In this document: piece by piece, positions 1-64,000 of the stretch
How positions within the stretch are numbered: the first letter of the stretch is position 1
How the letters are laid out: the number at the start of each line of letters is the position of its first letter
DNA from: Bacteroidia bacterium
GTDB lineage: Bacteria; Bacteroidota; Bacteroidia; Flavobacteriales; Flavobacteriaceae
Direction: 5' to 3'
Length of the DNA: 64,000 bases
Assembly: GCA_030425285.1 (NCBI GenBank)
Contig: JAUIAY010000013.1
Span: 1-64,000 of the forward strand
The notes under the pieces: model-generated
Told to the model about the DNA's origin: nothing
What the model saw: only the letters and a program-made list of their open reading frames with translations
Database searches by the model: none
Program-made: the position numbers and the translations under genes

Positions 1-1211
1 TATGGACAACCATTGTTATCTTCTCTTGGTATCTCATGTACTCCTACAGCATATTCTGTCCCTTCGTAGTTGAACGTTTCTCCTTCACAAACTTGGCCTG
101 ATGCCGCATCGTCTGGTGTTACTGGATGAGCCAAAATATCTACAGGAAAATTACCCGTATTAAAACAACTAGGGTTACCAGTATCTAAAATGTTTACACT
201 ATAGTTACCAGGTGCTAAATTTTCTATATCAAAGGAAAAATCACTTGTAGTAGTATAAAAGCTTCCATTTAATTTTATGTCAAAAGGTCCAACTCCATTT
301 AATATGGAAACTGATATCGTTCCATTAGAATCACCTTCACAAATACTTGATCCTACAACATCTGCTGGTATTGGACAAAGGCTATTTGCTAAACTTGCAA
401 AACAATGGGCTAAATTATCAAAGCTACCATCTATAAAATAATCTGCAGTAGCTATTGTATGACCTGGACCGTAAGAATCATCATCTGAAATATCGTTCAT
501 AAGTGCAGCGTCAACACCTCCAACACCCAAAATGAACATGTGAGTTCCTTCGCTTTTTATTTGATTTGCTACTTGAACAGCATTATAAATTTCAGCCTCT
601 TCAGTATCTGAACCATCGCCACAAAAATCATAACTAGAACCTATATTGTTTGTATTTGGGGTCCAAGCAGTTGGTACACCATCTGTAAAAACCAACAATA
701 AATCTGGTGGCGTTAAAGCATTTGCCAGCATTAAACCTGCTTGCCAATTGGTACCGCCTAAATCTCCTTGATCAGGATTATAGGTTTGTCCATTATAGGC
801 TATTCCATTAAAATAGTTATTCATACCAGGTATTACATTTGCAACTGGCGTATATGAATTAACAACATAATTAGCCACTGATCCAAATTCAATAACGGCA
901 ACATTAACTGGTGTACATACTAATTCCTGAAGAAAGGCATTAACACCATCTTCGATATCCTGTTCAGCATTTGCATTGCCAATGGAATTAGATTCATCGA
1001 GAACTAATACAACATTAATACTGCCTTGGCAACTAACCACTAAATCCGGGTTATTTGTAACAGAGTAAGTTGGGCAATCATTACAATCGTCTCCTACGTC
1101 ATCGGGACAAAATGTCTGTGAGTAAGTGAAAAGTGAAGTAAAAAAGAGAGTGATAATTAATAAAACTTCTTTTTTAATGAATTTTGATGGTAAAATAGCA
1201 TTTTTGCTCAT
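1..1211 (-). CDS. vWA-domain secreted protein with SprB-like repeat, partial (C-terminus off window)
   Basis: The frame is open from an ATG at 1209-1211 to the window edge, so the C-terminus is missing. A signal peptide is visible (lysine-rich start, hydrophobic stretch, then TYSQ). The body is a von Willebrand A domain with the MIDAS motif DESNS after LVLVL and the second MIDAS region FTDGVPTAW. After it comes a Cys-bounded stretch (SICEGDSNGTISVSI...GPFDIKLNG...LAPGNYSV) that resembles the SprB repeats of flavobacterial surface and gliding adhesins. Such proteins are normally exported by T9SS, but the sorting domain would lie outside the window. Adhesion is inferred from the family. A TATGTTTG -7-like box lies upstream at 1239-1246 on this strand. 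Confidence 0.8.
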   Translation of the reverse strand, partial: MSKNAILPSKFIKKEVLLIITLFFTSLFTYSQTFCPDDVGDDCNDCPTYSVTNNPDLVVSCQGSINVVLVLDESNSIGNANAEQDIEDGVNAFLQELVCTPVNVAVIEFGSVANYVVNSYTPVANVIPGMNNYFNGIAYNGQTYNPDQGDLGGTNWQAGLMLANALTPPDLLLVFTDGVPTAWTPNTNNIGSSYDFCGDGSDTEEAEIYNAVQVANQIKSEGTHMFILGVGGVDAALMNDISDDDSYGPGHTIATADYFIDGSFDNLAHCFASLANSLCPIPADVVGSSICEGDSNGTISVSILNGVGPFDIKLNGSFYTTTSDFSFDIENLAPGNYSVNILDTGNPSCFNTGNFPVDILAHPVTPDDAASGQVCEGETFNYEGTEYAVGVHEIPREDNNGCP

Positions 1212-1493
1212 AACGGTTGATTTTATGTTACTTAAAACCAAACATAATGAGGTTTATCCTTTGAGATAAATTTGAGGTCGATATTACGCTATCAATCAAC
1301 CTTAATTATTTCGCTATTATATATGTGAGTTGTGTAAGGGAATTTGATTTCGAAAATACTTATAAATCAAAATTATAAATAAAAAAAAGGACATCTTTCA
1401 GAAATAATCTGTAAGTCGCTTGAATTGTAATTTAAATCTTACAATTAATCAATTGACCACTAACATCTTAATTATCAGCACAAAAGATAAAGA
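1212..1493. other. intergenic region, no gene seen
   Basis: About 280 AT-rich bases between two leftward genes. I see no RNA gene and no convincing terminator. The only recognisable signal is the -7-like box at 1239-1246 (minus strand) for the vWA gene. Confidence 0.6.
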
Positions 1494-3260
1494 TTATTTT
1501 ATAAGTATTTTCTTAATGATGATTTCCTGATCTGTTTTAATTTCAATTAAATAGAGTCCAACAGTAAATAATGATACATCAAATTGGTTTACATTACTAT
1601 GAGAAGTCATTTTTTTGGTCAACACCTTTTTTCCCAAAGCATTGTAAATTGTGATGTTTGTAATAATTTGTGTTTCAGTTTTAATATTCAATATTCCAGA
1701 TGACACAGGGTTTGGATATACGCTTATGTCTTCTAAATACACAACATCAGTGGTTGACAATGTTGAGCAACTTGAGTTTTCCATAAGATTTTGTCCACAA
1801 ATTTGCTGACTGTTACTTCGACTATGAACATCATTGGCACCATCAATATCATTTTCGCTTAAGGTTCTCGAAACAGTATTGGCTGCCATTGAAAAATGCA
1901 TCACTTCTGAATCGTTTATAACATGTCCTAGTTGTTGACCATGACCTAATTCATGGACAGCGACACTTTCAAAATCAATTTCATTAGAAGCAGGTGGATT
2001 TGATGTAAAATTCCAATTTACCGCGTGATTAAACACAATGTCCATTTCATCTACAAACCATTTGACCTCTCCGTTAAAAGGACACCCTGAATATCGAGAT
2101 GTACATCTTCCTAAAACACCAGGAGGCAAAGGACTTGCATCATCAAAGGTTACAACATTAATACCATCGTCTGCAGCAGAATTGGCTGTGGTAGTGTTTG
2201 ACGACACATCCCAATTGATACCAGATTCACAAGACCAAGATTCTAAAGCATTATTGAATGGTTCAGCAGCATTTGAATTGTAAAAATCGGTATTCATTTG
2301 CCAGGTAAACCCACCTGAATTATTAGAGTCTATATGTTGCGTTTGATAAGCAATATTGTTGTAATCTAAATTGATTTGGGCAAAATCGACAATTAAATTT
2401 GTCGATGAATATCCTGACTGACTTTCAGAATTTGTAACTTTTACGGTTCCTGTACCTGCTCGGTCAGGTATTTCGACTTGGATAGAAGTATCATTCCAAC
2501 TTATTATTTGAGCTGATGACACATCATAATAAAGAGCACCACCATAATTGGCATCAGAAAAACCAACGGTAGGCATCTCGGTACCAAAACCGCTTCCATT
2601 TATGGTCAATATGGTTTTAGTTCCTGCTGTTGTATTATTACTTGAGAATGAACTTATAACAGGCGTTGAAGGTTGTACTCTATTTGGATCGATAATATTT
2701 TCCTCAAGTGGTGACTCTTCCACTTGTATAAATTCAGAACCTGTTACGCTTTTAATATCTTCATAAAAATTAGTGGAGATACCCGAAAAACTCTTAAAGG
2801 TATTAGCTACACGGTTAAGTTCGGGAGCATACTTATAAAAGCTCTGTATATTGCTATAAGGCATATAAGTAGCAATACCATCATTATTAAATTCGGAGTT
2901 AGAAGATTCATTCAAAATAAAGACACCATGATCGCCTATTTCCAGATCTAAAGCATTCGACACAACTTCAGCTTCAAGTCCAACGGTACCACCTAAAGTA
3001 ATGACATCTAATTCACTGGAATTTGAACCTTTAAATACCTTATACACTCTTACGCGGTGTCTTGTATAAATATTCTTTTGAGCTTGATCCCAGAATGCAT
3101 AGCTGTTGATGACTTCTCCTTCAACCACTTGAGAAGCTTTAGATACTTGTTCCTTTAATGGTATTTCAATTATTAATTCTTGAGCCATTATTGGTGAAGT
3201 AAACAATATAAAAAATACCAATAAGGCAAATACGAAGCGGTTAGTTTTGATCGTCTTCAT
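1494..3260 (-). CDS. secreted TIG-domain metzincin-like metalloprotease with T9SS type A sorting domain
   Basis: A 588-residue protein. Residues 1-26 are a signal peptide ending in MAQ. Residues about 197-290 form an IPT/TIG immunoglobulin-like domain (PVISSFSSN...GSGFG). A zinc-protease motif HELGHGQQLGH lies at 436-446, followed by Met454 in SEVMHF as the likely Met-turn. The last 75 residues (VYPNPVSSG...LYLIEIKT) are a T9SS type A sorting domain, so the product is probably exported and surface-attached or released. The usual metzincin pattern has Gly at the third position after the second His; here it is Gln, with Gly two residues later. Substrate unknown. Confidence 0.85.
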   Translation of the reverse strand: MKTIKTNRFVFALLVFFILFTSPIMAQELIIEIPLKEQVSKASQVVEGEVINSYAFWDQAQKNIYTRHRVRVYKVFKGSNSSELDVITLGGTVGLEAEVVSNALDLEIGDHGVFILNESSNSEFNNDGIATYMPYSNIQSFYKYAPELNRVANTFKSFSGISTNFYEDIKSVTGSEFIQVEESPLEENIIDPNRVQPSTPVISSFSSNNTTAGTKTILTINGSGFGTEMPTVGFSDANYGGALYYDVSSAQIISWNDTSIQVEIPDRAGTGTVKVTNSESQSGYSSTNLIVDFAQINLDYNNIAYQTQHIDSNNSGGFTWQMNTDFYNSNAAEPFNNALESWSCESGINWDVSSNTTTANSAADDGINVVTFDDASPLPPGVLGRCTSRYSGCPFNGEVKWFVDEMDIVFNHAVNWNFTSNPPASNEIDFESVAVHELGHGQQLGHVINDSEVMHFSMAANTVSRTLSENDIDGANDVHSRSNSQQICGQNLMENSSCSTLSTTDVVYLEDISVYPNPVSSGILNIKTETQIITNITIYNALGKKVLTKKMTSHSNVNQFDVSLFTVGLYLIEIKTDQEIIIKKILIK

Positions 3261-3482
3261 AACGTAGTAGGTTAAATTACAAAATTTGAGTAAAGCAAGG
3301 CAATATATAATTTAATCGATAAAACACAAAAATAACACGATATAACGCATTAAAAATCAACTTTTTGTAAATATAAACTTACATTTTAAAAGTTTTATTT
3401 ACTTTCAAAAAACATTATGTAAGCAAAATTTTACAAATTGTGTCATTCAAATAATTTACTTTTATAATTATTACAATTTACT

Positions 3483-4064
3483 ATGAACACCACTAAAGTT
3501 TTTCTTGAAAATACCTACGTTAAACTATCACTTTTAGACTTAAGTAATTATAAAAATCTTTTAGAAATAGCGAGTGAGAAAGATTTAATTCAATATTCCC
3601 CTTCAAATATTTCTTCTCCTGAAAGTCTAAAAGAATATGTTCAAAAAGCTGTAGATGGTTATTACCATAAAACCACAATACCTTTTATTATTTTTGATAA
3701 GCAAAAAAATGTGTATGCAGGTTCAACCAGGTTTGGCTTAATAGATTGGCACAACAAAACACTTCATATTGGTTGGACGTGGATTGGCAAAGCATTTCAA
3801 GGAACGGGTTTAAACAGTCAGATTAAATTCTTGATGTTACAATATGCCTTTGAGGTTTTACAATTTGAAAAAGTAGAATTTCGCATTGATGAACGCAACA
3901 CAAGATCCAGAAAGGCAGTTGAAAAATTAGGAGCTACACATGAAGGTGTTTTAAGAAAGGATACCTTAATGAAAGATGGTTTTAGGCGGAATACCTGTTG
4001 CTATGGTATTTTAAAAAGTGAATGGCCTAAAATCAAACAAACAGTTTTTAAAAACTTTAGTTAA
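3483..4064 (+). CDS. GNAT family N-acetyltransferase (RimJ/RimL type)
   Basis: 193 residues with the acetyltransf_3 layout of the RimJ/RimL branch: an N-terminal LSLLDLSNY segment, a central IGWTWIGKAFQGTGLNSQ stretch carrying the acetyl-CoA pyrophosphate-binding loop (QGTGLN), and the C-terminal FRIDERNTRSRKAVEKLGA motif typical of this branch. It transfers acetyl from acetyl-CoA to an amine; the acceptor cannot be told from sequence. The gene stands alone; its 3' end overlaps the convergent flavin oxidoreductase by 4 bp. Confidence 0.88.
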   Translation: MNTTKVFLENTYVKLSLLDLSNYKNLLEIASEKDLIQYSPSNISSPESLKEYVQKAVDGYYHKTTIPFIIFDKQKNVYAGSTRFGLIDWHNKTLHIGWTWIGKAFQGTGLNSQIKFLMLQYAFEVLQFEKVEFRIDERNTRSRKAVEKLGATHEGVLRKDTLMKDGFRRNTCCYGILKSEWPKIKQTVFKNFS

Positions 4065-5011
4065 TTATTAATCAATTTAGTTACAATTTCCTTAACTGGT
4101 AAAATTTCATGGGTATACTCTATACTTGGTCCTGCTACCCAAACTGTTTTGTAGGTAGCTTTTAAAGCTGCTTTTTCAGTAGCCTTCATTCCAATGTAAA
4201 AACGTAGCATTTTTACCCATTTTTTAAACTTTTTATTTTTATTTAAAACCCTTTCAATCCAAGGTGATTTGGTTCCGATTTTTTGAACATATGGCGTATT
4301 GATAACTGTACAAGGAGTTCCCGAAATACGTTCGGTAACGACAATATCTTCAGCACCATAATCCACACAAGCTTGTTTATATTCTTGTGTCACATTAGCC
4401 TCTTTTGATGCAATAAACGGACTTCCAACCGAAACACCTTCGGCTCCATATTCAAGCATTTTATCAACATCAGCCTTACAACCTACACCACCGGCAGAAA
4501 TAACCGGAATAGATACATTCTCTTTTAATGCCTTAATGATTTCTTGTGGTGATAAGTTCCCTCTGTGACCACCGGCTTCATTATTAACTGCTATAACCGC
4601 ATCAGCACCAAAATTTTCTACTTTTTGAGCAAAATGTAAATCGGTTACATCGCAAAACACTTTAATACCTACTGCATGAGCCTCCCTAATCGTTTCTTCC
4701 GGGCTACCAAGTGATGTTATGATAAAATCACATCCTTCCTCACATAGTACACGCAATTGCTCTTTATACTTAACATTTGACTTATTGACAATCAAGTTAA
4801 ATCCAAAAGAACCTCCTTCTACTTTAGCCGCCTTGAGCTCCTTAATGGCTGCACGTAATTCAGACAACGTTCTATAATTTAATGCTGGTATACAACCTGC
4901 AATTCCTGCTTTCATGGCTTCAATAACCATTTCAGTATTTGACACCAAAAACATTGGGGCTTGAATAATAGGATATTTTATATTGAGTAGTTGCGTGAGT
5001 TTTGTTTGCAT
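4061..5011 (-). CDS. NAD(P)H-dependent flavin oxidoreductase / nitronate monooxygenase family
   Basis: 316 residues with the FMN-binding TIM-barrel of the nitronate monooxygenase (2-nitropropane dioxygenase) family: IKYPIIQAPMFLVS at the start, NNEAGGHRG with the conserved active-site His, then VISAGGVG and GVSVGSPFIAS phosphate-binding loops. Family members oxidise alkyl nitronates or act as quinone or enoyl reductases; the substrate is undetermined. The gene follows dnaK on the same strand, separated from it by the dnaK terminator, so it is probably transcribed separately. Confidence 0.85.
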   Translation of the reverse strand: MQTKLTQLLNIKYPIIQAPMFLVSNTEMVIEAMKAGIAGCIPALNYRTLSELRAAIKELKAAKVEGGSFGFNLIVNKSNVKYKEQLRVLCEEGCDFIITSLGSPEETIREAHAVGIKVFCDVTDLHFAQKVENFGADAVIAVNNEAGGHRGNLSPQEIIKALKENVSIPVISAGGVGCKADVDKMLEYGAEGVSVGSPFIASKEANVTQEYKQACVDYGAEDIVVTERISGTPCTVINTPYVQKIGTKSPWIERVLNKNKKFKKWVKMLRFYIGMKATEKAALKATYKTVWVAGPSIEYTHEILPVKEIVTKLINN

Positions 5012-5074
5012 AGTAGATTATATTTCCAACAAATATAAGGTAATTTATTATGCGTGCATAGTTTTAATTCTGAA

Positions 5075-5109
5075 TAAAAAAAACGCAACCATTATTGATT
5101 GCGCTTTTT
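5075..5109 (-). terminator. intrinsic terminator of dnaK
   Basis: A 7-bp stem with one G-T wobble (CGCAATC / GGTTGCG) and loop AATAAT, followed on the minus strand by a run of eight T. It lies about 70 bp past the dnaK stop. A weaker T-run exists on the other side, so it may act in both directions. Confidence 0.7.
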
Positions 5110-5130
5110 CAAATGTTATGATAATTATGC

Positions 5131-5154
5131 TTATTTCACTTCTTCGAAATCTAT
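5131..5154 (-). repeat. vestigial second copy of the dnaK C-terminal codons
   Basis: Read on the minus strand, these 24 bases encode I-D-F-E-E-V-K-stop, against V-D-F-E-E-V-K-stop at the real dnaK end (5178-5201). The copies differ at five positions: four are third-base or stop-codon changes (GAT/GAC, GTG/GTC, AAA/AAG, TAA/TAG) and one is ATA/GTA. The copy lies out of frame with dnaK, after its stop. Confidence 0.75.
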
Positions 5155-5177
5155 CTTTCGACTCCGCTCAAGACAGG
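5155..5177. repeat. REP-like element between the two dnaK tail copies
   Basis: A 23-base segment containing CGACTCCGCTCAAGACAGG, of the same general type (CGAC...GCTC...GACA) as the palindromic intergenic elements at 36152-36173 and 37616-37636. It sits directly after the dnaK stop codon. Confidence 0.55.
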
Positions 5178-7085
5178 CTACTTGACTTCTTCGAAGTCTA
5201 CGTCTTCTACATCGCTACCTTCGTTAGATGCTCCTGCATCATCTTGAGGTTGCTCTGCTCCTGCTGCACCTTGTTGTGCTTCAGCTTGTGCTTTGTACAT
5301 TTCTTCGCTAGCTACTTTCCAAGCTTCGTTTATTTTTTCTAAAGCTGGATCAATTACTGCGATATCTTTTGTTTCGTAAGCTTTCTTCAATTCTTCAAGT
5401 GCTTCTTCAATTGGTTTCTTTTTATCATCAGATAATTTGTCACCAAATTCTTTTAGCTGACTTTCAGTTTGGAAAATCATAGCGTCAGCACTGTTTAATT
5501 TATCAGCAGTTTCTTTTGCTTTTGCATCAGCTTCAGCATTTGCTTCTGCTTCTTGCTTCATCTTTTGGATTTCATCTTCTGTTAATCCTGAAGACGCTTC
5601 AATTCTGATATCTTGAGATTTACCAGTTGCTTTATCAGTCGCAGATACTTTAATGATACCGTTAGCATCAATATCAAACGTTACTTCAATTTGTGGAGTA
5701 CCACGTTTTGCTGGTGGAATACCATCTAAATGGAAACGACCAATTGTTTTGTTGTCTGCTGCCATAGGACGCTCACCTTGTAATACGTGAATTTCTACTG
5801 ATGGCTGATTGTCTGCTGCTGTTGAGAATACTTGACTTTTCTTTGTTGGAATAGTTGTATTCGCTTCAATTAACTTGGTCATTACGTTACCCATAGTTTC
5901 AATACCAAGAGATAATGGTGTTACGTCTAATAAAAGAACGTCTTTTACATCACCTGTTAATACACCACCTTGGATTCCAGCTCCTAATGATACAACTTCG
6001 TCTGGGTTTACACCTTTACTTGGTTTTTTACCAAAGAATTTTTCTACAGCTTCTTGTACTGCAGGAATACGTGTAGAACCACCAACTAAAATAACTTCGT
6101 CAATATCACTTTTACTTAAACCTGCTGCTTTTAATGCAGACTCACATGGCTCAATAGTACGTTTTACTAAATCGTCAATTAATTGCTCAAATTTAGAACG
6201 TGTTAATGTACGTACCAAGTGCTTTGGTCCGCTAGCTGTAGCTGTTACGTAAGGTAAGTTGATTTCTGTTTGTGCAGAAGATGATAATTCAATCTTTGCT
6301 TTTTCAGCAGCTTCTTTAAGACGTTGTAAAGCCATTGGGTCTTTACGTAAGTCCATTCCTTCTTCAGCATTAAATTCATCTGCTAACCAGTTAATGATTT
6401 TTTCATCAACATCATCACCACCTAAATGCGTATCTCCATCTGTTGATAATACTTCAAAAACACCATCTCCTAATTCTAGGATAGACACGTCATGTGTACC
6501 ACCACCAAAGTCAAATACTACGATTTTTTGGTCCTGTCCTTTTTTATCTAATCCGTAAGCTAAAGCTGCAGCAGTTGGTTCGTTTATAATTCTACGAACT
6601 TTTAATCCTGCGATTTCACCAGCTTCTTTTGTTGCTTGACGTTGTGAGTCATTAAAGTATGCAGGAACTGTAATTACAGCTTCACTTACATCTTGACCTA
6701 AATAATCTTCAGCTGTTTTCTTCATTTTTTGAAGAATCATTGCTGATAATTCTTGAGGTGTATATAAACGACCATCAATATCAACTCTTGGTGTATCGTT
6801 ATCACCTTTTACTACTTTATAAGGTACGCGTTCTGCTTCTTTTTTAGATTCAGAATATTTGTTACCCATAAAACGCTTGATAGAATAAACCGTTTTTGTT
6901 GGGTTTGTTACTGCTTGACGTTTTGCTGGGTCACCAACTTTAATTTCACCACCTTCTACGAAAGCGATTACAGATGGTGTTGTACGCTTACCTTCTGCGT
7001 TAGGAATTACAACTGGCTCATTACCTTCCATTACAGAAACACAAGAGTTTGTTGTACCTAAATCGATTCCAATAATTTTACTCAT
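5178..7085 (-). CDS. dnaK: molecular chaperone DnaK (Hsp70)
   Basis: 635 residues, full length for bacterial DnaK. It has the ATPase signatures [17 protein letters not shown] at the N-terminus, [12 protein letters not shown], and [14 protein letters not shown], then the linker [13 protein letters not shown], the substrate-binding beta domain, a helical lid, and the acidic tail [11 protein letters not shown]. It folds and protects proteins in the cytoplasm with DnaJ and GrpE, neither of which is next to it. The gene is monocistronic: a terminator follows, and a 200-bp promoter region with a TGTCA palindrome precedes it. The coding end is followed by a REP-like insert and a second copy of the last eight codons. 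Confidence 0.98.
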
Positions 7086-7108
7086 AATTTGTTTTTATTT
7101 GTTTTTAA

Positions 7109-7128
7109 GATTTCCGCTTTCGCAGAAA
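7109..7128. repeat. REP-like hairpin in the dnaK leader
   Basis: Inverted repeat ATTTCcGC-TTTC-GCaGAAAT with one mismatch, in the presumed 5' untranslated region of dnaK. Its minus-strand core TGCGAAAGCGG also occurs in the 70-bp element at 33310-33379, so it looks like a half-unit of that repeat. Confidence 0.5.
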
Positions 7129-7188
7129 TGTTGTGTTCTAATTTTAATTCGATTTGTATAAGTCAATGATTGTGCCATGACAAAAAAT

Positions 7189-7203
7189 ATGACACGATGT
7201 CAT
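7189..7203. promoter_or_regulatory. palindrome upstream of dnaK, candidate operator
   Basis: ATGACA-CGA-TGTCAT, a perfect 6-bp inverted repeat with a 3-base spacer, preceded by another TGACA at 7178-7182. It lies about 105 bp upstream of the dnaK start and 83 bp upstream of the divergent lipoprotein gene. It is not the HrcA CIRCE sequence. Regulator unknown; the role is inferred from position and symmetry. Confidence 0.4.
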
Positions 7204-7285
7204 ATTAAAAATAAGTTTCTTGTTATCAATCAAGCTTTCCAATAATAATTATTACATTTAAGAACAAATCCAAAACGAATCTATC

Positions 7286-7774
7286 ATGAAAAAAACAGTG
7301 TTTATTCTTGTAACATTTATAAGTGTTTTAATAATTTCTTGTGAAGGTCCTCAAGGACCTCCTGGTCAAGATGGTGGTACTATTATCGCACCAGCTTTTG
7401 AAATTGAAATAGATTTTAATTCTGGTAATAATTATGAATATGTAGAACCTTATGGTTTTACTATCTATCCTGCCGATGGCGTCTTGGTTTATATTTTATG
7501 GGATGTCATAAACGGTCAAGAAATCTGGCGCCTAGTACCACAAACTGTGGAATTTGACGAAGGCTCCCTTGTTTACAATTATGATTTCACCAGAGAGGAC
7601 GTCCGTTTCTTTTTGGATGGAACCGTGAATTTTAACTTATTGGATCCTGTTTGGACTCAAAATCAAGTCTTCAGGGTTATTGTTGTCCCTGCTGATGATG
7701 TTGGCAAACAAATGTACTCTGATTTGGATGCTGTCATGAATGCTTTTAATATTAAAGAATTTGAAAAGCATTAA
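7286..7774 (+). CDS. small lipoprotein with short collagen-like segment
   Basis: 162 residues. A lipoprotein signal peptide ends in the lipobox IISC, with Cys19 as lipidation site. Directly after it is a Gly-X-Y-like stretch, EGPQGPPGQDGG (20-31), probably a flexible tether. The remaining globular part (NYEYVEPYGFTIYPADGVLVYILWD...) matches no family I can name; collagen-tether lipoproteins of this shape are common in Bacteroidota. It should sit in the outer or inner membrane. It is transcribed divergently from dnaK and precedes sdaA on the same strand, 79 bp away. Confidence 0.75.
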   Translation: MKKTVFILVTFISVLIISCEGPQGPPGQDGGTIIAPAFEIEIDFNSGNNYEYVEPYGFTIYPADGVLVYILWDVINGQEIWRLVPQTVEFDEGSLVYNYDFTREDVRFFLDGTVNFNLLDPVWTQNQVFRVIVVPADDVGKQMYSDLDAVMNAFNIKEFEKH

Positions 7775-7853
7775 TAAGGTAATCATCCTTTTTTTATGTT
7801 TCCCTTAAAGAACTAAATGTATATTTGTGAACTAATATAATTGATCACTTTTT

Positions 7854-9278
7854 ATGGAGTCCATTTCGGTTTTTGATATGCTAAAAATTGGCGTCGGGCC
7901 ATCTAGTTCGCATACTTTAGGGCCTTGGCGAGCAGCTGAACGCTGGATTAAAGAACTAAAGGATTCTAACCGATTTGACAAAGTTGAAAGTATCAAAGTT
8001 GACCTCTATGGTTCCCTATCACTCACAGGAAAAGGACACGCCACTGATTTAGCCGTGATGCTTGGGTTGAGTGGAGCCGATCCAGAGTTGATTCCTACAG
8101 AAAGTATTGACGTGATTATTAACGCTATTACCAACTCTGGCAATATCATTTTCAATAACGAAGCTACTTTACCATTCAACCTGGAAAATGATATTGTATT
8201 TAACAAAAAGTTTTTGCCATTCCATTCCAATGGAATGACCTTTACTGCTACTATCAATGGTCGAAATTATAAATCAACCTACTACTCCATTGGTGGCGGA
8301 TTTGTTGTGCAGGAAGAACGCAAAAGATCTAAAGCCAACAAAATCATTTTTTATTGCACATTTCCCTACCCTGTTGAAAACGGTACACAACTATTGAATT
8401 TTTGCAACCAGTTACAATTACCTATTTCGGGTGTTGTTCTTGAAAATGAAAAATCCATTAGACCAATTGAAACTATAGATTTTGAATTACAACGCATTTG
8501 GAACACCATGCTGGAATGTATGTATTTGGGTTGTCATACCGAAGGTAGTCTTCCTGGTGGTTTAAATGTAAGACGTCGTGCTTTTGATATGCATAAAAAT
8601 TTAATTGGCAATACACCTTATAGTGATCCCATTGAATGGATTCAATCTATACGGAATACCGAAGTTAAGTTTAGACAAATCATCAAATGGGTTAGCTGTT
8701 TTGCGTTAGCCGTCAATGAAGTCAATGCCTCTTTGGGGCGCGTAGTTACTGCGCCAACAAACGGAAGTGCGGGTGTAATCCCTGCAGTTTTGATGTATTA
8801 TTTGGTTATTGAAAACCACGATGGAAATTTTGAGGATATCAAACGTTTCTTGTTGGTTGCTGGTGAAATAGGCAGCATCTTTAAAAAAGGCGCAACCATT
8901 TCAGCTGCTATGGGAGGCTGTCAGGCTGAAATTGGCGTGTCATCTGCTATGGCTGCTGCAGCTTTGTGTGAATTGCAAGGAGGCACTCCCGAACAAGTAC
9001 TGATTGCTGCTGAAATTGCCATGGAACACCATTTAGGCATGACCTGTGATCCAATAGGTGGATTGGTTCAAATTCCTTGTATAGAACGCAATGCCATGGG
9101 AGCCATTAAAGCCATAAATGCTTCTGAACTCGCATTGGACACCGATCCTAATAATGTAAAAGTCCCATTGGATAAAGTCGTCCAAACCATGTGGGAAACG
9201 GCAAAAGATATGAATTCCAAATACAAGGAAACCAGTGAAGGTGGTTTGGCCGTAGGTGTTAATCTATCCGATTGTTAA
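7854..9278 (+). CDS. sdaA: L-serine ammonia-lyase (L-serine dehydratase), single chain
   Basis: 474 residues, the single-chain form with beta and alpha parts fused. The N-terminus has the family motif [11 protein letters not shown]; the C-terminal half has [24 protein letters not shown] and [12 protein letters not shown], whose cysteines bind the oxygen-sensitive [4Fe-4S] cluster. It deaminates L-serine to pyruvate and ammonia in the cytoplasm. A TATATTTG -7 box at 7820-7827 fits the Bacteroidota promoter type, but I see no TTG at the right distance. It converges on the outer-membrane gene 8 bp beyond its stop. Confidence 0.95.
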
Positions 9279-9285
9279 ACACTCA

Positions 9286-10077
9286 CTACAAGCTGTAAAC
9301 ATACCCTACGGAAAACAGGACACTTCCAACACGGCTTTTTCCAAATGTTTCATCTTTTTGTAACGGAATAAAACCATAACTTCCTCTGACTTCAAAAAGA
9401 AGTTCAGACTTCGGTGTGATGTTTCGGGTAACACCTAATCCAAAAACACCTCCAAAATTCACCTTATTTAAATTGTCCTTGACATCGGTTTCAGCATCAA
9501 AAGAAGATTCTGGAAACAAAACAATTTCTTGATTTTCATCAAAATATATTTCACTATTTCCGCTAGTAACTTGTGTAGCCTTTAACAAAAACCCCAAATA
9601 CGGACCTGCGTTGGCAAAAAATCGCCAGTCTCTACCATAAGTATACTTGAACAAAATGGGTACCTCCAAATACTCCAATTCATTTCGGTTTTTAAAATTG
9701 GCATAAAAATCCGTATTAGGTGGTATTTGTTCAGCAATTTCAGGAGGCAAATTGCTTTCTAAAGCCGAAGGCGGAATAGGCTGATAACCATCACGTTCAC
9801 CTCCTTTTCTGGCATAATTCAATTCCAATTGTAATGACATGTTACTATTAATACCGTAATTGACAAACAAACCTCCTTCAAAAGAAGCAAAAGACTTAAA
9901 ATCTTTAGTGTATTTATTGTCAGAATTATCAGATAAAGATGGTAGGCTTAAACCGCCTTTCAATCCGATTTTCAAATCATTAGGAGAAGTAGAATCTTCT
10001 TTAAGAGATTCAGCTTCTTGAGCAGATAAAATTGAACAAGTTAAAATAGATAGACAAACAAGTGTTTTCTTGAACAT
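9286..10077 (-). CDS. outer membrane beta-barrel protein (PorT-like)
   Basis: 263 residues. A signal peptide ends at ILSAQ (about residue 19). It then shows the alternating pattern of a Bacteroidota beta-barrel: LKIGLKGGLSLPS, FEGGLFVNYGIN, LQLELNYARKGG, LEVPILFKYTY, FFANAGPYLGFLL, VNFGGVFGLGV, and a last strand SVLFSVGYVYSL ending in an aromatic/hydrophobic pattern. This is the PF13568-like family, with no defined transport role. It is probably a monocistronic gene, convergent with sdaA. Confidence 0.85.
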   Translation of the reverse strand: MFKKTLVCLSILTCSILSAQEAESLKEDSTSPNDLKIGLKGGLSLPSLSDNSDNKYTKDFKSFASFEGGLFVNYGINSNMSLQLELNYARKGGERDGYQPIPPSALESNLPPEIAEQIPPNTDFYANFKNRNELEYLEVPILFKYTYGRDWRFFANAGPYLGFLLKATQVTSGNSEIYFDENQEIVLFPESSFDAETDVKDNLNKVNFGGVFGLGVTRNITPKSELLFEVRGSYGFIPLQKDETFGKSRVGSVLFSVGYVYSL

Positions 10078-10144
10078 AATCTTGATATTTGGTAGTTAGT
10101 TAAACCAAATATCAACTTATTTTTATCATAAAACAAATTTAAAA

Positions 10145-10603
10145 TTAGTCCTGACAACCTTGTCGTCTTCTAGTATCGATCAAGTAAATAATTTTCCAAG
10201 TACCGTTGTCATGAAACAATTGAAAGGAATTGACACCACAATGGCTAAAATTACCATTGACCCAAAACTCATAAGGTGTCCATACATTGGCCATGTTTCC
10301 ATCAACCTGAACTGAATAACTCAATATTTTTTCTTCCCATTTCTGATCAGCAGGACGTGAGGCTATTGTACTGATGAGTTTTCCTGGCTCATCAGTTACC
10401 AAAACATCTTTTCCTTCTTTGGTTTTGTAAACAGTTTGCATTAAGATCTTATCCATCATTACTGATTTCATAAGTGTTGTATCACCTTTGTGAAAACCTT
10501 CGAAAAATGTTTTAATGGTCTGTTCGGCTTGTTTTTCTGCCGATTCTTGTGCCATAATTGAAGTAGATATCAATACCGTTAAATAGAATATAAATCGTTG
10601 CAT
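10145..10603 (-). CDS. secreted NTF2-like (SnoaL/DUF4440-type) protein
   Basis: 152 residues with a signal peptide ending in MAQ. The mature part has the cystatin/NTF2-like fold pattern: a long first helix (AEQTIKTFFEGFHKGDTTLMKSVM), a middle strand pair, and the end segment NSFQLFHDNGTWKIIYLIDTRR typical of DUF4440-like proteins. Most such proteins are small periplasmic ligand-binding or enzyme-like domains of unknown function. It faces panB divergently; no operon partner is apparent. Confidence 0.8.
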   Translation of the reverse strand: MQRFIFYLTVLISTSIMAQESAEKQAEQTIKTFFEGFHKGDTTLMKSVMMDKILMQTVYKTKEGKDVLVTDEPGKLISTIASRPADQKWEEKILSYSVQVDGNMANVWTPYEFWVNGNFSHCGVNSFQLFHDNGTWKIIYLIDTRRRQGCQD

Positions 10604-10723
10604 AATTAGTTTAGTTTCAACTAATGTACTACTTCAATAGCTTATACATAATCGTTTAAAGAAAAGTTTAACACTAAATATCTATTTAGTATTTTTACAA
10701 TCTAGAAATTTCAAAACATCATT

Positions 10724-11542
10724 ATGTCTGTTGCAAAAGAGGAATACAAAAGGATAACGGTCAAAACGTTAGTGGATATGAAATCGAAAGGTGAAAAAAT
10801 ATCCATGCTCACTGCTTACGATTACACTATGGCAAAAATTGTTGATGGTGCAGGTGTCGATGTTATTCTTGTTGGTGATTCTGCTAGTAATGTTATGGCA
10901 GGACATGAAACAACCTTGCCTATTACTTTAGACCAAATGATTTATCATGCATCTTCAGTGATCAGGGCTATTAACAGGGCTTTAGTTGTAGTCGATTTAC
11001 CTTTTGGAAGCTACCAAAGTGATCCCAAAGAGGCCTTGCGCTCTGCTATTCGAATTATGAAAGAATCTGGAGGACATGCCGTAAAATTGGAAGGCGGAAA
11101 AGAAATTAAGGAATCTATCAAGCGTATTCTTAATGCGGGAATACCTGTGATGGGGCATTTAGGGCTGACACCGCAATCCATTTATAAATTTGGAACCTAT
11201 ACGGTTAGAGCCAAGGAAGAAGAAGAAGCTAAAAAATTAAAAGAAGATGCTTTAATGCTAGAAAAAGCAGGTTGTTTTGCTATTGTTCTGGAGAAAATCC
11301 CAGCCAAATTAGCCAGAGAAGTAGCTGAAAGTGTCAGTATTCCAGTAATTGGAATTGGTGCTGGTAATGGCGTTGATGGTCAAGTATTAGTTTTACATGA
11401 CATGATTGGGATGACGCATGAATTCAATCCACGATTTTTACGTCGTTATATGAATCTTTATGAAGATATGACCAATGCCATTTCGCAATATGTTGATGAT
11501 GTTAAATCTCTGGACTTCCCGAGTAACAAAGAACAATACTAG
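10724..11542 (+). CDS. panB: 3-methyl-2-oxobutanoate hydroxymethyltransferase
   Basis: 272 residues, normal length. PanB transfers a hydroxymethyl group from 5,10-methylenetetrahydrofolate to 2-oxoisovalerate, giving ketopantoate for pantothenate and CoA. The sequence has [15 protein letters not shown], the Mg-binding loop [17 protein letters not shown], the substrate loop VKLEGG, and [12 protein letters not shown] with the conserved C-terminal [15 protein letters not shown]. It overlaps the following pseudouridine synthase by 1 bp (TAGTG), so they are co-transcribed. Confidence 0.97.
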
Positions 11543-12237
11543 TGTCAAAAACCCTATCTAACAAGTACAATCTTCAGGTTTTATATGAAGACAATCATAT
11601 TATTATTGTCAATAAACGAACTGGAGATATTGTACAAGGTGATAAAACTGGTGACAAGCCTTTAAGTGATGTCGTTAAAGACTATTTAAAGGACAAGTAC
11701 AACAAACCTGGTAATGTTTATTTAGGTGTTGTACATAGATTGGATAGACCTACAACTGGTATCGTCTTATTTTCAAAAACCAGTAAAGCCTTACCTAGAC
11801 TCAACAAGCTCTTTGCCGAAAAAAAAGCTAACAAAACTTATTGGGCACTTGTAAAAAACTTACCTAATAACACAGAAGGCACATTAGTACATTGGTTAAA
11901 GAAAAATCCCAAAAACAATAAATCCACAGCTTATATCAAAGAAACCGAAGGCTCTAAAAAAGCTATTCTCCACTATTCTATTCTGAAAGCATTAGATAAT
12001 TATGTTTTATTGGAAATTTCCTTGGAAACTGGTCGGCACCATCAAATAAGGAGTCAACTAGCTAGCATTGGTTGCCCAATAAAAGGAGATTTAAAGTATG
12101 GATTTGATAGAAGTAATAAAGATGGCAGTATTAGTTTACATGCTCGAAAATTAGAGTTCATCCATCCCGTTTCTAATGAATCCATCTCTGTTGTGGCTCC
12201 ACTACCCAAAAACCCAGTCTGGGACGCTTGTCTATAA
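11542..12237 (+). CDS. RluA-family RNA pseudouridine synthase
   Basis: 231 residues starting at a GTG that shares one base with the panB stop codon. The catalytic motif HRLDRPTTG carries the active-site Asp, and ETGRHHQIRSQLA and GDLKYG are family signatures. There is no N-terminal S4 domain, so it is the short RluA/RluC-like form that modifies uridines in rRNA or tRNA; the exact site cannot be deduced. It is translationally coupled to panB and converges on the histidine kinase gene with a 6-bp overlap. Confidence 0.92.
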   Translation: MSKTLSNKYNLQVLYEDNHIIIVNKRTGDIVQGDKTGDKPLSDVVKDYLKDKYNKPGNVYLGVVHRLDRPTTGIVLFSKTSKALPRLNKLFAEKKANKTYWALVKNLPNNTEGTLVHWLKKNPKNNKSTAYIKETEGSKKAILHYSILKALDNYVLLEISLETGRHHQIRSQLASIGCPIKGDLKYGFDRSNKDGSISLHARKLEFIHPVSNESISVVAPLPKNPVWDACL

Positions 12238-13071
12238 ATTGATCTGTTGTTTTTTTCTGTAAGGGTAATCAACTTTCAATGAGGTTCCTTTACCTTCTGT
12301 AGATTCCAACTTGAATTGTGCATTGATTAAATCGGCTCTGTTTTTCATATTCAATAAGCCTGCACCATTTTCAACTGTTTTGGAATTGAATCCCTTGCCA
12401 TCATCTTTTGCATTCAAGATTAGTCGATCTTCAAAATATTGAATAGAAACCAAAAAGTTTTCTGCTGAAGCATATTTTATGGTATTGGATAAGAACTCCT
12501 GAAAGATTCTAAACAAGATGATACTATCTTTTTGATTGTGGAATAATTCAGGATTACCTTCAGCGGTTAACGTTGCGTTTAATATTTGTAACCTATTTAA
12601 TCTATCTATTTCATTTTGAACAGACTCCTGAAATCCTTTATTCGCAATAACATCAGTGTTCAATGATTTGGACAAAGCTCTTACTTCCCGTAAGCTGTCC
12701 TTAACCACATCTTTAGTTTCCGTGAATTGTTCCTTTATGGCTTCATCAACCGAAGTTGCCATAATACTCAACTGCATATTGGCTACAGACAGTAACTGAC
12801 CAATATTATCATGTAATTCTTGACCGATGTTCTTAAGGGTTTGTTCCTGAATTTCAATTTGCGTATTGGAAATTTCTTCCTCAAAAGCCTGTTGCTGTTT
12901 TATTTTATCTGAAATGAGTTTGTTTTTTCGTTTTTGAAAAACCACAAAAAAAATGATTATTAAAGTACATAGCACCAATAAAACACCAACCATATAAATC
13001 AATAGGTTGCGTTCAGCAGAAGTAGATACCAAAGGTTGTTCTTGCATTATTTTATAGAATAAACTAATCAT
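12232..13071 (-). CDS. membrane sensor histidine kinase, NarX/DesK type
   Basis: 279 residues: a short periplasmic N-terminus, one transmembrane helix (about 24-45), a coiled linker rich in Gln/Glu (55-80), a HisKA_3 dimerisation helix with the phospho-acceptor in QELHDNIGQLLS (His87), and a HATPase_c domain with FLSNTIKYA (N box), DDGKGFN and GAGLLNMKNRADLI (G boxes). It should phosphorylate a NarL/FixJ-type response regulator, but none is adjacent. Its start overlaps the upstream membrane-protein gene by 8 bp, so the pair is co-expressed. Confidence 0.9.
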   Translation of the reverse strand: MISLFYKIMQEQPLVSTSAERNLLIYMVGVLLVLCTLIIIFFVVFQKRKNKLISDKIKQQQAFEEEISNTQIEIQEQTLKNIGQELHDNIGQLLSVANMQLSIMATSVDEAIKEQFTETKDVVKDSLREVRALSKSLNTDVIANKGFQESVQNEIDRLNRLQILNATLTAEGNPELFHNQKDSIILFRIFQEFLSNTIKYASAENFLVSIQYFEDRLILNAKDDGKGFNSKTVENGAGLLNMKNRADLINAQFKLESTEGKGTSLKVDYPYRKKQQINL

Positions 13072-13771
13072 AATCTGGATTGGAAACTATTAGACCTACT
13101 GTATATGCTATATACATAAATGAAATAGCTATTAAATTAATACTATTTCTTAAATTAATATAGCTCTTATCCCTTAAACTGTAATAATCTTCGTAAAATA
13201 CTAATGGGGTTTGAATTAGCCATAAAATTAAGATGGCGCAGCTGATATAAAATCCTAGCGATTTATAAAAGTATAAGATTTTATCACTTTGTAATACTTC
13301 CAAAAAATAGTAAAAAACACATTGCAGAATAACAATTAAACTTGAAAGTCTCACCAGTGGAATTGAAGTTTTAAAAAAATCAGGATGCGTGTAAATTATT
13401 TCAGAAACAGAAATAATTAAAAAAATGACTAGAGAATATTTTAACCAGCTTTTTGATTTTTTACTTTTTAAAATTTTCTGAAAATACCACCCAAAAAAAA
13501 CAGTCCCACCTATATTCCAAGAAATGGTTACCCACCAATAATTTTTTTCAAACAAAGTTCCTTCCAAAAAACTTAAAAAACCCTCATTTCTTACATAATG
13601 AGAATATCTTCCAATTACAACACATATAACAATATAAATTAAAAAGTATATAAAATATTTAGCAGCTGTATGACGATATTTTTTGAATAGAACAATACCT
13701 GTTACAGCTGCTATAATTTCAAGTGCTAAAAAAATTAAACCACTATGTTTCGTTAAGAATTCAATCAACAA
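13064..13771 (-). CDS. polytopic membrane protein, function unknown
   Basis: 235 residues, TTG start, with about six or seven hydrophobic segments (LIFLALEIIAAVTGIVLF, FIYFLIYIVICVVIG, WNIGGTVFFGWYF, SLVIFLIISVSEII, LIVILQCVFYYFL and others). No family recognised. The frequent short loops suggest a 7TM-type sensory or scaffold protein. It overlaps the histidine kinase downstream by 8 bp and follows the small exported protein by 8 bp, so it may be the input module of that kinase; this is inference from gene order only. Confidence 0.7.
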   Translation of the reverse strand: MLIEFLTKHSGLIFLALEIIAAVTGIVLFKKYRHTAAKYFIYFLIYIVICVVIGRYSHYVRNEGFLSFLEGTLFEKNYWWVTISWNIGGTVFFGWYFQKILKSKKSKSWLKYSLVIFLIISVSEIIYTHPDFFKTSIPLVRLSSLIVILQCVFYYFLEVLQSDKILYFYKSLGFYISCAILILWLIQTPLVFYEDYYSLRDKSYINLRNSINLIAISFMYIAYTVGLIVSNPDYD

Positions 13772-13779
13772 CTGATAAA

Positions 13780-14298
13780 TTATTGTGGATAATTAGCAGA
13801 TGGTGGATCTCCATCTGTTCCTCCATTCATACCATCACCTCCAGGGATATCGCCTCCACCAACACGCTTAAAATTAAAGAATGAACTATTTCCTTCAGAC
13901 AAAGACTCATTGCCCGTTGGAACCATAAACATGGTGGTATAACCAGGTGTTTTTCCATCTGGATGCGCACCTAGATAAATGCGAATACCATCCATATCAT
14001 AACCCAGGGCTGTTGCTTGGCTATCGGCATAACGCAAATAATTTTTAACATCCACCAACGAATACCAAGATGAACGATTATCTAAATTTGGTCCTCCAAA
14101 TATGGAATCACTCACTAAATTATAGCGAACATTATAAGCTGAACTCAACACTTTAGCCTGATTGGAAGTTATTACTCCTGATGGTTTTACAATTGGCACT
14201 GCAGCCATTTCTGTGGTCCCAGCACAGCTTGGACATAAATAGTAGGTTGCCAGAGCACCTATTAAGGCACCAACAACAAGTAATGATAGTTTTTTCAT
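13780..14298 (-). CDS. membrane-anchored or lipid-anchored protein of unknown function
   Basis: 172 residues beginning with a hydrophobic segment (LSLLVVGALIGALATYYLCPSC) that could be a signal anchor; the two Cys may be a CxxC pair rather than a lipobox. The rest is soluble (WYSLVDVKNYLRYADSQATALGYDMDGIRIYLGAHPDG) with a Gly/Asp-rich tail (GGGDIPGGDGMNGGTDGD). No family recognised. It is the first gene of a leftward run with the membrane protein and histidine kinase. Confidence 0.7.
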   Translation of the reverse strand: MKKLSLLVVGALIGALATYYLCPSCAGTTEMAAVPIVKPSGVITSNQAKVLSSAYNVRYNLVSDSIFGGPNLDNRSSWYSLVDVKNYLRYADSQATALGYDMDGIRIYLGAHPDGKTPGYTTMFMVPTGNESLSEGNSSFFNFKRVGGGDIPGGDGMNGGTDGDPPSANYPQ

Positions 14299-14344
14299 GT
14301 TTAAATTAGTTTGGTTATTAATATTCTTAAAGTTAACAAAAAAA

Positions 14345-15883
14345 TTAGCCCAACCAACCTTCTCTGTCTAAACTTCTATATTGAATGGCTTCACTAATAT
14401 GCGAACCATTAATATGTTCAACATGTTCTAAATCTGCTATAGTACGAGCAACTTTTAGAATTCTGTCATAAGCTCTAGCAGATAGGTTTAATCGCTCCAT
14501 CGCTGTTTTTAATAGTTGAAGTGAAGCATCATCTAACTGACAGTATTTACGAATTTGTTTGGTGTTCATTTGGGCATTATAATGCACTTTATCAGAATCC
14601 TCAAATCGTGTAGTTTGAATTTCTCTGGCTGCTGTCACACGTTTTCTAATATCGACAGATAATTCGGCTTTACGATCATCAGATAATTTTTCAAAGGGAA
14701 CAGGTGTCACTTCAATATGTATATCTATTCTATCCAGTAATGGCCCTGAAATTTTACTTAAATACCGTTGCATTTCGGCTGGTGAAGACGTTACTGGTGC
14801 ATCTGGGTCATTAAAATAACCTCCAGGACTAGGATTCATGCTAGCAACCAACATAAAAGACGATGGGTAGGTCACTGTAAACTTTGCACGAGATATGGTG
14901 ACTTCTCGATCCTCTAGTGGCTGACGCATAACCTCTAAAACTTCACGTTTAAATTCGGGCAGTTCATCCAAAAACAACACGCCATTATGCGATAAGGAAA
15001 TCTCTCCTGGTTGCGGATAACTGCCACCTCCGACTAAAGCGACGTTTGATATTGTATGATGTGGGCTCCTAAACGGTCTTTGAGACATCAATCCTGTGTT
15101 TTCTTTAACACGACCAACAACTGAATGTATCTTGGTGGTTTCTAAAGCTTCACTCAATGTCATAGGTGGCAAAATACTAGGTAAACGTTTAGCCAACATA
15201 GTTTTTCCAGCTCCTGGTGGACCAATGAGAATGATGTTGTGACCTCCTGCTGCCGCAATCTCCATACAACGCTTAATGCCCTCCTGCCCTTTAACATCAC
15301 TAAAATCAAACTCGGGGAAATTGAGTTGCTTTTCAAATTCTTCACGCGTATTGACAATGGTTTGTTCTAATGGTTCGCCTTTATCAAAATAATCAATAAC
15401 CTGTTTGATATTATCTACACCATAAACTTCCAAATTATTCACGATGGCAGCTTCCTTAGCATTTTGTTTTGGAAGTATAAAGCCTTTAAAACCTTCTTCA
15501 CGTGCCTTAATAGCTATAGGCAAAGCACCTTTAATGGGTTGCAAAGTACCATCTAAAGACAACTCACCCATAATCAGGAAATCTTCTAAATTATCAGCTT
15601 TAATTTGATCCGAAGCAGTTAAAATACCTATAGCCAAGGTTAGATCATATGCACTACCTTCCTTCCGCAAATCGGCGGGTGACATATTGATGATAATCTT
15701 TTTACCAGGAATCTTATAACCATTATTCTGAAGTGCTGCTGCTATACGGAAATTACTTTCCTTAATGGCGTTATCTGGAAGTCCAACTAAATGATAACCA
15801 ATGCCTTTATCAACATTTACCTCAACAACTACTGTTGACGCTTCAACACCAAATACGGCACTGGCAAAGACTTTTTTGAGCAT
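14345..15883 (-). CDS. comM: YifB/ComM-family Mg-chelatase-like AAA+ ATPase
   Basis: 512 residues, full length. The N-terminal Lon-protease-like ChlI domain (about 20-170) lacks a protease role in this family. The AAA+ core has Walker [16 protein letters not shown], Walker [10 protein letters not shown], and the sensor region [11 protein letters not shown]; a Mg_chelatase C-terminal domain ends the protein ([20 protein letters not shown]). ComM homologues are hexameric helicases that promote branch migration of single-stranded DNA taken up in natural transformation. The gene lies in a long leftward housekeeping run. Confidence 0.93.
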
Positions 15884-15918
15884 AGACCATTAGTTTAGAA
15901 TAAATGTAAGAAAAAATT

Positions 15919-16881
15919 TCAATAGTTTTCTAGAACAAACTCCAAAGCCCGTTTTTCGTTATAATAATGCTTACCAAACAAATGAAAACCCACATGCCCT
16001 CCATATTTTGGCATTTCTAAATACAAATTAGTGTTTTGCTTAGCTTCTTTTACAGGGTAACATTCAGGTGATAAAAAGGAATCGTTAAGGGCATTGATTA
16101 TTAAAGTTGGTATTTTGATTTTATCTAGAAACTGAAGACTGCTACATTGCGTATAATAATCTAAAGCATCATCAAAACCATGAGCTTTAGACGTATAAAC
16201 ATCATCAAAATCCTTGAGTGTTTTAATAGAATTTATAGCTTCAACTGACAACTTATCCGTATGCTTTTTTTGCTTTTTACGAAGTCTGTTAACGAGATAT
16301 CTCTTAAAGTTATCATGATAGGCTCTATTTTTTAGTTTATGTAATTCCTTGCACGAACCATATAAATCACAAGGTACTGAAACAGCAATTGCTGCTTTTA
16401 TTTCTTTTGAAACATTATCACGTTCTCCAAGGTATTTTAGCAACATATTCCCTCCTAGACTGAATCCATTTAAAATGATTTCGGAATATGCTTTGGTTTC
16501 CAAAACATGGGTAATGATTGTTTCTAAATCTTCTGTAGCTCCTGAATGATAGGAACGATATTTTAAATTATCCTCACCACTACAACCTCTAAAATTTACA
16601 CAAACAGCATCAAAACCGTTTTTGTTAAATAATTTGGCAGTTCCTGTCATATACGGTCTTTGGGCATTACCTTCCAGTCCGTGGAGCACTATAATTAATT
16701 TGGTTGTTTTTTCAGCAGAAAAACTCCAATCCAAATCTAAAAAATCACCATCGGGAAGTGTTATACGTTCACGTTCTTGTATAATGCCATTCACACGACG
16801 AACTAAACCAGAATAAATGGTTGACACATGACCATTCTTAAAAAAATACGGTGCTTTATATTGCGATTCTACTAAAGGCAT
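15919..16881 (-). CDS. YheT-family alpha/beta hydrolase
   Basis: 320 residues from the ATG at 16879-16881 (MPLVESQYKAP). The frame extends 20 codons further, but that part lies inside the adenine deaminase gene, so I prefer the later start, 4 bp after that gene's stop. Signatures: VLHGLEGNAQRPYM, nucleophile elbow NGFSLGGNMLLKYLG, catalytic Asp in NALNDSFLS and His in KYGGHVGFH. YheT proteins are cytoplasmic or membrane-associated esterases of unknown physiological substrate. Close spacing suggests co-transcription with ade. Confidence 0.88.
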   Translation of the reverse strand: MPLVESQYKAPYFFKNGHVSTIYSGLVRRVNGIIQERERITLPDGDFLDLDWSFSAEKTTKLIIVLHGLEGNAQRPYMTGTAKLFNKNGFDAVCVNFRGCSGEDNLKYRSYHSGATEDLETIITHVLETKAYSEIILNGFSLGGNMLLKYLGERDNVSKEIKAAIAVSVPCDLYGSCKELHKLKNRAYHDNFKRYLVNRLRKKQKKHTDKLSVEAINSIKTLKDFDDVYTSKAHGFDDALDYYTQCSSLQFLDKIKIPTLIINALNDSFLSPECYPVKEAKQNTNLYLEMPKYGGHVGFHLFGKHYYNEKRALEFVLENY

Positions 16882-16885
16882 GAGA

Positions 16886-18505
16886 CTAAACTTCCAATGA
16901 GGTGAATGCAAAGTTAGTTCCGTCAAACAGGCCTTTGTCACTTAATTTTAATGAAGGAATTACCAACAGTGCCATAAAACTCAAAGTCATGTAGGGAGCA
17001 TTTAGAGTACTACCAAGTTGTTTAGCCATTTTATCTAATTCGGCATATTGATTACCAATAGTTTCAGCATCTTGATCACTCATGATTCCAGCTACAGGAA
17101 GCGGAACAACTAATTCATCCGTTTCAGAAACTGCACAGATGCCTCCTTTGTTTTCAATGATTAAATTTACCGCCTTACAAATCATCGCATCAGAAACACC
17201 AACAGCAATAATATTATGGGAATCATGACCAACCGAACTGGCAATGGCACCTGACTTTAATCCAAAACTTTTAATGAAAGCCAAAGCAGGTCTATCATTA
17301 TTATAACGATTGACAACCGTCATTTTTAGAACGTCCTTATCTATATTGGATACTAAATTACCGCTTTCAATTGTAGCAACTTCTATCAACTCATTAGTAA
17401 TCAACTGACCTTCCAATGCTTCAATGACTCTGATTTTTTCGGTAGAAGAATCAACTCTAAAATCTGTGACTGATTTTTTTTCGGTATTGAAATTATTCAG
17501 AACCTGAAAAGGTGTTGAAGAAATTTTAGACTGACCATTATCAAAAACCAATTTCCCATCAATATACGTCTGAAGCGTTTTGAAATCTTTTAAATCCTCA
17601 ACAACAATACAATCGGCTTTGTCACCAGTTTTTAAAAGACCAACATCCAAACTATAATGCTTAACAGGATTGACACAAGCTGCTTGAAGTACTTTAAAAA
17701 CATCTATCCCTTTTGCTACTGCTCGGGCACATAGTTGATTAATATGTCCCAACAATAAATCATCTGGGTGCTTATCATCACTACAAAACATCATGTTTTC
17801 AAAATGTTCAGGTAATAAGTCTATTAAAGCTTCAAAATTTTTGGCAGCACTACCCTCTCGTATCAAAACCTTCATCCCTTTTTGAAGCTTCTCCAATCCT
17901 TCATCGTATGTGAAACATTCGTGATCAGTAGAAATACCTGATTGAATGTATTTGGTCAAATCTTGACCGCTTAATCCTGGTGCATGACCATCAACAGGTT
18001 TATTGAAATGTTTGGCCCAATGTATCTTTTTTAGTACCTCTTCATCATCATAAATCACTCCAGGATAATTCATCATTTCGGCTAAATACTTAATATCTGG
18101 GTTTTCCATTAATTCCCTGACACCATCTGAATCTATAGTAGCGCCAGCCGATTCAAAACTCGTAGCGGGTACACAGGAAGGCGCTCCAAAATTGAACTTG
18201 AAAGGTGTCTGCTTACCATTTTCAATCATAAACTCCACACCTTCAATCCCTAAAACATTAGCAATTTCATGAGGATCTGAAACTGTAGCCACTGTTCCGT
18301 GCTTGACAGCCACTCTAGCAAATTCACTAGGCACCAACATGGAACTTTCAATGTGTATGTGGGAATCTACAAAACCAGGTAATATATAATGGTTGACATC
18401 ATGTTCGGTTTCAACAATACTATCTATTCTACCATCTTTAAAAGTGATTTCTCCTTTAAAAATACGTTTGTTAAAAATATCGACAATCTGACCTTGAAGC
18501 TTCAT
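16886..18505 (-). CDS. ade: adenine deaminase
   Basis: 539 residues, usual length for the amidohydrolase-superfamily enzyme (COG1001). The N-terminus carries metal ligands in [20 protein letters not shown]; further ligands and active-site residues are in [29 protein letters not shown] and [12 protein letters not shown]. The C-terminal domain has [13 protein letters not shown]... type sequence (SVGHDSHNI). It converts adenine to hypoxanthine and ammonia in purine salvage. It precedes the YheT hydrolase gene by 4 bp; a terminator of the upstream dsbD operon separates it from dsbD. Confidence 0.95.
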
Positions 18506-18540
18506 AAATCTATTTTGGTAAAACTACTTTTTTTCCATAA

Positions 18541-18567
18541 AAAAAGCGAGAACTTGTCTCGCTTTTA
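18541..18567 (-). terminator. intrinsic terminator of the pabB-tilS-dsbD run
   Basis: A 10-bp perfect stem (AAAAGCGAGA / TCTCGCTTTT) with a 5-base loop, 18 bp past the dsbD stop. The flanking A-run reads as T-run on the minus strand. Confidence 0.8.
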
Positions 18568-18584
18568 TAAACTTTAAAATTCTA

Positions 18585-20579
18585 CTACTGATCTTTGAAA
18601 GCCTTTATTCCTGCATCTAACCAATCATAATATTCATCAACATCAGGTGTGTATGCAACCGGTTTCCCAATATCATTACCGTTGGTGTCCTGAATAACAT
18701 ATAAAGGTTGTGCATTGGTATTATAATTCAACTGCTGATATTCCAACCACTTGTGACCGTAAGTGGTGATCTTGTTCCCAGTCAGTTCCGATTCATACTG
18801 CTCGTTTTTAGGAAGTTTTTTTCTATCATCGACATATAAAGAAATCAATACAACCTCATTATTCAACAAATTAAAAATACGATCTTCAATCCAAACCTGT
18901 TCTTCCATTTTACGACAATTCACACAGGTGATACCTGTAAAATCTAACATGACTGGCTTGTTAATTTTTTTAGCATAAGCCAAGCCTATGTCATAGTCAT
19001 GAAAAGCCACGATGTCATGAGGTCCATAATGAGCGCCTTCAGGCAAATCCAAATGCTTTCCAGACGCTGCATCGGCTACTTGTTTTTTCATATAACCCAC
19101 ACCGTAAGGCGATTCGCTATTGGTGCTCATTGGTGGTGGAAAACCACTGATTAATTTTAAAGGTGCTCCCCAAAGGCCTGGAATCATATAAATGGTAAAC
19201 GACAATGCCAATAGTGCCATACAAAGCCTCCCTACCGAGATATGCTCTAAAGGCGAATCATGTGGCAATTTGATTTTTCCCAATAAATACAAGCCTAAAG
19301 TTCCAAAAATAGCGATCCAAATAGCTAGAAAGACTTCACGTTCCAAGAAATGCCATTCCAGAACCAAATCGACCATGGATAAAAACTTGAAGGCAAAAGC
19401 CAATTCCAAAAACCCTAAAACCACTTTTACTGTATTTAACCACCCGCCAGATTTTGGTAAGGAGTTTAACCAACTTGGGAAAAAGGCGAATAGTGCAAAC
19501 GGTAAAGCAATAGCCGAAGAAAAGCCTAACATACTAATAATGGGTGCAATCCCGCCTTTGGTAGCTGCATCCAATAATGCTGTTCCCGCAATCGGAAACG
19601 TACATGAAAACGATACAACAGCCAATGCCAATGCCATAAAGAAAATACCAACAATGCCACCTCTATTAGCACCGCTATCCACTTTATTGACCCATGAATT
19701 AGGTAGCATGATTTCGAATGCACCCAAAAATGAAAAAGCAAAGATTAACAAAGCTATGAACATAATCATGTTGAATGTTACACCTGTAGAGAATTCATAC
19801 ATAGCATTACTACCAAACATGGCCGAAACAGCTGTTCCCAATAATGTGTAAATGACTATTATGAAAAATCCATAAAGTAACGCATTTCTAATACCTTGAC
19901 CCCTAGTTTTACTTTGCTTGGTAAAAAAACTAACCGTCATAGGAATCATAGGAAATACGCAAGGTGTCAATAATACCAAAAAGCCTAAAAAGAATGCTGT
20001 AAAAAAGATACTCCACAAACTTTTGGAATCACTTTCAGGAACTTTAACGGTTGGCGAATTAGCATCTTTAATGGTTGCTTCGGGTTCTTCCTTTATAATA
20101 TTGGTTAGGTCAGCCTTTGAATTGTTTAATGTGAATACGACTGTTTTTTGAGGATAAATACACTTTTCATCGTCACAAACTTGAAAGGAAATATCAACGG
20201 AAATCTCATTTAAACTCTGATTGATCAGCTCAATCTTTTGGGTGAATGTTGCTTCATAATCAAAGTAATTTAGGTCCATTTCAAATACTTTATCAAAAGC
20301 AGTTATGTAAGGACTTTCTACTACTTTCCCAATCAACTTAAAATTATCTACTGTATCTATGGAATCAAAAATAAATTCGGTTGGCATAGGACCACCTTCT
20401 GGCAAATCTTGGGAGTACATATGCCAATGTTCCTCAATCTCGGCTTCAAATATGAGATTATACTCTGTTTCAGATAATTTTTCAACTTTAGTTTCCCATT
20501 TAACTGGGTCTAAAATCTGTGCCTGTATTGAAAAAATTGAAAATAATACGATGAATAAGAAAAGTATATTACGTTTCAT
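18585..20579 (-). CDS. dsbD: protein-disulfide reductase DsbD (thiol:disulfide interchange protein)
   Basis: 664 residues with the full three-part layout. Signal peptide (to IFSIQAQ); periplasmic alpha domain (about 25-155) with the Cys pair in CDDEKC; eight-helix membrane domain (about 190-480) with the redox cysteines in LTPCVFPMIPMTV and SCTFPIAG; C-terminal thioredoxin domain with GITCVNCRKMEEQVW. It passes electrons from cytoplasmic thioredoxin to the periplasm for disulfide isomerisation or cytochrome c maturation. Its start overlaps tilS by 11 bp, so they are translationally coupled. Confidence 0.95.
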   Translation of the reverse strand: MKRNILFLFIVLFSIFSIQAQILDPVKWETKVEKLSETEYNLIFEAEIEEHWHMYSQDLPEGGPMPTEFIFDSIDTVDNFKLIGKVVESPYITAFDKVFEMDLNYFDYEATFTQKIELINQSLNEISVDISFQVCDDEKCIYPQKTVVFTLNNSKADLTNIIKEEPEATIKDANSPTVKVPESDSKSLWSIFFTAFFLGFLVLLTPCVFPMIPMTVSFFTKQSKTRGQGIRNALLYGFFIIVIYTLLGTAVSAMFGSNAMYEFSTGVTFNMIMFIALLIFAFSFLGAFEIMLPNSWVNKVDSGANRGGIVGIFFMALALAVVSFSCTFPIAGTALLDAATKGGIAPIISMLGFSSAIALPFALFAFFPSWLNSLPKSGGWLNTVKVVLGFLELAFAFKFLSMVDLVLEWHFLEREVFLAIWIAIFGTLGLYLLGKIKLPHDSPLEHISVGRLCMALLALSFTIYMIPGLWGAPLKLISGFPPPMSTNSESPYGVGYMKKQVADAASGKHLDLPEGAHYGPHDIVAFHDYDIGLAYAKKINKPVMLDFTGITCVNCRKMEEQVWIEDRIFNLLNNEVVLISLYVDDRKKLPKNEQYESELTGNKITTYGHKWLEYQQLNYNTNAQPLYVIQDTNGNDIGKPVAYTPDVDEYYDWLDAGIKAFKDQ

Positions 20580-21897
20580 TCCGGAAGCTAATTTTTAATG
20601 TTTGGTTTGTATTGTCAGTTACTTTAAATCTATTATCCATGCGACTGTTAAGTATCCAAATTAATTTATCATCGTTAGACACCAACAATAACACTTCTTC
20701 TTTTTCTGGAACTGACCATTTTTCGTCTTTGAAAAACTTGCTTAATTTCTTCTTGCCTGTCATTCCAAAGGGGTAAAAATAGTCGCCTTTTTCCCATTTT
20801 CTTACGGTCAAGGGATATTTTAACAAATCTTTATCAACAAAAACCGATGAACGGCTATCAGTATGTATGCCATCTACAAATTCAAAACTCAACGTTCCAG
20901 TTGGCAATTCAACTAGTTCATCTGCTTCATTAATTTGAACACTTTCGAAACCATCATCATCGAGTAATTCGGTAATGATTATATGCTTGCGGTCTTTAAT
21001 GAGGCGGTGTGTGTTGGATTGCACATACTTACCCGATTGGCCATCTAACATATTAACAACATCATTCCATTCAGTAAAACCAAAATCCTTCAGTAATTCA
21101 TACAAATAAACTTTAGGTTCCGATAATTTATGGACTTTTTTTATGTCAATTAGGATTTTATCATCATCCACCGAAACAACTTTCTTTTGGATTCGAGCCA
21201 TGGCATCCTCAATAATAATTTTGGAGTCCTGTAAATAATTCTGGGTTTTAGAGAGGCTTTGTAATAACTGCGGATTTAATTCCTTTAAAGTAGGCACAAC
21301 ATCATGTCGTAATTTGTTCCGAAGGTATTTGGTTGAAGCATTACTGCTATCTTCTCGCCATTTTAAATTATTTTTTGTTGCGTAATCCAAGATGCTTTCT
21401 CGTGAAAAGGGCAACATTGGGCGTACAAAAAGCCCGTTCACTTCTGGAATACCCAATAGACCATCCAAGCCTGTTCCTCGCAAAGCGTTAATTAAAAATG
21501 TTTCTAGATTATCATCGGCATGATGAGCCGTCAACACATAATCAAACTGTAATTGCTCGGCTAATTCAGTAAACCAATCATATCGTAATTCTCTGGCTGC
21601 CATTTGAATGGATAGTTTATTTTCTTTAGCATAGTTTTCCGTGTCAAAACTTTCAACAAAAACCTCTAAATCCAAATCTTCGGCAAGATTCATTACAAAA
21701 TCCTCATCGGCATCGCTTTCTGCTCCCCTTAAATTAAAGTTACAATGAGCCAAGCTAGCGTTTAAGTCCAAATCGTGACAAAGTTTTGTTAATACCACAC
21801 TGTCCAAACCTCCAGAAACAGCCAAAAGAATCTTGCCCTTTAACAAGAAAGGCAATTGATTCGCTATATGTTCTTTAAACTGATTAAGCACGTTCAA
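20569..21897 (-). CDS. tilS: tRNA(Ile)-lysidine synthetase
   Basis: 442 residues. The N-terminal PP-loop ATPase has LLAVSGGLDSVVLTKLC and the conserved LTAHHADDNLETFLINALRGTGLDGL; the TilS C-terminal domain has YPFGMTGKKKLSKFFKDEK. It attaches lysine to the wobble C of tRNA-Ile(CAU), changing specificity to AUA codons, and is essential. The frame starts with TTG at 21895; the GTG two codons later (21889-21891) is an equally good start. It lies between pabB and dsbD on the same strand with short or overlapping junctions. Confidence 0.94.
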   Translation of the reverse strand: MNVLNQFKEHIANQLPFLLKGKILLAVSGGLDSVVLTKLCHDLDLNASLAHCNFNLRGAESDADEDFVMNLAEDLDLEVFVESFDTENYAKENKLSIQMAARELRYDWFTELAEQLQFDYVLTAHHADDNLETFLINALRGTGLDGLLGIPEVNGLFVRPMLPFSRESILDYATKNNLKWREDSSNASTKYLRNKLRHDVVPTLKELNPQLLQSLSKTQNYLQDSKIIIEDAMARIQKKVVSVDDDKILIDIKKVHKLSEPKVYLYELLKDFGFTEWNDVVNMLDGQSGKYVQSNTHRLIKDRKHIIITELLDDDGFESVQINEADELVELPTGTLSFEFVDGIHTDSRSSVFVDKDLLKYPLTVRKWEKGDYFYPFGMTGKKKLSKFFKDEKWSVPEKEEVLLLVSNDDKLIWILNSRMDNRFKVTDNTNQTLKISFRNET

Positions 21898-21907
21898 AAA
21901 TAAGCTT

Positions 21908-23230
21908 TTAATTTTCTAAAACCTCACGCATGGCTTTGGCTTTTACCAAACATTCCTCATACTCCTCCAACGGGTCACTCTTGGCTGTAATGGCTCCACC
22001 CACTGAATAACTTATATACTGATTAGTCTGGTTGTACAAGATACTTCTGATAACGACATTAAAATCAAAATCGCCTTCAGGAGTGAAATATCCAACTGCT
22101 CCCGAATACAATCCACGTTTGGTTTCTTCAAGGTCTTCAATGATTTTCATGGCCGAAACTTTTGGTGCACCAGTCATACTACCCATTGGGAAAGTCGATT
22201 GAATGACGTCTACTGGATGTGTTGCCTTTTCTATTTTAGATGAAATAGTTGATATCATTTGATGCACTTGCGGAAAAGTGTAGACTTTGCAAAGTTCTTC
22301 AACCTGCACACTACCCTTTCTTGCGGTTTTTGATAAATCATTTCGCACCAAGTCGACAATCATAATGTTTTCTGAACGGTCTTTCTCACTTTTTGACAAA
22401 GCATCACGCAAATTATTATCGGTAACCGCATTACTGGAACGCTTTGCTGTACCTTTTATGGGCTGGGAAATAATTTGACTGCCTTGTTTCTTCAAGTAAC
22501 GTTCTGGTGAAGCAGACAACAAATACTTATCCTGAATCTTCAAGAATGTTGCAAAAGGTGGTCTAGAAATAGCATTAAGTTTTTGATAGGTTGATACTGC
22601 ATTTATTTGTGAGGATTCAGCGTAAAACTCCTGACAAAAATTAGCTTCATAGATGTCACCACGGTGAATGTGTGCCAACATTTTTTGAAGTTTATTAAAA
22701 TACTCATCCTTATGAATTCGCAATTTAATCTTTATGGAATCTTGAATAGGCTTTTCATCTTTAACAGATGTTGACTCAATACTGTCTAGGTCACTTTCCA
22801 ATTCATCAGCAACGCTATTTAGATATTGAATTTGCAACACGTTACCTTTAATTATAAACAGCTTTTTTGGCTGCATAAAAAACATTTCTGGAAACTGAAG
22901 CCCATCAAAATTTTCAGATTTTAAATCTTCAACATCATTTTTTAAATCATAACTCAAATAACCAAAAAGCCAATCATTGGTTATACTTTGATAGTCTTTA
23001 AGCTTCGTAAAAGCATCTTGGAAATCGGTTTGAATACTTGTAAAGGCATCTACTGCAAGTACAACATCATAACTTGTATAGTTCTGTTGATAGTCATTGG
23101 AATCCATCCAGACAACTTCAGAAAACTGTTGACTCCAAACCAACAATTTTTGTTTATATTGTTCTACATTTTTTAATGGTAGTTTTTTTAATGTTCGCAA
23201 CTTAAAGCTTGGCTTGGGTTTGATTGTCAA
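21908..23230 (-). CDS. pabB: aminodeoxychorismate synthase component I (chorismate-binding enzyme)
   Basis: 440 residues. The chorismate-binding domain has ISQPIKGTAKRS with the catalytic Lys, DLVRNDLSKTARKGSV, STFPMGSMTGAPK and YSVGGAITAKSDPLEEYEECLVKA. The PIKGTxxR motif favours PabB over anthranilate synthase TrpE. It aminates chorismate with a glutaminase subunit for folate synthesis; no pabA is adjacent. Upstream of the TTG at 23228-23230 the frame closes quickly and there is no ATG, so TTG is the likely start. Head of the leftward pabB-tilS-dsbD run. Confidence 0.9.
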   Translation of the reverse strand: MTIKPKPSFKLRTLKKLPLKNVEQYKQKLLVWSQQFSEVVWMDSNDYQQNYTSYDVVLAVDAFTSIQTDFQDAFTKLKDYQSITNDWLFGYLSYDLKNDVEDLKSENFDGLQFPEMFFMQPKKLFIIKGNVLQIQYLNSVADELESDLDSIESTSVKDEKPIQDSIKIKLRIHKDEYFNKLQKMLAHIHRGDIYEANFCQEFYAESSQINAVSTYQKLNAISRPPFATFLKIQDKYLLSASPERYLKKQGSQIISQPIKGTAKRSSNAVTDNNLRDALSKSEKDRSENIMIVDLVRNDLSKTARKGSVQVEELCKVYTFPQVHQMISTISSKIEKATHPVDVIQSTFPMGSMTGAPKVSAMKIIEDLEETKRGLYSGAVGYFTPEGDFDFNVVIRSILYNQTNQYISYSVGGAITAKSDPLEEYEECLVKAKAMREVLEN

Positions 23231-23299
23231 ATTTATTAAGAAACTACGTAATTCGATTGTTTTTTTAAAAATTATCTTGTCTTATTCAGATTTCAGTTT

Positions 23300-26200
23300 A
23301 TGCGTTCAAAACTAAACCCACCTCCATTTTACCGCAATGTGCTTTTGGTTGTTTTTTTATTTGTTATTTCATTTTGTCAATCACAGAACCAGTCAAATTA
23401 TAATCTGCTTTGGAAAATTGAAGGTAAAAACCTCACCAAACCTTCCTATTTGTTCGGTACTATGCATGTAGATGACGAAAGAGCCTTTAATTTTAGTGAT
23501 GCTGTCATGCCAGCTATAGAAGAAGTTGACATGTTTGCTTTGGAAGTCAATCCAGATTCCCTAATGCTAGCCATGACCTCAAAAGTGGTTGAACAAGACC
23601 CTAAAGATGTTTTTAAAAGCATTCTTTCTGATGATGAATATCAGCTTCTAGTAGATAGATTTGAAGAAATCAACGATTTTTCCTTTGAAGAATCGGGACT
23701 ACGTGATCCCAACACAATTTTAGCGCTTTTGATACCTGATACTGAAAATGAAAATGACAAATCTACTTTTGTGGATTTGTACTTATACAACCAGGCGCGA
23801 ACCATGCAAAAGTCCATAACCGGACTTGAGGACATGTATGACCAACTCAACTATTTTGAAAACCTATCTCCAGAAAACCAACGCCTATATGTCCTAGAGC
23901 AAATAGAAGATAATTTAGATGATATGAATCGGGAACTTGAAAAATTGACCGAACTATATTACCAAGGAAACATTCAGGCTATTGATTCTATGATTAGAAC
24001 TTATGATGGTTATGACATGGAGTTAACAAAGCGGAATCAAGTAATGGTCAAAAGTATTATGGACATTACAAAAAATAATAGTTTGTTTTCCGCAGTTGGT
24101 GCAGCACATTTACCTGGTGACAATGGAATTATTTCACTACTAAAAAAAGAAGGCTACCAAGTAACTCCTGTTGAAGCACAATTTACTGGTATTGCCGACA
24201 CCTATGTTATTGACGAATCCAAAATGCCCTGGTACACATTTAACGACGAGTTATTGGGCTATAGCATAGACATTCCCAACGAACCCAATTTTAATGAGGA
24301 ATTTCCGGGTTTTACCATTCATATGTATCAAGGACTGCAAGATGACATCTTTTATTTATTTAGTGGTTTAAATCTAACCTTTCAAAATGATGATGTAGAC
24401 TACCATAAGCTCATTGGCAGATTCATAAATACAGTTACTACCAGCTACAGTGGTAAACTTCTAGATCTTGAAGAAGTGTCAGTTTCTGAAGGCATAAAAT
24501 ACATTGCCAAAATTGATATGGAAGAAAACAACATCATGCTCTTCCATATTATGGTCAAAAATAAAATGATGTATTTTCAAGGCGCTCAAACCAATGCCAA
24601 GGACATTGAATCCAATACATCCATCAAGCGCTTTTTTAACTCATTACAAACAACCGAGCCCAAACCTGTTCAAGAAACATCTTGGGTTGAACACCATGAC
24701 AAAGTAGGCGCTTTTTCCATAAACATACCTGGTGAACCACAGAATATGTCACGTGAATATCCCAATCCGCATGAAGAAGATGGAGAACCTTATCAATTGT
24801 CTATGTTTTTAGTTACCGATTATGATTCTGGGAGCAACTATATTATTCGGTACAACGACCATCCAATTGGATATTTTATGGATAACTTCCAAGATGGATT
24901 TGATGAAATTAAAAGTAGTTTCGAAACTAAAGCCTCTATTATTGGTGAAGAAAAAACCATTTACCTAGATGGCTATGAGGGTCGGGAATACGAACTATTG
25001 CTTCAAGAAAAATACCATACCATCTGTAGGGTTTATTATAGGGGCAATCGTATGTACCTGCTCATGAACCAAAAACTCAACGAAACCGACAAAGTAAACA
25101 CAGATAATCCATTCTTCAACAGTTTTAAGTTTGAGGCCTACGACACCCCAAATACTTTAATAACGCTAAAACCCAAAGGAACCAATTTCGAATTTCAATT
25201 CTTTGAGAAGAACAGACTCATTGTAGATTCGGTTGATTATGATGACACTTACATTAAAAATTCTAATGACTATTATACCAAAAACCCCAAATCAGGAGGT
25301 GTTTATCAATTTGGGTATAGCGACTTGCAGGATTATTTTAAAATAACTACCAAAAAAGAATTCTACGACACCCACAAGGATTATCTCTCTGGGTGGAATG
25401 ACACCATTGTTAAGCAAGAAACCTTAAAGATTGACGATAATGAGGTGTTGGAATTTTACGTCATGAATAAAACAACCCAAATAAAAACCAGATACCGTTT
25501 TTGGTTGCATGATAAATACTTCTTTATGCTATCGGCTCATGTTGGTGCCGAAGAACTCAACAATGCTATTACTGACAGTATTTTTAACTCGTTTAAGACC
25601 ACTAAACCAAATAACAAACCATTTGATGTATTCGCATCAAAAACACATGTAATCCTTAAGGACTTAAAATCTACTGACAGTACAACGTATAAACGTGCTT
25701 TGGGAGCACTTTCCTATTACGACTTTGAAGAATCAGATTTAAAAAGCCTGCACAAAACCATGGCCATCACATATCCGGATAGTTTAAAAAACAGTCAAAT
25801 TAAAAATCATTTGGCGGCGATTTTTGAGAACCTAAACAACGAAAACACACTTCAGGTTCTAAAAACAGCTTATCAAGAACTAGATGCCAGTGACGACTTA
25901 AAAAGCAATATACTGGTTGTTTTACCAGACTTACCCAATGAAAATGCTTTGGAAACTTATAATGAATTGCTGTTTAACAATCCGCCTAAAAGTTCAGATA
26001 GCTACAATTGGAGTACGCTATCACCATTTAAAGATTCGTTGGCCTACTCGACTGAAAACTTCAATAAACTATTAACCCTTATGCCCTACACCAAGTTTAG
26101 ACGGGATATTATAAACATTTCAACAAGGATTCTTGAGGACTCAATACAGGACAATCAAGTGGTTATTCAAGGTTTTAAACCATTAACCGAATACGTTATG

Positions 26201-26830
26201 GAGGATTTATCAGCCTATTTGAAAAATAGTGAAACCGAAGAATATGATTACACTTACAGCTCATTGATGTATGGCTATAGTGGCTTATTTAGTGAAATGG
26301 AAACCACTGAAAAAATCATGAACGATTTTACACAAAAAATCATAACCGATGACAGTAACGAATGGCTTATTGCCGATGCCATTACATTCCGTATTGAACG
26401 CCAGTTGCCAGTTGCCGACACATTGACAAACGCCTATTTGGAAAACCAAAACCACAGAATAGAAATTATTAAAGCACTGCATAAAGCCCAAAGATTAGAA
26501 GAAGTTCCTGAAACCTATCTTGATTTAAAATCGATTTCAGAAAGTGTTTTGTATAACTACACCAGCGAAGATTATACTGCTGAAAACATTAATTACCTTG
26601 GAACCATTACCGAAGATAACAAGGATTACTTTATTTATTCCTTCAATCATGAAACAGAAGAAAATGAAGAAACCGAAAACTATATTGGTATTGTAGGTCC
26701 CATAATCCCTATTTCGCAAAATGAACCACTTGTATTCCCAGAAGCCTATAGTAATTGGGATACTTTGGAAGACGATTGGAGAACACAAGGAATTAAACTA
26801 ATTCCAGATTTGGAGGAATATGGCTATTAA
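23300..26830 (+). CDS. TraB/GumN family protein with long C-terminal extension
   Basis: 1176 residues. A signal peptide or anchor (LLVVFLFVISFCQSQ) is followed by a TraB/GumN domain (about 35-290) with YLFGTMHVDD, ALEVNPDS and SAVGAAHLPGDNG, the conserved GxxH, E and GAxHL motifs of this Tiki-like putative metalloprotease fold. The remaining 880 residues contain repeated segments such as FSINIPGEPQNMSREYP and SIDIPNEPNFNEEFPGF, then a helical C-terminal half; I recognise no further domain. It is probably periplasmic or surface-located. It is divergent from pabB and 27 bp ahead of the helicase gene. Confidence 0.82.
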   Translation: MRSKLNPPPFYRNVLLVVFLFVISFCQSQNQSNYNLLWKIEGKNLTKPSYLFGTMHVDDERAFNFSDAVMPAIEEVDMFALEVNPDSLMLAMTSKVVEQDPKDVFKSILSDDEYQLLVDRFEEINDFSFEESGLRDPNTILALLIPDTENENDKSTFVDLYLYNQARTMQKSITGLEDMYDQLNYFENLSPENQRLYVLEQIEDNLDDMNRELEKLTELYYQGNIQAIDSMIRTYDGYDMELTKRNQVMVKSIMDITKNNSLFSAVGAAHLPGDNGIISLLKKEGYQVTPVEAQFTGIADTYVIDESKMPWYTFNDELLGYSIDIPNEPNFNEEFPGFTIHMYQGLQDDIFYLFSGLNLTFQNDDVDYHKLIGRFINTVTTSYSGKLLDLEEVSVSEGIKYIAKIDMEENNIMLFHIMVKNKMMYFQGAQTNAKDIESNTSIKRFFNSLQTTEPKPVQETSWVEHHDKVGAFSINIPGEPQNMSREYPNPHEEDGEPYQLSMFLVTDYDSGSNYIIRYNDHPIGYFMDNFQDGFDEIKSSFETKASIIGEEKTIYLDGYEGREYELLLQEKYHTICRVYYRGNRMYLLMNQKLNETDKVNTDNPFFNSFKFEAYDTPNTLITLKPKGTNFEFQFFEKNRLIVDSVDYDDTYIKNSNDYYTKNPKSGGVYQFGYSDLQDYFKITTKKEFYDTHKDYLSGWNDTIVKQETLKIDDNEVLEFYVMNKTTQIKTRYRFWLHDKYFFMLSAHVGAEELNNAITDSIFNSFKTTKPNNKPFDVFASKTHVILKDLKSTDSTTYKRALGALSYYDFEESDLKSLHKTMAITYPDSLKNSQIKNHLAAIFENLNNENTLQVLKTAYQELDASDDLKSNILVVLPDLPNENALETYNELLFNNPPKSSDSYNWSTLSPFKDSLAYSTENFNKLLTLMPYTKFRRDIINISTRILEDSIQDNQVVIQGFKPLTEYVMEDLSAYLKNSETEEYDYTYSSLMYGYSGLFSEMETTEKIMNDFTQKIITDDSNEWLIADAITFRIERQLPVADTLTNAYLENQNHRIEIIKALHKAQRLEEVPETYLDLKSISESVLYNYTSEDYTAENINYLGTITEDNKDYFIYSFNHETEENEETENYIGIVGPIIPISQNEPLVFPEAYSNWDTLEDDWRTQGIKLIPDLEEYGY

Positions 26831-26857
26831 TTGTATTTATAAGCCTATTTTTGCACT

Positions 26858-28222
26858 ATGGAACAACCAACAACTTTTCAGGACCTTAAACTAAACACAC
26901 CTTTATACAATGCACTTGATGATTTGGGTTTTACTATTCCAACACCCATTCAAGATCAAGCATTTAATATTGTAGCTTCAGGTAAGGATGTGGTCGGTAT
27001 TGCACAAACAGGAACTGGGAAAACCTTTGCCTATTTATTGCCTATTCTGCGGAATTTAAAATTCTCAAGACAAGATAACCCGCGAGTATTGATATTGGTT
27101 CCCACCAGGGAATTGGTTGTGCAGGTGGTTGAAGAAGCCGAAAAATTGGCTAAATACATCAACGTACGGATTTTAGGTGTATATGGTGGTGTTAACATCA
27201 ACACCCAAAAGCAAGCCGTTGCGCAAGGTTTGGATATTATTGTGGCAACACCAGGCAGATTGTATGATCTAGCCGTTAGCCGTGTGTTGCAATTGAAATC
27301 CATTCAGAAGTTAGTTATTGACGAAGTAGATGTGATGTTAGATTTAGGCTTCAGACATCAGATTATCAATATTTTTGACATTTTACCAGAACGCCGACAG
27401 AATATCATGTTTTCGGCTACTATGACCGAAGATGTTGATGATTTAATTACCGATTTCTTTATTGCACCACAACGCATATCCATAGCTGTTTCAGGAACAC
27501 CCTTGGAAAATATTAGCCAAACCAAGTATGCAGTTCCTAATTTCTATACCAAACTCAACTTACTGGCGAGCTTATTACAGGATAGCGAAACTTACAATAA
27601 GGTTTTGGTATTTGTGGCCTACAAGAAAATGGCCGACCGTCTTTTTGAAGCTCTTGATGAACGCTTTCATGATGACGTTTGTGTCATTCACTCCAACAAA
27701 ACCCAAAATTACCGTTTGCGTAGTATTGAGCAGTTTCAGGAAGGCGAACACCGTATTTTGGTAGCTACCGATGTCATGGCTCGTGGTTTGGACATAGACC
27801 ATATTTCGCATGTCATCAATTTTGATACGCCCATTTACCCTGAAAACTACATGCATCGTATTGGTAGAACAGGTCGTACCGAGCGAAAAGGTAATGCCCT
27901 GTTGTTTTACACTGAAAATGAAACTGAAGCTGTTGAACGTATTGAGTCTTTAATGAACATGACCATTCCTGAATTTCCTTTTCCTGAAGACGTTACCATT
28001 TCAACAGAATTAATAGAAGAAGAACGTCCACAAATAAAGGAACGTAACAATCCATTAAAACGAAAGCTTGACGACGAAGTTGGTCCAGCTTTTCATGAAA
28101 AGAAGGATAAAAATAAAAAGGTGAATTTAGGCGGCTCTTACAAACGGGAAATAGCTAAAAAGTACAAAAAGCCTAAAACTAGAGGCGATAAGAATTACAA
28201 TAAACGTAAAAAAAGGAAGTAA
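26858..28222 (+). CDS. DEAD-box-family RNA helicase with DEVD motif II
   Basis: 454 residues. Q motif FTIPTPIQDQA, motif I AQTGTGKT (49-56), Ia PTRELV, Ib TPGRL, motif II DEVD (155-158, instead of DEAD), motif III SATM, motif V ATDVMARGLDI, motif VI HRIGRTGR; then a basic tail (KKYKKPKTRGDKNYNKRKKRK). Such enzymes unwind short RNA duplexes in ribosome assembly or mRNA decay. A TATTTTTG box at 26846-26853 ends only 4 bp before the ATG, so a nearly leaderless transcript is possible. Confidence 0.93.
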   Translation: MEQPTTFQDLKLNTPLYNALDDLGFTIPTPIQDQAFNIVASGKDVVGIAQTGTGKTFAYLLPILRNLKFSRQDNPRVLILVPTRELVVQVVEEAEKLAKYINVRILGVYGGVNINTQKQAVAQGLDIIVATPGRLYDLAVSRVLQLKSIQKLVIDEVDVMLDLGFRHQIINIFDILPERRQNIMFSATMTEDVDDLITDFFIAPQRISIAVSGTPLENISQTKYAVPNFYTKLNLLASLLQDSETYNKVLVFVAYKKMADRLFEALDERFHDDVCVIHSNKTQNYRLRSIEQFQEGEHRILVATDVMARGLDIDHISHVINFDTPIYPENYMHRIGRTGRTERKGNALLFYTENETEAVERIESLMNMTIPEFPFPEDVTISTELIEEERPQIKERNNPLKRKLDDEVGPAFHEKKDKNKKVNLGGSYKREIAKKYKKPKTRGDKNYNKRKKRK

Positions 28223-28223
28223 T

Positions 28224-28252
28224 TTGTCATTCCTGTCTGCGCAGGATTGACA
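28224..28252. repeat. REP-like palindrome
   Basis: Core TCCTG-TCTGCG-CAGGA flanked by TTGTCAT on the left and TTGACA on the right. It shares TTGTCATTCCTG with the 70-bp element at 33310-33379, so it belongs to the same dispersed family. It starts directly after the helicase stop. Confidence 0.6.
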
Positions 28253-28292
28253 GTAAACGTAAAAGAGGAAGAAACTTTAGTATTTTCTTAAA

Positions 28293-28321
28293 AAAATCCC
28301 TCGCCTAGCGGCAAGGGATTC
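28293..28321 (-). terminator. strong hairpin with T-run (minus orientation)
   Basis: Stem AATCCCT / AGGGATT with an inner GCC / GGC stem; an A-run on the left gives a T-run on the minus strand. It could be a second terminator for leftward transcription from the esterase, or protect the helicase mRNA 3' end. Confidence 0.6.
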
Positions 28322-28530
28322 GCAAATAACCTCGTTAGTCTTCAAAACCTTCCTAACAATAACTTATTACCATACATAAGTTCGCTCTGAATGTCAACTT
28401 GATTATTCGCAGTTGCACTATTAATCAATGTCTAATATCTTTAATTTTTGTTAGACACCAAAATTTAATTAAGCCTATATAAAAAAGATTTGAACACTTC
28501 TATTAACATCTTGTAAAACAGACAGGTATA

Positions 28531-28559
28531 AAAAAAACGACCCACACAGTCGCTTTTTA
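28531..28559 (-). terminator. terminator of the esterase operon
   Basis: Stem CGAC / GTCG with a 7-base loop, extended after one mismatch by A-run / T-run pairing, 21 bp past the esterase stop; T-rich on the minus strand. Confidence 0.6.
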
Positions 28560-28579
28560 TTACAAGATAATGGCTTGTG

Positions 28580-29809
28580 TTATTGCTTTTTAAATTGCTC
28601 CATTCTTTCTTTATGATAATCCGAACCGCTTATCTCATAAGCTTTAGTCACGTACTTTAAAGCACTAGCATAATCCTTTTGAGATTCGTAATAATCTGCC
28701 ATAGAATCATATGCATTATCACTGTTTGGGTAATACTCCATAGCTTTTTCAAAATACAATTTAGATTTATCAGGTTGTTCCATTTCCATATTCATATATC
28801 CGCACATATTTAAAAGATCTTCAGGATATGGTGGTACAAAATAACCAAAGTGCTTTTTCAATTTTTCTGCGCGATGCTCTATGATGCGTTGCAATTCGTC
28901 AACTCCTGTTTCTGGATTATTTATAGCATAAGTGTCCTCCATTTGAAACCATTCAAACATAGCTATAAGTCCATCCTTAATGGAAGGTTGCGGAATGGTG
29001 CCATGTAATTCCTTTGGATAAAATTGCCATGTAAATTGCAGGTTGCTATTCTTGTTTCCTTCAATAGATTGATACAATTCAATATTGGAACGTGCAAACA
29101 ACGTATATTCAGAAGAATCTTGCATGACGTTCTCTATAGTTATACCGGAATCTTGCATGTGCAATTGTCCTCCTAAAGACATAAATAAGCCTTTTCCATG
29201 GAAATTCTTATTCAGAAAATCTGATTTAGCTTGTTTCATAATTTTTTGATCATCCCAATCTAAACTGGGATCGATACTTATATAATTTGCAAATAAATCT
29301 GGTTCATTTAGTAAAGTATAGATAGTAAATAATCCAGCATAAGAGTGACCAATTAATGTTCTGTAATTTGTTACTGCGTATTTACTTTCAATGTATGGAA
29401 TGAGCTCTGTTTTTATAAAAGACAAGAAATATTTTGCCTCGCCATGTTCTTCATTATAAGGCATTCCGCGTCTTGATGTGATTTTTGAAGTCGTTAAATC
29501 TCTAGTTCTGTTTTCGGCATTAGAAATACCTACAATAATCATTTCTGGCATAAAACCGCCACTATAAAAATCGTGAACATTAACGACTGTTGGCAGCAGT
29601 ACATCGCCATCTAAAATATAAATAACAGGGTACTTTTCATTTGAATTTGCATTATAACTATATGGCAATTGAACATAAATATCTCTAGATTCATTAAGGA
29701 TATTAGAATAGACGCTATCTTTTTTTCCTATTTGATACAAATAGTCCGATTGGGCGCAGATAGTGTGTTGTAAAACAAGGCCAATAATGACATATAAAAC
29801 TGTTCGCAT
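28580..29809 (-). CDS. secreted Fes/IroE-like esterase with TPR tail
   Basis: 409 residues. Signal peptide to about residue 19 (HTICAQS). Alpha/beta-hydrolase esterase domain (about 25-300) of the enterochelin-esterase/putative-esterase type: LPYSYNANSNEKYPVIYILDG, nucleophile elbow IGHSYAGLFTIY, SIDPSLDWDD, and catalytic His in KELHGTIPQPS. Residues about 330-405 are TPR-like (MEYYPNSDNAYDSMADYYESQKDYASALKYV). Probably periplasmic; the substrate could be a siderophore, peptide or sugar ester. It is a paralogue of the gene at 30323 and lies 23 bp after the ExbB-like gene. Confidence 0.85.
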   Translation of the reverse strand: MRTVLYVIIGLVLQHTICAQSDYLYQIGKKDSVYSNILNESRDIYVQLPYSYNANSNEKYPVIYILDGDVLLPTVVNVHDFYSGGFMPEMIIVGISNAENRTRDLTTSKITSRRGMPYNEEHGEAKYFLSFIKTELIPYIESKYAVTNYRTLIGHSYAGLFTIYTLLNEPDLFANYISIDPSLDWDDQKIMKQAKSDFLNKNFHGKGLFMSLGGQLHMQDSGITIENVMQDSSEYTLFARSNIELYQSIEGNKNSNLQFTWQFYPKELHGTIPQPSIKDGLIAMFEWFQMEDTYAINNPETGVDELQRIIEHRAEKLKKHFGYFVPPYPEDLLNMCGYMNMEMEQPDKSKLYFEKAMEYYPNSDNAYDSMADYYESQKDYASALKYVTKAYEISGSDYHKERMEQFKKQ

Positions 29810-29832
29810 TTTGATTTATTTGATTTTGTTAA

Positions 29833-30213
29833 TTAGTCTTTTTGTAAGCCTTTTAAGATTAGAATACCAACTCTTGCTATAATAAACGTCAATAAACCAT
29901 AAGTTGCTGTAATTAATGAAACCTTCAGTCCATCAGCAAATATTGATGGATCTGGATTACCCATTGCTTCTACTGTATCGAAAGCCGTAATAAGTCCTAA
30001 AATAGATGCAAAAAAACCAATTACCAAACCTAACAAACTACTGTCTATAGCTAGACTAAGCATTTTTTCAGATTGTCCAGTATTTGATTTTAAACTTGCA
30101 AATCCTTTTATTAAAAAGAATATTGACAAGATTAAACATATTGTAATTAGGGACATCATTAAAGGGCCTCCATCTGTAAATGGACTAAATAAAAATGGAA
30201 ATAGAAAAGTCAT
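29833..30213 (-). CDS. short MotA/TolQ/ExbB-like membrane protein
   Basis: 126 residues with three hydrophobic segments (SLITICLILSIFFLIKGF, SLLGLVIGFFASILGLITAF, LITATYGLLTFIIARVGIL). The last two with the sequence GLVIGFFASILGLITAFDTVEA and SLITATYGLL resemble the pore helices of MotA/TolQ/ExbB proton channels. It lacks the long cytoplasmic loop of full-length members and has no ExbD/TolR partner nearby. It is placed between two paralogous esterase genes on the same strand, 23 bp before the second. Function unclear. Confidence 0.7.
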   Translation of the reverse strand: MTFLFPFLFSPFTDGGPLMMSLITICLILSIFFLIKGFASLKSNTGQSEKMLSLAIDSSLLGLVIGFFASILGLITAFDTVEAMGNPDPSIFADGLKVSLITATYGLLTFIIARVGILILKGLQKD

Positions 30214-30322
30214 AATTTTTGTTTTTTTTGTTACTGCATCAAACTTATGGTGTTTTTGAAAATAAAATTATGGTTTTGCGATAGTTAACCTATTTAGCAC
30301 TGTAAATAACAAAAATCTTCAA

Positions 30323-31354
30323 TCAATCTTTAGTTTTATTCAACTCGGTTAATCGTTTCTTAAGCTCAAGTGAATCTGGATAAAAATAAAGGCCTGCTTT
30401 AATTGCTGTTATTGCAGCATCCAAATCATTTAGTTTGTTTTCGGCAAACCAACTAAATCCCATTAAATGCTTTTCCCTTGGCTTTATATTATAGTTCAGT
30501 TTTTGTGAAAGCAATTGATAGTGATTTATGTAATCATTCAAGCTATTTTCTCGCATTTTTGATTCATTGATGTACCAATCCTTGTAAATCCATGCCAATC
30601 CATCATAAATACCTTTATAGGCAGACAGTAAATGATCGGTATTATCCAAATATACCACAGTCCAATTCAAAGTATTGGGGACATTTTTCTTTAAAGTTTG
30701 AGAAAGAGTCCTAAATTCAGTTTGAATAAGCGAATGCTCCATTTCACCTATGGAAAGAAATATTTGATTGGTTAATTTTTCATTCTTCAATAAAAAGTCA
30801 CGCAAAGCTGTTGCCATTTGAGGAGCATATTGAACTGATGGGCTTAAAACAACATAGGATGAAAAAGATTCAGGATATTGCATGAGTAATTGCAAAACAA
30901 ACAATCCTGAAAGTGAATGACCAATGATAAAGCGACCACCATTGGTTCTGTAATTATTTTCAATATAAACGAGCGCTTCTTCTCTTATAAATTTCGAATA
31001 ATTTTGTGACTGTGCGCTTAACTCAAGACTGCTGTCTTCTTTATATGGGAAATTATCATCACTGTAGTTGCCATTATGTGGAAGCCCAACAACAATCATA
31101 TCTTCTACTCCATATCTAGATGCCTGAATAGCAACAATATTGCTCGCCCAGTTAAAATTATCCTTGTCATTTAGTGTAACTAAAACAGGATAACTTTTTA
31201 ATGTGTCTTTGGAGTAATTTTCAGGAAGGCGAATCATCACCTCTCTTGTTTCATTCAACACCTTCGATTTTAATTTTACAATTTTTATGCTATCGTTCGC
31301 AAATGCTGTGAAGAAGCTAAATACCAAAAGAGCAATAATTACATTCCTAATCAT
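30323..31354 (-). CDS. secreted Fes/IroE-like esterase
   Basis: 343 residues from the ATG at 31352-31354, which gives a clean signal peptide (MIRNVIIALLVFSFFTAFA). A 14-codon upstream extension is open, but a TATGTTTG -7-like box on this strand (31379-31386) lies within it, so I prefer the later start. The esterase domain has LPENYSKDTLKSYPVLVTLND, nucleophile IGHSLSGLFVLQLL and His in DNTDHLLSAY. A short helical tail (LDAAITAIKAGLYFYPDSLELKKRL) looks like one TPR. Paralogue of the esterase at 28580; both probably serve the same pathway. Confidence 0.84.
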   Translation of the reverse strand: MIRNVIIALLVFSFFTAFANDSIKIVKLKSKVLNETREVMIRLPENYSKDTLKSYPVLVTLNDKDNFNWASNIVAIQASRYGVEDMIVVGLPHNGNYSDDNFPYKEDSSLELSAQSQNYSKFIREEALVYIENNYRTNGGRFIIGHSLSGLFVLQLLMQYPESFSSYVVLSPSVQYAPQMATALRDFLLKNEKLTNQIFLSIGEMEHSLIQTEFRTLSQTLKKNVPNTLNWTVVYLDNTDHLLSAYKGIYDGLAWIYKDWYINESKMRENSLNDYINHYQLLSQKLNYNIKPREKHLMGFSWFAENKLNDLDAAITAIKAGLYFYPDSLELKKRLTELNKTKD

Positions 31355-31541
31355 ATTCAATGCTTTAATTATAGTTAACAAACATAAATATCGCATCAGG
31401 TTTTAAATTTATAATGCGACAAACAACCCAATTAGCAATTGATATAACCTAAATGCTAAAACAAGTCTTAATTCCGTTATCCATCTACAAAACAATTAAA
31501 CTCACGGAAATTCATTGTATCATTGTACTTCATAAATAAAC

Positions 31542-32591
31542 ATGGTGTATTTGGTTGTCAAAAAATTAGCAATAAAAGCTTTATTGCACACGCTGTTTTG
31601 GTGCTGTGTGTTGTTGTTTTTTACGTATTTTTTTGATTCTGGTCATTCAAATTTTAATGACACCTTGCTTTTCTCTTTATTTTTAATGCCTATTACAATG
31701 GCAACTACTTATGTTTCCATTTATAAGCTTATACCTGATTATTTAGTAAAAAAACGCTATTGGCTATTTGTTGTCTATAGTTTTTACACTTTTATTGTAT
31801 CTATTTATTTAATAGTGGTTTCTGTTTTTTTTAGCCTGATTTACCTTGCTGGTTTTGAGTATTCCAATATGAATCCGCTTACTCGAAACATTATTATAGT
31901 GGCTTCTGGTGTTTATATGGTTGTTATTTTGGTGAGTGCTTTTAAATTACTGAAACTCAATTTAAAGCACAGCGAACAGACCAAGAAACTGGAAACAAAA
32001 ATTCTAGAAACCCAACTGAAGCTTAAAGAGCAGGAACTAAACTATTTAAAAATGCAGATCCATCCGCATTTTTTGTTCAATACCCTCAACACCATGTATG
32101 GTTTTGCTTTAAAAAAAGCCGATGAAACTCCTGAAATGATATTGAAACTCTCTAACTTATTGGATTATTTATTATATCAAGTTGACAAACCGTTTGTACT
32201 TTTAACTGAAGAAATAGAACACATGGAAGACTATATTGCTTTAGAGAATATGCGGTTTCATGATACCTTAAGCGTGTCATTAAACGCCCAAAATATTTCA
32301 CCAGATGCGAAACTGGCACCCATGCTCCTATTGCCTTTTGTGGAAAACAGCTTTAAACATGGTAGTCTGAAAAATGGAAAACTGGATATTGACATCCACA
32401 TTAAAACAACGGACAATACCATTCATTTTTCAATTGAAAATACCTCTATGAAATCAGAAAACTCGGATAATGGTATTGGCTTACAGAATATCCAAAAACG
32501 ATTGGACCTCTTGTATAAAAATCAATATGACCTAAATATCTGGAATACAAAAGACACGTTTAAAGTCAATTTAACCTTAAATAGTAACTAG
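31542..32591 (+). CDS. LytS/YehU-family sensor histidine kinase
   Basis: 349 residues. Four transmembrane segments in residues 10-145 (LLHTLFWCCVLLFFTYFF, LLFSLFLMPITMATTYV, WLFVVYSFYTFIVSIYLIVV, IIIVASGVYMVVILVSAF), a coiled-coil linker (KKLETKILETQLKLKEQELNYL), the His_kinase motif MQIHPHFLFNTLNTMYG with the phosphorylated His, and HATPase motifs LLPFVENSFKHG and NGIGLQNIQKRLD. It has no periplasmic sensor domain. It is immediately followed, with no gap, by its LytTR regulator and faces the esterase operon divergently. Confidence 0.93.
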   Translation: MVYLVVKKLAIKALLHTLFWCCVLLFFTYFFDSGHSNFNDTLLFSLFLMPITMATTYVSIYKLIPDYLVKKRYWLFVVYSFYTFIVSIYLIVVSVFFSLIYLAGFEYSNMNPLTRNIIIVASGVYMVVILVSAFKLLKLNLKHSEQTKKLETKILETQLKLKEQELNYLKMQIHPHFLFNTLNTMYGFALKKADETPEMILKLSNLLDYLLYQVDKPFVLLTEEIEHMEDYIALENMRFHDTLSVSLNAQNISPDAKLAPMLLLPFVENSFKHGSLKNGKLDIDIHIKTTDNTIHFSIENTSMKSENSDNGIGLQNIQKRLDLLYKNQYDLNIWNTKDTFKVNLTLNSN

Positions 32592-33308
32592 TTGCAAAAT
32601 CAAAACAACATAACCTGCCTGATTGTTGATGACGAAAGCATCGCCAGAGAAGTCATTGCAACGCATTTAAGCAAGATTGACAACATTACCGTATTGGCCA
32701 GTTGCAGCAGTGCCATGGAAGCCTTTAAAATTATCAATGCCCATAAAGTGGATTTGATCTTTTTGGATATCAACATGCCTGATGTGTCTGGCATTTCATT
32801 TGCCAAATCCATAAACAAGGACATCAAGATTATTTTTACAACGGCCTATCGGGATTATGCTGTGGAAGGATTTGAATTGCAGGCCGTGGATTACCTGTTA
32901 AAACCCATAGCGTTTGAGCGCCTTTTAAAAGCAGTCAATACCTACTTTAATGTGTATTCCAATACAACCTCTGAAACAGCTTCCCAACTGGAAGCCAACC
33001 CATTTATGTTTGTACGTTCCGATAGGCGTATGATTAAAATTGATTTTAACGCGATTGTTTACGTTGAAAGCTATAGTGACTATATAAAAATCCATCTAGA
33101 GAATGAAACCATTGTCACTCGGGAAACTATTAGTGCTATTGAAGCCAAGCTACCCAACAATCAGTTTTTACGGATTCACCGATCGTTTATTGTGTCCATA
33201 GCGCACATCACCTCCTTTACCAATGAGCATGTCATAATTCAAGGTAAAGCCTTAACCATTAGCCGAAGTTATAAAAAAGAAGCACTTGAGGTTTTGGAGC
33301 GGTATTAA
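32592..33308 (+). CDS. LytTR-family response regulator
   Basis: 238 residues from a TTG directly after the kinase stop; there is no ATG nearby. The receiver domain (8-120) has CLIVDDES, the phospho-acceptor Asp in LIFLDINMPDVSG, the Thr in IIFTTAYRDY and Lys in DYLLKPIAFERLL. The C-terminal LytTR DNA-binding domain (about 140-238) has IKIDFNAIVYVESYSDYIKIHL and FLRIHRSFIVSIAHI. It is co-transcribed with the LytS-type kinase; the divergent esterase operon is a plausible target. Confidence 0.95.
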   Translation: MQNQNNITCLIVDDESIAREVIATHLSKIDNITVLASCSSAMEAFKIINAHKVDLIFLDINMPDVSGISFAKSINKDIKIIFTTAYRDYAVEGFELQAVDYLLKPIAFERLLKAVNTYFNVYSNTTSETASQLEANPFMFVRSDRRMIKIDFNAIVYVESYSDYIKIHLENETIVTRETISAIEAKLPNNQFLRIHRSFIVSIAHITSFTNEHVIIQGKALTISRSYKKEALEVLERY

Positions 33309-33309
33309 A

Positions 33310-33379
33310 TTGTCATTCCTGCGAAAGCGGGAATCTATATATTTTTAAAGTAGATTCCGCATCATGTGCGGAATGACAA
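33310..33379. repeat. 70-bp REP/MITE-like palindromic element
   Basis: Begins TTGTCATTCC and ends GGAATGACAA, a perfect 10-bp terminal inverted repeat. Inside are two hairpins: CCTGCGAAAGCGGG on the left and CCGCATCATGTGCGG on the right, separated by an AT-rich centre (inner arms GGAATCTA / TAGATTCC). It starts 2 bp after the response-regulator stop and could also act as its transcript 3' end. Confidence 0.7.
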
Positions 33380-33419
33380 ATGCAAGGACTTCCGTAAGTA
33401 GGCTTGTGACAGCAATTTA

Positions 33420-33436
33420 TTATAGCCATTGTTGTG
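33420..33436 (+). repeat. 17-bp direct repeat, left copy
   Basis: TTATAGCCATTGTTGTG, identical to 33896-33912. The two copies bracket the 21-bp array; both are preceded, a few bases upstream, by ACAGC. Confidence 0.75.
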
Positions 33437-33465
33437 CTTTGGTTGTTTTTTACTCAATGCTTTTT

Positions 33466-33864
33466 AATCAAAAGTCTGGAATGGTCAATCAAAAGTCTGG
33501 AATGGTTAATCTAAACTCTAGAACGAGTAATCAAAAGTCTGGAATGGTCAATCAAAAGTCTGGAATGGTCAATCAAAAGTCTGGAATGGTTAATCAAAAC
33601 TTTGTACCACTCAATCAAAACCTTGCGGTAAGCAATCAAAACTTTGTGGTAGGCAATCAAAACTTTGTGGTAGGCAATCAAAACTTTGCTGTAGGCAATC
33701 AAAAGTAGAACATAGTCAATCAAAAGTGGAACATGACCAATCAAAAGTGGAACATGACCAATCAAAAGTGGAACATGACCAATCAAAAGTGGAACATGGT
33801 CAATCTAAAGTAGAACATGGTCAATCTAAAGTGGAACATGACCAATCTAAAGTGGAACATGTAT
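33466..33864 (+). repeat. tandem array of nineteen 21-bp units
   Basis: Nineteen consecutive 21-base units with no insertion or deletion (399 bp). Each begins AATCAAA or AATCTAA. The second part falls into three blocks: units 1-6 with GTCTGGAATGGT (unit 3 diverged), units 7-11 with ACTTTGTGGTAGG-like sequence, units 12-19 with GTGGAACATGACC or a close variant. The block order shows local unit duplication. There are no spacers, so it is not CRISPR. 21 bp is two helical turns, putting each AATCAAA on the same DNA face. Confidence 0.92.
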
Positions 33865-33895
33865 AACTAGAAGTAAGCTAGAACAGCGCCATTAC

Positions 33896-33912
33896 TTATA
33901 GCCATTGTTGTG
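33896..33912 (+). repeat. 17-bp direct repeat, right copy
   Basis: Identical to 33420-33436. Its last bases overlap the left inverted repeat (33907-33920) of the AAA+ cassette, so it marks a boundary shared by the array and the cassette. Confidence 0.75.
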
Positions 33913-33921
33913 TGTAGTGCT

Positions 33922-35106
33922 TTATTCATCGTTTTTCACTAATAATTTCATTACAGATTTAACAAATGTATCTTTTATTTTTTTATTTAAATCTCTCATA
34001 TTTTTGTAATTACTTACATTAATTCGGTTCAGAATATCATTTGTGATATTTGCAGGAAGTTCAAAATCAAAATTCTTATTGAATTTTTCAATTATGTTTT
34101 TAACTCTGAATTCTGTGAACTTTTCCTTGTGGCTATGAAATAAAGGCATAAAGTATCCTTTATAATCAAATCTTGACCTTAATTCTGGTGAGATTCGTTT
34201 TGGGAATTCGTCTTTACTGATATTAGAAGTAAAAATAATAATGAAGCCGTTCAAGTCAATTTCTTCTGCAATTGAACTGACCATTTTTCCGCTTTCGAGA
34301 ACGTCTAAAAAGTAATTAAAAAGAGTAGAGTTTGACTTTTCGAATTCGTCTATTAAGATGATTCCAATATCAGAATCTTTTACTCTAATGAAGAGTTCTC
34401 CACCTTCACTACCAACATAACCCCTTGGACTACCTATTAATGAATTCAAGGAATTATCACTACTGTAATTCCCAAAATTTATTTTAGCAAGTTTTTTCTT
34501 TCCACCAAGTGATTTATGAATTGCCCTTGCTACTTCTGTTTTTCCAACCCCTGAATCTCCCATCAAAAACAATGATAATATTTTGTGTTCTCCCAGTTTG
34601 TTGAAAACTCTGAAGTTTCTTATTAATTCTGTAAAATCGTCTTTGAATTTTTCGTGACCATAGATTTGATTTTTAAATGAATTAACAAAATCATCTATTT
34701 CATCATTATCAAGGTCTATAATTTTTCTGTGTTTTAATTTTTTAGATTGTACAGTATTTTCTACTTCGTTGTACTCGACATCGATATCTTCAATTAAATC
34801 GATGTCAACAAATTCTCCAAAGCAATATCGTAATTCGTGCTCAAATAATTTTTTATGTTCTTTATCAGCTATGAAAATTGTATTGAAAGGAAATTTAGGA
34901 AAAACTAACTCTGCATTGTATTGCAATCTGTCAAGTCCAGATAGAGAAGAAATATCTACAATCTGGATATCTTCATTCACTTCGTTTATTTTATCAAAAT
35001 TCAATAATCCATCTGTGATACTTATGATTTCTTTGCCTTCTTCTAATTTTAAGGCTTTGTAAAAGTTGAAGTACAACTTATCAAAAAAAAGTAATTGCTC
35101 TCTCAT
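33922..35106 (-). CDS. Hsp100/Clp-like single-ring AAA+ ATPase of unknown system
   Basis: 394 residues. Residues 1-145 match nothing I recognise and are acidic. Residues about 145-390 are a ClpA/ClpB D2-like AAA+ module: Walker A GDSGVGKT (183-190), pore loop GYVG (229-232, with the substrate-gripping Tyr), Walker B IILIDEFEK (Asp253, Glu254), sensor 1 TSN (293-295), arginine-finger segment ELRSRFD (308-314), and sensor-2-like NMRDLNK (Arg371). All catalytic residues are present, so it should hydrolyse ATP and thread protein. There is no second AAA ring and no Clp N-domain. It lies 8 bp after the DUF6414-like gene, forming a two-gene operon inside the inverted-repeat cassette. Confidence 0.85.
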   Translation of the reverse strand: MREQLLFFDKLYFNFYKALKLEEGKEIISITDGLLNFDKINEVNEDIQIVDISSLSGLDRLQYNAELVFPKFPFNTIFIADKEHKKLFEHELRYCFGEFVDIDLIEDIDVEYNEVENTVQSKKLKHRKIIDLDNDEIDDFVNSFKNQIYGHEKFKDDFTELIRNFRVFNKLGEHKILSLFLMGDSGVGKTEVARAIHKSLGGKKKLAKINFGNYSSDNSLNSLIGSPRGYVGSEGGELFIRVKDSDIGIILIDEFEKSNSTLFNYFLDVLESGKMVSSIAEEIDLNGFIIIFTSNISKDEFPKRISPELRSRFDYKGYFMPLFHSHKEKFTEFRVKNIIEKFNKNFDFELPANITNDILNRINVSNYKNMRDLNKKIKDTFVKSVMKLLVKNDE

Positions 35107-35114
35107 TGATAAGT

Positions 35115-35984
35115 TTATTGATTTGGAATTTCTACATTCTGTATTATTGCTAATAAATCTATATAATGAAATTCTTTGTCAGCATCTTTTGAACTTGCAA
35201 ATAGAAAACCTGTGTTCTCATTTTTTACTGTGTACTGACTGTCTTGAATTTCTTTAACTTCATCCTCTTTATTAGCCATCACATTCTGCATTGTACCTAT
35301 TTCTTGGAAAAACTCTAAAGAATTTTTTAAGGAATCAATTTTAATTTTTCCTTTGTACAATCCAACAATTGAAACTTTGCCAATAAACAAGTCATCAACA
35401 CTATAAGAACTTTCAAATTCGCTTTCAAAAGTCAAAGGGATTTTAACTAATAATTCATCAGTACTTTCCGCTATTACTCCTTTCATTTTGTAGGCGTAGT
35501 CTTTGAACATAGAATTAAATAAATTATTTATATCAAATCCATTTGCTCCAGGTATGTTCATTCCCTTAAAAGAACCACTTGTAAACAGTTTAACAGTTCT
35601 TAACTCAGGTTCATTTTCTAAAGTTAGATTGACATTGTCTATTTTTATTAAGCTCCCTTCCTTAACTCTGTCAAAACTTGTAATCAGTTTGCTTTTTTCA
35701 ATTATCTCATTTAAAATAACTGATTTCGTTGTTTTAATCTCGAAAGTTTCCAGTACTTTCTGCGAATCCGATTTAATATTTTTGCGTCCAATTTCTCCAT
35801 CAATTGACGCACCAGCTATGTTAAATAGATTAAGAAAATTAACGCCTAATTTTCCTCGATAATCTACTTCCTTTCCGTCTCTAACGTCAGTCTCCTTTTC
35901 TTTACTTAATGCAATAACATTACTTAACATCATTTTGATTTCGTAAACTTTGGGAAAATTAATATAGTAGATGTTAAATATCAT
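35115..35984 (-). CDS. DUF6414-like protein, partner of the AAA+ ATPase
   Basis: 289 residues, no signal peptide or membrane segment. N-terminal IYYINFPKVYEIKMMLSNV, a Gly/Asn-rich stretch (GKLGVNFLNLFNIAGASIDGEIG), then VILNEIIEKSKLITSFDRVKEGSLIKIDNVNL and later LLVKIPLTFES...FIGKVSIVGLYKGKI. This order (short N-terminal strand, Gly-rich region, a domain asking for a 'G-ff-i' segment, then a beta-rich end with IVG) resembles DUF6414 proteins as I remember them, but I cannot confirm by search. First gene of the pair. It could be a substrate, adaptor or effector of the ATPase; no catalytic motif is visible. Confidence 0.6.
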   Translation of the reverse strand: MIFNIYYINFPKVYEIKMMLSNVIALSKEKETDVRDGKEVDYRGKLGVNFLNLFNIAGASIDGEIGRKNIKSDSQKVLETFEIKTTKSVILNEIIEKSKLITSFDRVKEGSLIKIDNVNLTLENEPELRTVKLFTSGSFKGMNIPGANGFDINNLFNSMFKDYAYKMKGVIAESTDELLVKIPLTFESEFESSYSVDDLFIGKVSIVGLYKGKIKIDSLKNSLEFFQEIGTMQNVMANKEDEVKEIQDSQYTVKNENTGFLFASSKDADKEFHYIDLLAIIQNVEIPNQ

Positions 35985-36112
35985 TTTTTCAATTTGTTAA
36001 CGGTTTTCTTTGCATTACACACAACGATTTGACATAAAATCGTTTTAATCTTGTAAACGAAGTTAAAATTTTATTTAAAGAATTCGTGTTCAAGTTATTA
36101 ACAGTTATAAAC

Positions 36113-36144
36113 AAAAAAAGCGAACCAAATGGTTCGCTTTTTAT
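36113..36144 (-). terminator. intrinsic terminator of lpd
   Basis: Perfect 8-bp stem GCGAACCA / TGGTTCGC with a 2-base AA loop, flanked by A-run and T-run, so it can work in both directions. It lies 45 bp past the lpd stop, between lpd and the accessory cassette. Confidence 0.85.
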
Positions 36145-36151
36145 TATTAAG

Positions 36152-36173
36152 ACCTCTCGACTACGCTCGAGGT
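36152..36173. repeat. REP-like palindrome
   Basis: ACCTCTCGA-CTACG-CTCGAGGT followed by GACA, immediately after the lpd terminator. Same CGAC...GCTC...GACA layout as 5155-5177 and 37616-37636. Confidence 0.6.
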
Positions 36174-36188
36174 GACACTATTTTTTTG

Positions 36189-37589
36189 TTAAACATGTAA
36201 GGCTCTATCACCGGTAGCAGCTAAAGCGGCTTCCTTTATAGCTTCGGTAAATGTTGGATGTGCATGTGACATTCTGGAAACATCTTCCGCAGAGGCTCTA
36301 TATTCCATAGCCACCACAGCTTCGGCAATCATATCGGCTGCACGTGCACCAATCATGTGAACACCTAAAATTTCATCGGTAGTTTTATCTGCCAATATCT
36401 TTACAAAACCATCCAAGTCCATACTCGCACGGCTTCTTCCCAACGCACGCATCGGGAATTGACCTACTTTATAATCAACACCAGCGTCCTTTAATTGCTC
36501 TTCGGTTTTACCAACAGAAGCGACTTCTGGCCAAGTATACACCACACCTGGAATTAAGTTATAATCGATATGTGGTTTTTGTCCTGCTAAAATTTCAGCT
36601 ACAAAAACACCTTCTTCTTCGGCTTTGTGAGCCAACATGGCGCCTTTAACCACATCTCCAATAGCATAAATGTTACTAGCCGATGTTTGTAAATGCTCAT
36701 TAACTTCAACCTGACCTCTATCGTTGAGCTTCACGCCTGCTGCTTCAGCATTTAAGCCATCCGTATATGGACGACGGCCAACAGATACTAAACAATAATC
36801 GCCTTTAAATTCTACCTCTTCGCCTTTTTTGTTATCGGCTTTGACAATGACCTCATCGCCTTTTCTTTCAACTGATTTTACTTTATGGGAAACATTGATA
36901 GAAAACTTTTGCTTCTTCAATACTTTATTCAATTCTTTAGATAGTCCAGAATCCATGGTTGGAATGATACGATCCATATATTCCACCACCGAAACTTCAG
37001 CACCTAAACGCTTGTAAACCTGTCCTAATTCCAAGCCAATGACACCACCACCAATAACAATTAAATGTTTTGGTATTTCTTTCAACTTTAAAGCTTCTGT
37101 AGAAGTTATAATACGCTCTTTGTCAATATTTATGAATGGCAAACTTGAAGGTTTACTTCCAGTCGCAATAATGGTGTTTTTAGCTTCAATTTCTTCTTCC
37201 TTATCACCTTTTATTAAGATGTGAGTCGCATCTTTAAACGAACCCAATCCTTGATACACATCAATCTTATTTTTCTTCATCAAGAAATCAATGCCACCTG
37301 TAGTTTGATCTACAACCGATTGCTTTCTGTTAATCATTTGCTTTAGGTTAACCTTTATCTCACCTGGAATATCGATACCATGCTCTTCAAAATGCTTTAC
37401 GGCATCTTCGTAGTGGTGAGAGGAATCTAAAAGCGCCTTACTTGGAATACAACCCACGTTTAAACAGGTGCCTCCCAAAGTGGCGTATTTCTCTATAATA
37501 GCTGTTTTCATTCCCAATTGGGCACAACGAATCGCTGCTACATACCCTCCAGGTCCAGAGCCTATAATGGCTACATCATATGAATTCAT
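36189..37589 (-). CDS. lpdA: dihydrolipoyl dehydrogenase
   Basis: 466 residues from the ATG at 37587-37589 (MNSYDVAIIGSGPGG); the frame extends five codons to a TTG, which I consider less likely. It has the FAD-binding GSGPGGYVAAIRCAQLG, the redox disulfide GGTCLNVGCIPSKALL, the NAD-binding GGGVIGLELGQVYKRLG, and the C-terminal dimer-interface His-Glu pair in HAHPTFTEAIKEA. It reoxidises lipoamide in the 2-oxoacid dehydrogenase and glycine-cleavage complexes. No E1/E2 gene is adjacent. A strong terminator follows. Confidence 0.97.
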   Translation of the reverse strand: MNSYDVAIIGSGPGGYVAAIRCAQLGMKTAIIEKYATLGGTCLNVGCIPSKALLDSSHHYEDAVKHFEEHGIDIPGEIKVNLKQMINRKQSVVDQTTGGIDFLMKKNKIDVYQGLGSFKDATHILIKGDKEEEIEAKNTIIATGSKPSSLPFINIDKERIITSTEALKLKEIPKHLIVIGGGVIGLELGQVYKRLGAEVSVVEYMDRIIPTMDSGLSKELNKVLKKQKFSINVSHKVKSVERKGDEVIVKADNKKGEEVEFKGDYCLVSVGRRPYTDGLNAEAAGVKLNDRGQVEVNEHLQTSASNIYAIGDVVKGAMLAHKAEEEGVFVAEILAGQKPHIDYNLIPGVVYTWPEVASVGKTEEQLKDAGVDYKVGQFPMRALGRSRASMDLDGFVKILADKTTDEILGVHMIGARAADMIAEAVVAMEYRASAEDVSRMSHAHPTFTEAIKEAALAATGDRALHV

Positions 37590-37615
37590 AAAGTAGTTTT
37601 TCAAAAGTTAATAAG

Positions 37616-37636
37616 ATGCTTCGACAAGCTCAGCAT
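37616..37636. repeat. REP-like palindrome
   Basis: Inverted repeat ATGCT-TCGACAAGCTC-AGCAT followed by GACA, in the lpd upstream region between lpd and the S41 peptidase gene. Confidence 0.55.
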
Positions 37637-37718
37637 GACAATGTTTCTAAAACGAATACAAAAATACAAATGTTTTATGGGTTGACCATAACAAAAGGGT
37701 TTGAAGATATGGTTAATT

Positions 37719-39329
37719 TCAATACCCGATTTGATTGGCTTTTCCGCTTCCGGAATAGCTCTTGTCTTTTTCAATATCCATTAAAATCCACTCCAATTCT
37801 GGATCTTTACCATTCAAGCGATCTTCGTGGGTTGGAACTATATAAACATCAGGTTTAATACCATAGCCATCAGGTTCTGTCTTGTATGGTGACTCAATTT
37901 GCATTAACCCAAACCGAATTTTAACTAAACTATTTGGCAACGTGTAATATTTGCAAATGCCGGCAACAGTTCCATTGTATGCGCCGCCTGTCTCCTCACC
38001 CACAAAAGTCGCCAGATTCAGAGCTTTCAGATTGGTTGAAATAATAGATGAAGCCGAAAATGAATTACCATTAATCAGCACATACACCTGACCTTTAAAA
38101 TTGTTATCCTTGGGCTGGCGTATTTTGCTGTACTTAAATTTGTAGTACAAGGTGTCGTTTACCTTTTGAGTTTTTAACAGGTTATGTGTCACAATTATGG
38201 GTGATAAAATAGCTGATACTATTTTTAAGCCTGTCGGACTTCCATTGGCCATGGCAAATGTCATAAACGGTACACGTGTGGTGACTTCGCTTTTATTTAT
38301 AAACTGATAAGGTTCCTGCGCCAAATACGAAAACAAATACTCAATTTCGCCAATGCGACCACCACCATTATCACGTAAGTCTAATATCAAATAAGGCGTG
38401 TCTAGCGAGTCTAACTTCTCGAAGCTTTCATTGTAAAATTCTTTGTAAGGACCATCAGAGAAACCTCTAATTTTCATTATGGCCACGGCATCATTTAAAT
38501 AATTGAAGTTTCTTATGTATTCCTTTCTGGATGGGTTATATCCCAGTTTTTTATTTAGCTTTCGTTTTTCCTTTTGAGCAACTTTAGCAGCCTTCCTTTC
38601 GGTTTTTGTCAAAGGTTTCACAGTGGTCGAATCTTTAGGCTTTTGGACGGAATCCGATTTTTTGTTTTTGTCAACGCGCTTTAAGACTCTAGTAAAAACA
38701 GAATCTCGTAACTTGAAAGTTAGCGGCACGCTATCCAAAAACCCTTTATCTCTGTAATACAACCTGGTAAATCCTTTACTAATAGCTCTATTATATAGAG
38801 TTGTGTTATAGCCATCGGAAGCTATTTGATTTTGATATTTAGTAATTAAATCTGCTGGATACTCGCCATCAATCTTCAGTACCTCACTGCCAATCAACGC
38901 TGAATCTGTGCGTGCTCCAGCAACCCATAACGCATCATCCAAATACTCGAAATCGAGTTCGTAGAGCTCAAATTTCTTTTTGTTAAGTGCTTTACGTTCT
39001 GCTTTGGTGAATTTTTCTTTTGGTGGTACTACCGAAATATGCCCTTGTCTAACCTCTCTAACTACAGGTGCCAACTTTTCATAAAACTCTTGACTGGTTA
39101 TAGGCTTGACAATAGTATTTTTAAGACTGTCGAATTTGAAATCGAGAGTTTCTTTGCTCGAGTATTGGTAAAGTCTTGGGTGATGCTTTCGCAGCTGTTT
39201 GTAAATAGCATCAACATCATCCTGTAAATCGGCAACACTATGTAAGCTAGTCACCTGGGCATTGTATTTTTCAACAGATTTACAAGAAACAATCAATAAT
39301 AAAGAGACTAAAAGCAGAATATGGCGCAT
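37719..39329 (-). CDS. S41 family peptidase, lipoprotein
   Basis: 536 residues. Lipoprotein signal with lipobox IVSC (Cys16), so it should be anchored in a membrane facing the periplasm. The tail-specific protease (C-terminal processing) domain covers about 275-510: LILDLRDNGGGRIGEIEYLFSYL, VYVLINGNSFSASSII with the nucleophile Ser, and FVGEETGGAYNG. Two Lys/Glu-rich inserts (103-120 and 218-262) share TKxERKA, and the second separates the N-terminal part from the protease core. Substrate unknown. Preceded by the CPBP gene about 75 bp upstream. Confidence 0.88.
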   Translation of the reverse strand: MRHILLLVSLLLIVSCKSVEKYNAQVTSLHSVADLQDDVDAIYKQLRKHHPRLYQYSSKETLDFKFDSLKNTIVKPITSQEFYEKLAPVVREVRQGHISVVPPKEKFTKAERKALNKKKFELYELDFEYLDDALWVAGARTDSALIGSEVLKIDGEYPADLITKYQNQIASDGYNTTLYNRAISKGFTRLYYRDKGFLDSVPLTFKLRDSVFTRVLKRVDKNKKSDSVQKPKDSTTVKPLTKTERKAAKVAQKEKRKLNKKLGYNPSRKEYIRNFNYLNDAVAIMKIRGFSDGPYKEFYNESFEKLDSLDTPYLILDLRDNGGGRIGEIEYLFSYLAQEPYQFINKSEVTTRVPFMTFAMANGSPTGLKIVSAILSPIIVTHNLLKTQKVNDTLYYKFKYSKIRQPKDNNFKGQVYVLINGNSFSASSIISTNLKALNLATFVGEETGGAYNGTVAGICKYYTLPNSLVKIRFGLMQIESPYKTEPDGYGIKPDVYIVPTHEDRLNGKDPELEWILMDIEKDKSYSGSGKANQIGY

Positions 39330-39403
39330 AATTATTTAAAAATGAATCACGAATAAACCTCATTTTTTTCAAAATAGAAAATGTTAGGTCTTAAAATTGG
39401 TTT

Positions 39404-40030
39404 TTAAGAAGGAAATCCTAACATAGAACCCATACCAACTGTAAACAACCAACTACCATAAATAGCATGTTCAATAGTTACCAAAGTTGTTGAGCGCGTA
39501 TTTTTGAACGTGTAAGCAAACAACAAACCGCCACAAAAAGTCAACAAAAGCACCAACGTGTTTTGAAAAAACAAATGCGCCAAAGAAAATAAAACAGCAT
39601 TAATAAAAATCACTAATCCTTCAGATGAAAATAGTGCTTCATAACGCTTAAAGAAAAACGTGCGGTAAATCAATTCCTGCGGATATACCGAAAACACCGA
39701 ATAGACAAACAATATGGCAACCCATAGTAACGGTTTGTTTAAAACCACCACAAACAAATTCTCTACATCAACAAAAACCATGTATAAAACCGTGACAACA
39801 CTTATAATCAACAGTTTAAACAATGTGTGCTTCCAAAATGCTTTCCAATTCAGGTTTGAAGACATTTTAAGCTGCAATTTTTCAATTCTAATCAATACAA
39901 ATAGCACGTAAAGAAACCCCAATACTCCCAGACACAGTTTAACAACCAATGGGTAATTCAACACCAAACTCACTGGAAAAAGCACAAATAGAATAAAAGA
40001 CTCACTTAATTTATACGTAACCGATTGCAT
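39404..40030 (-). CDS. CPBP-family intramembrane protease
   Basis: 208 residues with about six hydrophobic helices. The CPBP (Abi, Rce1-like) signatures are YPQELIYRTFFFKRY (motif 1, with Gln-Glu instead of the common Glu-Glu), NAVLFSLAHLFF (motif 2 His) and IEHAIYGSWLF (motif 3 His). Such proteases cleave membrane-embedded substrates or process prenylated proteins or bacteriocins; no substrate is evident. It starts directly at the end of the Lrp-type regulator gene, so the two are translationally coupled. Confidence 0.85.
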   Translation of the reverse strand: MQSVTYKLSESFILFVLFPVSLVLNYPLVVKLCLGVLGFLYVLFVLIRIEKLQLKMSSNLNWKAFWKHTLFKLLIISVVTVLYMVFVDVENLFVVVLNKPLLWVAILFVYSVFSVYPQELIYRTFFFKRYEALFSSEGLVIFINAVLFSLAHLFFQNTLVLLLTFCGGLLFAYTFKNTRSTTLVTIEHAIYGSWLFTVGMGSMLGFPS

Positions 40031-40492
40031 CTATGAAATGTTTATAGCCGTAGTATGTTTGACTTCGTTAATTACAAACATACTATGCGTACTACCAATG
40101 TGATTAATGGACGTCAATTTATTGACCATAAATTCCCGAAAGTCTTCCATATCCGAAACAACAACTTTTAACAGATAGTCGTAATCACCGCTAATGTGAT
40201 AGCATTCGGCCACCTCCTTTAAATTGGCTACTTCACGTTCAAACTTTGTGACGTACTCTTGTGCATGTTGCACCAATTTAATGTGGCAAAAAGCCACAAA
40301 ATCTTTGTTTACTTCCTGCTTATTAATCAGAGCCACATATTTGTCAATGACACCACTGCGCTCCAACTTTCGGATACGCTCATAAACAGCCGTCACCGAA
40401 AGATTCAATTTGTTAGAAAGTTCTTTATTGGTTTGCTTGGAATCCTGTTGCAGGTAGTCCAATAGTTTTATATCAATCGTATCCAGTGTCAT
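40031..40492 (-). CDS. Lrp/AsnC-family transcriptional regulator
   Basis: 153 residues. N-terminal winged helix-turn-helix (DTIDIKLLDYLQQDSKQTNKELSNKLNLSVTAVYERIRKLE split across about 4-42) and a C-terminal RAM/ligand-sensing domain with VAECYHISGDYDYLLKVVVSDM and the GSTHSMFVINEVKHTT end. It binds amino acids to modulate promoters. It is divergent from a Cys/Met-metabolism PLP enzyme 166 bp away, a usual sign that it controls that gene. It is followed immediately by the CPBP gene. Confidence 0.94.
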   Translation of the reverse strand: MTLDTIDIKLLDYLQQDSKQTNKELSNKLNLSVTAVYERIRKLERSGVIDKYVALINKQEVNKDFVAFCHIKLVQHAQEYVTKFEREVANLKEVAECYHISGDYDYLLKVVVSDMEDFREFMVNKLTSINHIGSTHSMFVINEVKHTTAINIS

Positions 40493-40600
40493 GACATTGA
40501 AAATTTTTCAGCTAATCGATAATCTATGCGCGAAATAATTACACAAAAACTAAATTAACTTATTTTGACAGTTTTATTTTCTAAATATAACCTAATATAT

Positions 40601-40610
40601 TGATATATCA
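40601..40610. promoter_or_regulatory. candidate Lrp operator palindrome
   Basis: TGATATATCA, a perfect 10-bp palindrome embedded in an AT-rich tract in the Lrp/PLP-enzyme divergent region, about 50 bp before the PLP gene start. Assignment to Lrp rests on position and on the AT-rich symmetric sites that Lrp proteins prefer. Confidence 0.3.
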
Positions 40611-40658
40611 TCTAAAAATATAGACTTTTACCGTACCATAAACTTAAATCGATACACA

Positions 40659-41864
40659 ATGGCCTTTAAACCAGCAAACAACATACAAGACTTACAATAC
40701 TTTGGAGAATTTGGAGGTGTAAATCCTTCCATTTCGGATTCGTCAACCTATACCTTTTTATCAGCCAAAACCATGTTCGATACCTTTGAAGGCAATGCGG
40801 ATGGTTGTTATCTCTATTCACGCCACTCATCCCCTTCTAACCTATATTTAGGCGAAGCATTGGCAGCTATGGAAGGTACCGAAACCGCGAATGTTACGGC
40901 ATCAGGTATGGGTGCTATAACGCCTGTTATTATGCAACTGTGTGGTTCGGGCGATCATGTTGTGTCTAGTAGAACTATTTATGGTGGTACTTATGCCTTC
41001 TTAAAAAACTTTACACCTCGATTTAATATTGAAACATCCTTTGTGGATATCACAAAACTGGATGTTGTAGAAGCGGCGATTACTAAAAATACGAAGGTTT
41101 TGTATTGCGAATCAGTGAGCAACCCACTTTTGGAAGTAGCTGATATTGAAGGTTTATCTAAAATAGCCAAAAAACATAACTTAAAATTAGTGGTTGATAA
41201 TACATTTTCACCATTATCTATTTCTCCTGCAAAGTTAGGAGCCGATGTAGTTATTCACAGTTTAACAAAATTCATTAATGGATCCAGTGATACGGTTGGT
41301 GGTGTTGTGTGTGGTACCCAAGAATTCATCAATGATCTACGAAACGTCAATGATGGTGCTTGCATGTTGTTAGGTTCTACTATGGACAGCTTGCGTTCTG
41401 CTTCGGTTTTAAAAAACTTAAGAACCTTGCACATCAGAATGCAACAGCATAGTAAAAATGCCAGTTATTTAGCAGAAAAGTTTGAAAATGATGGTTTAAA
41501 AACGGTTTACCCAGGTTTAAAATCGCATCCTTCACATGAGTTGTTCAAAAGCATGATGAACAAACAATATGGATTTGGCGGTATGCTAACCATTGATGTG
41601 GGATCTCTTGACAAGGCCAATGAGCTTATGGAAATGATGCAAGAAAAGAATTTAGGTTATTTGGCTGTAAGCCTTGGTTTTTACAAAACATTGTTTTCTG
41701 CTCCTGGCAGCTCTACATCTTCCGAAATACCTGAAGACGAACAAGAGGAAATGGGTCTAAGTGATGGTTTGATTCGTTTCTCCATTGGACTAGATGCCGA
41801 TATTGAACGCACTTACAATATGATGCGTGAGTGTATGGAAAAATTGTCTATCGAGATTAATTAA
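40659..41864 (+). CDS. Cys/Met-metabolism PLP-dependent enzyme, methionine gamma-lyase-like
   Basis: 401 residues, fold type I PLP enzyme. YSRHSSPSNLYLGEALAAMEGTE, TASGMGAITPVI, YCESVSNPLLEVADI, DNTFSPLSISP, and the PLP-lysine in VIHSLTKFINGSSDTVGG. The family includes methionine gamma-lyase, cystathionine gamma-lyase and O-acetylhomoserine sulfhydrylase; divergence with an Lrp regulator favours a catabolic lyase, but sequence alone does not settle it. Its 3' end overlaps the convergent secreted-protein gene by 4 bp. Confidence 0.85.
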   Translation: MAFKPANNIQDLQYFGEFGGVNPSISDSSTYTFLSAKTMFDTFEGNADGCYLYSRHSSPSNLYLGEALAAMEGTETANVTASGMGAITPVIMQLCGSGDHVVSSRTIYGGTYAFLKNFTPRFNIETSFVDITKLDVVEAAITKNTKVLYCESVSNPLLEVADIEGLSKIAKKHNLKLVVDNTFSPLSISPAKLGADVVIHSLTKFINGSSDTVGGVVCGTQEFINDLRNVNDGACMLLGSTMDSLRSASVLKNLRTLHIRMQQHSKNASYLAEKFENDGLKTVYPGLKSHPSHELFKSMMNKQYGFGGMLTIDVGSLDKANELMEMMQEKNLGYLAVSLGFYKTLFSAPGSSTSSEIPEDEQEEMGLSDGLIRFSIGLDADIERTYNMMRECMEKLSIEIN

Positions 41865-42583
41865 TCCGCTTTAATTAATTCAATATTCATGGTAGCGGCA
41901 TTTGACTTAATTATGACACTGCCGTTTGTTATATCAGGGAAAAGATATATTTGTTCATTTGAACTCAAATAGACAATTTTATTCATATGAAGGCTAATAT
42001 CCCTCAATTCGTCTACTTGTGTATGCGCAAATGAACCTTCAATAATATCGGATGAATTGGTGCTTTTCGCCAGATAGAAACCCAAATTAATTGGACTTCC
42101 GGCTGTTTTTAAAACAGATACCGAATAAGTGACTCTATAATACCCTGAAACTGTGATTTGAAAGTTATCACTGTTACAAATAACTCCCTCACTAACAGCC
42201 ACAGAGCCAAAGTTTATGGGCGTATTACTGTTTAAAGACTGCGTAGAGCTTGATGAACTCCTATATATATCTCCAAAAATCTTTGAATCAACACTAATCT
42301 TATTCCACTTACTATTAGACCAATAGTAAAACCCTGGAGTAACATCATTCACAGTATTAATATTATAAACTAGCAAACTTATTTCAGGGTTGGCAATCGT
42401 GACAATATCCAAAGTAGATGTTAATCCTATTCTAGGAAGTAAAACCCCAGAATTTGAACTCTCAATATCCAAAATTGATGATGTATGTGGATTTGTTGTA
42501 CCAATACCCACCTGCGCATTTATGGCAAAAGAAAAACAAAAAAACAAGCAAAATGAAAGCTTAAAAATTTCTGTTGAATACAT
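41861..42583 (-). CDS. secreted flavobacterial surface protein of unknown function
   Basis: 240 residues. The signal peptide ends at INAQ, followed by VGIGTTNPHTSSILDIES and GVLLPRIGLTS, the N-terminal signature of a large family of Bacteroidota exported proteins. The rest is beta-rich (YRVTYSVSVLK, INLGFYLAKS, IYLFPDITNGSVIIKS) and might be a C1q/TNF-like jelly roll, but no T9SS tail is present. A perfect TATCTTTG -7 box on the minus strand at 42603-42610 lies 19 bp upstream. It follows the PLP gene convergently. Confidence 0.72.
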   Translation of the reverse strand: MYSTEIFKLSFCLFFCFSFAINAQVGIGTTNPHTSSILDIESSNSGVLLPRIGLTSTLDIVTIANPEISLLVYNINTVNDVTPGFYYWSNSKWNKISVDSKIFGDIYRSSSSSTQSLNSNTPINFGSVAVSEGVICNSDNFQITVSGYYRVTYSVSVLKTAGSPINLGFYLAKSTNSSDIIEGSFAHTQVDELRDISLHMNKIVYLSSNEQIYLFPDITNGSVIIKSNAATMNIELIKAD

Positions 42584-42812
42584 AGGTCAAATATTGGTAT
42601 AACAAAGATATTATATAGCTGATTATTTAGATGTTATTAGAAGCTTAATTAGATGAAATATCCAATTATATAGCTGTGATGTAAAACAATAAAGGTTCAA
42701 ACATAAAGTAAGATAGATTTTCATAAGAGCATTATATTAAAAAGTGCTGCTTTCTTGCTCCATTTGCACAGCTTGAAGTAAAATCGTAACATTACAAATC
42801 AAAAACAAACGT

Positions 42813-44285
42813 ATGCAAGACGACGACAATATTTCTGAATTTAAAGCAGATAACCAAAACATAATTAAAAACAAAGCCTTAAGCTTTGGTGAAGCTATGA
42901 TACCCGTAATCATCTTGATGGCTATGCTAGCTTATAACATTTTTTTTGCTGATGGTGCTTGGCTTGGAGATTATTCCAATCAAATAATACTACTTCTTGG
43001 TGGTGTTACTGCTGCAGTTGTTGGACTATTCAACAAAGTGTCTTTTGGAAGAATGCTCACTGAAATTTGGGAAAACTTAAAAAGTGTTTTTATACCAGTA
43101 ATGATTTTGTTTTTAGTAGGTGCGCTAGCAGGTACTTGGCTTGTTAGTGGTGTTATTCCTGCTATGGTTTATTATGGATTACAAGTATTAAGTCCGAGTA
43201 TATTTCTACCTGCTTCTGTTATCATTTCAGCTGTTATATCTATTGCTACTGGTAGCTCTTGGACAACTTCAGCAACAGTAGGTATTGCCTTGGTAGGTAT
43301 TGGTTCAGCATTAGGTATCAACCCAGGAATGATTGCAGGCGCAGTAATTTCTGGTGCTTATTTTGGAGATAAAATGTCCCCTTTAAGTGATACTACTAAT
43401 TTGGCTCCAGCTATGGCTGGAACCGACTTGTTTACTCACATTAAGTATATGGCTTTCACTACTGTTCCTACAATTATTATTACACTTATAGTTTTTACCA
43501 TTATTAGTATGAATATAGACACTACTGGTAATACTGACATTAGCAATCTGTTAGAAAGTATTAAGAGGTCTTTTAATATAACTCCTTGGTTGTTTTTGGT
43601 TCCAGCTGCTGTAATAGTTTTAATTTTACTAAAGACTAAACCGCTTATTGCTTTAGGTGCTGGGATCATTTTAGCCGCTATTTTTGCTTTTATTTTTCAA
43701 CCAGACATTTTATCTGGCTTATCTGAAACAAAATTTAAAGCCATCATAAATGCTGTGTTTACAGATACTGCTATAGAAACAGACAATGTAAAACTCAACG
43801 ATTTATTTACCGCTGGAGGCATGAAAGGCATGCTTTGGACAATTTACCTTATTCTTTGCGCTATGGTTTTTGGTGGTGTTATGGATGCTATTGGTGCTTT
43901 ATCTAGAATTACACAAGCTCTATTGTCTATTGCAACAACTGTTTTTGGATTATTTGCAAGTACCGTTATTAGTTGTTTAGGATTGAACGCTATTGCTTCT
44001 GATCAATATTTAGCAATTGTCATACCTGGTAAAATGTTTAAAAAGGCTTATGAAGACAAAGGACTTGCTCCTGAAAATTTAAGTCGTACTTTGGAAGATT
44101 CTGGGACTGTAACTTCTGTTTTAGTTCCTTGGAACACATGTGGCGCCTATCAATCTGAAGTTTTAAACGTTGATGTCAGTCAATACTTTTTCTTTGCCAT
44201 ATTTAATTGGTTAAGCCCTTTTATGACACTACTTTTTGCCGCTTTCAATATTAAAATTAGACAGTTAAGAGGTAAATTGGCATAA
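42813..44285 (+). CDS. NhaC-family Na+/H+ antiporter
   Basis: 490 residues with about 11-12 transmembrane helices. Recognisable NhaC/Na_H_antiporter features: AIGA-like small-residue helices, IATGSSWTTSATVGIALVGIGSALG, ISGAYFGDKMSPLSDTTNLAPAMAG and the repeated C-terminal SCLGLNAIASDQYLAIVIPGKMF / TLEDSGTVTSVLVPWNTCGAY. It exchanges Na+ (or another cation, possibly with an organic anion such as lactate or malate, in some relatives) for protons across the inner membrane. Monocistronic by its neighbours. Confidence 0.92.
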   Translation: MQDDDNISEFKADNQNIIKNKALSFGEAMIPVIILMAMLAYNIFFADGAWLGDYSNQIILLLGGVTAAVVGLFNKVSFGRMLTEIWENLKSVFIPVMILFLVGALAGTWLVSGVIPAMVYYGLQVLSPSIFLPASVIISAVISIATGSSWTTSATVGIALVGIGSALGINPGMIAGAVISGAYFGDKMSPLSDTTNLAPAMAGTDLFTHIKYMAFTTVPTIIITLIVFTIISMNIDTTGNTDISNLLESIKRSFNITPWLFLVPAAVIVLILLKTKPLIALGAGIILAAIFAFIFQPDILSGLSETKFKAIINAVFTDTAIETDNVKLNDLFTAGGMKGMLWTIYLILCAMVFGGVMDAIGALSRITQALLSIATTVFGLFASTVISCLGLNAIASDQYLAIVIPGKMFKKAYEDKGLAPENLSRTLEDSGTVTSVLVPWNTCGAYQSEVLNVDVSQYFFFAIFNWLSPFMTLLFAAFNIKIRQLRGKLA

Positions 44286-44320
44286 TTTATAGCTTCATAA
44301 ATTTTTAAAATATTATTGCA

Positions 44321-44350
44321 TTGCCAAGGCATTTGTTATATGTATCTTTG
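44321..44350 (+). promoter_or_regulatory. Bacteroidota-type promoter of the peroxiredoxin gene
   Basis: TTG (44321-44323), 19 bases, then TATCTTTG (44343-44350), fitting TTG-N(17-23)-TAnnTTTG. The ATG follows 41 bp downstream. Confidence 0.7.
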
Positions 44351-44391
44351 CAGCCGAAAATTAATTTTTAACACAAAAAAGCAACTTAAAA

Positions 44392-45030
44392 ATGGCTGTA
44401 TTAGTAGGAAAAAAAGCACCTCAATTTAATGCACAAGCAGTAGTAAACGGACGTGAATTCGTTGACAATTTTTCATTAGATCAATTCATTGGAAAAAGTC
44501 ATGTAGTATTATTCTTTTACCCAAAGGATTTCACATTTGTTTGCCCAACTGAATTACACGCTTTTCAAGAAAAATTGGAAGCATTCAAATCTAGAAACAC
44601 GGAAGTTGTAGCAGTATCAACAGATACGGAACAATCTCACTGGGGTTGGTTACAACTAGATAAAAATAATGGTGGTATTAAAGGAATCACTTATCCATTG
44701 GTAGCTGATACCAATAAAACCATTTCTAAAAACTATGACGTTTTAGCTGGTGATTATTTTTATGATGAAAATGATATGTTACAAGCTGATGGTGAGTTAA
44801 TCGCTTACAGAGGTTTATTCTTAATTGACAAAGAAGGTATTGTACGCCACCAAATTGTAAACGATTTACCTCTAGGTAGAAATGTTGATGAAGCTATCCG
44901 TATGGTAGATGCCTTACAGTTTGTTGAAGAAAACGGAGAAGTTTGTCCAGCAAACTGGAACAAAGGAAAAACTGGTATGCAAGCAACTCACGAGGGTGTT
45001 GCTGAATTTTTAGAAAACCACGTAAACTAA
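44392..45030 (+). CDS. typical 2-Cys peroxiredoxin (AhpC/Prx1 type)
   Basis: 212 residues. The peroxidatic Cys lies in DFTFVCPTELHAF and the resolving Cys in GEVCPANWNKG, giving the typical 2-Cys arrangement of the AhpC/Prx1 group. It reduces H2O2, peroxynitrite and organic peroxides with electrons from thioredoxin or AhpF (no ahpF here). It has its own promoter at 44321-44350 and a bidirectional terminator shared with katG. Part of a peroxide-defence cluster with katG and tpx. Confidence 0.95.
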   Translation: MAVLVGKKAPQFNAQAVVNGREFVDNFSLDQFIGKSHVVLFFYPKDFTFVCPTELHAFQEKLEAFKSRNTEVVAVSTDTEQSHWGWLQLDKNNGGIKGITYPLVADTNKTISKNYDVLAGDYFYDENDMLQADGELIAYRGLFLIDKEGIVRHQIVNDLPLGRNVDEAIRMVDALQFVEENGEVCPANWNKGKTGMQATHEGVAEFLENHVN

Positions 45031-45052
45031 ATTCTAGTTTAACCCTTTAAAT

Positions 45053-45087
45053 AAAAAGCCTACTCAAATGAGTAGGCTTTTCTTTTT
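45053..45087. terminator. bidirectional terminator between peroxiredoxin and katG
   Basis: Perfect stem AAAAGCCTACTCA / TGAGTAGGCTTTT with loop AA, followed by a T-run on the plus strand and an A-run on the other side. It serves both convergent genes. Confidence 0.9.
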
Positions 45088-45102
45088 AATCAATACACGA
45101 AG

Positions 45103-47277
<2,175 letters not shown>

Positions 47278-47460
47278 TTATTGATTTATCTTGTTCTAAT
47301 TCCATAAAGTTAGCAATTACTAATCAAAAAAAAATTCATCGCTTATTTTGAAATACTATATCAGAATTGATAAAATTTATTTAGACATTTTTAGATTAGT
47401 TTCATTTAACCAATCGGCTTTTTATTGTTACATTTATACCTAATAATTTTAATAAACATT

Positions 47461-47967
47461 ATGGCAACAGTTACATTAAAAGGAAACGCAATACAAACAT
47501 CAGGTCAATTACCAAAGGTTGGTGAAAAAGCACCAGATTTCAAATTAACGGTCACAGACCTTTCAACCCAAGTACTTTCGGATTTTGAAGGACATAAAGT
47601 TGTACTCAATATTTTTCCAAGTGTCGACACAGGTACCTGTGCGCAATCTGTAAGGACCTTCAATCAAGAAGCAGCTGAAATGGAAAACACAAAGGTTTTG
47701 TGTATTTCAAGAGACTTACCTTTTGCCCAAGGCCGTTTTTGTGGCGCTGAAGGCATTGACAATGTGCTTATGTTATCAGATTATAAAGATGGTAGCTTTG
47801 GAAAGGCTTACGGTCTAGAATTCACTAATGGCCCTCTAGTTGGTCTTCACTCACGATGTGTTGTTGTTCTCGATGAAAATGGTATTGTAAAATACACCGA
47901 ACAAGTTCCGGAAACCGTAGATGAACCCAATTACAAAGCTGCCCTGTATGCCTTGTTAGATGAGTAG
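47461..47967 (+). CDS. tpx: thiol peroxidase
   Basis: 168 residues from the ATG at 47461 (MATVTLKGNAIQ), the usual Tpx start and length; the frame reaches 12 codons further upstream without support. Peroxidatic Cys in SVDTGTCAQSVRTFN and resolving Cys in LPFAQGRFCGAEG, as in atypical 2-Cys Tpx enzymes. It reduces lipid and other hydroperoxides with thioredoxin. Its stop overlaps the dgkA start by 8 bp, so they are co-transcribed. Confidence 0.96.
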   Translation: MATVTLKGNAIQTSGQLPKVGEKAPDFKLTVTDLSTQVLSDFEGHKVVLNIFPSVDTGTCAQSVRTFNQEAAEMENTKVLCISRDLPFAQGRFCGAEGIDNVLMLSDYKDGSFGKAYGLEFTNGPLVGLHSRCVVVLDENGIVKYTEQVPETVDEPNYKAALYALLDE

Positions 47968-48328
47968 CAAAGAATCTTTTTTGGTAAATAGATTAAAAAG
48001 TATTGGTTATGCCTTTAAAGGTGCTTGGATTCTAATCACAACTGAAGCAAGTGTAAAAGTTCAGGTAGGCATTGGAATTATTATAACTTTTTTAGGGTTC
48101 TATTTTGAGCTTTCTAGAACCGAATGGATTATACAATGCCTGACCATAGGGTTAATAATTGCCATTGAAGGCATTAACACTGCTATTGAAGAAATTGCCG
48201 ATTTCATTCATCCAGATCAGCACCCTAAAATTGGCTTGATAAAAGATATTTCTGCAGGAGCTGTTTTTATATTCGCAATCACGGCTGTAGTCGTGGGTAT
48301 ACTGATTTATTTTCCGAAGATTTTTTAA
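47960..48328 (+). CDS. dgkA: diacylglycerol/undecaprenol kinase family protein
   Basis: 122 residues with three transmembrane helices. It shows the DgkA-family residues LITTEASVKVQ, EGINTAIEEIADFI (catalytic Glu and Asn region) and HPKIGLIKDISAGAVFI. The family phosphorylates diacylglycerol or undecaprenol in the inner membrane; in Bacteroidota the undecaprenol role is a reasonable guess. The symbol is by family only. Overlaps tpx by 8 bp and precedes ftsK by 62 bp. Confidence 0.9.
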   Translation: MSSKESFLVNRLKSIGYAFKGAWILITTEASVKVQVGIGIIITFLGFYFELSRTEWIIQCLTIGLIIAIEGINTAIEEIADFIHPDQHPKIGLIKDISAGAVFIFAITAVVVGILIYFPKIF

Positions 48329-48390
48329 ATACTATTTGCTTTAGGATAAACGTTTCTAATTTGTATTTTTGCTAATATAACAACCGGTGA

Positions 48391-50775
48391 ATGGCGAAGA
48401 AAAAATCCAAATCCAAAAAAGAATCTAAAACAAAATTTAAAGCCCCTAGTCTAAAACTATCCAGTCAACAAAAATTGGTGTTTGGTAGTTTTCTTATTAT
48501 TTTAGGTTTGCTGCTTTTCATTGCTTTTGTTTCGTTCTTTTTTACGGGAAGAGCTGACCAAAGTACCCTTTCTGAATTTTCCTCTAGAGGTGTACATTCT
48601 GAAAATTGGCTTAATAAGACAGGAGCTTGGTTAAGTGATTTCTTTATTTATCGCGGTTTTGGTATTTCTTCATTTATCTTTTCTGGTCTGATTTTCATTT
48701 CTGGCGTTTATGTTCTAACCAATGCCAGTAAAGCGCGCCTGCGTAAACATTGGTTTTGGGGTACACTAATTGTTATTTGGTTTTCTGTTTTATTTGGTTT
48801 TTTTTCAGATAAACTGGATGTTTTAGGAGGAACTATAGGTTTTGAAATGAATACTTTTTTACAAGAATACTTGGGCAAAATAGGCACGGTTCTATTATTG
48901 GTTTTTGCCCTAATCACCTATTTGGCTATCCGATTTGAAATGACTGCCGAAACATTCAAAAAGTTATTCAAATCGGCAAAAAAAGATATTCAGGAAAACT
49001 TTAGCGAAGCTACATCCGAAATAGAAAATAGCGAAACCGTAGTAGCACTAGATAATGATTTATCTGCTGAAGCTGAAGACATCAAGACAGCTTTCGATCT
49101 CACGGCAGACGTTTCAAACACTGAAGAAACTGCAAAACCAGAGCCTAAAAAGGAACCTATCAAGGTTGAACCAAAGGAAGAATCCGACGTTACAATTGAA
49201 GTTGAGGAACATGAAGAAGAACTTTCTGAAACAGATAACCTAGCCAATAAGCTGGTTGAAGATTTTGGTCAGTTTGATCCAACATTAGAGTTGAGCAACT
49301 ATCAGTTTCCATCTTTAGATTTGTTAAAGAAGTACGAAACCGAAGGCATTACCATCAATCAGGAGGAACTTGAAGAAAACAAAAATAGGATTGTTGAAAC
49401 GCTCAACAATTATAAAATAGGAATAGCTAATATAAAAGCTACCATTGGCCCTACAGTCACCTTATATGAAATAATCCCAGAAGCTGGTGTTAGAATTTCC
49501 AAAATTAAAAACTTGGAAGATGACATAGCCTTGTCCTTATCAGCTCTTGGAATAAGAATCATCGCGCCAATTCCCGGAAAAGGAACCATAGGTATTGAAG
49601 TCCCTAATAAGAACTCAACTATTGTTTCCATGCGTTCGGTTATTGCCTCTCAAAAATTTCAGAAGGCTGAAATGCAATTGCCAATTGCCTTGGGAAAAAC
49701 TATTAGTAACGAAACCTTTGTGGTTGATTTGGCTAAAATGCCTCACTTATTGATGGCTGGTGCTACCGGACAAGGTAAATCGGTTGGATTAAATGCCGTA
49801 CTGACTTCTCTCCTTTATAAAAAGCATCCTGCTGAAGTTAAGTTTGTTTTGGTTGATCCTAAAAAAGTGGAACTAACACTTTTCAACAAAATTGAAAGAC
49901 ACTATCTAGCCAAGCTTCCTGATAGCGAAGACGCCATTATTACAGATAATACTAAAGTTATCAATACATTGAATTCTCTTTGTATTGAAATGGACAATAG
50001 ATATGAACTCCTTAAAAATGCTTTGTGTAGAAATATTGCGGAATACAATGCCAAATTTAAGGCCAGAAAGTTAAATCCTAATGACGGTCATCAATTTTTG
50101 CCGTATATTGTATTGGTTGTTGATGAGTTTGCCGATTTGATTATGACTGCTGGTAAGGAAGTAGAAACGCCTATTGCGCGTTTAGCCCAATTGGCTAGAG
50201 CCATAGGTATTCATTTGATAATTGCCACGCAAAGACCATCGGTAAATGTTATTACTGGTATTATTAAAGCCAACTTCCCTGCACGAATTGCCTTTAGAGT
50301 AACCAGTAAAATAGATTCCAGAACCATTTTAGATGGCTCTGGAGCAGACCAATTGATTGGTCGTGGAGACATGCTGTACACACAAGGCAATGATATGATT
50401 CGAATCCAATGTGCCTTTGTTGATACTCCAGAAGTTGAAAAAATAACTGACTTTATTGGTTCCCAAAAAGCCTACCCTGATGCCTATATGTTACCAGAAT
50501 ATATTGGTGAGGAAAGTGGCACAAGTCTTGATATAGATATAAACGATCGAGATGCCCTTTTTCGTGAAGCAGCCGAAATTATTGTGACAGCGCAACAAGG
50601 TTCGGCATCGTTATTGCAACGAAAATTGAAGCTGGGATATAATCGTGCTGGTCGATTAATAGACCAATTGGAGGCTGCCGGAATCGTAGGTGGTTTTGAA
50701 GGCAGTAAAGCCCGACAGGTTTTAGTCCCTGACTTAACAGCGCTTGATCAATTATTAGCAAACGAAGGACAATAA
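48391..50775 (+). CDS. ftsK: DNA translocase FtsK
   Basis: 794 residues. Four transmembrane helices in about 25-185, an acidic Pro/Glu linker (about 200-300), then the RecA-like motor with Walker A GATGQGKSVGLN and Walker B VLVVDEFADL, and a C-terminal gamma winged-helix domain (QQGSASLLQRKLKLGYNRAGRLIDQLEAAGIVG). It anchors at the septum and pumps chromosome termini, activating XerCD recombination. A TATTTTTG -7 element at 48364-48371 lies just upstream; its possible TTG is 25 bp away, slightly too far. Followed by lolA-like after 7 to 19 bp. Confidence 0.96.
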   Translation: MAKKKSKSKKESKTKFKAPSLKLSSQQKLVFGSFLIILGLLLFIAFVSFFFTGRADQSTLSEFSSRGVHSENWLNKTGAWLSDFFIYRGFGISSFIFSGLIFISGVYVLTNASKARLRKHWFWGTLIVIWFSVLFGFFSDKLDVLGGTIGFEMNTFLQEYLGKIGTVLLLVFALITYLAIRFEMTAETFKKLFKSAKKDIQENFSEATSEIENSETVVALDNDLSAEAEDIKTAFDLTADVSNTEETAKPEPKKEPIKVEPKEESDVTIEVEEHEEELSETDNLANKLVEDFGQFDPTLELSNYQFPSLDLLKKYETEGITINQEELEENKNRIVETLNNYKIGIANIKATIGPTVTLYEIIPEAGVRISKIKNLEDDIALSLSALGIRIIAPIPGKGTIGIEVPNKNSTIVSMRSVIASQKFQKAEMQLPIALGKTISNETFVVDLAKMPHLLMAGATGQGKSVGLNAVLTSLLYKKHPAEVKFVLVDPKKVELTLFNKIERHYLAKLPDSEDAIITDNTKVINTLNSLCIEMDNRYELLKNALCRNIAEYNAKFKARKLNPNDGHQFLPYIVLVVDEFADLIMTAGKEVETPIARLAQLARAIGIHLIIATQRPSVNVITGIIKANFPARIAFRVTSKIDSRTILDGSGADQLIGRGDMLYTQGNDMIRIQCAFVDTPEVEKITDFIGSQKAYPDAYMLPEYIGEESGTSLDIDINDRDALFREAAEIIVTAQQGSASLLQRKLKLGYNRAGRLIDQLEAAGIVGGFEGSKARQVLVPDLTALDQLLANEGQ

Positions 50776-50794
50776 AAAGTTAATGTACATCACA

Positions 50795-51433
50795 ATGAAA
50801 AAAATTATAGCACTTTTATTAATAGTATCATCTAGTATGACCTTTGCCCAAGACAATGAGGCCAAATCCCTATTAAAACAAGTTTCGGAAAAAGTTAAAA
50901 GCTACGACAATATTAGTATTGACTTTAAATATGTGCTTCAAAACCTTTCAGAAAATGTCAAGCAGGAAACACGAGGTGATGTCGTGATTCAGGGAGATAA
51001 ATACAAGTTGAATATTTTGGGTGTTACCCGTATTTTTGATGGCAAAACGCTATACAGCATTAGCCCTGAAGATGAAGAGGTAACAATCTCTAGAGATAAT
51101 TCTGAAGACGAAAATAGTATTACACCTAGTAAAATGCTATCATTCTACGAAAAGGGCTACACTTACAAAATGGACATTACCCAAAATATTAAAGGTAGAA
51201 AAATTCAATATGTTAAGTTAACTCCCATTGATTCAAATTCAGAAATCAAGTCTATTTTGCTGGGAATAGATGACAAAACACATCACATTTACAATTTAAT
51301 TGAAACAGGCAAAAATGGTACACAAACCACATTAACTGTTAATTCTTTTAAAACGAATGAACCGTTGTCAAAAACCTTATTTACCTTTGATGAAAGTAAG
51401 TACAAAGACTACTACATCAACAAACTGGATTAG
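50795..51433 (+). CDS. LolA-like outer membrane lipoprotein carrier
   Basis: 212 residues from the ATG at 50795 (MKKIIALLLIVSSSMTFAQ, a good signal peptide); four further codons are open upstream. The mature part shows the LolA fold sequence: LLKQVSEKVKSYDNISIDFKY, VVIQGDKYKLNILGVTRIFDGKTLYSISPEDEEVTI, and KYVKLTPID...HIYNLIE. It would carry lipoproteins across the periplasm. It lies between ftsK and an LptF/G-like permease, a common flavobacterial order. Confidence 0.88.
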   Translation: MKKIIALLLIVSSSMTFAQDNEAKSLLKQVSEKVKSYDNISIDFKYVLQNLSENVKQETRGDVVIQGDKYKLNILGVTRIFDGKTLYSISPEDEEVTISRDNSEDENSITPSKMLSFYEKGYTYKMDITQNIKGRKIQYVKLTPIDSNSEIKSILLGIDDKTHHIYNLIETGKNGTQTTLTVNSFKTNEPLSKTLFTFDESKYKDYYINKLD

Positions 51434-51438
51434 GTGAC

Positions 51439-53271
51439 TTGAAAATACTTGACCGATACATATTAAGTACATATCTTAAGACTTTTATCAGCGTGTTTGT
51501 TATACTCATGCTGATTTTTGTATTACAGACTATTTGGCTCTACATTAAAGAATTGGCTGGCAAGGATTTAGACATCGTTGTAGTTGGTAAATTTCTGTTT
51601 TATTTCTCGCCAAAACTCATCCCACTCGTACTTCCTTTAACCATTCTTTTAGCATCCATCATGGTATTTGGAAACTTTGCGGAAAACTATGAATTTGCTG
51701 CTATGAAATCTACTGGCATTTCATTACAGCGTGCCATGACCGGATTAAGTATCTTTATAGTAGCACTTGCTATAACAACTTTTTTCTTTGCCAATAATGT
51801 TATTCCTTGGGGAGAATACAACTCTTATAATTTACGTAAAAACATACAACAACTCAAACCTGCCATGGTCATTGCCAAAGGGCAGTTCAATCAAATTGGG
51901 GATGAATACAACTTGAAGGTTAAGAATAAAAGTGGTGATCGAGGTCAGTATTTGGAGGAAGTTATTATTCACAAAAAAACGGGTAAGCACAAAAGAGGAA
52001 ACTACACAACCATTATTTCAAAAACAGGCGAGTTAATTGGGGATGAAGATTCCAATATTCTCAAGTTCATTCTTCACGATGGTTATTTCTATGACGATAC
52101 ACCACCAACTGACCCAAAGGATAAGCAAAAACATCCTATGACAAGGAGTTACTTTGAAAAATACACTATAAATATTGACCTTTCAGAATTGAACAGTAAA
52201 GATTTGGATGAAAAAAATGTTACAGATAAATATAACATGCTTAATATATCTGATCTAAACAAACAAATTGATTCCCTTAAAATATCACTAAAAAAAGATC
52301 ATGACGATTTTGCAGAAAGTCTATACAACCGTTCAAACCTACCCATTATAAACACCGGTTACAATATAAAAAAAGACAGCACTTACAACGGTGATATCTT
52401 GGACCTGTTTACGAGCAGCAAAAATGTACAATTAATAGATATGTCTATTAACTCCATTAAAAGTTCCAAACAGATTGTTAGCATTAAAGACAAATATTTC
52501 AAAGAGCGGAGTATGTGGCTCAACAAGCACATCATAGCCCTTCATGAAAAGCTTGCATTGGGTTTTGCTTGTATTATTTTGTTCTTTGTTGGTGCACCAT
52601 TAGGTGCTTTGATTAGAAAAGGTGGAATTGGTCTGCCAATGGTCATTGCCATTTTATTGTTTCTCACCTATCATTTTATTGGGATTTTTGCAAAAAACAG
52701 CGCAAAAGATGGAAGCTTAAATCCAATAATTGCATCTTGGTTTTCAACCGTAGTCATGCTGCCTTTGGGATATTATCTAACCAAACGAGCTACTGCAGAT
52801 CGAGGTATTTTTGAATTTGATCATGTTTTTGAACCAATTAAAAAACTATTCCCGTCAAAACCCGAAAAAGATAAAAAACAAGATGATGCAACTGAAAGCG
52901 AGTTAACACTGAATACGGCAATTAAAGATTCCTTCTTAAAACTATTCAGAGATTACAAAGCCTTAAGTATAATCACGTTTATATTTTACTTTTTGTTATT
53001 GGCATCTACAATACTGTTCTTTGTTTTTAGGAACAATAAACTACCTGAATTTGCTGATATTAGCTTACAACTAGGAATAATATCCTTAATCGTTTATTTA
53101 ATCTACTTCTTTTTAGAATCCATTACGCTAACAAAAATGTTCCAGTTAATTGAATCCAGAATGTACATTAATGGTTTTATCCCCAATGTTTTGGCTATTT
53201 TCTTTTATCCAGTGATTTATTTTGTGAGGAGAAGTAAATTGAATGCAGCCTTGCCTAAAAGTGTAAAATAA
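51439..53271 (+). CDS. LptF/LptG-family permease
   Basis: 610 residues from a TTG five bases past the previous stop. YjgP/YjgQ-type: LDRYILSTYLKTFISVFVILMLIFVLQ at the start, three N-terminal transmembrane helices, a periplasmic jelly-roll (about 150-350) and three C-terminal helices with LALGFACIILFFVGAPLGALIRKGGIG. The N-terminal six-helix domain resembles LptF/G, which extract lipopolysaccharide with LptB. After the typical end there is an extra C-terminal region (about 470-610) with further helices. Co-transcribed with the LolA-like gene. Confidence 0.9.
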   Translation: MKILDRYILSTYLKTFISVFVILMLIFVLQTIWLYIKELAGKDLDIVVVGKFLFYFSPKLIPLVLPLTILLASIMVFGNFAENYEFAAMKSTGISLQRAMTGLSIFIVALAITTFFFANNVIPWGEYNSYNLRKNIQQLKPAMVIAKGQFNQIGDEYNLKVKNKSGDRGQYLEEVIIHKKTGKHKRGNYTTIISKTGELIGDEDSNILKFILHDGYFYDDTPPTDPKDKQKHPMTRSYFEKYTINIDLSELNSKDLDEKNVTDKYNMLNISDLNKQIDSLKISLKKDHDDFAESLYNRSNLPIINTGYNIKKDSTYNGDILDLFTSSKNVQLIDMSINSIKSSKQIVSIKDKYFKERSMWLNKHIIALHEKLALGFACIILFFVGAPLGALIRKGGIGLPMVIAILLFLTYHFIGIFAKNSAKDGSLNPIIASWFSTVVMLPLGYYLTKRATADRGIFEFDHVFEPIKKLFPSKPEKDKKQDDATESELTLNTAIKDSFLKLFRDYKALSIITFIFYFLLLASTILFFVFRNNKLPEFADISLQLGIISLIVYLIYFFLESITLTKMFQLIESRMYINGFIPNVLAIFFYPVIYFVRRSKLNAALPKSVK

Positions 53272-53283
53272 GCAATATCTTTG
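53251..53283 (+). promoter_or_regulatory. Bacteroidota-type promoter of ribBA
   Basis: TTG (53251-53253), 22 bases, then TATCTTTG (53276-53283). The -7 box lies over the TTG at 53281 that would otherwise be an upstream start, so the ATG at 53302 is the start. Confidence 0.65.
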
Positions 53284-53301
53284 CAACAGAAATATAAAAA
53301 A

Positions 53302-54453
53302 ATGCTTAACGCTACAGATACCGCCGTGAAAGTTCAATTGAATACCATAGAAGAAGCCATAAATGATATCAGAAATGGTAAAGTCATCATTGTTGTCGAT
53401 GATGAAAACCGTGAAAATGAAGGAGATTTTTTGGCAGCAGCCGAAAAAATCACACCTGAAACCGTCAATTTTATGGCCATGCATGGCAGAGGACTTATCT
53501 GTGCACCTCTTACTGAAAATAGATGCAGAGAACTTGATTTAAACATGATGGTTCACAACAATACCGATCCTATGGAAACTGCATTTACGGTTTCTGTAGA
53601 TTTAAGAGGTAATGGCGTGACTACAGGAATTTCTGCAAGCGATCGTTCTAAAACCATTCAAGCACTTATTAGCCCAAGTACTAAACCATTCGAATTAGCC
53701 AGACCTGGACATATTTTCCCTTTGGTTGCTAAACAAGGTGGTGTTTTAAGAAGAACTGGGCATACTGAAGCAGCCATAGATTTTGCAAGATTGGCTGGAT
53801 TAAAACCTGCAGGTGTTATCGTGGAAATCATGAATGAAGACGGTTCTATGGCACGCTTACCACAGTTGATGGAAGTTGCCAAAAAATTCGATCTCAAAAT
53901 TGTTTCCATTGAAGATTTGGTTGCTTACCGCATGCAACACGACTCCCTAATTGAAAAGAAAGAAGACTTTGATATTGAAACCCGTTTTGGACAATTTAGA
54001 TTACGTGCTTATCATCAAACAACCAACAACCAAATTCATATAGCTTTAACCAAAGGCAACTGGACTAACAATGAGCCAGTTCTTACAAGAGTTAATGCAA
54101 CTCTGGTTAATCATGATATATTGGGAACCTTAACCAATAATGCAGATAAGAAATTGGATGATATGTTTAATGTTATCAATGAAGCCGGTAAAGGTGCCAT
54201 TATTTTTATCAATCAGCAGTCACAATCCATGAACCTTTTAAAACGTTTAAATGCTTTAAAAGAATCTCAAGTACTTGGTGAAGTTGTTAAAGCACCACGT
54301 ATTGAAATGGACAGCAAGGATTTTGGTATTGGTGCTCAAATTTTACATGATTTAGACATTCACAAGCTTCGTTTAATTTCCAATAGCGAACAGACCAAAC
54401 GCGTTGGCATGATTGGTTATGGCTTGGAAATTGTAGAGTATGTAAATTACTAA
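53302..54453 (+). CDS. ribBA: RibBA-like: 3,4-dihydroxy-2-butanone-4-phosphate synthase with degenerate GTP cyclohydrolase II domain
   Basis: 383 residues from the ATG at 53302, chosen because the promoter -7 box overlaps the upstream TTG. Residues about 12-210 are an intact DHBP synthase (VVDDENRENEGDFL, GRGLICAPL, RRTGHTEAAIDFARLAG), making the four-carbon unit of riboflavin. Residues about 226-383 align with GTP cyclohydrolase II (FGIGAQILHDLDIHKLRL), but the zinc-binding region reads VNATLVNHDILGTLTNNAD (264-282), with none of the three Cys. No Cys occurs after residue 75. The second half is therefore probably structural or regulatory. Confidence 0.9.
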   Translation: MLNATDTAVKVQLNTIEEAINDIRNGKVIIVVDDENRENEGDFLAAAEKITPETVNFMAMHGRGLICAPLTENRCRELDLNMMVHNNTDPMETAFTVSVDLRGNGVTTGISASDRSKTIQALISPSTKPFELARPGHIFPLVAKQGGVLRRTGHTEAAIDFARLAGLKPAGVIVEIMNEDGSMARLPQLMEVAKKFDLKIVSIEDLVAYRMQHDSLIEKKEDFDIETRFGQFRLRAYHQTTNNQIHIALTKGNWTNNEPVLTRVNATLVNHDILGTLTNNADKKLDDMFNVINEAGKGAIIFINQQSQSMNLLKRLNALKESQVLGEVVKAPRIEMDSKDFGIGAQILHDLDIHKLRLISNSEQTKRVGMIGYGLEIVEYVNY

Positions 54454-55415
54454 TCTACTATTTCAAAAACCTTAAACAGCCCTTTACTTTTAGTATTTGG
54501 TACTTCAGAAATGAAGGCGTATTTACCTGGTTTCAAATCTGCATAAAAATACCCTGTGTTTCCTGCTGGCATATCATTGACACCGCCTAAAAAAGTAACA
54601 CCGTTTGGAACAGGTGTTATCAATCCTTTAGGATCTGACCAATTCATCCAAGCTTCCAAAGCTTCTTCACTAGCATGGGCCTCCAATTTCACCAAATTTA
54701 AATCATGCCACATAAAATTTTCGTGTTGCTTTTGGTCTTTTACAAATACTGAAAATATCTGCTTACCCTTTGTAATGGCTTTGTTGTAACTAATGCCTTC
54801 TTCCCCTGACAACGTAATGTTGATTGTGGCTTCTGGTGGTTGATTACCACTGTCGTTATCTAATACAATCAGAGGTTTTGCCATTCCCATCATAGTATGA
54901 AACTTACCATTGGGCATCTTCACATAACATTCCATAATATAATAACCTGGCTCCAACTTTACCGTAGTCATAGTCGTATGTTTTGGTGCGATTAAACCTG
55001 ATCCTCCTGAAAAAATAATCTTACCGAACCACTCTGGCAGTTTACTAAAGGCCGCAAATCCTTCTTCTGACTTCCCTTCATTAATTAAATCCATTCCTTC
55101 TTCAAAAACGGGAGCTACATCTGCAATAGTATTTTCAACTGTTTTACCCTCTGGATATTTATCCAATAAAAAGAAATGCGTTTCATTGGATTTATTATCG
55201 TACCTAAACGTATTCCAGCCAGATGAAATGGTATCCACACTAATAAATTCCATACTTCGAGTCACAATGTCTATAACATTTTTTGGCTCTTGAATGATTT
55301 CTCCAACTTCTACTATTTCTTCTGAAATTGGTTCAGGTTTTTTTTCGTTCTTACACCCTATTAAGGTCAACAATAACAATATTAAGCACCATCTGTTTTT
55401 TATAATAATTTTCAT
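54450..55415 (-). CDS. lipoprotein of unknown function
   Basis: 321 residues with a lipoprotein signal ending in LIGC (Cys21 or so) and an acidic linker (KNEKKPEPISEEIVEVGE). The mature part is beta-rich: FRYDNKSNETHFFLLDKYPEG, TVKLEPGYYIMECYVKMPNGKFHTMMGM, and a second similar module near the end (YFYADLKPGKYAFISEVPNTKSKGL). The two related Gly-Lys-Tyr modules suggest a cupredoxin-like or Ig-like pair. I know no function. It ends with a 4-bp overlap with ribBA. Confidence 0.75.
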   Translation of the reverse strand: MKIIIKNRWCLILLLLTLIGCKNEKKPEPISEEIVEVGEIIQEPKNVIDIVTRSMEFISVDTISSGWNTFRYDNKSNETHFFLLDKYPEGKTVENTIADVAPVFEEGMDLINEGKSEEGFAAFSKLPEWFGKIIFSGGSGLIAPKHTTMTTVKLEPGYYIMECYVKMPNGKFHTMMGMAKPLIVLDNDSGNQPPEATINITLSGEEGISYNKAITKGKQIFSVFVKDQKQHENFMWHDLNLVKLEAHASEEALEAWMNWSDPKGLITPVPNGVTFLGGVNDMPAGNTGYFYADLKPGKYAFISEVPNTKSKGLFKVFEIVD

Positions 55416-55450
55416 AAATATTGAATTAAATATTAAACTTCTTTTTTGAG

Positions 55451-56323
55451 CTATCGGTTTATAATAATTCTCTTTGTCGCTTCTCCAGTATCTGTTTTGA
55501 ATTTTAAAAAATATATCCCATTTGAATAATTACTTACATTAATGGTCTTGGCATCACCTTCAATATCAATTATTTTTTTTCCATGTGTGTCAAAAAGTGT
55601 CATACTTACTAAATTTACACCATTTTTTATATGTAACACATCATCAACAGGATTTGGATAAACAACTAAGCTAGATGATAACATTTGCGACTCATTAAAT
55701 AATGTGGGTTGAGAGCTATCAAATAATGCATTTTGAAATTGCATTCCTGAATAAGTAACACAATCTGGAAAACCGGTTGAATCTTCTGGCCCACACGCTG
55801 CAAAGAATTGATCCCGACATTTATATACTCCTGGAGGTTGTTCTTCATTATCCTCAAATGCTATTGATGGTGGCTCACCAGGGTTGTCATATTTTATCTT
55901 AAAATGGAATAATAAAGTTGGTGTGCTTGTTACATTATTACCTATCATAGTCCCAGAGCTAACCCCTTGCTGAAAACTAAAAGCAAAACGGCTGCTTGTA
56001 TTATTATTTAATATAAAATTGTTATAATAAGGAAACCCATTACTTAAGTTAAGTATGTACCCTTCTGGGGAGGATACTTCAATATTTTCTGATACTACAT
56101 TCTCTCCAAACGCTTCTGGGTTGTAATTAATGTACAGTAAACCGCTTCCCAGTTTGAAGTCTTGATATCCATTATTGGTATTTATCATTACATCTGCTTC
56201 ATAAAATGTATCCTCTCCATCATTTGTATTAGTAACATTGGCAAATGATAACTTAATTTGCTCTTGAGAAACGGCAGTGTTTATAAAAGCAAGAATGGTG
56301 ATAATAAAGGTTATTGTTTTCAT
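55451..56323 (-). CDS. T9SS-tailed protein with cohesin-like N-terminal domain
   Basis: 290 residues. Signal peptide ends at AVSQ. Residues about 25-160 look like a cohesin or carbohydrate-binding beta-sandwich (TFYEADVMINTNNGYQDFKLGSG, then LLYINYNPEAFGENV). The tail (about 220-290; VVYPNPVDDVLHIKNG, LFDTHGKKI, NGIYFLKFKT) is a T9SS type A sorting domain. So it is probably anchored at the cell surface. It lies 23 bp downstream of the giant CARDB protein gene on the same strand, and may hold that protein through its dockerin-like end (inference). Confidence 0.75.
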   Translation of the reverse strand: MKTITFIITILAFINTAVSQEQIKLSFANVTNTNDGEDTFYEADVMINTNNGYQDFKLGSGLLYINYNPEAFGENVVSENIEVSSPEGYILNLSNGFPYYNNFILNNNTSSRFAFSFQQGVSSGTMIGNNVTSTPTLLFHFKIKYDNPGEPPSIAFEDNEEQPPGVYKCRDQFFAACGPEDSTGFPDCVTYSGMQFQNALFDSSQPTLFNESQMLSSSLVVYPNPVDDVLHIKNGVNLVSMTLFDTHGKKIIDIEGDAKTINVSNYSNGIYFLKFKTDTGEATKRIIINR

Positions 56324-56346
56324 TACTTAAATAATTTAAAAGTTGT

Positions 56347-59300
56347 TTAATCGGTTCGAGGGGCAATAATATAAATCATATTTTCTCTTGCTTCATATTG
56401 CTCTCCGAGACCCAAATTGGGCAGCAATATGTTAATATCAGTATTCTGCACTTGCCCATTCATATCCAAATCTGAAAAAGAATAAAATGAAGCACCTAGG
56501 TTTATTAAAACATCGCCAATATCAACGTTCTGTACCTGACCATTCCCATCTACATCTCCTGTGTAGAGAGCATAGAATCCATTCATTGTGCTTACTGCAT
56601 TGTCACCCCCATTTATTATAGATAAATCTGTGGTAAAATCCAGTTGGGTCACTGAATCTGTAAAAGTCAATGGATTTGCAGTTATAATTCCAAGATGCAT
56701 TCTATGAGAGACAGCTACATAGTAGTCATCAATATTTAAATCAAAAACAAGAGGAGAAATCCCATCTACTCCTACTACGTCACCATCCCGTTGCAACAAG
56801 GCTGAAGTTGAAGCCAATATGCTAGCATTATCATCCTTGTCTCTAAGTTCGACCCACACCCAATCTACAATAGCATTACTACCGTTGACATCCAAAATAC
56901 TTTGGTCTATCGTTAAATTGTCTCCATAGGGAGAAACCAAAGGAATAAACCCTATAGCCCTTAAATGATCATTCATTAAATTGGGCGAATCTGGTGTTAA
57001 CAATGGCCCTTGTAAAAATAATTTTAAATCAAGTTTTAGTCCTGAAATAAATGTGGCCACTATAGATTTATCAGAATCCATTGTAATATCTAGAGGGTTA
57101 GCAGTACTGTCTATATCACCACTCCAACTATTGAACACCCAACCAGGATTAGGAACCGCTTCTAAAGTAACTTGAGCACCATCAGGATAATATGGGTTTG
57201 AAGGGCTTAATTGTAAGGATCCCTGTCCTATCTTGGAAACCGATAATTCGAAATATTGGATTGTTACCTCATTTTCATTAGGTGTTGTAAAACATAGAGA
57301 ATTATCTATTAACAACTCGCTTAAATTATTCACATTATCTTTTACTGCTGGAGCAATGCAATAATCAATTCCAGGATCCCCTTCAAAAACAAATGTATCT
57401 CCTATTCTAATATTGGACTGATATAAATTAAATTGACCATTATCTTCGGATACATAAATATTATAACCTTTTACACCACTTCCACCTAAATCATCTTGAG
57501 CATTAATTCCAAAACTTTGTATTCTATCATCAACAAGCTCTAGATCATTAATTTCTAAAATTGAAGGCGGCATAGCGTCTACTATATTTATAGCATCATT
57601 TGTTGCTATAGGTGGATTAGTGTCAAAATAAATATTTGCATTAGCCAGTAGTTCATCTCCTGTAACTGTATTTGGATTTGCTTTTATACTATAGGAAACA
57701 AAACCTTGGCCAGCACCATTGTCATCATTAATTGGCAAGAATCCATTTAATGCTGAAGGATACAACCCTGTATCTGGATCAATGGATTGGAATGTCCAAA
57801 TCAATTCAGAATTTACCACATCAATACCCATAGAAACAAATACATCAACTCCCAATTGATCTGCAAGAGGTAAAAGAGCGCTATAATTGGAAAGACCTTC
57901 AGGGATTGAGAAACTAAAGGAACCAAAACCAAAACTTGTTAATCTGAAACTTGCAGGATCAAATTCTTCATTAAGTGGTTGCCTTATAATAACATTTTGA
58001 GCTGCTGCTGTAGCAATTTCTGGGTCATTTTCAAAATTAATTGTGTAAGCAAGTGTTTCATTTTTAGAAACAAATTTTTCAGGACCAAAACCTTCTGGAC
58101 CAATAATTTCGTTAGGATCGCATGAACCAGCAACAGGCTTGCATATATCATCTTGGAAAGCACAAACGAAAGCAGATATCCCAGCTGTTGCAAAACCAAC
58201 TCCTCCTCCTAATAAATCCAGAGAAATTCCTGCTGCACAAGAAGTATCATTACCTAGTAATTCAGGAAATACTCCTAGCACACAAGACATAGTAGATCCT
58301 CCACAAAGAATAATACTTACACCCCCTGACACAGCAACAGTTGGTGGGAAACAGGTTAAAATGGCTACACCACAACTTACTACAGTATTAAAGTTACTCA
58401 AAACTTCAAAAATATGATTACACTCACTATTACTGCTGCCTTCACTTGGCACACAACCATCTTCTGGGGATGCAGGTGTGCTATTAGGATTAGTATTAGG
58501 ATCATTAGAATTTGGATCGTTAGGGTCATTGGGGTTAGGGCTACCACCAGGTATAGTTGCTGGTGGATTATGATGTGGAGTACCTGGTGGCACACCATCT
58601 ATATCTTCTGAATCTTCATCAACAAAACATGGGCAATCATCTGGTTCTGGTTCATTACAATCTTCATCTATTAGACCATCACAATCATTGTCTATTCCAT
58701 CGCAAATGTCTGGTTCTCCTGGATTAATATTAGAATCATTATCATTACAATCTCCTTGACATTCGCTCCAACCATCTCCATCATCATCAATTGCAAGAGG
58801 TGATATTACACCATTCACAGGCCCATTACAGGGTTCACAACTTTCATCTTCATCTATTTGACCATCACAATCATTGTCTTTGCCATCACACTTCTCCTCT
58901 GCAGTAGGATGAATAGTTCTATCGTAATCATTACAATCACCTTCATAAATAGCCCACCCATCATTGTCAAAGTCAATCTCATGCGATGGAATAATGCCAT
59001 CTCCATCATTGTCTATGCCATCATCAATTTCAGGTGCTCCAGGATAAACTGTACTGTCATAATCGTTGAAATCTCCCTGACAAATAGACCACCCATCATT
59101 ATCTAAATCCAACTCTACCAATGGAATAATACCATCACCATCATCATCCAATCCATTACATTGTTCTTCACAATTAGAATCTTCCTGACACTCACAATCC
59201 ACACCATAAGTACATCCATCTGGCCCGTCTGGTCCTTTTTGTCCATGAGGAATTGAACCATATCCTGGGCCGCCTAAACCACCAACACCTCCTTTTCCTG

Positions 59301-62300
59301 GAGCGATAAACTGATTGCCTGGACCGCCTGGACCGCCTGGAGAACCATTTTCTCCTATTCCTCCAGGTGCACCGGGAACACCATCTTCTCCCAATCCTGG
59401 CTTATAGGACGTAAAACAAATTGCTATTTGAAATTCATTAACTTGTTCAATAGAAAATGTTCCTCTATACGTATAATTATAAGCTTCAAATCCAGACAAA
59501 TCGAGGACAAATTTTGATATATCAAAACCTTCAATTCCTTCCGCAGCAGTTAAAACAACCCAACATTTGTCTACAGCTGGGTACCAACCTGCTAAATAAG
59601 TAGGTGTATTACTATAATCTAAACTTTTAACCCTAATTGTAAATGGATTATCAGTGGTTGCAGTAATATTTAGTTTTCCGGCTGCGGTTATTGCATCATG
59701 TCCTAATGCTCCTCCTTGTTCACCATCATATTTGTTAATATCCCAAATATATTCACCACCTGGTTTAAACTTAATGTTATCAGCATATTTCAAGTTAGGA
59801 CCATTACCACCTGGAGAGTATACTTCTTGTTCCAAAAATTGATTTTCGCAGTCGTCACAAGTAAACTCTAAGCCCAAAGTATCTGATGCTTTTAAGTAAC
59901 CATATTCAACGTAATTATTAAACATAGCGGAAGTAAAAGCTCCTTGGTTTTCGACCAGTTCTCTATCTTCACTAAAAATTTGAGAATCTCCCAATGCTTG
60001 TAATCTAATATCTTCTGCCCTTCTAGCCAAACCATACAGATAAGCTTTAGAGTTTGTTCCATATACCTTTACTCTTATTGGAAAAGAATTACCTGAAAAG
60101 TTAGCAATATTTAAACTAGACCTTACCTCTTCACCTGGTATTAAATCTCTAGCAAGAAATGGTATTGAATAAAACCCATTTTCACTAACATAGTCTGGAG
60201 CATCCTGTAAACGACCAAAATTGTCTATTGTGGAATTTGATTTTAATTTCCCGTTAGAAGTAATCTCTAATATATCAACATCATCCTTAATTATCAATTC
60301 TGCAATCACAACAGGCACATCAACATTTCCATTATTTTTGATTACAAAATCGAAGTTGGCACTTCTTCCTCTTCTCAAAATACTTGGCGAAAGCACATCA
60401 TAAGTAAGCTGGCTATATCCTGAACTTGTTTCAATGGTTAACGCATCTTGCAATGTAACCGTATTACTATCAGGATTGGTTAATTTTAAATTGTACACCC
60501 CTAAAGGAACATTATTTAAATCCCATTGGAGCGTAGCTTCCATACTGTTAGATAAAGTAGCTGTTAATGCAGTTGCAAATGTCGTACCTTCATTATTCAC
60601 GAGAGTTGCTACCATACCATTTCTAAATCCTGCACCAATAGCTGTAGTTGTAACCTCTCCATCACCAACAACTTCTGGCGAAGAAGAAAGTATGCTAAAA
60701 TCAAGTAATGTCGCTATTATGTCTATATTCTGTAACGCTTCAAGTTCTGTTTTAATTAAAATATAATAATAACCCGCTTGGGTTTCTGGCACTAATACTT
60801 TTTGATTTGTGCTGTTGGTATAAAGACTGTGGTAGTCATAATCATTAGAGTTAGGAATGTTTTCGTAGGAAACAAAAATTTCATTAACACCTATTGTACG
60901 GGATGATCCCAATTCTATTAATAAATCTTTATCTTCTTCAACTAGCACCTTATAATAAATCCATTTCTTATCTTCCATTGTATTATATACCAATGTTTCA
61001 AGTGGCAGCTCTCTAACATCAATTTCCATTGTATTGTCACTTGTCAAGATATTATTCGTGAAATCGACTTCGTGTATGGTAGACAAAATATTGGTTCTTG
61101 CGATACCAAAATAACTTCCTGGAAAGATATCTCTAATAGAAGTATCAAAATCAATAAACCTAGATTCACCTGGCTGAATGTCTACTTGCGATTCATTAGA
61201 ATTAACTAAAGAAGACATATCACCTTGAAATATAGGTGAACTTGAAGCATATAAAGCATTTCCAAGGTTGCCAATTGCTGGATTAGAACCTATATTGCTT
61301 ACTTCAATTTGCACATTAATATCATCACCCAGAAAAGCATCATCTGGAACGGTCCAATTGCCAACTAGCAGATCAGTAGGATCAGGTAATTCTACAAATA
61401 TTAATTGAGATGCCTCATTATTTAGGTTCCCGCCTTCTAAACCTTCAAAAATAACATCTGAACTATCCGTTTTCACAAGTAGATAGTAATTACCTTGCAT
61501 AAACTGTGGCACAACAACTTCCACCGTTTTGGTAATAGCTTCACCTGGTGCTAGTTCTCCTTGATTTATATCATACCCAATATTGTTTTGAACAATATTT
61601 CCTGTTAAATAGGGCAAATTTCCTAGATAAAATTGGTCGACCCAAGTTGAAGACACAGTACCTTCTCCCTGATTTTGAACAGTATATTCTATCTCAAATA
61701 CCTGTCCACTGACTACAGTTGCTGGTGCGTTAAAATTAGTTATGACTAAATCGGCATGAGGTACCGAAAGAATTTCTACTGGAATTAAATATTGGTTATT
61801 TGCTTCACTCGTTTCGTTAATTACAGTATTATTATAATCAGCAAAAACAATAATATTGTAGTTACCTGAAATACCGTTGGGAATAAAAACTTCTTTTGTT
61901 TCTGTACGAATTTCACCTGCGCCTAACGGAGCCGTTGATTTGTTACTCAAATAATAATCTTCAGAATCTAAAGTATTATCCAAACTTAAGTAAACGCGTG
62001 TTTGGAAATAATTTTCTAAATCGGTTGTTCCTATATTTGATAGATTCCAACTTAAGTTTACAGCGTCTCCAGAATTGACTTGAGGTGGTGATGTAATTCC
62101 AGTTATTGTAATATCAATATCTATAATCTCTTCTTCATCAATAGGATTGACAATAACAGGAGATGGAACGTTAACTGATTGGTTACTGATTTTATTATTT
62201 AATTCATCCTCTTCAAATACCGCATCAAGTGCATCAACATATATGTGAAAATATATATTATCTGGTATGGTTAAAGGCAAATGGAGTGTGATTGTTTTCT

Positions 62301-64000
62301 CAATGGCATTGTCAGGTAAAATTATAGAATTTATAAGCTGATTTTTGATGAAGTGCATTTCAGAAGAATTCCATTCTGAAGATTCAGACCAAAAAATCTT
62401 GGTATAGAAACCAGATGCCATACTTTCTCCTACATTAAGTATTTGATATGAAAAAACAAATGACTCTCCTCGGGTTATTGTTTCTGGGTAATCCATTGCA
62501 ACTGGAACAAGGTCAGGTCTAGCGTCATACTCTATGGAAATGGTATTCTCACTTCTTAAAATATTGTTGTCCCTTGTTTCGTATTCAAATACATCTGCTT
62601 CTTGATCCGTAATTACATACAGGTAATAATCGCCTTGGACAGTTTCAGGCAATTCAAAAGCATCTGTCGCTATATAGGTGTCTTCAGGTTCAAAATTATC
62701 AGTAATACTTACTCCTGAAATGTTGGTACTAGCATTTTGGGTAAAGTAATGTTGGCCAAGATAAATTGCTTCATCAATATCAAAATCTGATAATGTAGAA
62801 ATGTATACTTTATCTTTCCATTGATCTGTCAAAGGTGGATTATTTCCTATGTTTTCTACCGTCCATGTAATGGATATGTCTTGACTAGCTATAGCACTTT
62901 CAGGAACATTAAGTGAGGTAACTGTAAGGTCTGCAGGTGGTCTTAAGACAATATTTATTGGGTCACTTCTTAAAATATTGTTTGAATATGTCCCCTCAAA
63001 CAATCCTGCATAATTACTAATAACATAGAAATAATACTCTCCAAAAATATTTTCAGGCAGATCGACATTAATAGATTTATTATATATTTCATTTATAGAT
63101 AAATAGTCCCCAACAACACAATCTCCTTGAACACCTCCTAAAAAAATACCATAATGCTCTAATTTAATAGCTGATGAAAATGAGAACTCTGGCTCATCAG
63201 AAATATAAACGGCATCTAACCAATATCTTTGAAACACACAAGGATCATAATCTGTACTATTCGGAATAGGAGAAAAAGACACACTACTTGAACCCGAAAC
63301 ACCTCCGCCACCAGATGTACCAGAACTCAAACCTGATTGATCATGATGCCAAAAACCACCAATAGCATCTCTCTCGCCTATATTTTCAACAATATATTGA
63401 AGAGTCACTTCATCACCTGAGAAAGCAGTTAAAGGAGACCCTACACTTTCAATTTTTAAATCAGGTGAAGGAGGTGTCTCAATATAAAGACTTTCATAAC
63501 TAAAGTTATTCTGCTCATCACTCTCATCAACACTATCTCCATGAGAATATCTTGGATTAATACAAACCCCATTGGATATTGTACAATATCCATCAACATT
63601 ATCAGTAATAATAAAAAGGTAATAAGTTCCTGATAATGTTATTGGTATAATAATTTCCTTTGACATAGAATAAGACTCTCCTGGGTTCAAGGATGAAATA
63701 TTATTAAACTCTGCCAATAGAATATCTTCTGCTCTTCTTAAATCTAAATCACTAGAAAGATATATTCTATCTTTCCATGTTCTAGAGTTGGTATTCCCAG
63801 TTCCATTATTGGTTACGTCCCATGAAACCATTATTGAATTCCCTGCTATTGAATTATTTGGTATTGTAGCGTTTTCCAAAACTAAATCTGGAATTCCTGC
63901 TGGTGTGAATACTTGGGTATCGCTGCTTGTTTGAAAACATGAGTTTTTTGAAACAACCTGCCAAGCATATTCTATACCAGGTTCTAAATTATTAACTGAA
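56347..64000 (-). CDS. giant CARDB-repeat surface protein with MopE-type and collagen-like regions, partial (N-terminus off window)
   Basis: The frame is open to the right edge, so the start lies outside; at least 2550 residues are visible. Reading from the N-terminal side: end of a fibronectin-III-like domain (63880-64000); seven CARDB-type Ig repeats with the phrase 'sG..v.v.w.v.N.G' (about 60980-63880); a collagen-like Gly-X-Y stretch (about 59215-59400); repeated MopE-type motifs DNDCDGxxDE and GDCNDxD, putative metal-binding (about 58640-59170); a DUF7619-like domain starting GSCDPNEIIGPEGFG (about 57580-58130); a bacterial-repeat domain (about 57020-57230); and a dockerin-like pair GDVDGNGQVQN / DLDMNGQVQN (about 56390-56575). 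No T9SS tail is visible. Probably a surface adhesin. Confidence 0.85.
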   Translation of the reverse strand, partial: SVNNLEPGIEYAWQVVSKNSCFQTSSDTQVFTPAGIPDLVLENATIPNNSIAGNSIMVSWDVTNNGTGNTNSRTWKDRIYLSSDLDLRRAEDILLAEFNNISSLNPGESYSMSKEIIIPITLSGTYYLFIITDNVDGYCTISNGVCINPRYSHGDSVDESDEQNNFSYESLYIETPPSPDLKIESVGSPLTAFSGDEVTLQYIVENIGERDAIGGFWHHDQSGLSSGTSGGGGVSGSSSVSFSPIPNSTDYDPCVFQRYWLDAVYISDEPEFSFSSAIKLEHYGIFLGGVQGDCVVGDYLSINEIYNKSINVDLPENIFGEYYFYVISNYAGLFEGTYSNNILRSDPINIVLRPPADLTVTSLNVPESAIASQDISITWTVENIGNNPPLTDQWKDKVYISTLSDFDIDEAIYLGQHYFTQNASTNISGVSITDNFEPEDTYIATDAFELPETVQGDYYLYVITDQEADVFEYETRDNNILRSENTISIEYDARPDLVPVAMDYPETITRGESFVFSYQILNVGESMASGFYTKIFWSESSEWNSSEMHFIKNQLINSIILPDNAIEKTITLHLPLTIPDNIYFHIYVDALDAVFEEDELNNKISNQSVNVPSPVIVNPIDEEEIIDIDITITGITSPPQVNSGDAVNLSWNLSNIGTTDLENYFQTRVYLSLDNTLDSEDYYLSNKSTAPLGAGEIRTETKEVFIPNGISGNYNIIVFADYNNTVINETSEANNQYLIPVEILSVPHADLVITNFNAPATVVSGQVFEIEYTVQNQGEGTVSSTWVDQFYLGNLPYLTGNIVQNNIGYDINQGELAPGEAITKTVEVVVPQFMQGNYYLLVKTDSSDVIFEGLEGGNLNNEASQLIFVELPDPTDLLVGNWTVPDDAFLGDDINVQIEVSNIGSNPAIGNLGNALYASSSPIFQGDMSSLVNSNESQVDIQPGESRFIDFDTSIRDIFPGSYFGIARTNILSTIHEVDFTNNILTSDNTMEIDVRELPLETLVYNTMEDKKWIYYKVLVEEDKDLLIELGSSRTIGVNEIFVSYENIPNSNDYDYHSLYTNSTNQKVLVPETQAGYYYILIKTELEALQNIDIIATLLDFSILSSSPEVVGDGEVTTTAIGAGFRNGMVATLVNNEGTTFATALTATLSNSMEATLQWDLNNVPLGVYNLKLTNPDSNTVTLQDALTIETSSGYSQLTYDVLSPSILRRGRSANFDFVIKNNGNVDVPVVIAELIIKDDVDILEITSNGKLKSNSTIDNFGRLQDAPDYVSENGFYSIPFLARDLIPGEEVRSSLNIANFSGNSFPIRVKVYGTNSKAYLYGLARRAEDIRLQALGDSQIFSEDRELVENQGAFTSAMFNNYVEYGYLKASDTLGLEFTCDDCENQFLEQEVYSPGGNGPNLKYADNIKFKPGGEYIWDINKYDGEQGGALGHDAITAAGKLNITATTDNPFTIRVKSLDYSNTPTYLAGWYPAVDKCWVVLTAAEGIEGFDISKFVLDLSGFEAYNYTYRGTFSIEQVNEFQIAICFTSYKPGLGEDGVPGAPGGIGENGSPGGPGGPGNQFIAPGKGGVGGLGGPGYGSIPHGQKGPDGPDGCTYGVDCECQEDSNCEEQCNGLDDDGDGIIPLVELDLDNDGWSICQGDFNDYDSTVYPGAPEIDDGIDNDGDGIIPSHEIDFDNDGWAIYEGDCNDYDRTIHPTAEEKCDGKDNDCDGQIDEDESCEPCNGPVNGVISPLAIDDDGDGWSECQGDCNDNDSNINPGEPDICDGIDNDCDGLIDEDCNEPEPDDCPCFVDEDSEDIDGVPPGTPHHNPPATIPGGSPNPNDPNDPNSNDPNTNPNSTPASPEDGCVPSEGSSNSECNHIFEVLSNFNTVVSCGVAILTCFPPTVAVSGGVSIILCGGSTMSCVLGVFPELLGNDTSCAAGISLDLLGGGVGFATAGISAFVCAFQDDICKPVAGSCDPNEIIGPEGFGPEKFVSKNETLAYTINFENDPEIATAAAQNVIIRQPLNEEFDPASFRLTSFGFGSFSFSIPEGLSNYSALLPLADQLGVDVFVSMGIDVVNSELIWTFQSIDPDTGLYPSALNGFLPINDDNGAGQGFVSYSIKANPNTVTGDELLANANIYFDTNPPIATNDAINIVDAMPPSILEINDLELVDDRIQSFGINAQDDLGGSGVKGYNIYVSEDNGQFNLYQSNIRIGDTFVFEGDPGIDYCIAPAVKDNVNNLSELLIDNSLCFTTPNENEVTIQYFELSVSKIGQGSLQLSPSNPYYPDGAQVTLEAVPNPGWVFNSWSGDIDSTANPLDITMDSDKSIVATFISGLKLDLKLFLQGPLLTPDSPNLMNDHLRAIGFIPLVSPYGDNLTIDQSILDVNGSNAIVDWVWVELRDKDDNASILASTSALLQRDGDVVGVDGISPLVFDLNIDDYYVAVSHRMHLGIITANPLTFTDSVTQLDFTTDLSIINGGDNAVSTMNGFYALYTGDVDGNGQVQNVDIGDVLINLGASFYSFSDLDMNGQVQNTDINILLPNLGLGEQYEARENMIYIIAPRTD

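Follow-up and report, generated by a model that had tools for sequence, protein, structure and literature searches.

Between a LytTR response regulator gene and a two-gene stretch on the other strand, the window (the whole 64,000-nucleotide stretch of DNA that was analyzed, from a Hanstruepera genome) contains an array of 21-bp direct repeats. The array begins 157 bp from the end of the LytTR gene on its left, and the 3' end of the two-gene stretch lies 58 bp to its right. What kind of element is this array, and is its regular spacing selected? Our preferred answer, which we hold to be somewhat probable, is that it belongs to a non-coding, lineage-specific satellite of Hanstruepera that grows and exchanges units in a 21-bp register at junctions between accessory and core genes.

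The array (33466-33864) is 399 bp long and consists of nineteen 21-bp units with zero indels. Fifteen units begin with AATCAAA and four with AATCTAA, and there are thirteen distinct units. The initial annotation had read both the unit count and the unit start in this way. Identity at lag 21 is 0.849, compared with a maximum of 0.354 among 2000 mononucleotide shuffles, and Tandem Repeats Finder reports overlapping arrays with periods of 21, 42 and 63. Three blocks of different second halves had been described; the blockwise arrangement holds, and the second halves are better put as four tail types (Table 1): A (gtctggaatggtc, 6 units), B (ctttgtaccactc, 1 unit), C (ctttgtggtaggc-like, 4 units) and D (gtggaacatgacc-like, 8 units). 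Identity at lags 7 and 14 is slightly raised, at 0.36 and 0.37, compared with at most 0.33 at the other lags below 21. The lag-7 signal is not clear in two further arrays of the same genome, C5 and C8.

Table 1. Features in and around the repeat array (positions are those of the window)
Feature	Position	Strand	Description
LytTR response regulator gene, left neighbor	32592..33308	+	Pfam Response_reg + LytTR; DNA match in 5/5 species
REP-like imperfect palindrome	33311..33378	.	tgtcattcctgcg...gcggaatgaca; partly terminator-like; pieces recur in genome
attC-like half-site left of array	33405..33437	-	profile score 22.2
Block A	33466..33591	+	6 units of 21 bp, AATCAAAAGTCTGGAATGGTC type, one AATCTAA variant
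Block B/C	33592..33696	+	5 units: CTTTGTACCACTC x1, CTTTGTGGTAGGC-like x4
Block D	33697..33864	+	8 units, AGTGGAACATGACC type, final three begin AATCTAA
attC-like half-site between array and right-hand gene	33868..33920	-	cassette sense GCACTACACACAACAATGGCTATAAGTAATGGCGC...; profile score 27.4
AAA ATPase, candidate defense protein PDC-M37B	33922..35106	-	3' end faces array; PADLOC E 2.5e-150; Pfam AAA_2
Candidate defense protein PDC-M37A	35115..35984	-	PADLOC E 2.4e-108; no Pfam family
Inverted repeat pair	36012..36025 vs 33907-33920	.	GCATTACACACAAC vs GTTGTGTGTAGTGC; 13/14 match, by eye

The window array is one of a family. BLAST of the window array against its own genome, followed by pattern searches that added more, found 21-bp arrays in all five Hanstruepera genomes: 14 arrays at nine chromosomal loci, the loci being grouped by left-hand gene. 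Eight are in the window's own genome (labels beginning with C, and the window array itself), where the initial annotation had proposed looking for further units; one each is in G001 and G002, and two each are in G003 and G004. A further stretch, C16b, which was put into the same alignment, contains no array and was dropped. Orthologous sets are C5/G3/G4, C7/G1, C15/G4b and C16a/G3b, with left-hand proteins 68-93% identical between members. The 14 arrays hold 248 full 21-bp units, 197 of them distinct (unit extraction omits incomplete end units, and the window array counts as 18 there), and unit number spans about 5 to 31 across arrays. Variable unit lengths in relatives, which had been named as evidence against a fixed register, are absent from the 14 arrays apart from a single 20-bp unit at the right-hand end of C15. 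The units were aligned to a cyclic profile with indels allowed; paired gap calls in G3b cancel, and its units read 21 bp.

In all of these arrays, the unit is a mosaic in which a conserved AAT[CA]A start is joined to one of several interchangeable tails. A second sub-family starts with AATAACG or AATCACT and has similar tails (TACCACTC, CGGTGGCC, GGAACGACC and GGAACATGGTC) as well as GTTGTAACC, with prefixes and tails combined. At the 14 array loci, the best three-unit profile score lies between 55.8 and 79.7; the 11 stretches that we term array-free all score below zero. A strict four-unit pattern matched 6 of 397 genomes of the bacterial family: three are Hanstruepera, and three, out of the 394 from other genera, carry other repeats. 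Because this pattern misses AATAACG-type units, restriction to the genus is shown only for the AATCAAA type. Among the matches listed (at least 115 loci), the nearest repeat outside Hanstruepera is in Neptunitalea, with a profile score of 27.3.

The arrays have a fixed orientation relative to their right-hand genes. With each array read in its own orientation and ORFs of 80 aa or longer considered, all 14 arrays have a nearest right-hand gene that points towards them, and the left-hand gene can point either way. Pfam assigns the left-hand genes to a response regulator, an epimerase, a redoxin, a weak MauE match, a prolyl oligopeptidase, a YchF GTPase and an M24 peptidase, and finds no family for those of the sets C7/G1 and C16a/G3b. 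At C1 the left-hand ORF that was called is probably spurious; the prolyl oligopeptidase gene, on the other strand, is the nearest real one. The right-hand genes include PDC-M37 (window), PDC-M29 (C5), a STAND NTPase (C7) and a CoiA-like protein (G4); the DUF1254/DUF1214 gene at C1 is an exception in kind. PADLOC recognized the first right-hand gene at two of the 14 arrays. PDC-M37A and PDC-M37B (33922-35984) are a candidate two-gene anti-phage system, and the inverted repeats of Table 1 are likely the ends of the inserted two-gene stretch, judging from a boundary set by eye against the insert-free locus of another species. This insert lies between convergent core genes, and three other species hold other sequence at that spot.

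Some arrays also meet REP-like sequence. In G002 (L044), the first unit of the array directly adjoins a palindrome similar to the one left of the window array. The REP tail was considered as a source of the unit, but its pattern has six matches in two of the five genomes, four of them inside arrays, with two as first units, which is compatible with descent in either direction.

Comparison of the same loci between species shows that the arrays are present only sporadically. At the LytTR/lpd locus, one of the five species has the array, three have other sequence between both genes and one has almost none. The redoxin-gene locus (C8) likewise has an array in one of five; in the remaining four species these flanks are 2.6-8 kb apart, and the profile detects no array between them. 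Two species have arrays beside the 223-aa gene (C7/G1). Of the other three, G002 lacks an insert there, G004 contains a different insert with short heptamers and G003 contains different genes, and neither of the latter two has an array at this place. The epimerase locus has arrays of 31, 29 and 12 units in three species, with differing right-hand genes, and its flanks are not together in the remaining two. The initial annotation had proposed comparing unit number between strains; unit number does differ at this locus, the comparison here being between species.

Units are also shared between loci of one genome. When target arrays were cut to equal size, an own-genome array was nearer than the orthologous array in three of the four sets. 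C5 units have 2.33 mismatches to the window array compared with 3.91 to G3, and 3.04 compared with 4.03 to G4. C7 units have 3.20 mismatches to C15 compared with 6.83 to the orthologous array, and C15 units have 3.93 to C7 compared with 4.92 to the orthologous G4b. In the C16a set the distances are about equal (4.15 and 4.08 compared with 4.26). Sharing does not extend to every own-genome array, which counts against the satellite reading: C8 and C1 lie about as far from C5 (4.03 and 3.83) as G3 does (3.91), and C16a is no closer to C15 (5.03) than G4b is (4.92). Because units resemble one own-genome array more than the ortholog in three of four sets, the sharing would best be read as exchange between loci.

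We suggest that the 21-bp units of the satellite, which have diverged and may each be three fused heptamers, sit at the tail ends of those accessory genes that abut core genes. The arrays would lengthen, shorten and swap units between loci in whole 21-bp steps, and the register would thus be copied along with the DNA. We infer that recombination or slippage is the copying mechanism and that the arrays have no necessary host function.

Heptamers themselves occur in these genomes. G002 has a pure heptamer array, (AATCACT)n, at L192 about 1994-2076 (G002:C5:547993-548075). AATCACT is also the start of some 21-bp units, and (AATCACT)n is a possible ancestor or relative of the satellite, judging by this likeness. 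Runs of another heptamer, GACNGAA / GACCGAT, lie to the left of several arrays or replace one (L190 about 3940-4080, L009 about 4555-4605 and L182 about 8900-8955), and L190 contains two copies of a three-heptamer tandem, GACCGAAGACTGAAGATTAAT. Such heptamer arrays and the slight rise in identity at lags 7 and 14 speak for the satellite, and the unclear lag-7 signal in C5 and C8 speaks against it.

The pattern of change along the unit is not what we would expect of a purely neutral satellite, because constraint on the columns is uneven beyond chance. In the seven arrays of the window's genome that were found by BLAST or synteny and not by the AAT pattern, columns 1, 2, 3 and 5 changed 2, 2, 1 and 3 times and columns 19-21 changed 21, 20 and 20 times. 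Column dispersion over the 21 columns is 4.13, compared with a maximum of 2.53 in 5000 simulations on a rough tree. The AAT.A core is held while the tails vary; AAT changes far less than the remainder of the unit, in agreement with the conserved unit start proposed initially. Uneven constraint and constant orientation, which both count against a pure satellite, together suggest something more than a satellite, the simplest candidate being a protein that recognizes AAT.A once in every two turns.

A tentative alternative, clearly less probable than the satellite, is an iteron-like array, in which a host or mobile-element protein would bind the AAT[CA]A of each unit on one face of the DNA, two helical turns apart, and would act in recombination, silencing or insulation at the accessory/core junction. 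The strong conservation of AAT.A relative to the rest of the unit is consistent with such binding. So are the fixed orientation in 14 of 14 arrays, the attC-like halves at the junction (below), and an array of the same architecture and partial sequence likeness on the Acinetobacter lwoffii plasmid pH7-108. However, there is no candidate protein, many comparable insertion loci have no array, and unit number ranges from about 5 to 31.

The register, being kept through differing tail types, also speaks for an iteron-like array. The initial annotation had taken the strict retention of 21 bp to suggest that phase is selected. The register is indeed kept across 14 arrays, five species and 248 full units, and it persists although, read by eye, GGAA is displaced by two bases between types A and D; such a displacement at constant unit length hints at compensated indels. 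As a yardstick for indels we took dispersed repeats from these genomes and compared the copies with a single reference copy. One family has 83 mismatches to 4 gap openings (excluding a short sixth match, 3 to 0) and another, possibly coding, has 104 to 2 (excluding a short match, 12 to 1), or about 20-50 substitutions per indel. The arrays require from 46 substitutions (alleles per column) to 334 (a Fitch count, inflated by recombination). Because the dispersed repeats thereby predict about 1-17 indels in the arrays and one was seen, the case for length selection is not decisive, and the scarcity of indels speaks only weakly for selection on helical phase.

Sequences resembling integron attC sites lie at several of the junctions. 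We built a half-site profile from ten attC-like ends situated between accessory genes. The half-site between the window array and its right-hand gene scores 27.4, compared with a maximum of 16.0 among 5000 random 150-mers. On the cassette strand, right-hand half-sites exceed the 99th percentile of controls at five of the 14 arrays (window, C4, C7, G2 and G3) and the 95th at eight, the one at C8 falling inside the right-hand gene; on the other strand none of the 14 does. At some of the six arrays below the 95th percentile, attC-like ends can be read by eye, and the profile gives them no support. On the left, the window array is the only one of the 14 above the 99th percentile, and two of 14 are above the 95th (cassette sense). 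Single-stranded DNA folding of both strands of three full attC-like sites was equivocal (z from -2.81 to +0.50).

Elsewhere in the window's genome, such sites follow a recombinase. In L015:160-4815 (G000:C6:146159-150814) and in L016, a 423-aa Xer-like tyrosine recombinase is followed by genes of the same orientation, with attC-like sites, each about 130 bp or longer, between them. A Persicobacter plasmid (L201) carries an attC-like sequence much like these. The recombinase at L015:160-1431 reaches 195.5 bits against a cut-off of 265 for TIGR02249 and 212.3 against one of 220 for NF040815, which is described as a tyrosine recombinase/integron integrase; its best solved relatives are XerC-like and XerA, then IntI4. 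TIGR02249 exceeds its cut-off in none of the five Hanstruepera genomes and in none of 14 control genomes either, hence this search is without a positive control. Because the recombinase falls below the IntI cut-offs and the folding is equivocal, we call the sites attC-like and not attC. The Xer-like recombinase platform is possibly a distinct cassette system of Bacteroidota.

We also considered the array as an attI-like site beside a recombinase and rejected it: seven recombinase-gene stretches, two of which overlap, contain no tandem units, and this absence also argues against an iteron-like array. Single unit-like 21-mers above 9 bits number 7 in the 24.9 kb of seven tyrosine recombinase stretches (two overlap; best 15.6), compared with 8 in 119 kb of background (best 13.0) and none in a smaller 30-kb control. 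The excess near recombinases (L174, L175, L178, L179 and L015) was observed after the fact, and as such it would fit an iteron-like array.

We speculate, with considerable doubt, that attC-type gene cassettes of Bacteroidota have in these arrays an element dedicated to landing or to marking a boundary. Some protein would read AAT[CA]A every two turns, the tails would vary and be swapped between loci, and the array would fix where along the chromosome accessory (sometimes defense) genes enter or stop. A phage or plasmid origin was rejected for want of a close match; the partial matches are to one phage record and two plasmid records, and a type-A pattern is found in no stretch of the viral contigs. 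The Microviridae genome MG945336.1 (L202), at about 600-735, has a non-coding gap with a 19-bp tandem direct repeat, gaaatgtaacatagtcaat, that is weakly similar to type D.

An RNA-level element, either a transcript end or a structured RNA such as the 3' region of the right-hand gene's transcript, is unlikely. The position of the array 3' of the right-hand gene in 14 of 14 cases would fit such an element, but the window array folds no better than shuffles (z of 0.13 and 0.36 for the two strands) and no Rfam family is above its gathering score in 33000-34200. Two sub-threshold Rfam matches cover the REP-like palindrome, outside the array. On these results for the window array, an RNA element was rejected.

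A heptapeptide-coding or phase-variable coding repeat is very improbable. The initial annotation had raised a 7-residue frame, 21 bp being seven codons, and had noted long stop-free runs on both strands. Open runs of 114 aa on the + strand and 91 aa on the - strand are present, but no frame is open throughout it, with 2, 13, 4, 4, 15 and 10 stops in frames +1, +2, +3, -1, -2 and -3. Stops interrupt frame +1 in eight, and frame -1 in seven, of the nine arrays that were extracted first. Parsimony changes are spread evenly over codon positions, at 63:73:70 in the seven own-genome arrays found without the AAT pattern and 110:115:109, with no bias, in all 14. Just as improbable is a regulatory array for the LytTR two-component system: the array does adjoin a LytTR gene and LytTR proteins bind direct repeats, but neither strand of the array or of 33300-33470 has a LytTR-type nonamer (in line with the mismatch to the consensus noted at the outset), the other eight loci are beside other genes and the LytTR/lpd locus is array-free in the four other species.

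The arrays share some features with several known systems and differ from each in others. No title or abstract opening listed for the literature on tandem repeats together with integrons, on 21-bp repeats, on heptamers or on Hanstruepera describes them. The arrays resemble LytTR binding sites in being regularly spaced direct repeats near a LytTR gene, and differ from them in having no consensus match and in occurring away from LytTR genes as well. As with integron attC cassettes and CALINs, there are accessory genes in one orientation with attC-like ends, and elsewhere in the same genome such genes follow a tyrosine recombinase. In contrast to those systems, the recombinase is Xer-like and under the IntI cut-off, and the array itself is no attC.

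Plasmid-type iterons are direct repeats of about 18-22 bp in helical phase. On pH7-108, a 22 bp x 6.9 array lies between ParA and the replication initiator; these repeats are presumably iterons, though not annotated so, and they have AAAGTGGAA in common with type D. The Hanstruepera repeats are similarly direct, tandem, intergenic and about two helical turns long, a likeness that we would read as one of form rather than of shown descent. Unlike iterons, they occur at nine chromosomal loci, have mosaic units and show no adjoining replication initiator: none is present among the array neighbors scanned against Pfam (the right-hand genes of G1, G2, G3 and G3b lie outside the scan).

Bacterial intergenic satellites of 7-bp multiples are known, yet unexplained. 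Hanstruepera offers a tractable case, with a compact set of arrays at junctions of exchangeable genes and a conserved core with freely swapped tails. The same loci with and without an array across species make it possible to test whether a protein reads the repeat and whether the array steers cassette insertion. Intergenic heptamer direct repeats (TAACTGA and others) are described in Beggiatoaceae, Cyanobacteria and Bacteroidetes by MacGregor (2015, PMC4679880), as long arrays in few genomes that are missing from the same spot in relatives, and a role in gene rearrangement is suggested there. Relative to those heptamers, the Hanstruepera unit is a 21-bp mosaic and not TAACTGA, and its units are common to several loci of one genome. 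Like those repeats, however, the Hanstruepera arrays are intergenic and tandem, have a unit that is a multiple of 7 bp, are found in Bacteroidetes, and vary in length and presence between relatives.
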